Shown one piece after another: positions 1 to 43,725 of a stretch of 43,725 nucleotides of DNA. Every line of letters begins with the position of its first letter. Positions within the stretch are counted from its first letter, which is position 1. The notes beneath the pieces were generated by a model. It was not told the origin of the DNA. It ran no database searches and saw nothing but the letters and a program-made list of their open reading frames with translations. The position numbers were made by a program, and so were the translations under genes. The stretch comes from an uncultured Bacteroidota bacterium (GTDB lineage: Bacteria; Bacteroidota; Bacteroidia; Bacteroidales; FEN-979), in assembly GCA_937900965.1 (NCBI GenBank), contig CALCGJ010000288.1, positions 1 through 43,725 on the forward strand, read 5' to 3'.

Positions 1-1
1 C

Positions 2-223
2 GGGGCCACAAACAGCAGTGGCTTCACCGCTCATCCGGGCGGTGACAGGTACTTCACAGGCGTTTTCAACTATTTATCAAGTTACGCCTTCTTCTGGTCT
101 TCCACGGAGTCCGATGTTTCCTACGCATGGTACAGATACCTGAGTAAATCAAGCGAAGCAGTGACCCGTAGCAACAGTTACCTTAAGACAAACGGATTTT
201 CGGCCCGATGTCTGCAGGATTGA
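2..223 (+). CDS. FISUMP-domain secreted protein, C-terminal fragment
   Basis: This is the 3' end of a gene whose start lies before the window. Reading in the frame that ends at the TGA at 221-223 gives 73 residues. They contain the hallmarks of the end of a Fibrobacter succinogenes major paralogous (FISUMP) domain: GATNSSGF, a PGG turn, [14 protein letters not shown] and a final ARCLQD. The same block ends the next gene ([29 protein letters not shown]), so the two are close paralogues in tandem, 19 nt apart. FISUMP proteins are secreted or surface proteins of unknown biochemical role. The N-terminal part cannot be judged from this window. Confidence 0.8.
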
Positions 224-242
224 TAAGCAAATACAGTTAACT

Positions 243-1673
243 ATGAAAAAGTTTTCCATTCTTATTCTTGCGCTGATGTTTAACAGCAGCCTCCTTTTTT
301 CCCAGGTTGGAATCAACACCGATGGCAGCCAGCCAGATCCCTCTGCCGGGCTGCATGTGAAGTTTACCGACAAAGGAGTGCTGATTCCCAGGATGACACT
401 TGAACAGCGCAATGCCATTGTCAACCCTGCCGAAGGGTTGATGGTATACTGCACCAATTGCAACCAGTCGGGAAATGCGGTTCTTTCCGTATTCTTTTCC
501 GGGAAATGGCAGAATATGGAGTTTTCGTGTCCCCCTCCGATTTCTCCATCTTCCGGAGTTCATGTTCCTGATGTTACAGGAATCACCTGGAACTGGAGCA
601 CAGTCCCAATCGCCACCGGATATAAACGGAATTCGGAAAATGACTATTCAACCGCGGAGGATTTGGGGACCTCGACAACTTACTCAGAAACAGGGTTGGC
701 CTGCTGGACGAATTATACAAGATATATATGGGCATACAACGGATGTGGAGAATCTTCCCCATTGTCGATATCGGAAAGTACGTTACAGATCCCCTTTTCT
801 CCGGCTCCTTCAACCGGCACTCATACTGCCGAACCTACCCAGATCACCTGGAACTGGAATCCGGTTACAGGCGCCACGGGATATAAGTGGAACACAACCA
901 ACGATTATACTACTGCTGAAAATATGGGAACATCTGTTTCAAAGACAGAGACGGGATTATTTTGTGAAACCACATACACCCGCTACGTGTGGGCATATGA
1001 CGGCTGCGGTTACTCGGCTGTAACTACGTTGCAACAAACCACCGGGACCTGTTCATTCTGCGGTTCACCGATCACAGACGTCCGCGACGGGAAAGTATAT
1101 AATACGGTATTGATCGGCACTCAATGCTGGATGGCGGAGAACCTGAATATCGGTACACAGATCAATGGATCGCAGGAGCAAACTGATAATTCAGTGATTG
1201 AGAAATACTGTTACAGTGATGAGGAATCAAATTGTACCATTTACGGGGGACTATATCAATGGCATGAGTTGATGCAATATGTATCTACACCTGGTGTTCA
1301 GGGCCTTTGCCCGACTGGATGGCATATTCCGACAGACGTGGAATATACGACTCTGACCACGTTCCTGGGTGGGGAAAATGTTGCAGGAGGGAAGATGAAA
1401 TCTACGGGAACCATCCCGGCGGCAACAGGTTTGTGGTTGGATCCAAATACCGGAGCGACAAACAGCAGCGGGTTTTCTGGTATTCCTGGCGGCCGCAGGA
1501 GCACTGACGGCACATTTATCAATAAATCGGCCCTCGTCTACTATTGGTCATCGACATATTACATCTCTGCCTCCTACGCCTGGTACAGGTCCCTCACGTT
1601 CAACAGCGAAGGGGCGTCCCGCAGCTTCAACGGGAAGGAATACGGATACTCAGCCCGCTGCATCCAGGATTAG
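243..1673 (+). CDS. FISUMP-domain secreted protein with two fibronectin-like repeats
   Basis: A 476-residue exported protein of unknown function. Residues 1-21 form a signal peptide ending FSQ. Residues 22-95 (VGINTDG..., [17 protein letters not shown]) match the N-terminal module common in Bacteroidetes surface proteins. Two tandem copies of about 86 residues follow (97-182 and 183-268), sharing ITWNW, ATGYK, NDY-TAE, ETGL, TRY-WAY and GCG. They look like fibronectin-III-type beta sandwiches. Residues 273-476 are a FISUMP domain ([43 protein letters not shown]), rich in cysteines and aromatics. I see no T9SS sorting domain. The gene follows its truncated paralogue by 19 nt and is convergent with the kinase gene at 1750, with a short-repeat array between them. 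Confidence 0.8.
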
Positions 1674-1688
1674 CACCCCCGCTGAATC

Positions 1689-1765
1689 ACGTATATATCG
1701 TAATTCGCCAATCTACAATCGTAAACTAAATCGTAAATCGGCATTCGAATCATTCGTAAATCACT
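1689..1765. repeat. Short-period intergenic array (CGTAAATCG type)
   Basis: Between the convergent FISUMP and hybrid-kinase genes the sequence repeats variants of ATCGTAAAT/ATTCGTAAATC at roughly 9-11 nt spacing. The array runs into the end of the minus-strand kinase: its last codons (TAC GAA TGA) lie inside a repeat unit. The core AAATCGTAAAT recurs at the start of the radical SAM gene near 24950-24965. No hairpin or gene is seen here. Confidence 0.55.
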
Positions 1766-3693
1766 TCCCTGAGTATCCCCAGCAGTTGCTCCCTGGAAAA
1801 TGGTTTCTCTATGTAGTAATTGGCTCCTTTTGAAATGATAAAGTCCTTTTCGTTCCGGAAGGTATAGCCTGTGACCGCGATTATTGGAACAGTACTATAC
1901 GAAGGCATTTTACGGATCTCAGTGATAGCGTCAATGCCATCCATTCCCGGCCCCAGGTTGATATCCATCAAAATGCAGTCATATTGTTTTCGTGTTACCA
2001 GGTCGAGAGATGTTACACCATCTTTTGCAACATCCATTTCATAATCTTTTCCTGCAAAAAGCCGGACAAGTTCAATGTTTGCAATGTTATCCTCCACCAG
2101 TAAAATATCAGGTTTTGCTTCAGACGGAGTTTTCGCATGCAATGGAACCTTAGGCACCTGTACTTTACCTTTTTGCACGGTATCAGTTTTCTCCTGGTCT
2201 GCAGGAAGCTCTATGGTGAAGATAGATCCGTGACCTGAATCACTGTGTACTGATAATGTCCCCCCGAGAAGCTGGATGCTCTTTGAGGCATTGGACAACC
2301 CCAACCCACTTCCTTCATATGGCCTGTTAAAACCCTCCTCGGCCTGGCGGAACTCCTGAAGAATAAGTGCATGCTTATCAGGGGGAATCCCAATCCCTGT
2401 ATCCTTTACCTCTATCTGGATATGACTATTAGCTTCATCCGTAAACCGAACCGATACCGTAACTCCCCCGGTATCAGTGAATTTCACGGCATTATCCATG
2501 ATCTCCATCAGAATCCGTTGAAGCAGGGAAGTGTCAGAGATAAGAGAGAGATTATCCTCCACTTGCAGGTGGAAGGAAAGCCCTTTTGCCTCAGCTTGTT
2601 GCTGTACATTTACTCCTAGTTTCCGGATCATTTCAGCCAGGTTTATAGTTGTCAATCTTAGCGAAATTCCCGATACGAGCTGTGCATAGAACATCATCGA
2701 ATCCAGTGTTTGTTGAAGCCGTTTCCCGGAGGTCAGAATATATTCCGCTTTTGCCCGACTCTCTGCGTCCTGCAGCTCTTCAAAAAGAAACTCTGAGAAA
2801 CCCAAAATGCCATTCATAGGAGTGCGGAGCTCATGGCTCATATTTTGTAATAGAGCTGATTTTAGCCGACTCGACTCCTCAGCAGACTTTTTTGCCTGGA
2901 CAATCTCCTCCTGTGCCTGCTTCTTCTCTGTAACATCCATCACAACACCACCCATCAATGGCTCCTGCTCTCCTTCAGTAAAGACAAGACATCTTCGGTC
3001 ATACACCCACCGTACAGTCATATCGGGCCTTACGATCCTGTACTCTCCTTCACACACACCGGTGGTTTTAAGATCTTTTTCCATCGGGATCATCAACGCT
3101 TTATCATCATCATGAATGGCTTCCATCCAGATGAGTGGATTCTGCTCAAGCTCCTTTAATGGCCGGCCGTATATTGCCTCGAAGGCCGGATTGACAATAT
3201 ATATTTTCTTTCCATCCATGGAGGACAGGAAGACAACATCCCGCAAATCTTCAATCAATCGCTGAAACCGCTTTTCGGTTTGTGTCAGGACCGATTCAAT
3301 CCGTTTTTTATCTCGTTTTAATTGAGTCTCCTCCAACTCACGTTTTACTGCCGGCCCCAGTCGATGCAGATGGGTTTTCATCAGGTAATCGTTGGCGCCA
3401 CCCTTCATAATGGTCACTGCAATATCCTCACCAACTGTTCCCGAAACAAGAATAAACGGAATATCCAGATTCCTGGACTTGAACAACTCCAGGGCATCTT
3501 TTCCTCCAAACCCGGGCAGAGAATAGTCTGAGATTACCAGATCCCAGCACTCATCAGAGAAGGCTCTCTCCATTTCATCCCGGGTCTTAACCTGGCGGTG
3601 ATCCACATCAATTCCCTCTTTTTTCAACTGCCTGACCACCAGCAATGCATCTATATCGTTGTCTTCTACCAGCAATAACTTGATCTTTGTCAT
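1750..3693 (-). CDS. Hybrid histidine kinase, REC-PAS-HisKA-HATPase-REC
   Basis: A 647-residue cytoplasmic hybrid kinase with no membrane segment. An N-terminal receiver (residues 4-120) has the acidic pair E10/D11 and phospho-acceptor D56. A PAS domain follows at about 135-258 (IYIVNPAFEAIYGRP). The dimerisation/phosphotransfer helix carries H287 in MSHELRTPMNGILGFSEF. The ATPase domain has the N-box around N401, DTGIGIP at 431 and GSGLGL near 461. The C-terminal receiver (528-645) has phospho-acceptor D577 and a conserved K630-P. There is no DNA-binding or enzymatic output domain. The gene starts 11 nt after the propeller kinase and is surely co-transcribed, so it is a natural phosphorelay partner for that sensor. 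The stop codon lies inside a short-repeat array. Confidence 0.85.
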   Translation of the reverse strand: MTKIKLLLVEDNDIDALLVVRQLKKEGIDVDHRQVKTRDEMERAFSDECWDLVISDYSLPGFGGKDALELFKSRNLDIPFILVSGTVGEDIAVTIMKGGANDYLMKTHLHRLGPAVKRELEETQLKRDKKRIESVLTQTEKRFQRLIEDLRDVVFLSSMDGKKIYIVNPAFEAIYGRPLKELEQNPLIWMEAIHDDDKALMIPMEKDLKTTGVCEGEYRIVRPDMTVRWVYDRRCLVFTEGEQEPLMGGVVMDVTEKKQAQEEIVQAKKSAEESSRLKSALLQNMSHELRTPMNGILGFSEFLFEELQDAESRAKAEYILTSGKRLQQTLDSMMFYAQLVSGISLRLTTINLAEMIRKLGVNVQQQAEAKGLSFHLQVEDNLSLISDTSLLQRILMEIMDNAVKFTDTGGVTVSVRFTDEANSHIQIEVKDTGIGIPPDKHALILQEFRQAEEGFNRPYEGSGLGLSNASKSIQLLGGTLSVHSDSGHGSIFTIELPADQEKTDTVQKGKVQVPKVPLHAKTPSEAKPDILLVEDNIANIELVRLFAGKDYEMDVAKDGVTSLDLVTRKQYDCILMDINLGPGMDGIDAITEIRKMPSYSTVPIIAVTGYTFRNEKDFIISKGANYYIEKPFSREQLLGILREVIYE

Positions 3694-3704
3694 AGGATGT
3701 AGAT

Positions 3705-6700
3705 TTATAGCGTGAAGAAAAATGTGCTGCCTTTGCCGGGCTCTGCCTGGGCCCAGATCTTCCCGCCGTGTTTTATGATTATCCGTTTCACAGTGGCCAG
3801 GCCGATGCCAGTCCCTGTGAATTGGTCATCACTATGCAGACGAAGAAAAGGGGTGAAGAGTTTATCATAGTGACCCATGTCAAAGCCTACACCGTTATCC
3901 TGGATGAAATAAACCTTCTGCCCGTCTTGCTCCTGGCAGCCAAAGATGATTTCTGGTTTTATAGATTTTCCGGTGTATTTCCAGGCATTGTTGAGCAGGT
4001 TCTGCAAGGTGATCCGGATCAGCCTAGGATCTCCATTGACAAGGATATTGGGTTCAATCTTGATGGAGACCTTACGCTCCGGGTCTGCTTCAGCAAGCTC
4101 CTCGATGATCTCTTTTACCTGGTGACTGAGGTTCAGTTCTGTCTTATCGATCTCCTGCCTTGCTATTCTGGCGAGCTTCAGGAACTCTTCAATCAATTCT
4201 CCCATCTCTACTGATGAGTCCGCCACTTTGCCCAGGAGGTCTTTGCCCAATTCATCCAACTGTGATGCGGAATCCTCAATGAGCGCCTCTACCAGTCCTT
4301 CAATACGCCTGACGGGTGCCCGAAGGTCATGTGAAACGGAATAGGTAAATGCCTCCAGCTCCTGGTTAGCTGCTGCCAGTTCAGCCGTCCTGTCCAGTAC
4401 CCGCCGATCGAGCTCCCTGTTGAGTTCCTGCAGTTCAGCCGTTCGTTTGTCTACCAATATTTCAAGCTCTTTCTCACGGAAATAACGGATACGATACCGT
4501 ACAACAGAATAAACCAATAAAAGTCCTATGAATATGCAAATGATTAAAAACCAGACAGTTTGATAAAAGAAGGGTTTGACTGTTATAGGAACCTTCGTGA
4601 TTTTACCACTCCATTGCCCTAAACGGTTAGTCGCCTCAACCTCAAATTCATAATTTCCATGGGGGATTTTTGTAAAGTACGCACTCCGGCCTTTGGGGTA
4701 TACCCAGTCATCGTCATAACCAACTAGTTTGTATCGGAACTGAATCAGGTTGGGAGAAATAAAAGTAGGTGCCGTAAATTTAATCTCAAGATGGATCACA
4801 CCGGGAGGCAACTTGTAGTCTGGCCCTAATGGTTGCAGGTTGTGATTGACAATCACCTCCTGAATAACCATTTGAGGGAAATCAACCTCTGCCTGCATCC
4901 GATCCGGATGAATAACAGCAACACCCTGGCTTGTTGGAAACCAAAGAGTTCCATCTGGCAACTTGCACGCAGAAGGGAAGATTCCTCCGCTCACCGACAA
5001 AGGTTGATCAATGTCTGATGTGTTAAAAACTTTGGGGTCAAGTGTCGAAATTGAATCTGTCATTTTTTTCCGGAACTGATCCCTTTCGATGGACAAGATC
5101 CCACGATCAACTCCCATCCAGAGGTATCCATAATTGTCTTCAAGAATCTGATAAATGGTGTTGTCTAACCCACTCTCTTTTCCGTAAGCGTAAATATGAC
5201 CGGATGATCGGTCGACCAGGTTTAATCCTCCTGATGCTGTTCCCACCCACATGATTCCCTCGCTATCCTCAACCATACAGAGAATCATGTCATCCGATAA
5301 ACCCTCATTAACCGTTAATTGTTCAATGACTCCGTTATGGTATATATTTATCCCTCCATTTTGTGTCCCGATCCAGATATTTCCTTCACTATCTTCAGTA
5401 AAACAGAAAATCTGTACATCTGACAAACCGTTCTCTTTTGTTAATGTACTCATCTCTCCGTCCTTAAATATATAAATGCCGTTATTGGTTCCAATCCAGA
5501 GAGATCCATCCCTGGTCCTGAAGACGGCATGAAATGAAGAGTTGTTAAGTTCCATATCCTGAAATGTTTTAACAACAGTCTTCCCATTGAAAACAACAAG
5601 TTTTTCCTCACTTCCGATCCATAGATTATGATCTGAATCCTCGCCGATGGTATAGACTGGATTTGTTCCCAATCCCAGTAAATCTCCGAAATTTGTGAAT
5701 TGGCATTGGGAGTACTTGTTAAAACCGCCGATAGCAGTTCCTATCCATACTGTTCCTTCCTGGGTTGCATAAAGGGGCAGGATGTTATTGCCTGATAGAC
5801 CATCTTGCTGTGTATAGGTTTTAATAATAGGTTTCTGCAATTGACTTAAGCCAAAATTCCCACTGAAACCCAGCCAGATATTCGATTCATTATCACAAAA
5901 CATCGAATAGACCAGGGTAGATGACGGGAGCCCATTCATCTCTTCCAGTCGCTCAAGTTTATCCAGGGAGGGTGATATCCTGTATATCCCTTTGCTGAAA
6001 GAAGTTACCCAAATATTCCCCTCCGCATCTTCGGTGATTGCCCGGATATTCTCTTCTGATGTCAGAGCCCCTATCTCAACCCTCCTCATGGTATTGTTTT
6101 CAAAAATATTTAACCCTCCAGGCGTACCAATCCATAACCTGCTTTGTGAATCATGCAGGAGGGATAGAATGAAATTATGGGATAATCCATCGTTTTTGGT
6201 CAATACTGAGATCTTCCCATCCATAACTTTGCAAAGTCCCTCTTGTGTACCGGCCCAAATTTCCCCTTGCTGCCCATATGCAAGTGAGGTGACAAAATCA
6301 GATGGTAGACCATTTGATGCATTATATTGTACACGAGTTCCACCGAAATAATGAAATAATCCAGACCCCTCAGTACCTACCCAGATGCCCCCATCCGGAT
6401 CTTCAGCAATTGAAGAAATTGAAGATTTATGAAAACTGTTTGTTGAATCGAAGAGTGTCGATAACCCTTCCCGGTATCGAAGTAAAGTCCCATTATTTAA
6501 TCCGCATAAAACAGAGCTATCCTGTAGGACGCAAATTGAGTAACACTCTTTACCATTTTCCAGGAGTGATGACTCAACCAATGATATAAAGTTAATCCCA
6601 TCGAATGAAAGGATCCCCTGATCGCAACCTACCAATAAAAACCCATCATAGGTTTGATTTATCGAATAGATATTGGCATATACACCATCATTTGTTCCCC

Positions 6701-6824
6701 AGGTTTGACATTGATACTGACTTGACAGGGGTTGAGTTACACAATTTTGTGTAAATCCTGTTTTGTCCGAAAGTGAGGCGAATAACAAAATCAGGATAAA
6801 AGAAATAAACACCTTATTTGACAT
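3705..6824 (-). CDS. Two-component propeller sensor histidine kinase (14 blades, Y_Y_Y)
   Basis: A 1039-residue inner-membrane sensor. A signal peptide at 1-25 is followed by about 14 Reg_prop blades ending in motifs such as GNIWVGT or GSLWIGT (residues 40-640), which fits two seven-bladed propellers in the periplasm. A Y_Y_Y domain (about 690-750; FRYKLVGYDDDW, NYEFEVEATN) precedes one membrane helix (about 756-779), a coiled coil (780-825), a HisKA domain with H832 in SVSHDLRAPVRR, and a HATPase domain (NAWKYTGK, DNGVGFDM, GTGIGLA) that closes the protein. The outer half resembles the hybrid two-component systems that control glycan use in Bacteroides. Those proteins usually also carry a receiver and an AraC domain, both absent here. 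The receiver functions may be supplied by the adjacent hybrid kinase. The ligand is unknown. Confidence 0.85.
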   Translation of the reverse strand: MSNKVFISFILILLFASLSDKTGFTQNCVTQPLSSQYQCQTWGTNDGVYANIYSINQTYDGFLLVGCDQGILSFDGINFISLVESSLLENGKECYSICVLQDSSVLCGLNNGTLLRYREGLSTLFDSTNSFHKSSISSIAEDPDGGIWVGTEGSGLFHYFGGTRVQYNASNGLPSDFVTSLAYGQQGEIWAGTQEGLCKVMDGKISVLTKNDGLSHNFILSLLHDSQSRLWIGTPGGLNIFENNTMRRVEIGALTSEENIRAITEDAEGNIWVTSFSKGIYRISPSLDKLERLEEMNGLPSSTLVYSMFCDNESNIWLGFSGNFGLSQLQKPIIKTYTQQDGLSGNNILPLYATQEGTVWIGTAIGGFNKYSQCQFTNFGDLLGLGTNPVYTIGEDSDHNLWIGSEEKLVVFNGKTVVKTFQDMELNNSSFHAVFRTRDGSLWIGTNNGIYIFKDGEMSTLTKENGLSDVQIFCFTEDSEGNIWIGTQNGGINIYHNGVIEQLTVNEGLSDDMILCMVEDSEGIMWVGTASGGLNLVDRSSGHIYAYGKESGLDNTIYQILEDNYGYLWMGVDRGILSIERDQFRKKMTDSISTLDPKVFNTSDIDQPLSVSGGIFPSACKLPDGTLWFPTSQGVAVIHPDRMQAEVDFPQMVIQEVIVNHNLQPLGPDYKLPPGVIHLEIKFTAPTFISPNLIQFRYKLVGYDDDWVYPKGRSAYFTKIPHGNYEFEVEATNRLGQWSGKITKVPITVKPFFYQTVWFLIICIFIGLLLVYSVVRYRIRYFREKELEILVDKRTAELQELNRELDRRVLDRTAELAAANQELEAFTYSVSHDLRAPVRRIEGLVEALIEDSASQLDELGKDLLGKVADSSVEMGELIEEFLKLARIARQEIDKTELNLSHQVKEIIEELAEADPERKVSIKIEPNILVNGDPRLIRITLQNLLNNAWKYTGKSIKPEIIFGCQEQDGQKVYFIQDNGVGFDMGHYDKLFTPFLRLHSDDQFTGTGIGLATVKRIIIKHGGKIWAQAEPGKGSTFFFTL

Positions 6825-6909
6825 AAATCAATATAGTTATAGTATGACTTTACCAAAAGTAGATTTTTTTAACAGTTTAACCAAATCTGAAAAAAAACTA
6901 AACAAAAGA

Positions 6910-6940
6910 TTGCATTCCCATGATTTTTGTTATAATTTAA
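6910..6940 (+). promoter_or_regulatory. Putative promoter of the small beta-grasp gene
   Basis: A TTG at 6910-6912 and TAATTTAA at 6933-6940, 20 nt apart, resemble the Bacteroidetes -33 (TTTG) and -7 (TAnnTTTG) elements. They would give a leader of about 25 nt before the ATG at 6971. The match is partial and the surroundings are AT-rich, so this is tentative. Confidence 0.3.
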
Positions 6941-6970
6941 CACCCTGATATTAACATAAACAAATCCGGT

Positions 6971-7231
6971 ATGGCACAATTAAAAATTTATGTAGTTCCA
7001 ACAGGACAGACTCACTTGGTAAACGTTAATTTAACAACTGATACAGTTGAAGCTGTCATTAAGCGGATTCCGCTTCCGGCCGAGACTCCTGCTCCAGACG
7101 GTGACGCAGCTGGCGGTACGATTTGGAAGATGACGAAAGCAGGCAAAAGTAACGGAAAGCTAGGTAGTTGCATTCCTGATCCGGGATTCATGGACGGCGA
7201 AACAATCTATCTCATTGAAGTCCCTGCCTAG
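6971..7231 (+). CDS. Small ubiquitin-like (beta-grasp) protein, function unknown
   Basis: An 86-residue soluble protein without signal peptide or membrane segment. I do not recognise a named family, but the order of elements follows a ubiquitin-like fold: strand KIYVVPTG, strand THLVNVNL, a TVEAVIKRI helix, a loop rich in Pro/Asp/Gly, strand TIWKMTKAGK, a GKL turn and a closing strand DGETIYLIEV. The first 30 residues line up with ubiquitin's strand-turn-strand-helix (compare QIFVKTLTGKT and the TIENVKAKI helix), and DGETIYL resembles the final strand of YukD/EsaB-type bacterial ubiquitin-like proteins. It ends VPA with no di-glycine, and no E1, E2, JAB peptidase or type VII secretion gene lies nearby, so conjugation is not supported. 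It stands alone between a divergent sensor kinase and the fucosidase. The fold assignment is inference. Confidence 0.6.
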   Translation: MAQLKIYVVPTGQTHLVNVNLTTDTVEAVIKRIPLPAETPAPDGDAAGGTIWKMTKAGKSNGKLGSCIPDPGFMDGETIYLIEVPA

Positions 7232-7289
7232 GGAAAGTGAGTGATAAATATTTTCTACTTTTACCGCCTCAAATTAAATCTTTTATTCA

Positions 7290-9329
7290 ATGAGGCGAAT
7301 CTTCCTGTTATTTTCAGCTGTTACATGTTTTCTACAGTTGTCACTTGTTGCTCAACCCGAAACCAAAGATCAGCCTGAATCCCGCATGGAGTGGTGGCGT
7401 GATGCCCGCTTCGGGATGTTTATTCACTGGGGACTCTATGCCATACCCGCTGGCGAATGGAATGGCAAAACGGAGTATGGAGAGTGGATCCGTCACTCGG
7501 GCAGGATCCCGTTAGAAACGTATGATCAGTTCCAGAATCAGTTTAACCCTGTAAAATTCAATGCCGACAACTGGGTGAAAATTGCCCGGGATGCTGGCAT
7601 GAAATATATTGTCATCACATCCAAACACCACGATGGCTTCTGCATGTTCGACACCAAACAAACAGAATTCAATATCATGGGAACCCCCTTCGGCAGGGAT
7701 GTGATGAAGGAGTTGGCTGATGCCTGCCGGAAATATGGTTTAAAGCTTTGTTTTTACTACTCCATCATGGACTGGCATCACCCCGATTATTTGCCACGCC
7801 GCGACTGGGAGACAACACGGAGTATCGATGGTGCAGACTTCGACCGGTATGTGTCATACATGAAACAGGAGTTAAAAGAGTTACTCACGCAGTATGGAGA
7901 TATCGGGGTTTTGTGGTTCGATGGAGAATGGGAATCAACATGGAATGACAAATACGGCAAAGAGATCTATGCCTTTGTCAGAAATTTACAACCTGATATC
8001 ATTATCAATAACAGGGTAGGGGCAGGGAGAATGGATATGGAGGGTTTGACTGAAGAGGGTGCTTTCGGAGGCGACTTCGGGACTCCGGAACAGCAGATAC
8101 CACCTACAGGTCTGCCCGGAACAGACTGGGAAACCTGTATGACCATGAATGATCATTGGGGATATAACAAAGCGAATATAGATTATAAATCGGCAAAAGA
8201 GTTGATCCGTATGCTGACCGATATCGCATCCAAAGGGGGAAACTATCTCCTTAATGTGGGGCCAACCGACAAAGGGACGCTCCCGAAACAGGCCGTTTCA
8301 CGGCTTAAGGAGATAGGGAAATGGATGGCTGTGAATGGAGAATCTATTTATGGAACAGTGGCCAGCCCATTCTCATCCACACCCTGGGGCCGTTGTACAA
8401 TGAAAGAGGAGAAGGATACGACCATCCTCTATCTGCACATATTCGACTGGCCTGCTGATGGCAGGTTGATTGTCAATGGATGCATGAATGACCCCCTTGA
8501 GGCTCTGATGTTGGCAGAACCAGGGAAAAAACTGAAAGTGAGTCGTGAAGATGACCAGATTCTTGTGACACTTCCGGACAAAGCTCCGGTTAACCTTAGT
8601 TCTGTGGTCAAACTTACACTTCCTGGTCCGCTCGACATTACCAATCCCCCGGATATTGTTGGCTTCAACGACTTTTTTGTTGACCGGATGAAAGTGGAAC
8701 TGGCTTCCGATCGGCCAAATGTTGAGATCCGGTTTACTGGAGATGGTACCGATCCTGTCGATAGCTCATTCCTTTACACAGAACCCCTTGAGATACGTGG
8801 AGCTGTTACCGTTAAAGCACGCTGCTTCCGGGATGGAAAACCTGTCAGCGCAACCGCCACCCGCAAGTTTACCATGCTGATACCGCGGGCTCCCAAACAT
8901 GTAGAGAATCCGACAATCGGCATCCGGTATCAGTATTACGAGGGAGAATGGGACTCCCTTCCTGATTTTTCCCTCCTGACTCCGGAGAAAAGCGGCAGTC
9001 TGCCCTACTTTAGTTTTGAGCCGGGGAATGATCAGGAGCGGTTTGGTTTTGAATACACAGGTTATATCCTGATACCAAAAAGGAACGTCTATACATTCTT
9101 CACAGAATCAGACGATGGAAGCCGCCTCTATATAGGGCAAAAACTGGTAGTGGATAACGATGGATTGCATGGACTTCGCCAGAAAGAGGGATCTATCGGT
9201 CTTACTCCCGGTTTTCATCCGATTACAGTAACATACTTTGAGAAGACGGGCAGTAAAGAACTGAACGTATATATCAGAAGCCCCGACCTCCCGAAACAAC
9301 TTATCCCGCAGGAGTGGTTGGTTTACTGA
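7290..9329 (+). CDS. Alpha-L-fucosidase (GH29) with CHB_HEX_C and PA14 domains
   Basis: A 679-residue exported exo-glycosidase expected to remove terminal alpha-L-fucose. A signal peptide (1-21, ending LVAQ) leads into a GH29 catalytic barrel (about 28-380). Family motifs are WWRDARFGMFIHWGLY, YIVITSKHHDGF, FYYSIMDWHHPDY and VLWFDGEW, in which D211 is the expected nucleophile. The acid/base residue is less certain in this family; a Glu in the FGTPEQQ segment is a candidate. A beta-sandwich follows, then a chitobiase/hexosaminidase C-terminal-type domain (about 468-530) and a PA14 domain (about 540-672), both likely to help bind glycans. There is no T9SS sorting domain, so a periplasmic location is likely. 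The GH38 gene starts 31 nt downstream, suggesting a joint attack on fucosylated, mannose-containing glycans. TACTTTTA at 7256-7263 is a weak -7 candidate. Confidence 0.93.
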   Translation: MRRIFLLFSAVTCFLQLSLVAQPETKDQPESRMEWWRDARFGMFIHWGLYAIPAGEWNGKTEYGEWIRHSGRIPLETYDQFQNQFNPVKFNADNWVKIARDAGMKYIVITSKHHDGFCMFDTKQTEFNIMGTPFGRDVMKELADACRKYGLKLCFYYSIMDWHHPDYLPRRDWETTRSIDGADFDRYVSYMKQELKELLTQYGDIGVLWFDGEWESTWNDKYGKEIYAFVRNLQPDIIINNRVGAGRMDMEGLTEEGAFGGDFGTPEQQIPPTGLPGTDWETCMTMNDHWGYNKANIDYKSAKELIRMLTDIASKGGNYLLNVGPTDKGTLPKQAVSRLKEIGKWMAVNGESIYGTVASPFSSTPWGRCTMKEEKDTTILYLHIFDWPADGRLIVNGCMNDPLEALMLAEPGKKLKVSREDDQILVTLPDKAPVNLSSVVKLTLPGPLDITNPPDIVGFNDFFVDRMKVELASDRPNVEIRFTGDGTDPVDSSFLYTEPLEIRGAVTVKARCFRDGKPVSATATRKFTMLIPRAPKHVENPTIGIRYQYYEGEWDSLPDFSLLTPEKSGSLPYFSFEPGNDQERFGFEYTGYILIPKRNVYTFFTESDDGSRLYIGQKLVVDNDGLHGLRQKEGSIGLTPGFHPITVTYFEKTGSKELNVYIRSPDLPKQLIPQEWLVY

Positions 9330-9360
9330 ATACAGAACCTCTTTCACTGAACATTGCGAT

Positions 9361-12300
9361 ATGAGCAAGCACCTTCTTACCGTCTTGATGCTCCTGGTTA
9401 CTGCCATGGGCCTAGGTCAGCCCTCCTCCTCATGGTCCGGCACATTTTACCAGGGATATGCTTCTTCTGTCAAGGGTGGAGGGTTTTTCTACCATTCACC
9501 CCAACCCGATGTGACTACCTCTATGTTAATCCGTGCAGACGATGCCACTCAATACATCGAATGGAAAACAGAGTCGCTTCCGGCGGCGGTTAACGAACCC
9601 ATCGTCAGGTTTATCTGGATGTTTGGAATAGATGCCAATCCTGAGAGCTATCAATGGAAGCTATACATGAATGACACTTGCCTTCTCACCTTTACCAATC
9701 CTGTGCTTTCGGAAAAAAGTTTATGGGTAGTTGATGGGAGGGAAGGGGCCAGCCTCACTTTCCGCCCCACATTACTGGATAAGTACAATGATCCGATGGG
9801 ATACGCCATTCTTGCAGTTCCCAACAAGTTCCTGAAACCAGGAGTTGCCCAGGTTATCAGGGTCGTTGGTGTAAGCGCAGGAAAACAGACATGGTATATG
9901 ACATTCGAGGCCCCTGTTAAGGAATCAGTTGATGCTATACAGGAGGAGGCAATAATCCGTGGTGAGGGACAGAACTACAGAGCAGTACTCTTTCAGTTTG
10001 TTCATCTCGGTGAAGCTGAATCTTCAGAGATACGGATCGATCCAGGGATCGTTAAACAATTTACCCTGGAACCCGGGTTTAACAGCATGCGCATCCTCCT
10101 CCCCGATACCAATGTAGAGATAGAGCAGAATGCTATTATCAGGCTGGGTCATGAGAAGCCTTTTCAGATGCCATTCAGGACCAAACCAGTTCGTCACTGG
10201 ACAATCTATTTGGTTCAACATACCCACACTGATATTGGATATACCCGACCCCAAACGGAGATCCTTCCGGAGCATTTACGCTATATTGATTATGCACTTG
10301 ACTTTTGCGACCAGACTGATCTCTTTCCGGAAGAGGCCAGGTTCCGATGGACCTGTGAAACCACCTGGCCGGTGAGAGAGTATCTCATGACCCGTCCCGA
10401 GTCACAGATAGAACGGCTCAGGCAGCGCGTGGAGGAGGGGCGGATTGAGATCGCCGGTCTCTTCCTCAACTCTTCCGATCTGGCCGACGAATCATCTGTA
10501 GCAACATCCCTTCAACCCATCCGGTTGATCCGCAATCATGGAATGCCGGTACGGGCTGCTATGCAAAACGATATCAATGGGGTCCCGTGGTGCCTGGTCG
10601 ATTACCTTTCGGGCGCAGGGGTGGAGTATCTGAACATGGCCGAAAATACACACAGAGCACAAAAACCGTTTGATAAACCAACCACATTCTGGTGGGAGAG
10701 TCAGGCCGGCAATCGAATCCTTGTGAACAGGCCCGAGCATTACATGACAGCTAACATGATGGGAATCCTCACCGGTGAAGAGACCTTTGCGAAAAACCTA
10801 TTTCAGCACCTGCACGACATCGTGGAGAAGGGGTACAATTATGAACACTATCCGATCCAATTCAGCGGGTACCTCACCGATAACTCTCCCCCTTCTACCA
10901 CTGCCTGTAATGTAGTAAGAAACTGGAATGATACTTATGAGTGGCCAAAACTGAAACTCGCCACAATCTCTGAATTCATGGACGTGATGAAAAATGATCA
11001 TGCTGATGACTTGCCTGTTTATAGGGGCGCCTGGCCCGACTGGTGGATAGATGGATTCGGCTCGGCACCCATCGAAACATCTTATGCCCGTTCAACCCAT
11101 TGCGACAATATTGCCAACAAGGGATTACAAGCCTTTGCAGTTATCAGGGGAATAGAGCAAAATAATCATATTACAGAGCTGCAGGCACAGGTGGATGATG
11201 CTATTGCATTCTACGATGAACACACATTCGGGGCGGCTGAGAGTATACGTGATCCACTGGCAGAAAATAGTATCGTGCAGAAAGGGGAGAAGTTATCCTA
11301 TGTTTGGGAAGCTGTGAAAAAGAACCGGATTCTTCGTGAAGAGGTAATGGGGAGGGTTCAGCATCTGTTCCCGAAATCGGACGTACCGGTAATCACTATA
11401 TTCAATCCCCTGAACTGGCATCGCTCGGGTGTGGTTGAAATTTATATTGACCACGAGATCCTTCCACGAGACCGGGGAGTCATGGTGGTATTGGAAGACG
11501 ACCAACCGATACCGATACAACCTCTCTCTTCCAGGGAAGATGGGACCTATTGGGCAATGTATGTGAAAGATGTTCCTCCATTGGGTTACCGGACCTTACG
11601 CCTGTTTACGGTGAAAGGTCTGCCTGTCAAGGAGGTGACTGAATCCTTTTCAGGAAATCTGGAAAATGATTTCTATGACATTTCCATTGATTCAGAATCC
11701 GGACAGATTCTCTCCTGGAAGGATAAGGAGTTGAACCTGGAACTGATTGATTCTTCATCACCCTACAGCTTTGGCGAATTCATCCATGAAACTCTCGGTA
11801 CCAACCGGGCCCAGCTTGAACATCTCAAGCTTGAAGAATTTAGCCGGGCCACATGGGGAAACATAACTGTCGGACAACTTCTGGATGGCCCGGTATGGAC
11901 AAGCCTGGTGATCTCCGGTATGGCGCCCGAATGTGCAGCAGAACGGATTACCTGTGAGATCAGGCTCTACAAACTGGAAAAAAAGGTAGAACTCGCCTTT
12001 GCAATGAAGAAACTGTCAGTTACAGATCCGGAAGCCGTCTATGTGGCTTTCCCAGTTTACCTCCCTGAGAGCCATTTTGTTGTGGAGGTTGCAGGTGGCA
12101 CGGTGGTACCCGGGAAAGATCAGCTTGAAGGGTCGTCTTCCGATTGGATTGGTATACAAAATTTCGTTTCCGTAAGAAATGACAGCAATCAGATCATCTT
12201 CGTCTCTCCTGAGATTCCCTTAGTACAGCTTGGAGAAATCAACCTGGGTAAATTTTCGCGTATCGCAGACCCCGTATCGTCAAATCTTTTCTCCTGGGTA

Positions 12301-12819
12301 TTTAACAATTACTGGACTACGAATTTCCTGGCAAGCGAAGAAGGGGAGCTGAAGTGGAGTTACCAGCTTACCTCTTCCAACGATCCCTCCAACCTCTTTG
12401 CTGCGAAGTTCGGCTGGGGTAACAGGATTCCTTTTCTCACCCGGATATTTCCGGCCCAAACACCAGATTCGGTCATCATTCCCAGGTCTTTTATCGGAGA
12501 AAGTCTGAGAGATGTATTGATGGTATGTGCCTATCCTTCCCATGATGGAACAGGTGTAGTTCTCCATCTCAGGGAGGTTAATGGGAAACCCATCCGTTTC
12601 CCTGTTCGTGATTACCTCGTATCCATCCTGGATCTGATGTCAGCAACTAGAGCTTCCACGGCTGTTGAGGTGAATGTACTCGAGGAAGAGATTGCGCCAA
12701 TAGTCGTGGATCGTCTCGCTCCCGGTGTACGCGGAAAGTGGATCGAAATGAAACCATATGAGACGAAATTCATAAAATTAACGTTTAAGAAAGAGGCAGG
12801 TGATCAGATGAACAGGTGA
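9361..12819 (+). CDS. GH38 family alpha-mannosidase
   Basis: An 1152-residue exported glycosidase. After a signal peptide (1-19) comes an N-terminal region of about 260 residues of uncertain fold, probably beta-sandwich. The GH38 catalytic domain starts near 280 with the zinc-site motif HTHTDIGY (H287, H289, D291). It continues through the TCETTWPVREY segment to D404 in QNDINGVPW, where the family's nucleophile is expected. A large C-terminal beta domain fills residues 670-1150. GH38 enzymes hydrolyse alpha-mannosidic bonds with a metal ion, and some family members act on other linkages, so the exact substrate is open. The gene lies 31 nt behind the GH29 fucosidase and is probably in its operon. 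No SusC/SusD pair is near. The last codons and the TGA stop fall inside a 9-nt repeat array. Confidence 0.85.
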   Translation: MSKHLLTVLMLLVTAMGLGQPSSSWSGTFYQGYASSVKGGGFFYHSPQPDVTTSMLIRADDATQYIEWKTESLPAAVNEPIVRFIWMFGIDANPESYQWKLYMNDTCLLTFTNPVLSEKSLWVVDGREGASLTFRPTLLDKYNDPMGYAILAVPNKFLKPGVAQVIRVVGVSAGKQTWYMTFEAPVKESVDAIQEEAIIRGEGQNYRAVLFQFVHLGEAESSEIRIDPGIVKQFTLEPGFNSMRILLPDTNVEIEQNAIIRLGHEKPFQMPFRTKPVRHWTIYLVQHTHTDIGYTRPQTEILPEHLRYIDYALDFCDQTDLFPEEARFRWTCETTWPVREYLMTRPESQIERLRQRVEEGRIEIAGLFLNSSDLADESSVATSLQPIRLIRNHGMPVRAAMQNDINGVPWCLVDYLSGAGVEYLNMAENTHRAQKPFDKPTTFWWESQAGNRILVNRPEHYMTANMMGILTGEETFAKNLFQHLHDIVEKGYNYEHYPIQFSGYLTDNSPPSTTACNVVRNWNDTYEWPKLKLATISEFMDVMKNDHADDLPVYRGAWPDWWIDGFGSAPIETSYARSTHCDNIANKGLQAFAVIRGIEQNNHITELQAQVDDAIAFYDEHTFGAAESIRDPLAENSIVQKGEKLSYVWEAVKKNRILREEVMGRVQHLFPKSDVPVITIFNPLNWHRSGVVEIYIDHEILPRDRGVMVVLEDDQPIPIQPLSSREDGTYWAMYVKDVPPLGYRTLRLFTVKGLPVKEVTESFSGNLENDFYDISIDSESGQILSWKDKELNLELIDSSSPYSFGEFIHETLGTNRAQLEHLKLEEFSRATWGNITVGQLLDGPVWTSLVISGMAPECAAERITCEIRLYKLEKKVELAFAMKKLSVTDPEAVYVAFPVYLPESHFVVEVAGGTVVPGKDQLEGSSSDWIGIQNFVSVRNDSNQIIFVSPEIPLVQLGEINLGKFSRIADPVSSNLFSWVFNNYWTTNFLASEEGELKWSYQLTSSNDPSNLFAAKFGWGNRIPFLTRIFPAQTPDSVIIPRSFIGESLRDVLMVCAYPSHDGTGVVLHLREVNGKPIRFPVRDYLVSILDLMSATRASTAVEVNVLEEEIAPIVVDRLAPGVRGKWIEMKPYETKFIKLTFKKEAGDQMNR

Positions 12820-12856
12820 ACAAGTGAACAGGTGATCAAGTGAACCAGTGGGCCAG
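12797..12856. repeat. GTGAACAGG-type 9-nt tandem array
   Basis: Imperfect repeats of GTGAACAGG, GTGAACAAG, GTGATCAAG and GTGAACCAG begin inside the end of the GH38 gene and continue past it. The gene's stop TGA is the TGA of one unit. The same unit, on the other strand, recurs near 25020-25060. Confidence 0.65.
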
Positions 12857-12898
12857 TTTCTGGCAAGCATTTTACCATTTTGCCATTAGTTTAACCGT

Positions 12899-13504
12899 AT
12901 GAAAAAAAATACTGTTGTTTTAATACTTCTCCTTTCAGCACCCCTCCTTCTCCAGCGTTGTGGCGTTGTGAACCAGGCTAGCCAGGCAATAAACCTGATG
13001 AATTGCGAATTTCGGATCTTGTCGGTAACTGATGTCAGGCTGGTTGGAGTCGATATGGATCATATCAGCAACATCAAACAGCTTACCTGGCTGGATGCCC
13101 AGAAACTGATGGTAGCCCTGACCAAACAAACACTTCCATTGAATTTCAATGTCAATATTGAAGCCAGGAATCCGAACGGCACCACGGCTGGTTTGAACAG
13201 TGTCGACTATATTGTTTTCATTGATGATATCCAGATGACTTCCGGAACATTCAATCAACCAATTTCAATCCCACCCAACAACGGAACTGCTACAATACCT
13301 ATGCAAATGACTGTCGATCTGAAACAGGTTTTACAGGGCAAATCGGCTGATGCCATTCTGAATTTTGCTATGAATCTCTCAGGCGCCGGGGCAAACCCAA
13401 CCCGGTTTAAGGTAAAATTAAAGCCTTACATCATCGTTAATGGCTCTCCGCTAAGCTATCCAGGATACATAACCGTCAAAACAGAATTCGCCGGGCCCAA
13501 CTAA
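12899..13504 (+). CDS. Envelope LEA-type-2-like protein, possible lipoprotein
   Basis: A 201-residue exported protein. The first 20 residues are a hydrophobic export signal followed by QRC. A cysteine at this place suggests a lipoprotein, but Arg just before it is unusual for a lipobox, so the anchoring is uncertain. The remainder (about 35-200) has the pattern of an LEA-14/WHy-type beta sandwich: alternating strands, LPLNFNVNIEARNPNG, SVDYIVFIDDIQMTSG, and ATIPMQMTVDL. Such domains bind hydrophobic or membrane surfaces, and the role here is unknown. It follows the GH38 gene by about 80 nt across a repeat array and is convergent with nhaA. Confidence 0.65.
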   Translation: MKKNTVVLILLLSAPLLLQRCGVVNQASQAINLMNCEFRILSVTDVRLVGVDMDHISNIKQLTWLDAQKLMVALTKQTLPLNFNVNIEARNPNGTTAGLNSVDYIVFIDDIQMTSGTFNQPISIPPNNGTATIPMQMTVDLKQVLQGKSADAILNFAMNLSGAGANPTRFKVKLKPYIIVNGSPLSYPGYITVKTEFAGPN

Positions 13505-13508
13505 TCAA

Positions 13509-13580
13509 TTCTCACTTCTCACTTCTCACTTCAAACTTCCAACTTAACTTCTGACCTCAGACCTCTGACCTCTGACTTCG
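13509..13580. repeat. TTCTCAC/TCTGACC 7-nt tandem array
   Basis: The gap between two convergent genes is almost entirely 7-nt repeats. The array begins as TTCTCAC copies, passes through TTCAAAC/TTCCAAC variants, and ends as TCTGACC copies. It stops 2 nt before the nhaA stop codon. No terminator hairpin is seen. Confidence 0.65.
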
Positions 13581-13582
13581 TT

Positions 13583-14731
13583 TTACAGTTTTTCTTTCGG
13601 ACACAACCGAATAATTATCGTTCCCGTAATTGCTGCAACCAGCGAACCGATGATGATTGCCAGCTTGGCAACACTGGCAGGCCCACTCTCCTCAAATGAA
13701 AGGGAGGCGATAAAGATCGACATGGTAAATCCTATCCCGGCAATGAAGCCCACACCGATAATATGTTTCCAGCTGACGCCAGCCGGCAACTCCGCCAGTT
13801 TTAGTCGCTTAAGGATCATCGACATGCCAATAACCCCCAGAGGTTTACCAAGGAATAACCCTGCTATAATCCCTATACTGAGAGCGCTGAAGAGTCCTTC
13901 TCCAAGCTGAAAAGAGAGCGGAATAGCCGTGTTGGCCAGTGCAAAAAGAGGTAAAATAAAATAGGAAACAGGACGGGTCAGGGAGTGTTCCATCTCTTCT
14001 GCCAGCTCTCGCGGAACGATCAGTGCAACAAGCACCCCGGCAATGGTCGGATGAATCCCCGACTTCAAGATGAAAAACCATAGCAAGCCTCCCCCTCCAA
14101 TGTAAAGCAGGGAGGATTTAACCCTGAACCGGCTGAAGATCAGAAGCACCATAAAGACTGCAAGCGCCAGAATCATCATCATCATATTCATATCGTGGGA
14201 ATAGAAAACAGCAATGATGACGATTGCTCCAAGGTCATCGATGATAGCTAACGCAACGAGAAATACTTTTAACGCAAAGGGAACCCTGTTTCCCAGCAGT
14301 GAGAGGACCCCCAAAGAAAATGCAATGTCGGTGGCGGTTGGGATAGCCCATCCACTCATGTTCTCTGTGTTCCGAAAATTGAACATAACAAAGATTGCAG
14401 CCGGAACAAGAATACCCCCGATCGCTGCCCCTACCGGAAGGACCGCCTGCCTGAGGTCAGATAACTCGCCTTTGGTAAACTCCCGTTTGATCTCTATCCC
14501 CACCAGTAGGAAGAAAAGCGGCATCAGACCGTCATTGATCCAATGGAGAATCGACTTGTGAAGAAACGAAAACCCTATTTCGTTCTCCCATAACTTAATG
14601 TATGAAGCTCCATAATCAGAATTGCTGAGAAGCAGGGAAAATGCAGTAGCAATGATTAACATAAGACCGGTAAGTTTTCCTGCCTCTGCTAATTCCGCAA
14701 TCGGATTTAAAATATACTTTTTAACTGGCAT
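13583..14731 (-). CDS. nhaA: Na+/H+ antiporter NhaA
   Basis: A 382-residue inner-membrane antiporter that expels sodium in exchange for protons, helping with pH and salt balance. It matches NhaA over its length, with about 12 hydrophobic segments. PTATDIAFSLGVL carries D135, and the adjacent pair D165/D166 in LAIIDDLGAI corresponds to the ion-binding aspartates of the E. coli protein. FLLVGIEIKREF and the HPTIAGVL segment are also typical. The length equals the family norm. It lies 47 nt after the small lipoprotein gene, on the same strand, and is convergent with the LEA-like gene across a repeat array. Confidence 0.95.
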   Translation of the reverse strand: MPVKKYILNPIAELAEAGKLTGLMLIIATAFSLLLSNSDYGASYIKLWENEIGFSFLHKSILHWINDGLMPLFFLLVGIEIKREFTKGELSDLRQAVLPVGAAIGGILVPAAIFVMFNFRNTENMSGWAIPTATDIAFSLGVLSLLGNRVPFALKVFLVALAIIDDLGAIVIIAVFYSHDMNMMMMILALAVFMVLLIFSRFRVKSSLLYIGGGGLLWFFILKSGIHPTIAGVLVALIVPRELAEEMEHSLTRPVSYFILPLFALANTAIPLSFQLGEGLFSALSIGIIAGLFLGKPLGVIGMSMILKRLKLAELPAGVSWKHIIGVGFIAGIGFTMSIFIASLSFEESGPASVAKLAIIIGSLVAAITGTIIIRLCPKEKL

Positions 14732-14778
14732 CGATAAAGATTCCGCTTAATGATATAAATGACATTATCATGCGGAGA

Positions 14779-15162
14779 CTATTTCTTCTTCCCTTTGGTT
14801 TTTGCCTTCTTGATACTGTCTGTTTCAGCCTGGTTAACTCCCGGATTCTTGATGGCTCCGGGTTCCTTTGCTGTGGTCCCGCGCTCTGATGATTCCACCC
14901 GGGTCGACTTCGCCGCTTCAGATTCTCCTTTTTTCGTTTCAGCCTGACGAGGTTCTTCTTTCTTCGTAACAACCTGACCAGTATCTCCTTTTTCTATGAG
15001 GGGTTTCACCGTATCACTTTGTACAACCATGGTTGTATCCGGGGGTGTGATTAATGTAGTATCATTGGATGTGGTTTCGGTATTTGTCTGATTGCTGTAT
15101 GAACAGGAGGTGATCAGGATCACCGCTATACTTAAAAGGCTATTGAACAATAAATTTTTCAT
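14779..15162 (-). CDS. Small Thr/Lys-rich lipoprotein, function unknown
   Basis: A 127-residue predicted lipoprotein. The signal ends in the lipobox LITSC, with the modified cysteine at residue 20. The mature part has no recognisable domain. It is a low-complexity chain rich in Thr, Ser, Glu and Lys, ending in a run of lysines, and is probably an extended linker or unstructured tail. Its ATG lies 23 nt inside the end of the upstream T9SS cargo gene in another frame, so translation is likely coupled. I do not recognise the family. Confidence 0.6.
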   Translation of the reverse strand: MKNLLFNSLLSIAVILITSCSYSNQTNTETTSNDTTLITPPDTTMVVQSDTVKPLIEKGDTGQVVTKKEEPRQAETKKGESEAAKSTRVESSERGTTAKEPGAIKNPGVNQAETDSIKKAKTKGKKK

Positions 15163-17017
15163 AACGGATGATGTTGGTTGATGATGAGACTTTTATAAAA
15201 TAGATGCCACTGGATAGAGCTCCTTTGTTGAAGGAGAAGGAGTTCTTGCCACCCGGTGCTGAGTCCTGAAGCAGCATTTTCACCCGTTTCCCCTGCTGAT
15301 CAAGCACTGCGATCTCAATGGCAGACCGTCCTTCAAGCGTGAATTCCACATTCATAATATCATACACGGGATTGGGATAAACTCTGACAGGGTGTACTTC
15401 TGCCTGCTCATTGATCCCGATGGAAACCCCATTGATCTCCGCAATCCAGGTATCAAAAGCATGTTTATTCAATCGGAAGGAGCCAAATCCTCCACTCAGC
15501 CAGACTCTTGGTGATGTTGCGTTGTACTTTCTCGAAATACCGGTATAGTCCCCCCACCGGGCGACACCATCACTTGCATAAACATCCACATAGGTGGTTC
15601 CCTCTTTCACCAGAGTGGAACCGGACCAGGCACCGACATCATTTACATAGACAACGCGCACCTGAGGATATACATCTTCTGCTACCCGAAGAAAACAAAT
15701 CATGACTGATTTATCTGTTTTCGAAGTGCCAAATGATGCTACTGAGGGATAGGAATAATCATACCCGTCCAAACCAAATTTCGAATTCCAGTTGGTGAGA
15801 TTAGAAATGGTTATTCTATTGTAATTCAATCCATTATAATTATTTTCGTACTCAGAGTGGAAAACGAATTGGAGAATTCCTTCCAGGTAAAATGCGCAGA
15901 GAGCCCTGTTGTCTCCGTTATCAAGGACAATTTCGGTATCGGGTTGGGGAGCATCACCTGCCAGATTAAAATCAGCATCGATATTGTACGCTTTTAACTG
16001 AGGATTTCCGGAGATATCATCGGTCAGGTCGTAAAGTCTTATTTTGTCTGAAGTCCCGATGGTTCCGTGGGTGCTCACCAGGTAGATGCCCGGGCCATAT
16101 GCTCCCTGCAGGCCATAGGAAGCGGGGACAAGTGTAAATGGAGATTCCGTGATGTTATACCAATATTGCCAGTCAAGGTTCCCACCTGCATAACCGCCTG
16201 CTTTTGTGATCTGGTAAAGCACTACCTGTGAGAATTGATCGTTGTCTGAGAAGAGGTTTCCGGTAACATATACCTCGTTTGTCGAGACCCCGATCTTTGG
16301 ATAGTCAAACCAGTTGTTTTCGTTAAGTGGATCACCGGTAAGTTTGTAGAACCACCATCCGTCCTGTGGATTATTACTCTTGGAGAAACAAGTAATTACT
16401 TTTGAAACAGAAGAATTGGATCCGTGAAGTACCACCAGGAAAAACCGGTCGGCGTGAGAGTCGTAAAGAACTACAGGATCATAAATCAAAGAGGTAAAAG
16501 AGGGATCATTAAAGAAGTCATCAAATGAAGATGTAAATAGCAGAGTTCCGCCCACATCATAGTATTCGATATGCGAGTTGGTCACACTAACGATATATCC
16601 TCCATTTGATATTGCCATGGAGTTGTCGGGGGGAGTAGTCCCGTCAAACCAGTTTCCTTCGAAACTGGCGCCAATAGTAGGTTGATCCGTAACATCCTTG
16701 AGTTGTCTTTCATCGTTGAAGATACCATGGTTACGAGCCAGCTTCTCCTCTGTTTTGCGACGTTTCTCAGCCATCACTTCTGGAGGTAATGTATGCTTCT
16801 TTTCGAGTGAGATCAACTGTTTATGCCAGAGTATTGCCGGTTGTCCTTGTAAAACTTCACCGGCAAGGGGTTGCGATTGCAATCCGGATTTCAGTGGATG
16901 GATCGTCTTATCCAGTTTATCTGCAACAACAGACCCGACTACAGCTTTTGAATGCTGAGCGTATGAGCAGAAAACAAATAAGGTGAAAATAAGGGTAAGG
17001 TAGATTTTTGTTTTCAT
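15140..17017 (-). CDS. T9SS-exported protein with C-terminal sorting domain
   Basis: A 625-residue secreted protein. A signal peptide (1-20, ending SYAQ) gives Sec export. A type-A T9SS sorting domain occupies about 545-625, with the usual VYPNPVYDIMNVEF, VLDQQGKRV, SGIYFIKV and a final KFIVQ, so the protein should cross the outer membrane and be attached or released. The body (about 90-530) is rich in aromatics, Asp and Asn and looks like a beta-propeller or similar beta fold (YDPVVLYDSHADRFF, WFDYPKIGVSTNEVYVTGN). I see no catalytic motif and do not name a function. The following lipoprotein gene overlaps its end by 23 nt. The PorV/PorQ-like gene at 30905 may belong to the same export pathway. 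Confidence 0.8.
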   Translation of the reverse strand: MKTKIYLTLIFTLFVFCSYAQHSKAVVGSVVADKLDKTIHPLKSGLQSQPLAGEVLQGQPAILWHKQLISLEKKHTLPPEVMAEKRRKTEEKLARNHGIFNDERQLKDVTDQPTIGASFEGNWFDGTTPPDNSMAISNGGYIVSVTNSHIEYYDVGGTLLFTSSFDDFFNDPSFTSLIYDPVVLYDSHADRFFLVVLHGSNSSVSKVITCFSKSNNPQDGWWFYKLTGDPLNENNWFDYPKIGVSTNEVYVTGNLFSDNDQFSQVVLYQITKAGGYAGGNLDWQYWYNITESPFTLVPASYGLQGAYGPGIYLVSTHGTIGTSDKIRLYDLTDDISGNPQLKAYNIDADFNLAGDAPQPDTEIVLDNGDNRALCAFYLEGILQFVFHSEYENNYNGLNYNRITISNLTNWNSKFGLDGYDYSYPSVASFGTSKTDKSVMICFLRVAEDVYPQVRVVYVNDVGAWSGSTLVKEGTTYVDVYASDGVARWGDYTGISRKYNATSPRVWLSGGFGSFRLNKHAFDTWIAEINGVSIGINEQAEVHPVRVYPNPVYDIMNVEFTLEGRSAIEIAVLDQQGKRVKMLLQDSAPGGKNSFSFNKGALSSGIYFIKVSSSTNIIRYEKFIVQ

Positions 17018-17051
17018 GATGGCTGAATTTAATACTACATAGTTGAAAAAC

Positions 17052-17083
17052 TAAATATATAAAAAAAAAGTGGGATAGTCAAA
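17052..17083 (-). promoter_or_regulatory. Putative promoter of the T9SS cargo gene
   Basis: Read on the minus strand, TTTG (17080-17083) lies 20 nt before TATATTTA (17052-17059). This fits the Bacteroidetes -33/-7 pattern with one mismatch in the -7 box. The implied leader before the ATG at 17017 is about 27 nt. Confidence 0.4.
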
Positions 17084-17154
17084 TCTGCTGTAAATATCGG
17101 GAAAATTCGAAATCATTCGCACGCGCGTACATATAATCATTTCAAATAATTTCG

Positions 17155-17162
17155 TAGATTTG
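17155..17162 (+). promoter_or_regulatory. -7 box of guaB (TAGATTTG)
   Basis: TAGATTTG followed by CA is an exact match to the Bacteroidetes -7 consensus TAnnTTTG, 22 nt before the guaB ATG. No clear -33 TTTG is seen at the usual distance. An AAAGGAG sequence just before the ATG resembles a Shine-Dalgarno site, which is uncommon in this phylum. Confidence 0.5.
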
Positions 17163-17184
17163 CACTCCAAAAAGGAGATTACCT

Positions 17185-18651
17185 ATGTTACTGGATCCAA
17201 ACAAATTTCAGGGAGAAGGACTCACTTACGATGATGTTCTTCTGGTTCCTGCTTATTCAACGGTACTTCCGAGAGACGTCGATATAACGTCCCTTCTTTC
17301 CCGTCGTATCTCCATCAACATCCCCATCGTATCTGCCGCTATGGATACCGTAACGGAAGCTGCCCTGGCAATTGCCATGGCACAGGAGGGAGGCATCGGT
17401 GTATTGCATAAGAATATGTCGATTGCAGCACAGGCACTGCAGGTACGTAAGGTAAAACGCGCAGAAAACGGCATGATTCTCGATCCTGTTACACTGGCGG
17501 AGACTGCTCTGGTGGGAGACGCCCTTGCAATGATGAAAGAGTACAGCATTGGAGGGATTCCGGTAATCAATGAGAAAAAGGTACTTGTTGGGATTGTTAC
17601 AAACCGTGATCTGCGGTTTGAACGTGATCCTGCAAGGCCTGTGACAGAGGTGATGACGCATGACGTAATAACCATCTCAGAGTTTACCAATTTCGAGCAA
17701 GCGGAAGCGATCCTGCAAAAGCATAAGATCGAAAAGTTACCTGTGGTTGACAAAAACAATAAGTTAGTCGGACTGATTACATACAAGGACATTATCAAAG
17801 TGAAGGCACGTCCCAATGCTTGCAAAGACAGCCTGGGACGGTTACGGGTGGCAGCAGCTGTTGGGATTTCAGGCGATACGCTGGAACGCGTGGAAGCGTT
17901 AGTCAATGAGGGTGTCGATGCGATTGTTATCGATACTGCTCACGGACATTCAAAAGGTGTTATGGAGATGACTTCACGTGTCAGGAAAGCTTTCTCCGAT
18001 ATCGATTTGATTGTGGGAAATATCGGCACTCCTGAAGCAGCAAAGGACCTTGCGAAGCTCGGTGTAGACGGTCTGAAAGTTGGCATCGGGCCAGGCTCGA
18101 TCTGTACTACACGTATTATTGCCGGGATAGGTATCCCACAACTCTCAGCAATAAACATAGTTGCAAAAGCATTGGAAGGCTCAGGGATCCCGGTGATTGC
18201 AGATGGAGGGATCAGATACACCGGTGACATAGTGAAGGCTATTGCAGCCGGCGCTCACTCAATAATGGCAGGATCACTCTTTGCCGGGGTAGAAGAGTCA
18301 CCAGGAGGTACCACCATCTTTGAAGGTAGGAAGTTTAAAACATATCGCGGAATGGGCTCCATTGAGGCGATGCAGCAAGGATCCAAAGACAGGTATTTTC
18401 AGGATGTTGAGGATGATGTTAAAAAACTTGTTCCGGAAGGCATTGTTGGCAGAGTCCCCTTTAAGGGTTCTCTTTCCGAAGTGATATACCAGATGGTGGG
18501 TGGATTGCGCTCCGGGATGGGTTATACCGGCTCCAGTACAATAGATGAGTTGCAAAAAGCCAGATTTATTAAAATCACATCAGCTGGTGTCATAGAGAGT
18601 CATCCACACGATGTGAAAATCATTAGTGAAGCGCCAAACTATAGCAGGTAA
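17185..18651 (+). CDS. guaB: IMP dehydrogenase
   Basis: A 488-residue cytoplasmic enzyme that oxidises IMP to XMP with NAD+, the committed step of guanine nucleotide synthesis. The length is standard. The N-terminus has TYDDVLLVPAYS. Two CBS domains, the nucleotide-sensing module, occupy about 95-205. The catalytic loop GPGSICTTR carries C307, the residue that forms the covalent XMP intermediate. IADGGIRYTGDIVKA and the YRGMGS flap are also present. It is the first gene of a run that continues with three periplasmic folding factors on the same strand. From memory, this guaB/PPIase neighbourhood is common in Bacteroidetes. Confidence 0.97.
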   Translation: MLLDPNKFQGEGLTYDDVLLVPAYSTVLPRDVDITSLLSRRISINIPIVSAAMDTVTEAALAIAMAQEGGIGVLHKNMSIAAQALQVRKVKRAENGMILDPVTLAETALVGDALAMMKEYSIGGIPVINEKKVLVGIVTNRDLRFERDPARPVTEVMTHDVITISEFTNFEQAEAILQKHKIEKLPVVDKNNKLVGLITYKDIIKVKARPNACKDSLGRLRVAAAVGISGDTLERVEALVNEGVDAIVIDTAHGHSKGVMEMTSRVRKAFSDIDLIVGNIGTPEAAKDLAKLGVDGLKVGIGPGSICTTRIIAGIGIPQLSAINIVAKALEGSGIPVIADGGIRYTGDIVKAIAAGAHSIMAGSLFAGVEESPGGTTIFEGRKFKTYRGMGSIEAMQQGSKDRYFQDVEDDVKKLVPEGIVGRVPFKGSLSEVIYQMVGGLRSGMGYTGSSTIDELQKARFIKITSAGVIESHPHDVKIISEAPNYSR

Positions 18652-18706
18652 AATTTTTCCAGATAAGAATCGTTAATTAAGTTCGTAACTAAATTTTAAA
18701 GAAGTG

Positions 18707-20698
18707 ATGAAACGTATTACATTCCGAGTACTGTTAATGTTGACTTTCACAGGTCTGATCCTTGGCTCCTGGGCACAGGTTAGCAACAATGAAGTGTTGA
18801 TGACGATTGCAGGTAAAGGTGTCACGGTTGAAGAGTTCATGTCAATCTACCAGAAGAACAATATGTTGAACAAGACCATTGACCAGGATGCCCTCAACGA
18901 GTATCTTGATCTGTTTATCAATTTTAAACTCAAGGTTCGGGAGGCTGAAGATTTAGGCCTTGATACTGTTGCTTCGTTTACTGCCGAACTGGCGGGATAC
19001 AGGGAACAACTGGCGAAACCCTACTTCATTGATGAGGCTACAATTGATGAGCTTATTCAGGAGGCTTTTGATAGGTCTGAACAAGATATCAGGGCAAGCC
19101 ATATTTTTATTCGCCTATCTCCTGATGCCCTTCCTGAAGATACAAATGCAGCCTGGGAGAAGGTAACCGGTATACGGCAGCAGATAGCAAACGGAGAAAA
19201 CTTTGAAACCCTGGTTTATGAACTGTCCGACGATCCTTCGGCACGCGACAGGGAAGCCAATGCTCAGCAACCTTTTATCAAAGGCAATAAAGGGGATCTT
19301 GGCTATTTTACCGTATTCGATATGGTCTATCCTTTTGAATCAGCAGCATACGAAACAAATGAAAATCAGGTATCACAACCCATCCGTAGCGAATATGGAT
19401 ACCATCTGATCAAGGTAACGAAGAAACAGCCTGCCATGGGAAAAGTAACAGTAGCTCATCTCTACAGGGCGATTCCGAAAGGCGCTACGGCAAAAGATTC
19501 CCTGGGCATTCAGCAAAAGATCGACAGCATCTACACAATGATGCAAAACGGTGCCAGTTGGGACTCTCTGGTAAAATTATATTCTGATGATAAAGGTTCC
19601 GCAGCCCGGGGAGGCACACTCCCCAAGTTTGGCGTAAACAGAATGGTTCCCGAGTTCATTGAAGCAATCTATCAACTGAATGATATTGAAGATTATTCAA
19701 AACCAATATTAACCTCTTATGGCTGGCATATCATCAGGCTGGAAGAGCGTGAAAGAGTGATGCCGTTTAATGAGGCGAAAGGAGAGCTGAAACAGAAAAT
19801 AATCAAAGACTCCAGATCACAATTGGGAAGAGATGTGATATTCCAGAAAATCATTGATGAATATGGGCTGAAGCAATTCCTGCCCGCAAAGGAGGAGTTC
19901 TATTCTGTGGTTACCGATAGCATCTTCCTGGGTAAATGGAACGGAAGTGCGGCATCCGGATTGCAAAAACCATTGTTTAAAATTAGCGACAAGGTGACTG
20001 CACAATCAGAATTTACCGCCTACCTGGTATCCAACCAAAAGAAGGGCGAAAAAAAGAGTATACAAACTTACGTGAACAGCCAATATGATAATTTTTTGCA
20101 TGAAAAATTGATGATGGTTGAAAACCAAAACCTTGAACTGAAATATCCTGAATTCAAAGCGCTGATGCATGAATACCGTGACGGAATACTTCTCTTTGAT
20201 CTGACCGATAAGAATGTTTGGTCAAAGGCAGTTAAAGATACCACAGGACTGAAAGCATTTTACGAAAGCAACAAATCAAATTATATGTGGGGCCGTAGGG
20301 TTAATGCAAGTATTTATACTGTCAAGAACCCCGAGGCGGTTGTTACAGTCAAGAACTTCCTGTCAACAGGTTTGTCAGATGATGACATTTTACTGGAGGT
20401 CAATCACGATTCTCTGGATATATTGACGATCCAAAGTGGAAAATTCTCAGGCAAGGATAACCCTGTTTTAGAAAAAATTGCCTGGAAACCCGGGATCTCT
20501 GAGGAGATGAAGACAGACGATGGTGTGGTTTTTGTAAATATTCGGGAACTGGTGAAACCCGAGCCGAAAGAGTTGAATGAAGCTCGTGGACTAATTACTG
20601 CTGATTATCAGAACTACCTTGAAGCACAATGGATCAAAGACTTGAGGATGAAATACCCGGTAGTTGTTGATAAAGAGGTCTTTGCAAAAATCAAATAA
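18707..20698 (+). CDS. Periplasmic peptidyl-prolyl isomerase/chaperone with two parvulin domains
   Basis: About 663 residues, exported (signal ends GSWAQ). It resembles SurA/PrsA-type folding factors that guide outer-membrane proteins. An N-terminal helical chaperone region (25-125) is followed by two parvulin domains at about 128-240 (ASHIFIRLS, GDLGYF, YGYHLIKV) and 243-350 (AHLYRAIP, GGTLPKFG, YGWHIIRLEE). The long C-terminal region (350-664) has no clear domain. A GTG three bases upstream could also start the protein, and I prefer the ATG. It is followed after 3 nt by a degenerate relative and then by another SurA-like gene, forming a folding operon. Confidence 0.85.
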   Translation: MKRITFRVLLMLTFTGLILGSWAQVSNNEVLMTIAGKGVTVEEFMSIYQKNNMLNKTIDQDALNEYLDLFINFKLKVREAEDLGLDTVASFTAELAGYREQLAKPYFIDEATIDELIQEAFDRSEQDIRASHIFIRLSPDALPEDTNAAWEKVTGIRQQIANGENFETLVYELSDDPSARDREANAQQPFIKGNKGDLGYFTVFDMVYPFESAAYETNENQVSQPIRSEYGYHLIKVTKKQPAMGKVTVAHLYRAIPKGATAKDSLGIQQKIDSIYTMMQNGASWDSLVKLYSDDKGSAARGGTLPKFGVNRMVPEFIEAIYQLNDIEDYSKPILTSYGWHIIRLEERERVMPFNEAKGELKQKIIKDSRSQLGRDVIFQKIIDEYGLKQFLPAKEEFYSVVTDSIFLGKWNGSAASGLQKPLFKISDKVTAQSEFTAYLVSNQKKGEKKSIQTYVNSQYDNFLHEKLMMVENQNLELKYPEFKALMHEYRDGILLFDLTDKNVWSKAVKDTTGLKAFYESNKSNYMWGRRVNASIYTVKNPEAVVTVKNFLSTGLSDDDILLEVNHDSLDILTIQSGKFSGKDNPVLEKIAWKPGISEEMKTDDGVVFVNIRELVKPEPKELNEARGLITADYQNYLEAQWIKDLRMKYPVVVDKEVFAKIK

Positions 20699-20701
20699 CT
20701 T

Positions 20702-21538
20702 TTGAAAAACAGTTTGATAATCTTCCTGTTGCTGCTAACATCCTGTTCTTATTTGCATAAAGAGGGTGACAGACCGGTAGCCAGGGTGGATGATGATTAC
20801 CTTTTTGAATCGGACCTGGCCGGATTGGTAACATCAGGAACCTCGGTCACTGATAGCCTGAGTCTGACCAGGAACTACATTGATAGCTGGATTAAAAAGA
20901 AAATTCTGATCCATCAGGCGGAAAAGAACCTAACAGAAAATCAACTGGATTTCTCAAATGAGTTGGAGGATTACCGCAACTCCCTGGTCTTATTTGCCTA
21001 TGAAAATATGTTGATTGCACAACGCCTTGATACGATTGTCTCAGACGAGGAGATTGAATCTTACTATCTTGATAATCAGAATAACTTCCAGCTGAAAAAC
21101 AATATTGTCAGGTTATCATACGTGAAGATCCCGGTAGACTCAAAACAGATAAGGCAAATCAGACGCTCTTTTTACTCTGACGAGCCTAGAGATAAGGAGG
21201 TACTGGCCGACCTTTGTGACAAGCATTCAGCACAATACTTTCTGGATGATGAAACATGGCTCATATTTGAAGATGTAACGAAGGAAATCCCGATTCTTAC
21301 CTATAATCAGGAGGCGTTTCTACGAAACCGGCGAAATTTTGAAATGCAGGACTCCCTCTATCTTTATCTGGTAAAATTTCTTGATTTCAGAATAAGGGAG
21401 AATACATCCCCGTTACAGTTTGAGCAAGAACGAATAACAAGTATTATTCTGAATAAACGAAAACTGAATCTGCTTAACACCATGAGGCAGGATGTCTATG
21501 ATGAGGCGCTTCAGAAAAACACGATAGAAACTTATTAA
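20702..21538 (+). CDS. Lipoprotein related to SurA/PrsA chaperones, lacking a parvulin domain
   Basis: A 278-residue predicted lipoprotein. The lipobox LLTSC ends a short signal. The start codon is TTG, directly after the upstream gene's stop (3-nt gap). The arrangement (ARVDDDYLFESDL, then a helical stretch with NYIDSWIKKKILIHQAEK) resembles the N-terminal chaperone region of PpiC/SurA proteins, and ESYYLDNQNNFQLKNNIVRLSYVKIP resembles the entry to a parvulin domain. The conserved parvulin glycines and the SYG-HL-like end are not visible, so isomerase activity is unlikely. It probably acts as a membrane-anchored chaperone together with its two neighbours. Confidence 0.7.
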   Translation: MKNSLIIFLLLLTSCSYLHKEGDRPVARVDDDYLFESDLAGLVTSGTSVTDSLSLTRNYIDSWIKKKILIHQAEKNLTENQLDFSNELEDYRNSLVLFAYENMLIAQRLDTIVSDEEIESYYLDNQNNFQLKNNIVRLSYVKIPVDSKQIRQIRRSFYSDEPRDKEVLADLCDKHSAQYFLDDETWLIFEDVTKEIPILTYNQEAFLRNRRNFEMQDSLYLYLVKFLDFRIRENTSPLQFEQERITSIILNKRKLNLLNTMRQDVYDEALQKNTIETY

Positions 21539-21562
21539 GCAGGTTTTCCAAAATTAATCCAT

Positions 21563-22906
21563 ATGAAACCATCCCGCATTATTTTCCTTTTCTTGATTAT
21601 GGCGCTGTTTCAATTACAGTCCACAGCACAGGACACCATCATTGATGGTATTGTGGGAATCGTTGGAGGACACACGATTCTGAAGTCAGATGTGGAGTCG
21701 CAATACCTGCAGTACAGGGCACAGGGGAACATCACAGGCAGCCCAACCCGGGTCAAGTGTCAGATTTTTGAGAACTTACTTTTCATGAAATTGGTTTTTC
21801 ACCAGGCTGAAATCGATAGCATCACGGTTTCCGATTCTCAGGTGGAAAATGAGATGGACCGGCGGATGCGCTATTTCATTGCGCAGGCAGGATCTCCGGA
21901 GCGTCTTGAGGAATATTATCATAAAAGTTTACTTGAGATCAAAGCAGAGATGTGGGATGTAATAAAGGAACAGTTGATGGTAAACCTTGAACAGGAGAAA
22001 ATTACAGAGAAAGTTGTAGTAACTCCTGCAGAAGTTAAAGCCTTTTTCCGGAAAATTCCAAAAGATAGTATCCCGGAGATTAATTCAGAAGTAGAGATTG
22101 GTATCATTACCAGGGAACCGGCAATTGGAGAGGCAGAACGGACTGAGGGAAAGGAACTCCTGGCCGGATTCAAGGAACGGATCTCGAATGGGGACGATTT
22201 TGCCACACTGGCAATCCTCTATTCTGAAGACCCAGGATCAGCTAAGCAAGGCGGGGACCTCGGAATGTTTCAACGGGGTGAAATGCGTCCGCAATTTGAA
22301 GCTGCAGCCTTCCAACTGAAACCCGGAGAGGTATCCGGCATTGTGGAGACAGAGGATGGATTTCATCTGATCCAGATGATCGAACGAAGAGGAGATTTTA
22401 TTAATGTTCGACATATCCTGGTGCAACCCAAGGTATCCCCCATTGAACTGAATAACGCGAAACTATTCCTTGACAGCATCGCTGACCTTATTGAGAAGAA
22501 AGAAATTGGGTTTGGGGAAGCGGTGATAAAGTATTCTGACGATCCAAATAAAAACAACGGTGGAATGTTAATTAACCCTGCCAGTGGCAATACAAAGTTC
22601 GAGATTGATCAGGTAGATCCCAAAATCTTTTTTGTTGTAGATAAATTGCAGGAAGGGGAGATATCATCACCCGTTAAATGGGAAGAAAGAGGGACGCGTC
22701 ACTTTCGTATATATTTCCTGAAATCAAGATCTATTCCGCACGTTGCCAACCTGGAGGTGGACTATGCCCGCATTCAGGAATGGACAAAGGAGAAAAAAAA
22801 GCTTAGTGTCATCGAACAATGGATAGATAAAAATGCAAAAGAGTCATACATTGAGATTATGCCAGCATACTCGGATTGTCCCTTTGAAAGGCAATGGCTA
22901 AAATAA
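21563..22906 (+). CDS. SurA-like periplasmic chaperone/peptidyl-prolyl isomerase
   Basis: A 447-residue exported folding factor that is closer to E. coli SurA in length (428) and layout than its neighbours. The signal ends STAQ. The N-terminal region opens with DGIVGIVGGHTILKSDVE, the SurA-type start, and a helical chaperone module runs to about 170. Two parvulin domains follow. The first, at about 172-277, has YSEDPGSAKQGGDLGMF and EDGFHLIQMIERRG. The second, at about 278-390, has RHILVQPKVS, YSDDPNKNNGGML and FRIYFLKSR, and is less well conserved. It is expected to escort unfolded barrel proteins across the periplasm. The MoxR gene starts 30 nt downstream. Confidence 0.9.
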   Translation: MKPSRIIFLFLIMALFQLQSTAQDTIIDGIVGIVGGHTILKSDVESQYLQYRAQGNITGSPTRVKCQIFENLLFMKLVFHQAEIDSITVSDSQVENEMDRRMRYFIAQAGSPERLEEYYHKSLLEIKAEMWDVIKEQLMVNLEQEKITEKVVVTPAEVKAFFRKIPKDSIPEINSEVEIGIITREPAIGEAERTEGKELLAGFKERISNGDDFATLAILYSEDPGSAKQGGDLGMFQRGEMRPQFEAAAFQLKPGEVSGIVETEDGFHLIQMIERRGDFINVRHILVQPKVSPIELNNAKLFLDSIADLIEKKEIGFGEAVIKYSDDPNKNNGGMLINPASGNTKFEIDQVDPKIFFVVDKLQEGEISSPVKWEERGTRHFRIYFLKSRSIPHVANLEVDYARIQEWTKEKKKLSVIEQWIDKNAKESYIEIMPAYSDCPFERQWLK

Positions 22907-22936
22907 AGTTACGGAAACATTGAAGAAACACATATT

Positions 22937-23911
22937 ATGAACTATTCATCGGATGTGGAAGCAGTTGATGCCCTTGTTGGGAAATATTCCCTGTTGAAAA
23001 AGGAGATCGCTAAAGTAATTGTTGGACAGGATGAAGTAATTAAAAATCTGCTTATTTCCATATTTTGCAAAGGACATTGCTTGCTTGTTGGCGTCCCTGG
23101 CCTTGCTAAAACGTTGATGGTCAATACTCTCTCCAAGTCGTTGGGGCTCTCTTATAGCCGGATACAGTTTACACCCGACCTGATGCCTTCCGATATTATT
23201 GGAACAGAGATCCTGGATGAATCTCGTCATTTCAGATTTATCAAAGGACCGGTATTCGCTAATATCATTCTCGCGGATGAGATCAACAGAACGCCACCGA
23301 AGACACAGTCGGCACTCCTTGAAGCGATGCAGGAGAAAGCCGTAACTGTTGCAGGAACCTCCTATAAACTCGAAGAACCTTTTTTTGTTCTGGCCACCCA
23401 GAACCCTATTGAACAGGAGGGGACCTATCCATTGCCAGAGGCTCAGCTGGACCGCTTTATGTTCAATATCTGGCTCGACTACCCATCATTTGAAGAAGAG
23501 ATCCGGATTGTTCAAAGCACGACTACTGATAAAACAGTAACCCCTGAGGTCGTCATTTCGGCTGATGAGATTCTCTACTTTCAGAATCTCGTCCGGAAAA
23601 TTCCCGTTCCTGATAACGTCTATAATTACGCAGTATCACTGGTAACGAAAACACGACCCCGAACTACTCTTGCCATTGACTGGATAAATGAATACCTCAC
23701 CTGGGGAGCCGGTCCGCGTGCCTCACAATACCTGATAATTGGTGCGAAATGTCATGCTATCCTGAGTAACAAATACTCCCCGGATATAGAAGATGTGCAA
23801 TCTGTCGCTACGGCAGTCCTACGGCATAGGATCGTCCGCAACTACAAAGCAGAAGCAGAAGGAATCACGGTTGAAGAAATTGTTAAAAAGCTGCTGGATT
23901 CCAAGTTCTAG
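22937..23911 (+). CDS. MoxR-family AAA+ ATPase
   Basis: A 324-residue cytoplasmic AAA+ ATPase. Walker A GVPGLAKT lies at about 52-59 and Walker B ILADEINR near 115, with the MoxR signatures TPPKTQSALLEAMQE, LATQNPIEQEGTYPLPEAQLDRF and a C-terminal lid domain. MoxR proteins usually work with a DUF58/von Willebrand-domain partner encoded next to them to mature enzymes or envelope complexes. Here the gene ends the folding-factor run and the next gene is convergent, so any partner must lie elsewhere. The role is unknown. Confidence 0.93.
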   Translation: MNYSSDVEAVDALVGKYSLLKKEIAKVIVGQDEVIKNLLISIFCKGHCLLVGVPGLAKTLMVNTLSKSLGLSYSRIQFTPDLMPSDIIGTEILDESRHFRFIKGPVFANIILADEINRTPPKTQSALLEAMQEKAVTVAGTSYKLEEPFFVLATQNPIEQEGTYPLPEAQLDRFMFNIWLDYPSFEEEIRIVQSTTTDKTVTPEVVISADEILYFQNLVRKIPVPDNVYNYAVSLVTKTRPRTTLAIDWINEYLTWGAGPRASQYLIIGAKCHAILSNKYSPDIEDVQSVATAVLRHRIVRNYKAEAEGITVEEIVKKLLDSKF

Positions 23912-23915
23912 TTCC

Positions 23916-24034
23916 CAGTAGGCAGTAGGCAGTAAGCAGTTCGCAATTCACGTCTCACGTTTCACGTCCCTCGTCCCTCGTCCCTCTTCCCTCGTCCTTC
24001 GTCCCTCGTCCCTCGTCCTTCGTCCTTCGTCCCT
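23916..24034. repeat. 7-nt tandem arrays (GGCAGTA, then CGTCCCT/CGTCCTT)
   Basis: Right after the MoxR stop come three to four copies of GGCAGTA. CACGTCTCACGTTTCACGT units follow, and then about ten copies of CGTCCCT or CGTCCTT. The last part lies inside the minus-strand radical SAM gene and encodes its C-terminal tail. The same CGTCCYT unit recurs at 28659-28730 in the same orientation. Confidence 0.75.
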
Positions 24035-24968
24035 GAAAAGTATCCCTTTCCTCCAGCTCTCTCTCAATCCGCTTTAATACTTCGTCGTATCTGATGAGAT
24101 CCCAGCTCAAATGATGAAGAAGTTGGGGTGGAACCTCTCCGGCAAACCTTTCCACTACCATGGAAGGTGATAACCGTTCCAGGAACCGGATAATGAAATC
24201 GATATACTCTTCCAGGCTGAACTGATGAAACACGGAGGGATCAGCCATATATTCCTGCTCCATCCGGGTTCCTTTGACAATCTGCAGCTGGTGAAACTTG
24301 ACTGTATCGATCGGCATTTGTGAAATAATTTCAGCTTCAAGCATCATCTCATCCAGGCTCTCTCCCGGTAAACCAAAGATGAAATGGGCTCCTGTCCGGA
24401 TGCCAAGGTCATGTGTTTGTTGAATGATCCTTTGACTGGTCTCAAAGTCATGCCCCCTGTTGATTCGCTGCAGAGTTTTGGTATAACATGATTCCACGCC
24501 ATATTCTACCTGGATAAATGATTTTTCCGACAACTCAGCCAGGTAGTCAAGCTTCTGCTCATCCACACAATCAGGCCGGGTTCCGATCACGAGGCCTACA
24601 ACACCAGGATAGGCAAGCGCTTCTTCATACAACTCCTTAAGGAGGGATAAAGGTGCATATGTATTGCTATACGGCTGGAAATAGGTCAGGAATTGAGAGG
24701 CCCGGCGATAACGAACAGAGTGAAAATCGATCCCCTTTGCAATCTGGGAGTGAATAGTTTCTACGGGGTTACAATAGGAGGGGTTGAAAGCATCATTGTT
24801 ACAATATGTACACCCCCCGTTTCCTTTTGTCCCATCCCGGTTTGGACAGGTAAAACCTGCATCTACCACTACCTTCTGCACCCTGCCACCAAACACACTA
24901 CGGATATATTCGGTATAGGAATTAAAACGTCTGCTATGACCCCAACTGTACAATTTACGATTTATCAA
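23955..24968 (-). CDS. Radical SAM protein, YhcC/TIGR01212 type
   Basis: A 337-residue cytoplasmic iron-sulfur enzyme of the YhcC/TIGR01212 group, whose reaction is unknown to me. The N-terminus has WGHSRRFNSY, then the cluster cysteines C41, C53 and C56 in FTCPNRDGTKGNGGCTYCNN. Further family motifs are YFQPYSNTYAPL, GLVIGTRPDCVD, EYGVESCY, RGHDF and HFIFGLPGES. Both ends are unusual. The start is a TTG within an AAATCGTAAATTG-type repeat, with another TTG five codons later as an alternative. The last 20 or so residues (GRRTKDEGR and variants) are translated CGTCCYT heptamers. The true ancestral C-terminus probably lay near residue 315. Confidence 0.9.
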   Translation of the reverse strand: MINRKLYSWGHSRRFNSYTEYIRSVFGGRVQKVVVDAGFTCPNRDGTKGNGGCTYCNNDAFNPSYCNPVETIHSQIAKGIDFHSVRYRRASQFLTYFQPYSNTYAPLSLLKELYEEALAYPGVVGLVIGTRPDCVDEQKLDYLAELSEKSFIQVEYGVESCYTKTLQRINRGHDFETSQRIIQQTHDLGIRTGAHFIFGLPGESLDEMMLEAEIISQMPIDTVKFHQLQIVKGTRMEQEYMADPSVFHQFSLEEYIDFIIRFLERLSPSMVVERFAGEVPPQLLHHLSWDLIRYDEVLKRIERELEERDTFQGRRTKDEGRGTKDEGRGTRDEGRET

Positions 24969-24986
24969 TTAACGATTTCCGATTGT

Positions 24987-25060
24987 TTTCACCATTTCAC
25001 CATTTCACTATTTCACTTGCCCACTTGTTCACCTGTTCACCCGTTCACCTGTTCACCCGT
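24987..25060. repeat. TTTCACCAT/GTTCACCTG 9-nt tandem array
   Basis: On the plus strand TTTCACCAT-type units pass into GTTCACCTG/GTTCACCCG units. On the minus strand these read GTGAACAGG and GTGAAATGG, the same families as the arrays at 12797 and 38270. The array lies between the POT transporter terminator and the start of the radical SAM gene. Confidence 0.7.
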
Positions 25061-25070
25061 TTAAAGGTAC

Positions 25071-25104
25071 AAAAAAAACGGCACAGGTTACCCCCTATGC
25101 CGTT
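25071..25104 (-). terminator. Rho-independent terminator of the POT transporter gene
   Basis: On the minus strand an 11-bp stem, AACGGCATAGG pairing with CCTGTGCCGTT (one G-T pair), encloses a 6-nt loop and runs into eight Ts. It lies about 20 nt after the transporter's stop codon. Confidence 0.85.
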
Positions 25105-25121
25105 CTTTAAAAAACGTGTAA

Positions 25122-26768
25122 TTACTTCGTCGCTGATTCCAGTCGCTTCATTATAGAGAAGATGAATGCGGCGGATACAAGGCAGCAAATTACAAATACG
25201 GACCAAACCTGCCAAACTTCGAGTCTGACCCACAGCGAACTGCCCACGAACAGTAACGCATTTCCGAGAGCTGTGGCAGCAAGCCAGCCACCCTGCATAA
25301 GTCCCTGGAAACGTGGAGGGGAGACCTTTGAAACAAAGGAGAGTCCCATGGGGCTGAGGTACAATTCGGCAACAGTCAGGATAAAATAGGTGCTCATCAA
25401 CCAGTAGGGTGATACCCGGTCTGGTGAAGGATTACCGGCCAGGTCTGCTGGCGACAGGAGGTTATATGAAGCCAGGATCATCAGGACAAATCCGGCTGCG
25501 GCAAGGATCATACCTGTTCCGATCTTCCGAGGTGTAGAGGGCTCTTTGTTCCTTTTCCGCTGCCATGCAAAGATGCCAACAACAATCGGGGTAAGGAATA
25601 CGATCAGAATGGGATTAAATTGCTGGAATGTTTCAGGCTCGATGGTGTTCTCTGGGGCAAAACCACTGTAGAAGTACCAGAGAAGGAATCCGGCAACCAC
25701 TATCAAACCAGCTCCAACCACCCGCATGATTACCTTCATTTGCTTTCTGACTAGCAGGACGATTCCGAAGATTACGCCAATCAACGAAAGAAAGGCAGGG
25801 AGATAGAAGAAAATGAATGTCAAAGGATTAACCTCTTTATCTGTATAATCCCTGGCGAAGAATGTCAGGGTGAGACCGTTCTGATGGAATGACATCCAGA
25901 AGAAAATAACGACCAGGAAGACCAGTCCCAATGCAATGAGACGCTTTTTCTCTTGTTCCCATGGCATCTTGATGATAGAGGCATCTTCCTGAATCATTTT
26001 TTTACGGTCTGGCAAATGACTTTTGAATACCATGTAAATAATCAATGAAATGACCATGGCAATTGCTGCAATTCCAAATGCATAATTGTATCCTGTGGAA
26101 AATACATTGATGTAGTTGTGGGCAAACTCAGAAAGGTTCGAAACTGACTGTCCTGAGAGGGTGACCTGGTCTGCAAGTTTTTGCAGAACTCCGGTATCTG
26201 CAAGGTTGCCGTCAATCAGCCGGTGGCATAATGAAGGCAGGTCAGGGTCGTACCCGTACCCATTGGTATGCAACCACCATGTCCGGATCGCTCTTGCTGC
26301 ACTGGGAGCGAAAAAAGCTCCGATATTGATACCCATGTAGAAGACGCTGAACGCTGAATCTCTGAGTTTTCCATATTTCTCGTTGTCATACATCTGGCCG
26401 ACCAATGCCTGAAGGTTCCCTTTGAATAAACCGTTACCGAAGGCGATCGTGAAGAGACCAAAGAGGGTAAAGACGAGTCCCATGCCCGGGAAAAACAGAA
26501 GGGCATATCCAAGGAACATAACAATCTGGCCAACCATGATCGTTCCCTTGTAGTTTTGGGTACGGTCGGCGATAAAGCCTCCCAACAGGGCGAGGGCATA
26601 AATGGAAAAATAGAAAATTGCATAGATGATCCCGGCGTCATCGGCTGCAAGTCCGAACTTCGCCTGTAAAAACAGAACCAGGATCGCCATCATGGTGTAG
26701 AAGCCAAAGCGTTCACCCATATTGGCGAAGAAGGCTACGTAAAGTCCTTTTGGATGTCCTTTAAACAT
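25122..26768 (-). CDS. POT/PTR-family peptide MFS transporter
   Basis: About 548 residues with 12 or more membrane helices, a proton-coupled oligopeptide transporter of the POT (PTR2) family. The N-terminus reads MFKGHPKGLYVAFFANMGERFGFYTMM. GGFIADRTQNYKGTI is the typical motif after the second helix, and the later segment FILTVAELYLSPMGLSFVSKV is also POT-like. Where most POT proteins have the proton-coupling ExxER motif, this one reads NMGER, with Asn in place of the first Glu. I place the start at 26768 rather than 144 nt upstream, because the extra residues lack family similarity and a good promoter (26819-26847) lies inside that extension. It is divergent from the ECF sigma gene. Confidence 0.9.
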   Translation of the reverse strand: MFKGHPKGLYVAFFANMGERFGFYTMMAILVLFLQAKFGLAADDAGIIYAIFYFSIYALALLGGFIADRTQNYKGTIMVGQIVMFLGYALLFFPGMGLVFTLFGLFTIAFGNGLFKGNLQALVGQMYDNEKYGKLRDSAFSVFYMGINIGAFFAPSAARAIRTWWLHTNGYGYDPDLPSLCHRLIDGNLADTGVLQKLADQVTLSGQSVSNLSEFAHNYINVFSTGYNYAFGIAAIAMVISLIIYMVFKSHLPDRKKMIQEDASIIKMPWEQEKKRLIALGLVFLVVIFFWMSFHQNGLTLTFFARDYTDKEVNPLTFIFFYLPAFLSLIGVIFGIVLLVRKQMKVIMRVVGAGLIVVAGFLLWYFYSGFAPENTIEPETFQQFNPILIVFLTPIVVGIFAWQRKRNKEPSTPRKIGTGMILAAAGFVLMILASYNLLSPADLAGNPSPDRVSPYWLMSTYFILTVAELYLSPMGLSFVSKVSPPRFQGLMQGGWLAATALGNALLFVGSSLWVRLEVWQVWSVFVICCLVSAAFIFSIMKRLESATK

Positions 26769-26818
26769 AATAATACTGGTGTTTGTGAATACTTTATTAA
26801 ACTTTGTAAAGGGCTGTG

Positions 26819-26847
26819 CAAAAATAATCAATTTTGCATACCGGCAA
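26819..26847 (-). promoter_or_regulatory. Putative promoter of the POT transporter gene
   Basis: Minus-strand TTG (26845-26847) and TATTTTTG (26819-26826) are 18 nt apart and match the Bacteroidetes -33 and -7 boxes, the latter exactly. The leader to the ATG at 26768 would be about 45 nt. This site decides in favour of the shorter protein start. Confidence 0.5.
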
Positions 26848-26930
26848 TGTCCGGAAGTCTCATTGGTAGATTTTTGGATAAATTTAGTGCCGGTTGTAAT
26901 ATTTTTTAGCAATCATCGTCTCCACATCAC

Positions 26931-27446
26931 ATGAATCTTCAGGAATTTACATCCAAGGTTATTCCACTGAGAAATAAACTCTTCAGGTTCGCTAAACGAT
27001 ATCTGGAACATACTGAAGAGGCAGAAGATATTGTTCAGGAAGTGTTTATTAAACTTTGGATCCGACGGGATAAACTTGATGAATACAGAAGTGTGGAAGC
27101 GCTGGCTATGGTTACAACAAAAAATATGTGCCTTGATAAGATCAAAACCAAACGATACCCGGTTGATCCTATCGATGACCATCGCCGGTTTCTTGAAAAT
27201 CTTCCGGAGGAGAAGCGAAGAGATTACTCCGATGAAATCTTTAAGGTTCATCAGGCCATGAAGTCACTACCCAAACAACAACAGATGATCATGCAGCTTA
27301 GAGATATAGAAGGATATGATTTTGAGTCGATTGCAGAGACTATGGAGATGAATGAAAACGCGGTACGCGTGAACCTCTCAAGGGCACGGAAACGCGTTAG
27401 GGAAATTATTACAACGACAAAAATATATGACTACCAAAGAAATTGA
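26931..27446 (+). CDS. ECF-type RNA polymerase sigma factor
   Basis: A 171-residue sigma-70 family factor of the extracytoplasmic-function type. Region 2 (about 20-85) has RYLEHTEEAEDIVQEVFIKLW, the core-binding and -10 recognition segment. Region 4 (about 115-165) has the helix-turn-helix LPKQQQMIMQLRDIEGYDFESIAETM followed by NAVRVNLSRARKRVRE. It overlaps the next gene by 20 nt, the usual sign of a co-translated anti-sigma regulator. Its regulon is unknown. The DUF4252 gene that closes the operon may be a target. Confidence 0.93.
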   Translation: MNLQEFTSKVIPLRNKLFRFAKRYLEHTEEAEDIVQEVFIKLWIRRDKLDEYRSVEALAMVTTKNMCLDKIKTKRYPVDPIDDHRRFLENLPEEKRRDYSDEIFKVHQAMKSLPKQQQMIMQLRDIEGYDFESIAETMEMNENAVRVNLSRARKRVREIITTTKIYDYQRN

Positions 27447-28008
27447 AGCCTTATTGGCCAGTTATTACGAAGGGGAAACATCCCTGAGGGAAGAACATCT
27501 TTTGAAAGAGTTTTTTCAGAAGGATGATGTCCCTGCTCACCTACAGGAGCACAAACCGATCTTCGGATTCTTCACTGTTGAGGCAACAACAACTGTGTCG
27601 CCAGAATTTGAACCATCCCTGCAGGAAAAACTCGGAAAAGGTCGTGTTGTATCAATGAAACCTACGGGAAGGCGATTGATTCTCTCTCTCTCCCTGGCGG
27701 CGAGCATCATTCTTATTGCCGGTTTGATTACCGTATTCAAGCTGGGAATCTTCACCCCCTCCCAACCATATGGAACCATTTCAGATCCTCAGCTCGCATA
27801 CCTAGAAGCAAGGAACGCCCTTTTCCTTGTGAGTTCCAAATTCAACAACGGACTCAATAAGATGCAACATCTTGAGGCCTTCAACACCGGAGTTAACCGG
27901 GCTCAGAAACTGCAGAGTTTTCGAACTGGCATCGATGAACTAAATAAATTCAATCAACTTGATCAATATCAACCTATTATAATAACCCCCGGACGAGCCC
28001 CAAGATAA
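27427..28008 (+). CDS. Probable membrane anti-sigma factor
   Basis: A 193-residue single-pass membrane protein. The cytoplasmic N-terminal part (1-80; MTTKEIEALLASYYEGETSLREEHLLKEFF) has the helical zinc-less pattern seen before the membrane segment in Bacteroidetes sigma regulators. The membrane helix is about 84-105. The periplasmic part (110-193) holds three 13-residue repeats starting at F139, F152 and F165, each with Gly at position 4 (142, 155, 168) and a hydrophobic residue next to it. It overlaps the sigma gene by 20 nt, which is the main reason for the functional call. Sequence similarity to known anti-sigma families is weak. Confidence 0.75.
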   Translation: MTTKEIEALLASYYEGETSLREEHLLKEFFQKDDVPAHLQEHKPIFGFFTVEATTTVSPEFEPSLQEKLGKGRVVSMKPTGRRLILSLSLAASIILIAGLITVFKLGIFTPSQPYGTISDPQLAYLEARNALFLVSSKFNNGLNKMQHLEAFNTGVNRAQKLQSFRTGIDELNKFNQLDQYQPIIITPGRAPR

Positions 28009-28030
28009 CCGTCCATAAACCCCAAATCCG

Positions 28031-28603
28031 ATGAAAACAATCAAAATCAAATCAGCACTGCTTCTTTTAATGGCGATACCATTGATAAGCATGGCCCAAT
28101 ACACGAGTCCGGTAGAGAAGGTCTATGAAAAATATGCAGGAGAAGATGGATTCACCTCCGTAAATGTCTCCAGGGAACTCTTTCAGATGATCATGAAAAT
28201 AGAGGTCGAAGGTGAAGATACAAAGGATGTTAAAGAGATGCAGAACATGATGAAGCAGCTCGATGGCCTTAAAGTAATCACATTTGAAGATAAGGAAAAT
28301 CCTGCAAAAGCCAAAGCGATGTACAAGGAATTCAGTGCACTCTTTCCATCTTCCTCTTTTGCTGAGTTAATGGTTGTAAAAGAGAAAGGCAACAATATCC
28401 GGTTCCTTACCAAACAGGATGATAAAGGAAAGATCCTGGAGTTGGTGATGCTTGCCGAAGAAGAAGGCGAAGTGACAGTTCTGAGCCTTGTCGGGAGAAT
28501 TGATATGTCAACAGTCTCCAAGCTTTCAGGAACCATGAAAATTCATGGCATGGATAAGCTGAACAAGATTGATAAAGAGAACGACGAACATAAAAAGAAG
28601 TGA
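28031..28603 (+). CDS. DUF4252 domain-containing exported protein
   Basis: A 190-residue exported protein. The signal ends SMAQ. The mature part fits DUF4252: KYAGEDGFTSVNVSRELFQMI near the start, a helical middle (MQNMMKQLDGLKVITFEDKE), and LVMLAEEEGEVTVLSLVGRIDMSTVSKL near the end. The family is common behind ECF sigma/anti-sigma pairs in Bacteroidetes, and its function is unknown. It lies 22 nt after the anti-sigma gene, and a strong terminator follows 17 nt after its stop codon. Confidence 0.85.
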   Translation: MKTIKIKSALLLLMAIPLISMAQYTSPVEKVYEKYAGEDGFTSVNVSRELFQMIMKIEVEGEDTKDVKEMQNMMKQLDGLKVITFEDKENPAKAKAMYKEFSALFPSSSFAELMVVKEKGNNIRFLTKQDDKGKILELVMLAEEEGEVTVLSLVGRIDMSTVSKLSGTMKIHGMDKLNKIDKENDEHKKK

Positions 28604-28619
28604 TCTGAAGCTAACCCAT

Positions 28620-28650
28620 AAGGCTGTCCTCCCTGACAGCCTTTTTTTTT
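28620..28650 (+). terminator. Rho-independent terminator of the sigma operon
   Basis: A perfect 9-bp stem, AAGGCTGTC with GACAGCCTT, encloses the 6-nt loop CTCCCT and is followed by a run of Ts (28642-28650). It closes the sigma/anti-sigma/DUF4252 operon. Confidence 0.92.
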
Positions 28651-28658
28651 AAATTCAG

Positions 28659-28730
28659 CTCGTCCCTCGTCCTTCGTCCCTCGTCCTTCGTCCCTCGTCC
28701 TTCGTCCTTCGTCCCTCGTCCCTCGACCCT
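28659..28730. repeat. CGTCCCT/CGTCCTT 7-nt tandem array
   Basis: About ten copies of CGTCCCT or CGTCCTT fill the space between the sigma-operon terminator and the end of the minus-strand gene, whose stop codon is only 3 nt from the array. The unit is the same as in the array at 23960-24034, with the same orientation relative to the minus-strand gene end. Confidence 0.75.
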
Positions 28731-28733
28731 GAC

Positions 28734-30791
28734 TCACAGTCTGACCCGTAACTGCACCTTCACCTCCGACTTCATGCTTCCATCGATGCTCTCCAATCCG
28801 CTCCCAATTGTATTGCGATCCATATATTTAGTGGCTCCCAACCATCCCGAGAGGTCAAATCTTCTGCCTATTCCCAATTTAAATATCAGAATGCAACGGA
28901 GTCCTTTTCCATAAAACGCAGGCGCTGACCAGCTATACAACAAGTTAGGCTCATAGGTGTAAATCCTGGTGTTGAAGTAAGGGACATCGAAAAGAGTGTA
29001 TTTTATCCTTATCTCTCTGAGTATCCCCGTCCTCCGGTAACCAACTTCCTGGCTGGCAAGGTATCCTGATTCATTCTTTTGGCCTTCAATCCGATAATTC
29101 CGTAATGCAAAGCAACTCCTCAGGAAAATCGTCGGAATTGCTGCGATGTTGATCTCCACCTTGAGGTCATTTCTCCTCTCCTCTGAAAGGGGAGTAGTTT
29201 TTCTTTCATAAAAGTGGCTGTTAGCCTCTCCTCTTTTCAGACTATACCGTAACGAAAGGGACCAGAAGGGAGAAGCCTGGAAGTGACCGAATATACCTGC
29301 TTCAACCCCATCCGAAGAACCGTTTACATGATAACGAACCCATGGAAACCGAAAGAGATCAACGTAGCCGGTAATCGTAGTTTTTGGGATGAACTGAGTT
29401 TGCAACCTGATGAGAAGACCTTTCTCATTTGCTGTTAGGCTATTTTGCGAAATTGCAGTTGAAAACGGGTTCTGGTATTGTGGCTGATAACTTCTGCAGA
29501 TTAGCAGCAGGTCAATACCCTGCACAGGAACTGCTGTAACTCCAACAAGCCAGGCTTTCCCTCCATTTAAACTGATACTGAACTCTCCGAAAAGTTGAGC
29601 GAAAGCTACCCTGAAACGGCCATCTATCCCGAGTACGCCAAACCGGTTTCCCTGAAGTGCAAAATGCCTGTATGTTTCTTCCTTAAGCTGGAGAGGCCTG
29701 TCCCAGGTCCCATAAAACCCGGTCAACCCGATAAGAAAAAAAAGCCCACGGTAACTAACATGCCCACCATACACCCATTCTCTGACTTGATTTTTCCGGG
29801 CAAGTTCTGTCAATGTCCTGTGATAGCCGGTCTCTGAAAAAGAGCTAAAACTCAAAGGGATTGCCACTCCGGTATCAACCGTTGAAAGCGAAGCATCTTT
29901 CCGGGTAGCAGAAAAAAAACCAGACCATTCCAATGGTCCTGTCCGGATCTTAATTGCAGCACCCCTCAGATATCCATATTCACTGACTGATTGCGACGGT
30001 CTGAACCCGGAAAGGTACGACATAGCACTTCCGAAACTGACTGACGATCCGAAAGAACTACCCCCCAGAGTCAATCCCTGGCCAAAGGATGCCCTGAAAT
30101 TCCCCACGATCAACTGCTTCAGCCACCTTAGGTTCTGGACAGCGATAAAACCAGAATAAAAATCCATCCCCAGGGGCTGACTCCCCCTGAAAAACTCTTC
30201 ACCGGCATCCTTATCTCCCGAAAATCCAAGCATCACTTTGTCGTAAAATGTATACCGGTACCTAAAATAGTATCTCTGCGGATTACCCAGATAGAAATTG
30301 CCCGATTCATTCAGCCCGATTGAGTCTTCCACCTGATATCCTGACTGCTTCTGCATAACCTGCTGGTACCGGAAAACAACTTCATGCCGGCCACGCTTGA
30401 TGAGATTTCCCGGTGTTATCCGGATCTGAGGCGGAGGAAGGCCTATGTCAAGATAGGGTATCAGTTGCTGAATGATGATGGAATCGAATCCCTCTATGGC
30501 TTGCAACTCATATACTGTAAATACTTCGCCATATTGGTCGAGATAGGCTGTCAGATTCTTGATTTGCAATGGGGTAAGGAAAGGAATTTTTGAAAGATCA
30601 TTTGGGCCTGGCCGATTGATATTGATTTTTTTCAGTGCAGCCGCATATTCGAGAACCGCCTCCTCATCAGGTTCCTTGTCATGGTTTCCTGAATAGGTTG
30701 TTATAGCTTCATCCAACAGGATGTGCTCAAGATCTTGTGATATCCCGTTTAATAGGAATACACTAAATCCAATTAGTAGAATTGTTCTCAT
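28734..30791 (-). CDS. Helix-hairpin-helix outer-membrane protein
   Basis: A 685-residue exported protein. A signal peptide (1-18) is followed by two helix-hairpin-helix motifs at about 50-110 (ININRPGPNDLSKIPFLTPLQIKNL, then VYELQAIEGFDSIIIQQLIPYL), ComEA-like in pattern. The remainder (130-685) is beta-rich with alternating aromatic strands (FRYRYTFYDKVMLGFSGD, RIYTYEPNLLYSW) and ends VKVQLRVRL, which suggests an outer-membrane barrel. This architecture recurs in Bacteroidetes and its function is unknown to me. It follows the PorV/PorQ-like gene on the same strand, but a repeat-flanked GxxExxY remnant now separates them. The ATG lies just after that remnant's stop codon. Confidence 0.75.
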   Translation of the reverse strand: MRTILLIGFSVFLLNGISQDLEHILLDEAITTYSGNHDKEPDEEAVLEYAAALKKININRPGPNDLSKIPFLTPLQIKNLTAYLDQYGEVFTVYELQAIEGFDSIIIQQLIPYLDIGLPPPQIRITPGNLIKRGRHEVVFRYQQVMQKQSGYQVEDSIGLNESGNFYLGNPQRYYFRYRYTFYDKVMLGFSGDKDAGEEFFRGSQPLGMDFYSGFIAVQNLRWLKQLIVGNFRASFGQGLTLGGSSFGSSVSFGSAMSYLSGFRPSQSVSEYGYLRGAAIKIRTGPLEWSGFFSATRKDASLSTVDTGVAIPLSFSSFSETGYHRTLTELARKNQVREWVYGGHVSYRGLFFLIGLTGFYGTWDRPLQLKEETYRHFALQGNRFGVLGIDGRFRVAFAQLFGEFSISLNGGKAWLVGVTAVPVQGIDLLLICRSYQPQYQNPFSTAISQNSLTANEKGLLIRLQTQFIPKTTITGYVDLFRFPWVRYHVNGSSDGVEAGIFGHFQASPFWSLSLRYSLKRGEANSHFYERKTTPLSEERRNDLKVEINIAAIPTIFLRSCFALRNYRIEGQKNESGYLASQEVGYRRTGILREIRIKYTLFDVPYFNTRIYTYEPNLLYSWSAPAFYGKGLRCILIFKLGIGRRFDLSGWLGATKYMDRNTIGSGLESIDGSMKSEVKVQLRVRL

Positions 30792-30792
30792 T

Positions 30793-30912
30793 TTATTTCT
30801 TTTCTACCACAGAGGTCACGAAGGAGGCTGATTCAAGCAAGCCAGGTCCTAATTCCTTATGAACATCTATGGCGGATTTAATGATAAGACTTGTCAATTC
30901 TCGTTCAGTCAT
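30793..30912 (-). pseudogene. GxxExxY protein remnant (N-terminal 29 residues)
   Basis: A 39-codon open frame starting at 30912 begins MTERELTSLIIKSAIDVHKELGPGLLESA, a clear match to the start of GxxExxY proteins (usually about 125 residues). It then runs directly into the flanking repeat (SFVTSVVEKK) and stops. Everything after the GPGLLES motif, including the name-giving GxxExxY segment, is missing. The ATG overlaps the stop codon of the upstream barrel gene. It is best read as the decayed cargo of a repeat-flanked element. Confidence 0.8.
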
Positions 30913-30969
30913 GAGAACCTCCTTTTCTTTTCCTCCATGTCCTCCGTGCCTCCTTCGTGTTCTCCGTGG
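30807..30969. mobile_element. Repeat-flanked GxxExxY mini-element with 22-bp inverted ends
   Basis: Two 22-bp sequences in opposite orientation bound this 163-bp segment: CCACAGAGGTCACGAAGGAGGC at 30807-30828, and CCACGGAGAACACGAAGGAGGC read on the minus strand at 30948-30969. They match at 19 of 22 positions. Between them lie further CACGGAGG/CATGGAGG-type units and the GxxExxY remnant. From memory, repeats of this CCACRGAG kind commonly accompany GxxExxY genes. No transposase is present. Calling it mobile is inference. Confidence 0.55.
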
Positions 30970-31792
30970 TAAAATCTTTCCCGAAGGAATACCCAACTGA
31001 AATCGCCGGAGAGAACCCAAGTGTCATATGATACCCCGTCGCAATATCAACGGCGAGCCTGCCTAATGACAACCCGAATCCTCCTGTAACCATAAATGGA
31101 TCGGAAAGAACCCCAATCCGCGCGGATACTGATCTGGCCAGGTGAATCTCCGCTCCTGTTTTCACCACCAGCGGGTGCTCCAGATCCTTCTCTCCCTCCA
31201 GGAGAATCAATACCTTCCCTGAAATGTTATACCCCGCACCCAATCGGAATACCATGGGCAACCGTTCATCAGGCGTCTCGGAGATTTTTACAGGGATGGG
31301 GTTGCAGATTTGTATCCCGATCGTCCAGGAGTGATCAGGTTTATACATCAGTCCGATCTCACTGGAGATGACTCCCCTTGAACCATAACCTTCAGCGATC
31401 TGGATTTTAAGGTAATTAAGCTGCACCCCCGTACTGAAGCGCTTTCCAAACTTCCGCGCATAGGCGATCCCGGCTTTGAACTCATTGTAAAGCTGGAAGC
31501 CCTGATAGGAGAGTGCCAGGCCGAAGGCCCCCGGTCGTCCCGACCAGGAGAGTGAAAGTGCTTCAAAACTAAGTTCCTTCATGAGGAACCGGTTCTCGAC
31601 AAACAAACCGACCTGCCACCCCTGTTCCCAAACAAAGCCTGCCTGGTTGTTGAATACCGACCATACCCCGGGTAATGCAACGGAAGCCCTGCCCATTGCT
31701 ACCGCCCGCCCATCTGGTATGAACTCACCTCCCGATCCAGTCACAGTAAATACCTGGGAAAGGAGAATCAGGCCGATAAAAATCCGCTTCAT
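30905..31792 (-). CDS. PorV/PorQ-like outer-membrane barrel protein, C-terminus altered
   Basis: A 295-residue exported barrel protein. The signal ends near TGSGGE. FIPDGRAVAMGRASVALPGVWSVFNNQAGF matches the start of the PorV/PorQ (FadL-like) family, which serves the type IX secretion system or related outer-membrane tasks. Repeated amphipathic strands follow (GVQLNYLKIQIAEGYGSRG, YHMTLGFSPAISVGYSFGKD). The natural end is probably around residue 273 (SVGYSFGKD). The last 22 or so residues, basic and unlike a barrel strand (TTENTKEARRTWRKRK...), are translated from the inserted repeat element. Whether the altered tail affects function is open. It was presumably once followed directly by the helix-hairpin-helix protein. 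Confidence 0.75.
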   Translation of the reverse strand: MKRIFIGLILLSQVFTVTGSGGEFIPDGRAVAMGRASVALPGVWSVFNNQAGFVWEQGWQVGLFVENRFLMKELSFEALSLSWSGRPGAFGLALSYQGFQLYNEFKAGIAYARKFGKRFSTGVQLNYLKIQIAEGYGSRGVISSEIGLMYKPDHSWTIGIQICNPIPVKISETPDERLPMVFRLGAGYNISGKVLILLEGEKDLEHPLVVKTGAEIHLARSVSARIGVLSDPFMVTGGFGLSLGRLAVDIATGYHMTLGFSPAISVGYSFGKDFTTENTKEARRTWRKRKGGSHD

Positions 31793-31873
31793 AATTTTTT
31801 CTTTCCCATTAATCAGGGAAAAGATGAAAAGGTTATACCCTGGTTAAAAGTTTTTTTTCTTTTTATTATCAAT

Positions 31874-31881
31874 TAACTTTG
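31874..31881 (+). promoter_or_regulatory. -7 box of the DUF2461 gene (TAACTTTG)
   Basis: TAACTTTG matches the TAnnTTTG consensus exactly and lies 15 nt before the ATG, giving a very short leader. A T-rich stretch sits at the -33 position without a clear TTTG. Confidence 0.45.
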
Positions 31882-31896
31882 TGCTAAAGATTTAGT

Positions 31897-32559
31897 ATGA
31901 TGACAGACCTTGTATTATCGTTCCTGAAAGAATTGGAACAAAACAACACCCGTGAATGGTTTCATGCCAATAAAGGGTGGTACGATGAAGCGAAACTGGA
32001 AATGGAGAGCCTGGTAAATACCCTGATCCCGGGAATGGCCAGGTTTGACCCCACTGTAAAATTTATCACTGCCAAAGAGTGTATGTTCCGGATTTTCAGG
32101 GATGTCCGCTTTTCAAAGGATAAGGCTCCCTATAAGACGAATTTTGGAGCCTGGATTGCAAAAACGGGGAGGAAAAGCAGTGGACCGGGGTATTACATCC
32201 ATATTCAACCAGGGGAGTCCTTCCTGGCAGCGGGTGTCTATATGCCGGATCCGGAAACATTGAAGAAGATCCGGCAGGAAATCTATTACAACATAGACGA
32301 ATTTAAAGGTATCCTGGAAGGGAAAGAGCTAAAGAAATATATACATGGAGTGGATGAAATGGACAAGCTTAAGAGGCCCCCCAAAGATTTTCCGGCAGAT
32401 TTTCCAGATATTGAGATCCTGAAGAACAAACATTTTACTGTTTCCTGTACCTTTTCAGAAAAACAACTCTCCGGACCAAACTTTGCTGATTTTGCCCTGA
32501 AGGTTTATAAGACGATGTATCCTTTCAATGTATTCCTGGGAAGAGCGATAGATGGATGA
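31897..32559 (+). CDS. DUF2461 domain-containing protein
   Basis: A 220-residue cytoplasmic protein that matches the DUF2461/TIGR02453 family over its whole length. FLKELEQNNTREWFHANK opens it, FRIFRDVRFSKDKAPYKTNFGAWI is the central signature, and GPGYYIHIQPGESFLAAGVYMP follows. The family's function is unknown. A second ATG one codon downstream is an equally good start. The gene stands alone and is convergent with psd, with only 11 nt between their stops. Confidence 0.88.
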   Translation: MMTDLVLSFLKELEQNNTREWFHANKGWYDEAKLEMESLVNTLIPGMARFDPTVKFITAKECMFRIFRDVRFSKDKAPYKTNFGAWIAKTGRKSSGPGYYIHIQPGESFLAAGVYMPDPETLKKIRQEIYYNIDEFKGILEGKELKKYIHGVDEMDKLKRPPKDFPADFPDIEILKNKHFTVSCTFSEKQLSGPNFADFALKVYKTMYPFNVFLGRAIDG

Positions 32560-32570
32560 TTTCTGAACAA

Positions 32571-33230
32571 TCAGGACAGGTATCCGATTACTGTTTGTTT
32601 ACCAATTACCTTCTGGCCAATTTTGATTTCTATTTCAGTATCAACAGGTAACAGAAGGTCAACACGTGATCCGAATTTGATAAATCCCAGTTCATCACCC
32701 TGAATCACAGGTTCTCCGACCACCGGATAGCACTTAACACGACGGGCAACAGCCCCGGCGATCTGGCGGATCAGGATCTCTTTGCCATCTTCCGTTTTTA
32801 TCACTGTGGTGGTACGTTCGTTTTCCAGCGAAGCTTTCGGGTTGAAAGCAACCATATGTTTACCCGGGTGATAATGATAATGTGTAATGTTTCCGGAGAT
32901 TGGGAACCAGTTTACATGAACATTCCGGGCCGACATAAAAATAGAAACCTGGATACGCTCTTCTTTGAAAAACTCCGGTTCGATTGTCCGTTCAATCACT
33001 ACCACTTTCCCATCGGCCGGTGAGACAATGATATTTTCTCCTCCGTGAAGATCCCGTTCCGGAGAGCGGAAAAAGCGAACAATCATCAGAAAAAACCATA
33101 ATCCCAGTACATAGAGAAAAATATGGAACCAGGTTTGTTCTTCAAAGATGTTGTTCAGGGTCAAAAGAACAACAGCTACAAAAAGGAATGCGATGAAGAT
33201 GGTCTTATATCCTTCCCGGTGTATTTTCAT
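32571..33230 (-). CDS. psd: Phosphatidylserine decarboxylase proenzyme
   Basis: A 219-residue membrane-associated enzyme that converts phosphatidylserine to phosphatidylethanolamine. It belongs to the short bacterial PSD type. Two N-terminal hydrophobic helices (11-28 and 36-52) are followed by IIVSPADGKVV, the NVHVNWFPISG segment and FIKFGSRVDLLLP. Self-cleavage between G187 and S188 in that last motif would create the pyruvoyl cofactor. It lies 10 nt after cdsA, so consecutive steps of phospholipid synthesis are encoded together at the end of the rsfS-ftsH operon. Confidence 0.93.
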   Translation of the reverse strand: MKIHREGYKTIFIAFLFVAVVLLTLNNIFEEQTWFHIFLYVLGLWFFLMIVRFFRSPERDLHGGENIIVSPADGKVVVIERTIEPEFFKEERIQVSIFMSARNVHVNWFPISGNITHYHYHPGKHMVAFNPKASLENERTTTVIKTEDGKEILIRQIAGAVARRVKCYPVVGEPVIQGDELGFIKFGSRVDLLLPVDTEIEIKIGQKVIGKQTVIGYLS

Positions 33231-33240
33231 AGGATAATAA

Positions 33241-34086
33241 TTATATCAGGTTGCGTAAAACAAGGTACAAAAATACAAAAGGAACTGAAATAAAAATAGA
33301 ATCAAATCGGTCAAGGATGCCTCCATGGCCAGGGAGGATAGAGCCGGAGTCTTTGATGTTAAAGCTGCGCTTGAACAACGATTCGGCAAGGTCGCCAAAA
33401 GAGCCGAAAAGAATGATCAGAATTGAAAAGATTATCCAATCTGGCAGCGAGATATCAGGAGCAAGAAAATACAATCCAACTGAGGCAAGGAGGGTCAACA
33501 CAGCACCTGCAATTGTTCCCTCCCATGTCTTTTTTGGAGAAATTCGTTTAAAAAGTTCATGTTTGCCAAACCGTTTGCCGAAAAGGTAGGCTCCTGTATC
33601 GTAAATCCACGTGAGGATAAAAAAACCGGTTAGAACGACCGGAAGTTTCCAGAATCTTACAACCTCCTCACCGTTCATCATGTTAAGCAATGCAAGCGGT
33701 AAGGCGATATACAGGATGCCGGTGATGGTAATGGCAACATTGACGAGTGGTTGTGGTTTTCTCCTGTAGATCTCAAACACGAAAGGCAAAAAGAAGAGTG
33801 GAATCGCTAACAGTATCGGGATAAAGCTTGGGTTTACAGGTAAATCTGGGATGTCAACCCGAAAAACAACAATTGAGGTCATGTAAAGCAAAATACCGCC
33901 AATGGTTCCGAATAATCGCTGTGGATGAACCGCTTCCGTTGTAAATATGGAATAGAACTCCCATAAACCGAAGAGTGTTATCAGGAAAAAAAGACCGGCC
34001 AGAAGCCAGTAGTTGAACACTATGGCTACCAGCAGGAGAAAGACCATGGAAAGTCCCGTTATAGTTCGTGTCCAGAAATTACTCAT
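33241..34086 (-). CDS. cdsA: Phosphatidate cytidylyltransferase
   Basis: A 281-residue inner-membrane enzyme making CDP-diacylglycerol from phosphatidic acid and CTP. It has about seven or eight membrane helices. The CdsA signature lies in the C-terminal third: ISPKKTWEGTIAGA, then FGDLAESLFKRSFNIKDSGSILPGHGGILDRFDS, where the Asp residues bind the metal and nucleotide. It overlaps the DUF2007 gene by 8 nt and precedes psd by 10 nt. Confidence 0.95.
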   Translation of the reverse strand: MSNFWTRTITGLSMVFLLLVAIVFNYWLLAGLFFLITLFGLWEFYSIFTTEAVHPQRLFGTIGGILLYMTSIVVFRVDIPDLPVNPSFIPILLAIPLFFLPFVFEIYRRKPQPLVNVAITITGILYIALPLALLNMMNGEEVVRFWKLPVVLTGFFILTWIYDTGAYLFGKRFGKHELFKRISPKKTWEGTIAGAVLTLLASVGLYFLAPDISLPDWIIFSILIILFGSFGDLAESLFKRSFNIKDSGSILPGHGGILDRFDSIFISVPFVFLYLVLRNLI

Positions 34087-34291
34087 CTTCCAAGAATAGA
34101 TGAAGGATGCGCTGCGCTTTCAGTATATCATCAATTTTCACAAATACCTCAATATCACCGAACAGATAGGCTGAGTCCTGTTTGTTTATAATTACGGCAG
34201 TAATATCGCTCTCTTCAAGCAATGATTTAAGAATCTCTGCTTTATAGAGATACCTGGAGCCAAACAAACACTCCCACCGCTCCTTATTCAT
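34079..34291 (-). CDS. DUF2007 putative signal-transducing protein
   Basis: A small cytoplasmic protein of about 70 residues, a DUF2007 domain: LYKAEILKSLLEESDITAVIINKQDSAYLFGDIEVFVKIDDILKAQRIL. The fold is PII-like from what is known of the family, and its role is unknown. I chose the ATG at 34291, one base after the LUD gene's stop, because it gives the usual family length. ATGs at 34306 and 34321 are in frame and would add 5 or 10 residues and overlap the LUD gene. The 3' end overlaps cdsA by 8 nt, indicating tight co-translation. Confidence 0.8.
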   Translation of the reverse strand: MNKERWECLFGSRYLYKAEILKSLLEESDITAVIINKQDSAYLFGDIEVFVKIDDILKAQRILHLFLEDE

Positions 34292-34292
34292 C

Positions 34293-34949
34293 TCAGGAGG
34301 TGTCATTAAGGGAGTCTTCAATCAGGAATACATACAACTCCCTTGGGCCATGAGCACCCATCACAAGGGTTTTTTCAATGTCGGCTGTCCGGCTTGGACC
34401 AGTGATTAAGGAGACCATGGAAGGGAAATCAACACCATATTTCTTACGGATCAATTTGTAGGCATCTTTCAAATCGGGAACCAGTTGTGAGGTAAACCCA
34501 ACCACAACATGAATCTCCGGAAAACCCACAATCTTACGCCCCGGGCTTAATCTTGATGACACCATTACACTCCCGAACCTGGCAACCAGGGATTCACACC
34601 GTGTGATCCCTATCCGTGCTTCAGTAATCTTGTCCGGATCGGATTCAAAAGGGATGCCTGCCTGCTTCAGTTTAATCTGGAGGGTAGGGTCAAGACAATA
34701 AAGCAGAGGCCAGTCTTTTTCCAGGATAAAGGATTTCAAAACTCCCAGGAATTCATCTTCACTTTCGCTGTAAACGAACTTTCCAGCCATACTTACAAGT
34801 GCCTGGGCAAAAGTCACATCCAGGGTGTCGGTCAACTCGGGAAAAACATTTGAATCCTGATCCAGGATAGGATAAGGTGGATCACTTTTCTTTGTCAGTG
34901 CATTCCGGATCTTTTTGAGGATCTTCTCTCGTGATGTACTCTCTTCCAT
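34293..34949 (-). CDS. LUD-domain (LutC/YkgG-like) protein
   Basis: A 218-residue cytoplasmic protein of the LUD family. Markers are REKILKKIRNALTKK at the start, ITRCESLVARFGSVMVSS in the middle, and SLITGPSRTADIEKTLVMGAHGPRELYVFLIED at the end. LutC proteins take part in lactate oxidation together with LutA and LutB. Neither partner is here. Instead the gene lies between ftsH (14-nt gap) and DUF2007/cdsA, an arrangement I recall as usual in Bacteroidetes, so a different role is likely. Confidence 0.9.
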   Translation of the reverse strand: MEESTSREKILKKIRNALTKKSDPPYPILDQDSNVFPELTDTLDVTFAQALVSMAGKFVYSESEDEFLGVLKSFILEKDWPLLYCLDPTLQIKLKQAGIPFESDPDKITEARIGITRCESLVARFGSVMVSSRLSPGRKIVGFPEIHVVVGFTSQLVPDLKDAYKLIRKKYGVDFPSMVSLITGPSRTADIEKTLVMGAHGPRELYVFLIEDSLNDTS

Positions 34950-34963
34950 TTCAGGAACTGCAG

Positions 34964-37084
34964 TTATGGCTTGGTTGGCGAATCAGGAGGTTCCTCTTTG
35001 GGTTTTACTTTCCTGGCGACTCGCTTCGCCTTGGGTTTGGTCTTAGCCGGAGAACTGACAGGTAACAGTTTCTCACTTTCTATATTGAAAGGACGCTTCC
35101 CGAAAACCAGTTCAAGGTCTTCCCGGAAAATCACCTCCTTTTCCAACAATGTTTTGGCAAGCTGTTCAAGTTGCTCTTTGTGTTCGGTAATGAGCTTCTT
35201 TGCCCGCTTGTATGCTGATTCCACAATCTCCCTGATCTCTTTGTCAATAATCTCTGCCGTCTTTTCCGAGTAAGGCTTGTGGAAGGAATATTCGGATTGT
35301 CCTGAGGAGTCGTAATAACTGATATTGCCGATCTCCGGATTCAGTCCGAAATAGACCACCATGGCATAAGCCTGTTTCGTCACCTTTTCAAGGTCATTAA
35401 GCGCACCGGTAGAGACTTTTCCAAAAAAGACCTCTTCCGAAGCCCGGCCGCCAACAGCGGCGGTAATCTCATCATACATCTGTTCGAACGTGGTGAGTTG
35501 ACGCTCTTCAGGAAGGTACCAGGCTGCTCCCAGGGCTTTTCCACGGGGAACAATGGTCACCTTCACCAGGGGATGGGCATGCTCCAGCAGCCAGCTGCAA
35601 GCGGCATGGCCGGATTCATGATAGGCAATGACCTTTTTCTCATGTGCAGAGATGATCTTGCTTCGTTTTTCCAAACCGCCAACAATCCGGTCGATGGCAT
35701 CCATGAAGTCTTGTTTCTGGATCGACTTTTTCTCTTTCCTTGCGGCGATAAGGGCTGATTCATTGCATACGTTGGCAATGTCGGCACCGGAGAAGCCGGG
35801 AGTCTGACGAGCCAGAAAATCGACATCTACCTCCATATCAAACTTCAATGGCTTTACGTGGACTTTAAAAATAGCTTTTCTCTCTTCAAGATCGGGGAGC
35901 TCAATATAGATTTGGCGGTCGAAACGTCCGGCACGCATCAGGGCCCGGTCAAGGACATCAGCACGGTTGGTGGCCGCAAGGATGATCACACCCGCATTGG
36001 TAGCAAATCCGTCCATCTCGGTCAACAGCTGGTTCAGGGTGTTCTCCCGTTCATCGTTGGCCCCGGTCATTTGGTTCCGTCCACGGGCACGACCAACGGC
36101 GTCAATCTCATCAATGAAGATGATACAGGGAGCCTTCTCTTTGGCCTGGCGGAAGAGGTCTCGAACGCGTGATGCGCCAACACCCACAAACATCTCCACG
36201 AAATCGGATCCGGAGATAGAGAAAAACGGAACTTTTGCCTCACCCGCAACGGCTTTGGCAAGAAGGGTTTTACCGGTACCCGGAGGTCCAACAAGCAGAG
36301 CGCCTTTCGGAATTTTCCCGCCGAGTTGAGTATATTTGCCCGGATTCTTAAGGAAGTCGACAATCTCCATCACCTCCACCTTTGCCTCTTCCAATCCGGC
36401 TACATCATTGAATGTGACATTTACACTGGTATCCTTATCAAAAAGTTGTGCCTTCGATTTTCCGATATTAAATATCTGCCCGCCGGCACCACCACCGCCA
36501 CGACTCATGAAACGCATGATCAGGAACCAGGCGCCAATCAGGATTGCAATCGGGATCAGGTAACCCAAAACATTCCCAAAGACATCCTCCCGGGTATCAT
36601 AGGAAGGGGGATAGGGATATTGCTTTGAGAAGTCTTGCAGTTCATAAGACGAAACACCATACCGAACCATCCGGGCGAGTAGGGTGTCACGGGTATCTCT
36701 CAGGAGAGTATTAAAAGAATTGTCAGGCCCAACCTGGTAAAAGAATTGGGGGCTCTGGGAAGAAGAAGAGCCAAACCCTTTTTTATTGAAATCCCTGTAA
36801 GCGGTATCAGTTTGTATTTTCTCCTTCTTGATGTAAATTTCAGCTTTTTCTTTGTTGATCACAATGATCTTCTCGACATCTTGATTGACCAGCATCTCTT
36901 CAAGGCGGGGCCAGTAAATCTCTTTAACAGGACTATTATAATTAAAATACTGGATGCCAATGAACACGACAGCAAGGATCGCGTAAATCCAGTAAAAGCT
37001 GAATTTGAGTTTCCCCTTTTTGCCGGGAGTCAAATTAGGCGGAAGGCCACCTTTTTTCTTCGAATCTGATTCTTTTTCTGCCAT
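34964..37084 (-). CDS. ftsH: ATP-dependent zinc metalloprotease FtsH
   Basis: A 706-residue hexameric inner-membrane protease that degrades misfolded membrane proteins and some regulators. Two membrane helices (about 30-48 and 171-193) flank a periplasmic domain that is larger than in E. coli. The AAA+ domain has Walker A GPPGTGKT (about 264-271), Walker [12 protein letters not shown] and the second region of homology [18 protein letters not shown]. The protease domain carries HESGH (about 489), the zinc site. The C-terminus is a Lys/Pro-rich tail (about 675-706) of low complexity. It is preceded by rsfS (35-nt gap) and followed by the LUD gene. Confidence 0.97.
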
Positions 37085-37119
37085 TCTGTCTTGCTAACAT
37101 TCGTTGGAGAACCTCTTTG

Positions 37120-37500
37120 TCAGGGAGATTCAATCTTCGTTACTTTAGCGTCACCCCACAACTGCTCTAGGTTGTAGAAGGTTCTTCTGGTATCCTGGAA
37201 GATATGAACTACCACGCTGAAATAGTCGATCAAAATCCATTCCGCATTCTCAAATCCCTCCCGGTGCCAGGGTGAGTCGCCGCTCTCTTTCTTTACCTCC
37301 ATGATAACGGCTTCGGCAATCGCTTCAATCTGGTTTCTTGAAGTGCCGTGACAAACTACAAACGCATCACACACAGCGTGTTTCAGCTTTGAGAAGTCAA
37401 GCACAACCGGATCTTTTGCTTTCTTGTCAAGCATCCCTTTCAGGATAGCCTGGATAAGGGATTCTGAATTTGGCCTGGGGTCCGCTTTCTTTCTGGGCAT
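37120..37500 (-). CDS. rsfS: Ribosomal silencing factor RsfS
   Basis: A 126-residue cytoplasmic protein that binds ribosomal protein uL14 and blocks joining of the subunits when nutrients are short. The family signature is complete: LKHAVCDAFVVCHGTSRNQIEAIAEAV, SPWHREGFENAEWILIDYFSVVVHIF and FYNLEQLWGDA. It is probably the first gene of the rsfS-ftsH-LUD-DUF2007-cdsA-psd operon, because a good -7 box lies 20 nt upstream of its ATG. Confidence 0.95.
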   Translation of the reverse strand: MPRKKADPRPNSESLIQAILKGMLDKKAKDPVVLDFSKLKHAVCDAFVVCHGTSRNQIEAIAEAVIMEVKKESGDSPWHREGFENAEWILIDYFSVVVHIFQDTRRTFYNLEQLWGDAKVTKIESP

Positions 37501-37519
37501 GAAGGAGTTTTACAAGCTG

Positions 37520-37527
37520 CAAAGGTA
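37520..37527 (-). promoter_or_regulatory. -7 box of the rsfS-ftsH operon (TACCTTTG)
   Basis: On the minus strand TACCTTTG followed by CA is an exact TAnnTTTG match, 19 nt before the rsfS ATG. The -33 region lies inside the end of the preceding gene and has no obvious TTTG. Confidence 0.5.
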
Positions 37528-37528
37528 G

Positions 37529-38239
37529 TTAAAAGTTTGGTTTGAGGGCATATTTCTGGTAGAACTCATTGATGGCAGCTACAGCTTCTTCGGCTGTATC
37601 AACAACGATAAAGAGGTCAAGATCTTCCGGAGAAATATTTTTAGCCTCCAACAATACCTTCTTCATCCAGTCCACAAACCCTTGCCAGTAATCCCTGACT
37701 ACCAGGATAATAGGAAATGGTGCCAGTTTTTTTGTCTGGATGAGCGTGATGGCCTCCGTAAACTCATCCAGGGTGCCATAGCCTCCTGGAAGGCAGATAA
37801 ATCCCATCGAATATTTCATGAACATTGTCTTCCGGATAAAGAAATAATCAAAGGTGATCAGCTTGTTGCTGTCGATAAACGGATTGGGCTTTTGTTCGAA
37901 TGGAAGAGCAATATTCAAACCCACCGATTTACCTCCTGCAAAATGGGCTCCCTTGTTCGCTGCCTCCATGATGCCATGTCCTCCTCCTGTGATGATTCCG
38001 TATCCGTTTTTGGTCAGCAGGTAGGCAATCTCCTCTGTGAGTTTATAATATTTGTCATTATCAAGAGTTCTGGCTGACCCAAAGATGGAAACACATGGGC
38101 CTATCCTCGTAAGCTTCTCAAACCCTTCCACCATCTCCGACATCACCTTGAGAATCTCCCAGGTGTCATAACTGATGGTCTCCGACCAGGTCTTCTCTTC
38201 AAACTTGCTCTTCAGCATTTCAATATCATCGATGTTCAT
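37529..38239 (-). CDS. LOG-family (TIGR00730) Rossmann-fold protein
   Basis: A 236-residue cytoplasmic protein of the LOG/TIGR00730 family. Family members cleave the N-glycosidic bond of nucleoside monophosphates, and in some organisms this activates cytokinins. The nucleotide-binding GGGHGIMEAANKGA and the catalytic PGGYGTLDE motifs are both present, along with SIFGSAR at the start of the domain. About 50 N-terminal residues precede the core. The length fits the longer (type II-like) proteins. It lies downstream of uvrA and has its own -7 box. Confidence 0.9.
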   Translation of the reverse strand: MNIDDIEMLKSKFEEKTWSETISYDTWEILKVMSEMVEGFEKLTRIGPCVSIFGSARTLDNDKYYKLTEEIAYLLTKNGYGIITGGGHGIMEAANKGAHFAGGKSVGLNIALPFEQKPNPFIDSNKLITFDYFFIRKTMFMKYSMGFICLPGGYGTLDEFTEAITLIQTKKLAPFPIILVVRDYWQGFVDWMKKVLLEAKNISPEDLDLFIVVDTAEEAVAAINEFYQKYALKPNF

Positions 38240-38261
38240 GGCAGTATAAATTTAAGTGAGG

Positions 38262-38269
38262 CAAATATA
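38262..38269 (-). promoter_or_regulatory. -7 box of the LOG-family gene (TATATTTG)
   Basis: On the minus strand TATATTTG is an exact -7 match, 22 nt before the ATG at 38239. The whole upstream half of the promoter, including the -33 position, consists of the TTTCACTAT repeat array at 38270-38300. Confidence 0.5.
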
Positions 38270-38377
38270 GTGAAATGGTGAAATAGTGAAATAGCGAAAT
38301 TTGTCATTGCGAGGAACGTAGTGACGTGGCAAAGCGAAAAAGCGAATCCGGTATCCGGCATCTGGTATCCGGCATCA
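38270..38377. repeat. Composite repeat block: GTGAAATAG array, palindromic repeat, CCGGTATCC array
   Basis: Three repeat types are packed between uvrA's stop and the LOG gene's promoter. GTGAAATGG/GTGAAATAG units (9 nt) lie at 38270-38300. A GTCATTGCGAGGAACG... element is at 38303-38332, with an ACGT-AGTG-ACGT hairpin. CCGGTATCCGGCATCT units lie at 38348-38376. The uvrA stop TGA overlaps the last unit. The middle element resembles a dispersed repeat that I recall from many bacterial genomes. Confidence 0.65.
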
Positions 38378-41197
38378 ATTCACTTCCAGGAATCCCTTCA
38401 AATGCAATGCAGTATATCCCTTGCCGGCTTTCACAACCTCTTCGGGTGTGCCCTCTGCAACGATCTTACCTCCACGCTCGCCACCATCGGGACCCAGATC
38501 GATGATGTGATCGGATACTTTGATCACCTCCATGTTGTGCTCAATGACCAGTACGGTGTTGCCCTTCCCAACCAGTTTGTTCAGTACACAAAGCAACACT
38601 TTCACATCTTCAAAATGCAGTCCGGTTGTTGGTTCGTCCAGGATATACAGCGTGTTACCGGTGTCGTTCTTGGAGAGTTCGGTTGCCAGCTTCACCCGCT
38701 GGGCTTCGCCTCCCGACAGGGTAGTTGATTGTTGTCCCAGGGTGATGTATCCCAGTCCAACCTCCTGCAGGGTCTCGATTTTCTTTATAATCATCGGTAT
38801 CGCTTCAAAGAACTCAACAGCCTGGTTGATGGTCATGTTGAGTATGTCATTGATCGATTTCCCCTTGAACCGTACCTCCAGAGTCTCGCGGTTGTATCGG
38901 CGTCCCTGGCAGGTTTCGCAAAGGACATAGACATCCGGGAGGAAATTCATCTCGATTACACGTAAACCGGCACCTTTGCAGGTCTCACAGCGGCCTCCCT
39001 TTACATTGAATGAGAATCGTCCGGGTTTGTATCCACGGATCTTCGACTCCGGCAGGATTGCAAACAACTTCCGGATCTCATCAAAAACTTTGGTGTATGT
39101 AGCTGGATTTGAACGGGGTGTTCGGCCGATAGGTGACTGGTCAATCTCAATGACCTTATCGATATTATTAATCCCGTCAATCGATTTATACGGTAGTGGT
39201 TTCTTATCAGACCTGAAGAAATGCTGACTCAGAATAGGGTAGAGGGTTTCATTGATCAACGAGGATTTTCCGCTACCTGACAGGCCGGTGACACAAACGA
39301 GTTTTCCGAGGGGAAGATGCAATGTCAGATGTTTGAGATTATGCCCGGAAGCTCCTTTAAGAGTAAGGATCTTTCCATTCCCTTCACGTCGGATATTTGG
39401 TACATTGATCTTTAATCTGCCACTCAGATACTTCCCGGTAAGATGGTCGGTTTGCATGATCTCCTCCGGCGTTCCCTGGGCAACAACCTTTCCGCCATGG
39501 ATCCCTGCATAAGGACCGATATCAACCACCCAATCGGCATGCAGAATAGTCTCCTGGTCGTGTTCAACTACAATCACTGAGTTGCCGGTATCACGCAAAC
39601 TCTGCAGTGCCTGGATTAACTTGAGATTGTCGTGCTGGTGAAGGCCGATACTGGGCTCGTCCAGGATGTACAACACCCCAACCAGCTGGGATCCTATCTG
39701 GGTAGCCAGCCTGATACGCTGACTCTCGCCACCTGAAAGACTTCTTGCCGGCCGGTTCAGCGTCAGGTAACCGATCCCGACATCCAGAAGAAATTTAATC
39801 CTGTTCTGTATCTCCCGGATGATCTCATACGCGATGATTTTTTTCCGTTCATCGAGTCCGTCATGCAACTGTTCAAACCAGGCATGAAGGTTGACCAGGT
39901 CTATCCCGGAGAGTTCAGAGATATTTTTATCACCGATTTTAAACCAGAGAGACTCCTTTTTCAACCGGGCTCCCTGGCATTCCGGACAAGGTTTTTTGTT
40001 CATGAAGCTGCTTACCCATTTCATGATGCCGGCAGGCGCTGCTTCAGCATGCTGCGAATTGATGAAGCTGATAATCCCTTCAAAATTCAGGGAGTAGGTG
40101 GAGGTTACGCCCAGGTAATCATTCTTAACCTTAAATACCTCTTCAGAACCGTATAAAATGACATTGATAGCGTGCTCAGGTATCTCACGTATGGGTGTGT
40201 TGATGGTGAATCCGTATTTGTCACCGATGGCCTCAACCTGCTTGAAAATCCAGTTATTCTTATACTCTCCGATGGGAACGATTCCCCCTTTTTTGATGCT
40301 TTTGGTCTTATCGGGAATGATCTTTTTCAGATCAATCTCGGAGACCGTTCCCAGACCGTTGCAATGCTGACAAGCGCCGTAAGGTGAGTTAAAGGAGAAG
40401 GTGTTGGGTTCAGGTTCATCGTAAGAAATTCCTGTTGTAGGACACATAAGCAACCGGCTGTAATACCGCGTTTCTAATGAATCAACGCAGGAGGTCATCA
40501 ACTGGTCTTTGCCGTGCTTCATGGCCAATGTTACCGATTGGGCCAGCCGTTTTATCGACTCTTTTTTCACCAGGATCTGGTCGATCAGGATTTCAATATC
40601 ATGGATTTTGTAACGATCGAGCTGCAAACCGTGAGTGATCTCCCGGATCTCTCCATCCACTCGTACCTTCAGGAATCCTTGTTTCCGGATCTGCTCGAAG
40701 AGTTCACGGTAATGACCTTTTCTTCCTTTCACCGCAGGCGCCAGTAGCAGAAGCTCATTACCATGGTGATTGGAGAGGATCAGCTCCACGATCTGTTGTT
40801 CGGTATAACGGATCATCTTCTCACCGGTATTATAGGAATAGGCATCGCTGGCGCGGGCAAACAACAGCCTGAGAAAATCATAAATCTCTGTGATTGTCCC
40901 AACCGTGGAACGTGGGTTCCGGCTGGCAGCCTTCTGTTCGATGGAGATGACCGGACTCAGTCCGTTGATCTTGTCTACATCAGGGCGTTCAAGGTTTCCG
41001 ATAAATTGCCGGGCATAGGCGGAGAAGGTCTCAACATAGCGTCGTTGGCCTTCGGCATAAATCGTGTCAAAAGCAAGTGAAGATTTGCCACTTCCGCTCA
41101 ATCCGGTTACGACAACAAGTTTGTTCCGGGGAATGGTGACATCGATATTTTTCAGGTTGTGAACCCGTGCTCCATAAATCTCCAGCTGCTCTTCCAC
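38375..41197 (-). CDS. uvrA: Excinuclease ABC subunit A
   Basis: A 940-residue DNA-damage sensor of nucleotide excision repair, which loads UvrB at lesions. It has two ABC ATPase modules: Walker [13 protein letters not shown] (about 33-45) and [12 protein letters not shown] (about 640-652), each with a signature [12 protein letters not shown] or [12 protein letters not shown] and a Walker B ending LDEP. Zinc-binding cysteines are seen as CQHCNGLG with CPECQGAR, and as CETCKGAG with CETCQGRR. The length equals that of E. coli UvrA. The transglycosylase gene lies 18 nt upstream, so they may be co-transcribed. Confidence 0.98.
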
Positions 41198-41215
41198 GTT
41201 CTCTTCCTCGTTTGC

Positions 41216-42226
41216 TTAGTTTATCTCGTTAATCTTCAGCGTATCGTGGAAAAAAGTCTCTGAAGGTTTCCTGTCCGAGTAGGTCGATACCAGCATCGCA
41301 TCTTTCTCTGGTAGTGTCAGGATGTAGGTACGGCGCGACTTATTCGGAAGAGAGTAATCATGGATCCAGGGATTGAATTCCCGGAGAATACGGTAAGTCA
41401 GCCCTCTTTCCCTTGCAAATTCAGGGAGATCCTCAACAGTCGTATCAACCACAATCGTGTAGGTTTTAATGGGTGGATAGAAATCAGACTCCTTCATATA
41501 AAAGCCATAGTTCGTAGGATGTTCCCAGATCTCTTTGGCAGCAAGGATGCGGTAGATATACCGGGCGGTCTCTTCGTTCAGGTAAAGGTCATAGTAATTG
41601 GTGACCTTCTGGTTCCGTACTGCTCGCTCCAGGCCGTTGAATCCCCGGTTGTAGGAAGCTGCGGCAAGGGTCCAGTCGCCAAATGAGTCGTGCGCCTCCT
41701 GCAGATACTTGCATGCAGCCTCAGTTGCTTTGATCAGGTTGTACCGTTCATCAATCTTTGAGTTTACCTCCAGGCCATATTCCCGGCCGGTCGAAGTCAG
41801 GAACTGCCACACACCTTCGGCGCCGGCCGGCGAAGTGGCATTCCCAAGGTTACTTTCTGCAATGGCCAGGAACTTGAAGTCGTCCGGGATGTTGTTCTTT
41901 TTCAGGATTGGTTCAATAATCGGAAAATACCGGTGTGCCCGCTTAAACATCTGTTGTGTGGTGGAGTGCATGAAGGTAAAAGCCAGGATCTCCCTGTCAA
42001 GACTCTCACGCACAAGCAAATCATGTAACGGGACTCTCTCTCCGGCAAAATCAGCCTTCTCAGGAAGCTCCGGAGTAAAAATTTTATAATGCCGTTTAAA
42101 CGCTCCCCGATAATCCCGGTCACTGTCATTTTTATCAGGCCTGGCAAAAATGAAAACACCCGCCACTCCAACAATCACAATCATCAGAAAAATATATTGA
42201 ATGATTCGTCTACTCATAAAATTCAA
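41216..42226 (-). CDS. Lytic transglycosylase (SLT domain), membrane-anchored
   Basis: A 336-residue envelope enzyme that cleaves the glycan strands of peptidoglycan. An N-terminal membrane anchor (about 10-28) is followed by an SLT/MltD-like catalytic domain (about 100-230). Its markers are FKFLAIAESNLGNATSPAGAEGVWQFL, with E124 as the catalytic acid, and then the AAASYNRGFNGLERA motif. The C-terminal part has a segment (KTYTIVVDTTVEDLPEFARERGLTYRILREFNPWI) that resembles a single LysM-like module. It precedes uvrA by 18 nt. A perfect palindrome lies upstream, after rfbC. Confidence 0.9.
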   Translation of the reverse strand: MNFMSRRIIQYIFLMIVIVGVAGVFIFARPDKNDSDRDYRGAFKRHYKIFTPELPEKADFAGERVPLHDLLVRESLDREILAFTFMHSTTQQMFKRAHRYFPIIEPILKKNNIPDDFKFLAIAESNLGNATSPAGAEGVWQFLTSTGREYGLEVNSKIDERYNLIKATEAACKYLQEAHDSFGDWTLAAASYNRGFNGLERAVRNQKVTNYYDLYLNEETARYIYRILAAKEIWEHPTNYGFYMKESDFYPPIKTYTIVVDTTVEDLPEFARERGLTYRILREFNPWIHDYSLPNKSRRTYILTLPEKDAMLVSTYSDRKPSETFFHDTLKINEIN

Positions 42227-42253
42227 ATTTTACCACCAAAACACCTCTCGTAC

Positions 42254-42273
42254 AGCCGCAATTTATTGCGGCT
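42254..42273. repeat. Perfect REP-like palindrome AGCCGCAATTTATTGCGGCT
   Basis: An 8-bp stem with a 4-nt loop lies 4 nt beyond the rfbC stop codon. It could end the rfbC transcript as a hairpin, but no T-run follows on either strand, so it is not a classical terminator. The form resembles REP-type palindromes. Confidence 0.6.
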
Positions 42274-42277
42274 CCGT

Positions 42278-42820
42278 CTAAAACCTGCTCTCAAACTCTC
42301 TGAACATTGGCGCCACCTCATCTTTAGGTGAAACTACCGGGTCTTTGATATCCCAATCAATGCCGAGGGCCGGATCATTCCACCGGATAGCCCCTTCCGA
42401 CTCTTTGTTGTATGCATTCGTACACTTGTAGAAGAAAGTCGTATCATCTTCAAGAGTTAGAAAGCCGTGCGCAAACCCGACAGGGATCCAGTACATCCAT
42501 TTGTTCTTCCCTGATAAAACGATGGAAGACCATTTTCCGTATGTGGGCGATTCCCTCCGGATATCCACCGCCACATCCAGCACCGATCCACGCATCACGC
42601 GCACCAGCTTCCCCTGGGCAAACGGAGGATTCTGGAAGTGTAATCCACGCAATACCCCTCTCTTCGACTTCGATTCATTATCCTGCACAAAAGTCACATC
42701 GATCCCATGTGCGAGAAACTTCTCCCTGTTATAAGACTCAAAGAAGTAGCCCCGCTCATCCTCAAACACATCTGGCTTGATGATCAGCAGTCCGGCTAAA
42801 GGGGTTTTGATGATTTCCAT
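42278..42820 (-). CDS. rfbC: dTDP-4-dehydrorhamnose 3,5-epimerase
   Basis: A 180-residue cytoplasmic enzyme that inverts C3 and C5 of dTDP-4-keto-6-deoxyglucose on the way to dTDP-L-rhamnose, a sugar of surface polysaccharides. The cupin-fold family signature is intact: DERGYFFESYN, FVQDNESKSKRGVLRGLHFQ with catalytic H61, VAVDIRRESPTYGKW, and Y131 in the TFFYKCTNAY segment. The length is normal. The other rfb genes (A, B, D) are not in the window, so this copy stands apart. Repeat arrays lie directly upstream of its ATG and a palindrome directly behind its stop. Confidence 0.96.
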   Translation of the reverse strand: MEIIKTPLAGLLIIKPDVFEDERGYFFESYNREKFLAHGIDVTFVQDNESKSKRGVLRGLHFQNPPFAQGKLVRVMRGSVLDVAVDIRRESPTYGKWSSIVLSGKNKWMYWIPVGFAHGFLTLEDDTTFFYKCTNAYNKESEGAIRWNDPALGIDWDIKDPVVSPKDEVAPMFREFESRF

Positions 42821-42822
42821 AA

Positions 42823-42859
42823 ATGCTAGATGCTAGATCCTGGATCCTGGATCCTGGAT
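42823..42859. repeat. GATGCTA/GGATCCT short tandem array
   Basis: Just upstream of the rfbC start, units of ATGCTAG change into three copies of the 8-nt unit GGATCCTG. The array starts 2 nt from the ATG, so it forms the rfbC leader. Confidence 0.6.
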
Positions 42860-42893
42860 ATTTGATTCATTTACTACTTTATTTCCATTTTGT

Positions 42894-42971
42894 TACCTCC
42901 CTACCTCCCTACCTCCCAACTTCCCTACCTCCCAACTTCCCTCATACCCTCATACTCTCACACCCTCATAC
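42894..42971. repeat. TACCTCCC and CTCATACC 8-nt tandem arrays
   Basis: Between lpdA's stop and the rfbC leader, the plus strand shows ACCTCCCT units mixed with AACTTCCC variants, followed by CTCATACC/CTCATACT units. The array begins 1 nt from the lpdA stop codon. No gene is seen here. Confidence 0.65.
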
Positions 42972-42972
42972 A

Positions 42973-43725
42973 TTAAAGGTGCACGCATTCCCCGTAAGCC
43001 TGCGCCACTGCCTCCATAATCGCTTCCGACATGGTGGGGTGGGGGTGAACAGCTTCGATGATCTCTTTACCGGTAGTCTCCAGTTTGCGGGCAACCACAA
43101 CTTCAGCAATCAACTCGGTAACATTGTCACCAATAAGATGAGCGCCCAGCCATTCACCGTATTTCGCATCAAAGATGACCTTCACGAAGCCTTCCCTGGC
43201 TCCTGCAGCAGTTGCTTTCCCGGATGCCGTAAAGGGGAATTTTCCAACGCGTATTTCGTATCCCGCATCTTTGGCTTGTTGTTCGGTCATACCAACAGAA
43301 GCAATTTCCGGACTGGTATACGTACAGGCTGGTATGTTGCCATAATCCATGGCTTCAACATCTTTCCCGGCAATCTTCTCAACACAGATGATACCCTCAT
43401 GGGATGCAACGTGCGCCAGGGCAGGACCATGAACAATGTCTCCAATAGCATAATATCCCTCCACATTCGTCTTGTAGAAATCATCAACCAGGACTTTCCC
43501 TTTATCGGTTTTGATTCCAACCTCTTCCAGTCCAATCCCTTCGATGTTGGTAGCGACACCAACTGCACTCAGCACCACTTCAGCCTCAATCACCTCTTCG
43601 CCCTTCTTTGTCGTGACCATCACCTTGCAAAGTTTCCCTTTGGTATTAACCGATTCCACATTTGCGCCAAGCATAACGGTCATACCTGCTTTTTTAAACT
43701 CACGGGCAAGTGTTTTCGATACCTC
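42973..43725 (-). CDS. lpdA: Dihydrolipoamide dehydrogenase, C-terminal part
   Basis: About 250 C-terminal residues. The gene continues beyond the window's right edge, and the frame is open to the last base (EVSKTLAREFKKAGMTV...). The enzyme reoxidises the lipoyl groups of 2-oxo-acid dehydrogenase or glycine-cleavage complexes with FAD and NAD+. VVLSAVGVATN and YYAIGDIVHGPALAHVASHEG are the end of the NAD domain and the FAD-contacting segment. The dimerisation domain has CTYTSPEIASVG and the catalytic HPHPTMSEAIMEA. The first part, with the redox-active cysteines, is not in the window. Confidence 0.95.
   Translation of the reverse strand, partial: EVSKTLAREFKKAGMTVMLGANVESVNTKGKLCKVMVTTKKGEEVIEAEVVLSAVGVATNIEGIGLEEVGIKTDKGKVLVDDFYKTNVEGYYAIGDIVHGPALAHVASHEGIICVEKIAGKDVEAMDYGNIPACTYTSPEIASVGMTEQQAKDAGYEIRVGKFPFTASGKATAAGAREGFVKVIFDAKYGEWLGAHLIGDNVTELIAEVVVARKLETTGKEIIEAVHPHPTMSEAIMEAVAQAYGECVHL

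Follow-up and report, generated by a model that had tools for sequence, protein, structure and literature searches.

We found that a segment of the window (the whole stretch of 43,725 nucleotides analysed here) is a shrunken leftover of a one-gene element, roughly 170 bases long and unable to make the protein. The segment probably derives, as a miniature form, from a mobile cassette of one gene, whose organisation is like that of the REPIN/RAYT system and which is served by a different enzyme. The mobility of this cassette is well supported, and we infer that the GxxExxY protein moves it through its arrays. In this reading, the intact cassette is a GxxExxY gene flanked on each side by an inverted array, whose short units are mostly spaced 8-12 bp.

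A GxxExxY gene remnant between two inverted arms

The segment occupies a gap of 182 bp between two protein genes (30792 to 30973, measured between tblastn ends). The upstream arm, 5' of the gene, is an inverted end of short units on the minus strand (30948 to 30974), consisting of CCACGGAGAACACGAAGGAGGC and 5 outer bases. TRF detected a tandem array here (30931 to 30968, minus strand; period 20, 1.9 copies), each period comprising about two units of 9-11 bp; the array continues inward as CACGGAGGACATGGAGG. The downstream arm (30802 to 30828, plus strand) is fused straight to codon 29 via an internal deletion. A preliminary description of this DNA had reported 22-bp inverted repeats around the start of a GxxExxY gene. 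These were seen at 30807-30828 (plus strand) and 30948-30969 (minus strand), and they can be extended to 27-nt arms that are 85% complementary, with 119 nt between them. When a consensus pattern of the two arms was searched, with N at positions where the arms differ and 3 mismatches tolerated, it was found at only these two positions of the window and in 0 of 100 shuffles.

Between the arms, a minus-strand ORF of 39 codons plus stop runs from 30912 down to 30793. The ORF, its profile matches and its likeness to the related genome G001 together define the gene remnant, which extends from the start codon to residue 29 (MTERELTSLIIKSAIDVHKELGPGLLESA; 30826 to 30912, minus strand); past this residue the frame continues through the right arm to the stop at 30793. 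The ORF matches positions 1-25 of 116 of the GxxExxY profile TIGR04256 (E 1.4e-4, 22.2 bits, the cut-off for full-length proteins being 35), and its score against PF13366 (PDDEXK_3) places it in that family (22.1 bits, cut-off 22). Compared with the intact copy of G001, 22 of the 28 residues after the start are identical. This likeness ends at residue 29, where the right arm starts, in agreement with the earlier claim that the coding part passes into the repeat where homology stops.

Both neighbouring genes lie on the minus strand. The upstream gene (30974 to 31792) encodes a conserved 273-aa protein with a weak PorV match (E 0.19), and the downstream gene (28734 to 30791) encodes a protein of 685 aa that weakly matches a helix-hairpin-helix family (PF12836, 22.5 bits, cut-off 27). 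The frame of the 273-aa gene now enters the array, down to 30905, and acquires a tail of about 20 residues (TTENTKEARRTWRKRKGGSHD). A stop found near here in the related genome G004 is lost in the window genome, and likewise in G001.

The motif TATAACCTTTTN6TTNCCNGATTAAT has a single occurrence in the window, ahead of the 273-aa gene (31808-31837, minus strand). By eye, a similar motif precedes three GxxExxY genes (loci L001, L003 and L004) as well as the four-helix-bundle genes that occupy the L004 site. We had considered the upstream motif TATAACCTTTT...GATTAAT as a part of the cassette and dropped it, since it is also found ahead of the 273-aa gene; it is thus probably a general promoter, possibly one typical of the taxonomic family. 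The window also contains two solo arrays of one 7-bp unit (CTCGTCC/CGTCCCT), with about 10 copies each, at 28659-28730 and 23965-24034. Arrays of this kind frame four-helix-bundle genes elsewhere. The array at 23965-24034 lies within an ORF of 337 aa (23955-24968) and codes for its C-terminal tail (GRGTKDEGRGTRDEGRET).

Empty and filled sites within the genus

We compared six genomes from the genus, one of them being that of the window. The 273-aa gene is present in four, and the 685-aa gene follows it in all four; G002 and G005 gave no match to the 273-aa gene. The gap between the two genes measures 182 bp in the window genome, 502 bp in G001, 29 bp in G003 and 19 bp in G004 (all between tblastn ends). 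At the orthologous gap, G001 has an intact 125-codon GxxExxY gene (133.6 bits against TIGR04256) between inverted ends of like type. The alignment of the window copy to G001 shows a single internal gap that starts at codon 29, spans about 300 bp and ends within the right arm. This bears out the proposal that an internal deletion joined the start of the gene to the far repeat, and the check proposed in the preliminary description, whether full-length genes have such inverted ends, comes out in its favour at the very same site. This one deletion removed everything from codon 30 to the end of the gene, and probably also the inward portion of the right array, leaving a short inverted doublet.

The gaps of G003 and G004 are empty sites, for which a check in relatives had been proposed, and no array of the filled-site type was found in them. 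By protein identity, G004 is the closest relative of the window genome (73% and 67%, with 59-66% for the other pairs of the four), so the full, mini, empty and empty states seem to require at least two events, either two gains or one gain and losses.

We tested three sites for empty alleles, the window site and two (L003 and L004) of the four sites with full-length genes in the window's genome, and all three vary between genomes of the genus. At L003, G003 has an empty site (6 bp vs 644), as G004 has at L004 (47 bp vs 637). The 47-bp gap contains a short palindrome (GTGAACG...CATTCAC), which may be left over from an array of a different type. At the three sites, whose flanks are too diverged, neither a target-site duplication nor an exact point of insertion could be made out.

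The arrays could instead be old intergenic repeats that grew by slippage and became hot spots where GxxExxY genes land secondarily. Solo arrays do exist, the window has heptamer arrays without a gene, and the palindrome in the G004 gap would suit such a history. However, the empty sites lack the filled-site array type, and the arms are inverted matches of each other and track the protein (see below), which makes this origin very improbable.

In addition, GxxExxY copies that are 83-93% identical were found at unrelated places. Two copies at unrelated sites of G039 (L040 and L069) have 91% identity over the stretch from -45 to +57 relative to the gene, and two copies from different genera (L065 and L069) are 93% identical from -33 to +47. 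We rejected a plasmid- or phage-borne gene, since the GxxExxY protein of Maribellus luteus (L132) had matches at E 1e-5 in 8 of 72,556 plasmid records and in 0 of 50,697 phage records. Thus, the spread of GxxExxY seems to be chromosomal.

Inverted arrays at the ends of GxxExxY genes

At least 563 places in GTDB genomes encode a GxxExxY protein. We surveyed 142 full-length genes with adequate flanks, of which 73 belong to the taxonomic family and 69 come from 80 named loci outside it (Bacteroidota, Planctomycetota, Chloroflexi, Acidobacteriota and others, the phyla being those of the record titles). Duplicate proteins, partial hits and genes with less than 100 nt of flank had been left out before this count. 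With other ORFs of the same loci and shuffles as nulls, an inverted pair at the ends with a score of 28 or more was found for 93 of the 142 GxxExxY genes, compared with 4 of the 166 ORFs and a single shuffle in 710. The pairs were found both in the taxonomic family (51/73) and outside it (42/69), and 49 of the 142 genes had no arm pair at this threshold. The window's genome yielded four GxxExxY genes of full length. In answer to the check proposed in the preliminary description, all four are bounded by inverted ends (scores 38-56), and each has a different unit.

In 71 of these pairs, each arm has at least two units; the other 22 of the 93 do not have a clear unit array on each side. The units conform to CRCNDWK, and their spacing is 8-12 bp in 250 of 280 cases, with 9 bp the commonest. 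Unit pairs in the right orientation were present upstream of 97 and downstream of 93 of the 142 genes, compared with 6 of 404 control windows. The upstream units run outside-in on the coding strand, and the reverse orientation is scarcer (25/142 and 24/142). From outer arm edge to outer arm edge, the intact cassette has a median length of about 490 bp.

The four control ORFs with pairs were two four-helix-bundle genes (PF05635), one GxxExxY gene and one ChsH2-type gene. Among 30 four-helix-bundle loci of the taxonomic family, 10 had no ORF that passed the filter and 1 had too short a flank; of the 19 tested, 17 have inverted arrays, mostly of 7-bp units. Two unrelated small genes therefore share one architecture and, at least once, one site. 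Since four-helix-bundle genes have like arrays, the architecture alone needs no nuclease.

The shared site is L004, which is common to two cassette kinds: it holds a GxxExxY gene in the window genome (G000:C264) and a four-helix-bundle gene in G003 (G003:C110, L318) and G002 (G002:C16, L320), and is empty in G004 (G004:C10). The arms of the four-helix-bundle gene score 49 in G003 and only 19, below the threshold, in G002. At another locus (L166:569-3421), two PF05635 genes with their own inverted repeats flank a GxxExxY gene within 3 kb; one of them has GTCATT repeats, and other ORFs alternate with these genes.

Array units follow the protein lineage

The sequence of the unit varies by lineage (CACAGATTA, CGCTAAGG, CACAATAGG, CGCAGATTT and others). 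The preliminary description spoke of CCACRGAG-repeat elements; that GxxExxY genes sit in elements with inverted ends is largely borne out, and CCACRGAG is one unit among several. When left ends were compared with all 142 right ends, their own right end ranked first for 52 of 93 and among the top five for 84 of 93. Across the 93 elements, arm distance was correlated with protein distance (r 0.43, 0/2000 permutations). The Mantel tests were carried out on sets reduced to elements without homologous flanks, and they revealed a strong correlation for 29 independent sites of the taxonomic family (r 0.72, 0/5000 permutations) and a weak one for 31 elements outside it (r 0.15, 71/5000). For example, CACAATAGG-type ends belong to eight elements from eight genomes that adjoin each other in the tree listing.

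The mismatches between arms (79 of the G.U type vs 114 of the A.C type) have no G.U excess, indicating that the arms are not kept alike by RNA pairing. Judged from these sequences, the arms look maintained as DNA rather than as an RNA stem. Their likeness could come in part from hairpin-templated repair between the arms.

These counts bear on a reading in which the arms pair in the transcript, either to cap or stabilise the message or to be a substrate of RNase III in the manner of 23S rRNA intervening sequences, mobility then being incidental. According to a published description, relatives of the four-helix-bundle genes are the ORFs of 23S intervening elements with stem-forming ends (PMC4990558). 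The window segment also folds well, although computed as single-stranded DNA (better than 200 of 200 shuffles, z -3.9). On the other hand, the site lies outside rRNA, and an Rfam scan of 30500-31300 gave no family at cut-off, with one weak IsrR match (16.9 bits vs 52). We rejected the RNA stem as the main reading on the G.U and A.C counts and the Rfam result, and consider it improbable.

Dispersed arms, decayed copies and outer ends

The two-unit arm pattern was found in 24 of 26 genomes of the taxonomic family with GxxExxY (258 hits, counting those next to GxxExxY genes and the repeats present in high copy in G021 and G024), compared with 4 of 17 genomes without it (4 hits). Without genus g2, the proportions are 24/26 vs 2/9. 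Similarly, the CACAATAG pattern was found in 20 of 26 genomes with GxxExxY vs 3 of 17 without it (minus g2, 20/26 vs 3/9), and G029 and G027 have 10 and 4 hits of the CACAATAG type and no GxxExxY. A search for the 22-mer beyond the locus had been suggested as a check of its tie to GxxExxY genes: the arms are in excess in genomes with GxxExxY, and they were found away from GxxExxY genes too. Of 33 CACAATAG arms counted, 4 adjoin GxxExxY genes. For the other 29, an inward partner within 220 bp was present in 18 and an outward one in 2, compared with 7 of 290 random segments. Among 150 exact pattern hits listed, 59 are single arms and 17 are pairs. The highest count for one arm pattern in a genome is 91 hits.

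We also identified 36 partial GxxExxY copies, 5 of them at contig edges. An inverted pair with a score of at least 28 was found in 17 of the 31 non-edge copies, three of which (L047, L050, L120) are doubtful. At least seven (L106, L107, L111, L112, L115, L117, L121) have lost part of the gene and retained both arms, so the window segment is one of a class of decayed copies. The suggestion that such elements can shrink to miniature forms is supported by these copies.

By eye, we observed repeats of about 165-200 bp in G024 (L251, L272-L291), G021 (L248, L292-L300) and G028 (L305), which have IS-like outer ends (GAGGGTGTCTCAAAAG; GGGCACTCCGATAAGTC) around inverted CRCNNAG arrays. G024 has 61 pattern hits. 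One of the IS-like outer ends resembles Tn5 ends. We had regarded the high-copy mini hairpins of G021 and G024 as proof of autonomous spread and dropped this argument when the alignment revealed the outer ends.

Some loci with full-length genes have a second, outer inverted repeat, 40-240 bp past the GxxExxY gene. L028, L054 and L029 are alike from -237/-235 to +60-95, which in L028 and L054 extends about up to an outer inverted repeat of the GCTACTCTTTATACACAT type. The outer pair of L029 is longer and poorer. Another outer inverted repeat (GGCTAAATCTTATTTTGATGTGCTGGAA type) is common to L065, L067, L056, L090 and L093.

These outer repeats raise the question of whether the arrays and their genes are cargo of non-autonomous IS-type elements (MITEs or mobile insertion cassettes), moved in trans by transposases, with GxxExxY serving for example in repair or defence. 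The outer repeats of the two locus groups, up to about which the likeness extends in L028 and L054, the IS-like ends of the high-copy mini forms in G021 and G024, and the like layout of four-helix-bundle genes all speak for this. However, the empty and filled gaps at the window site are too tight for outer ends, an outer pair within 450 nt was found for a minority of the 142 genes, and the array unit tracks the protein lineage over unrelated sites of the taxonomic family. We consider a mere passenger role less likely than a self-moving cassette, yet a serious competing explanation. Trans mobilisation by transposases may occur on top of a self-moving cassette.

Predicted fold of the GxxExxY protein

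In an AlphaFold model (mean pLDDT 94.2), the L132 protein has a core of the PD-(D/E)XK type. In a VIA-align comparison, the first match of the model was SSO0001 (Z 10.0, rmsd 3.7, 100 aligned), presumably a Cas4, followed by a restriction-like fold protein (Z 8.2) and a mixed field at Z 6-7.5, including Hjc (7.2) and the Cas4 protein Pcal_0546 (6.9). Foldseek returned nothing for this model at E 0.001 or better; its best rows (best E 4.3e-3) were lambda exonuclease and SSO0001. A sequence search of solved structures gave none at E up to 1. PADLOC gave no hit for the G001 protein and weak Cas4 and PDC-M36A hits for L132. Across 59 GxxExxY sequences, D67, E77, K79, H18, E27 and Q91 are invariant. 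By its modelled fold and its D...ExK residues, GxxExxY is predicted to be a small PD-(D/E)XK nuclease.

Such a nuclease might recognise its own arrays, join both ends and cut there. The cassette and its arm-only derivatives would thereby spread within the genome, as REPINs are thought to use RAYT. A broader proposal, which we put forward tentatively as a possibility, is that GxxExxY proteins mobilise a class of bacterial elements that is widespread, as yet undescribed and free of transposases: the nuclease, of PD-(D/E)XK type and Cas4-like, would recognise lineage-specific inverted arrays of short units, move its own cassette and spread arm-only miniatures. Four-helix-bundle genes would be a second occupant of this inverted-array layout and, in at least one case, of one and the same site.

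Comparison with known systems

MITEs and mobile insertion cassettes are internally deleted or passenger-bearing DNA between inverted ends, with size polymorphism between relatives. The cassette described here differs from them in that the intact G001 copy has no transposase gene, no target duplication was seen, and the GxxExxY ends are arrays that track the protein lineage; IS-like outer ends were found in some other copies only.

In REPIN/RAYT systems, a single gene has repeats close by, the likely unit is an inverted doublet, the repeat type tracks the gene lineage, and copies are dispersed (PMC3116915). GxxExxY genes likewise have lineage-tracking inverted repeats, strongly in the taxonomic family and with r 0.15 outside it. 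They differ in that GxxExxY is modelled as a PD-(D/E)XK protein and not as an HUH (Y1) enzyme, and that the arms are arrays of 8-12 bp units, whereas REPs are palindromic. REPs commonly exceed 100 copies per genome (PMC2817692), compared with at most 91 hits per genome for one pattern here. Because the enzyme has another fold, the cassette is not a member of the REPIN/RAYT system.

The intervening sequence of 23S rRNA, as described in PMC4990558, is a lone small S23/four-helix-bundle ORF between complementary ends and a proposed selfish element. In contrast, the cassette lies between two protein genes and has a GxxExxY ORF, and its arms act as DNA repeats.

The models TIGR04256 and PF13366, which both the remnant and the intact orthologue match, cover the protein only. 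As terms, GxxExxY occurs in two of 5.39 million open papers and PF13366 in one; one passage merely names GxxExxY as a domain adjoining a reverse transcriptase. No description of the inverted ends of GxxExxY genes was found in open-access full text, outside which most subscription journals lie, and PDDEXK_3, alone or with inverted repeat, was absent from the same text. We know of no source for a role of the GxxExxY family. The framed GxxExxY genes look like an undescribed type of mobile DNA.

Tying GxxExxY to inverted arrays, empty sites and miniatures gives the family a concrete and testable function. It might also explain much of the clutter that short intergenic repeats (CCACGGAG, GCGCTAAGG, CACAATAGG and the like) form in genomes of Bacteroidota and other phyla. 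Should the nuclease act on its own arrays, this would be a new REPIN-like route of dispersal with a Cas4-like enzyme, and the site held in common with four-helix-bundle genes makes the spread of 23S intervening sequences a question once more.
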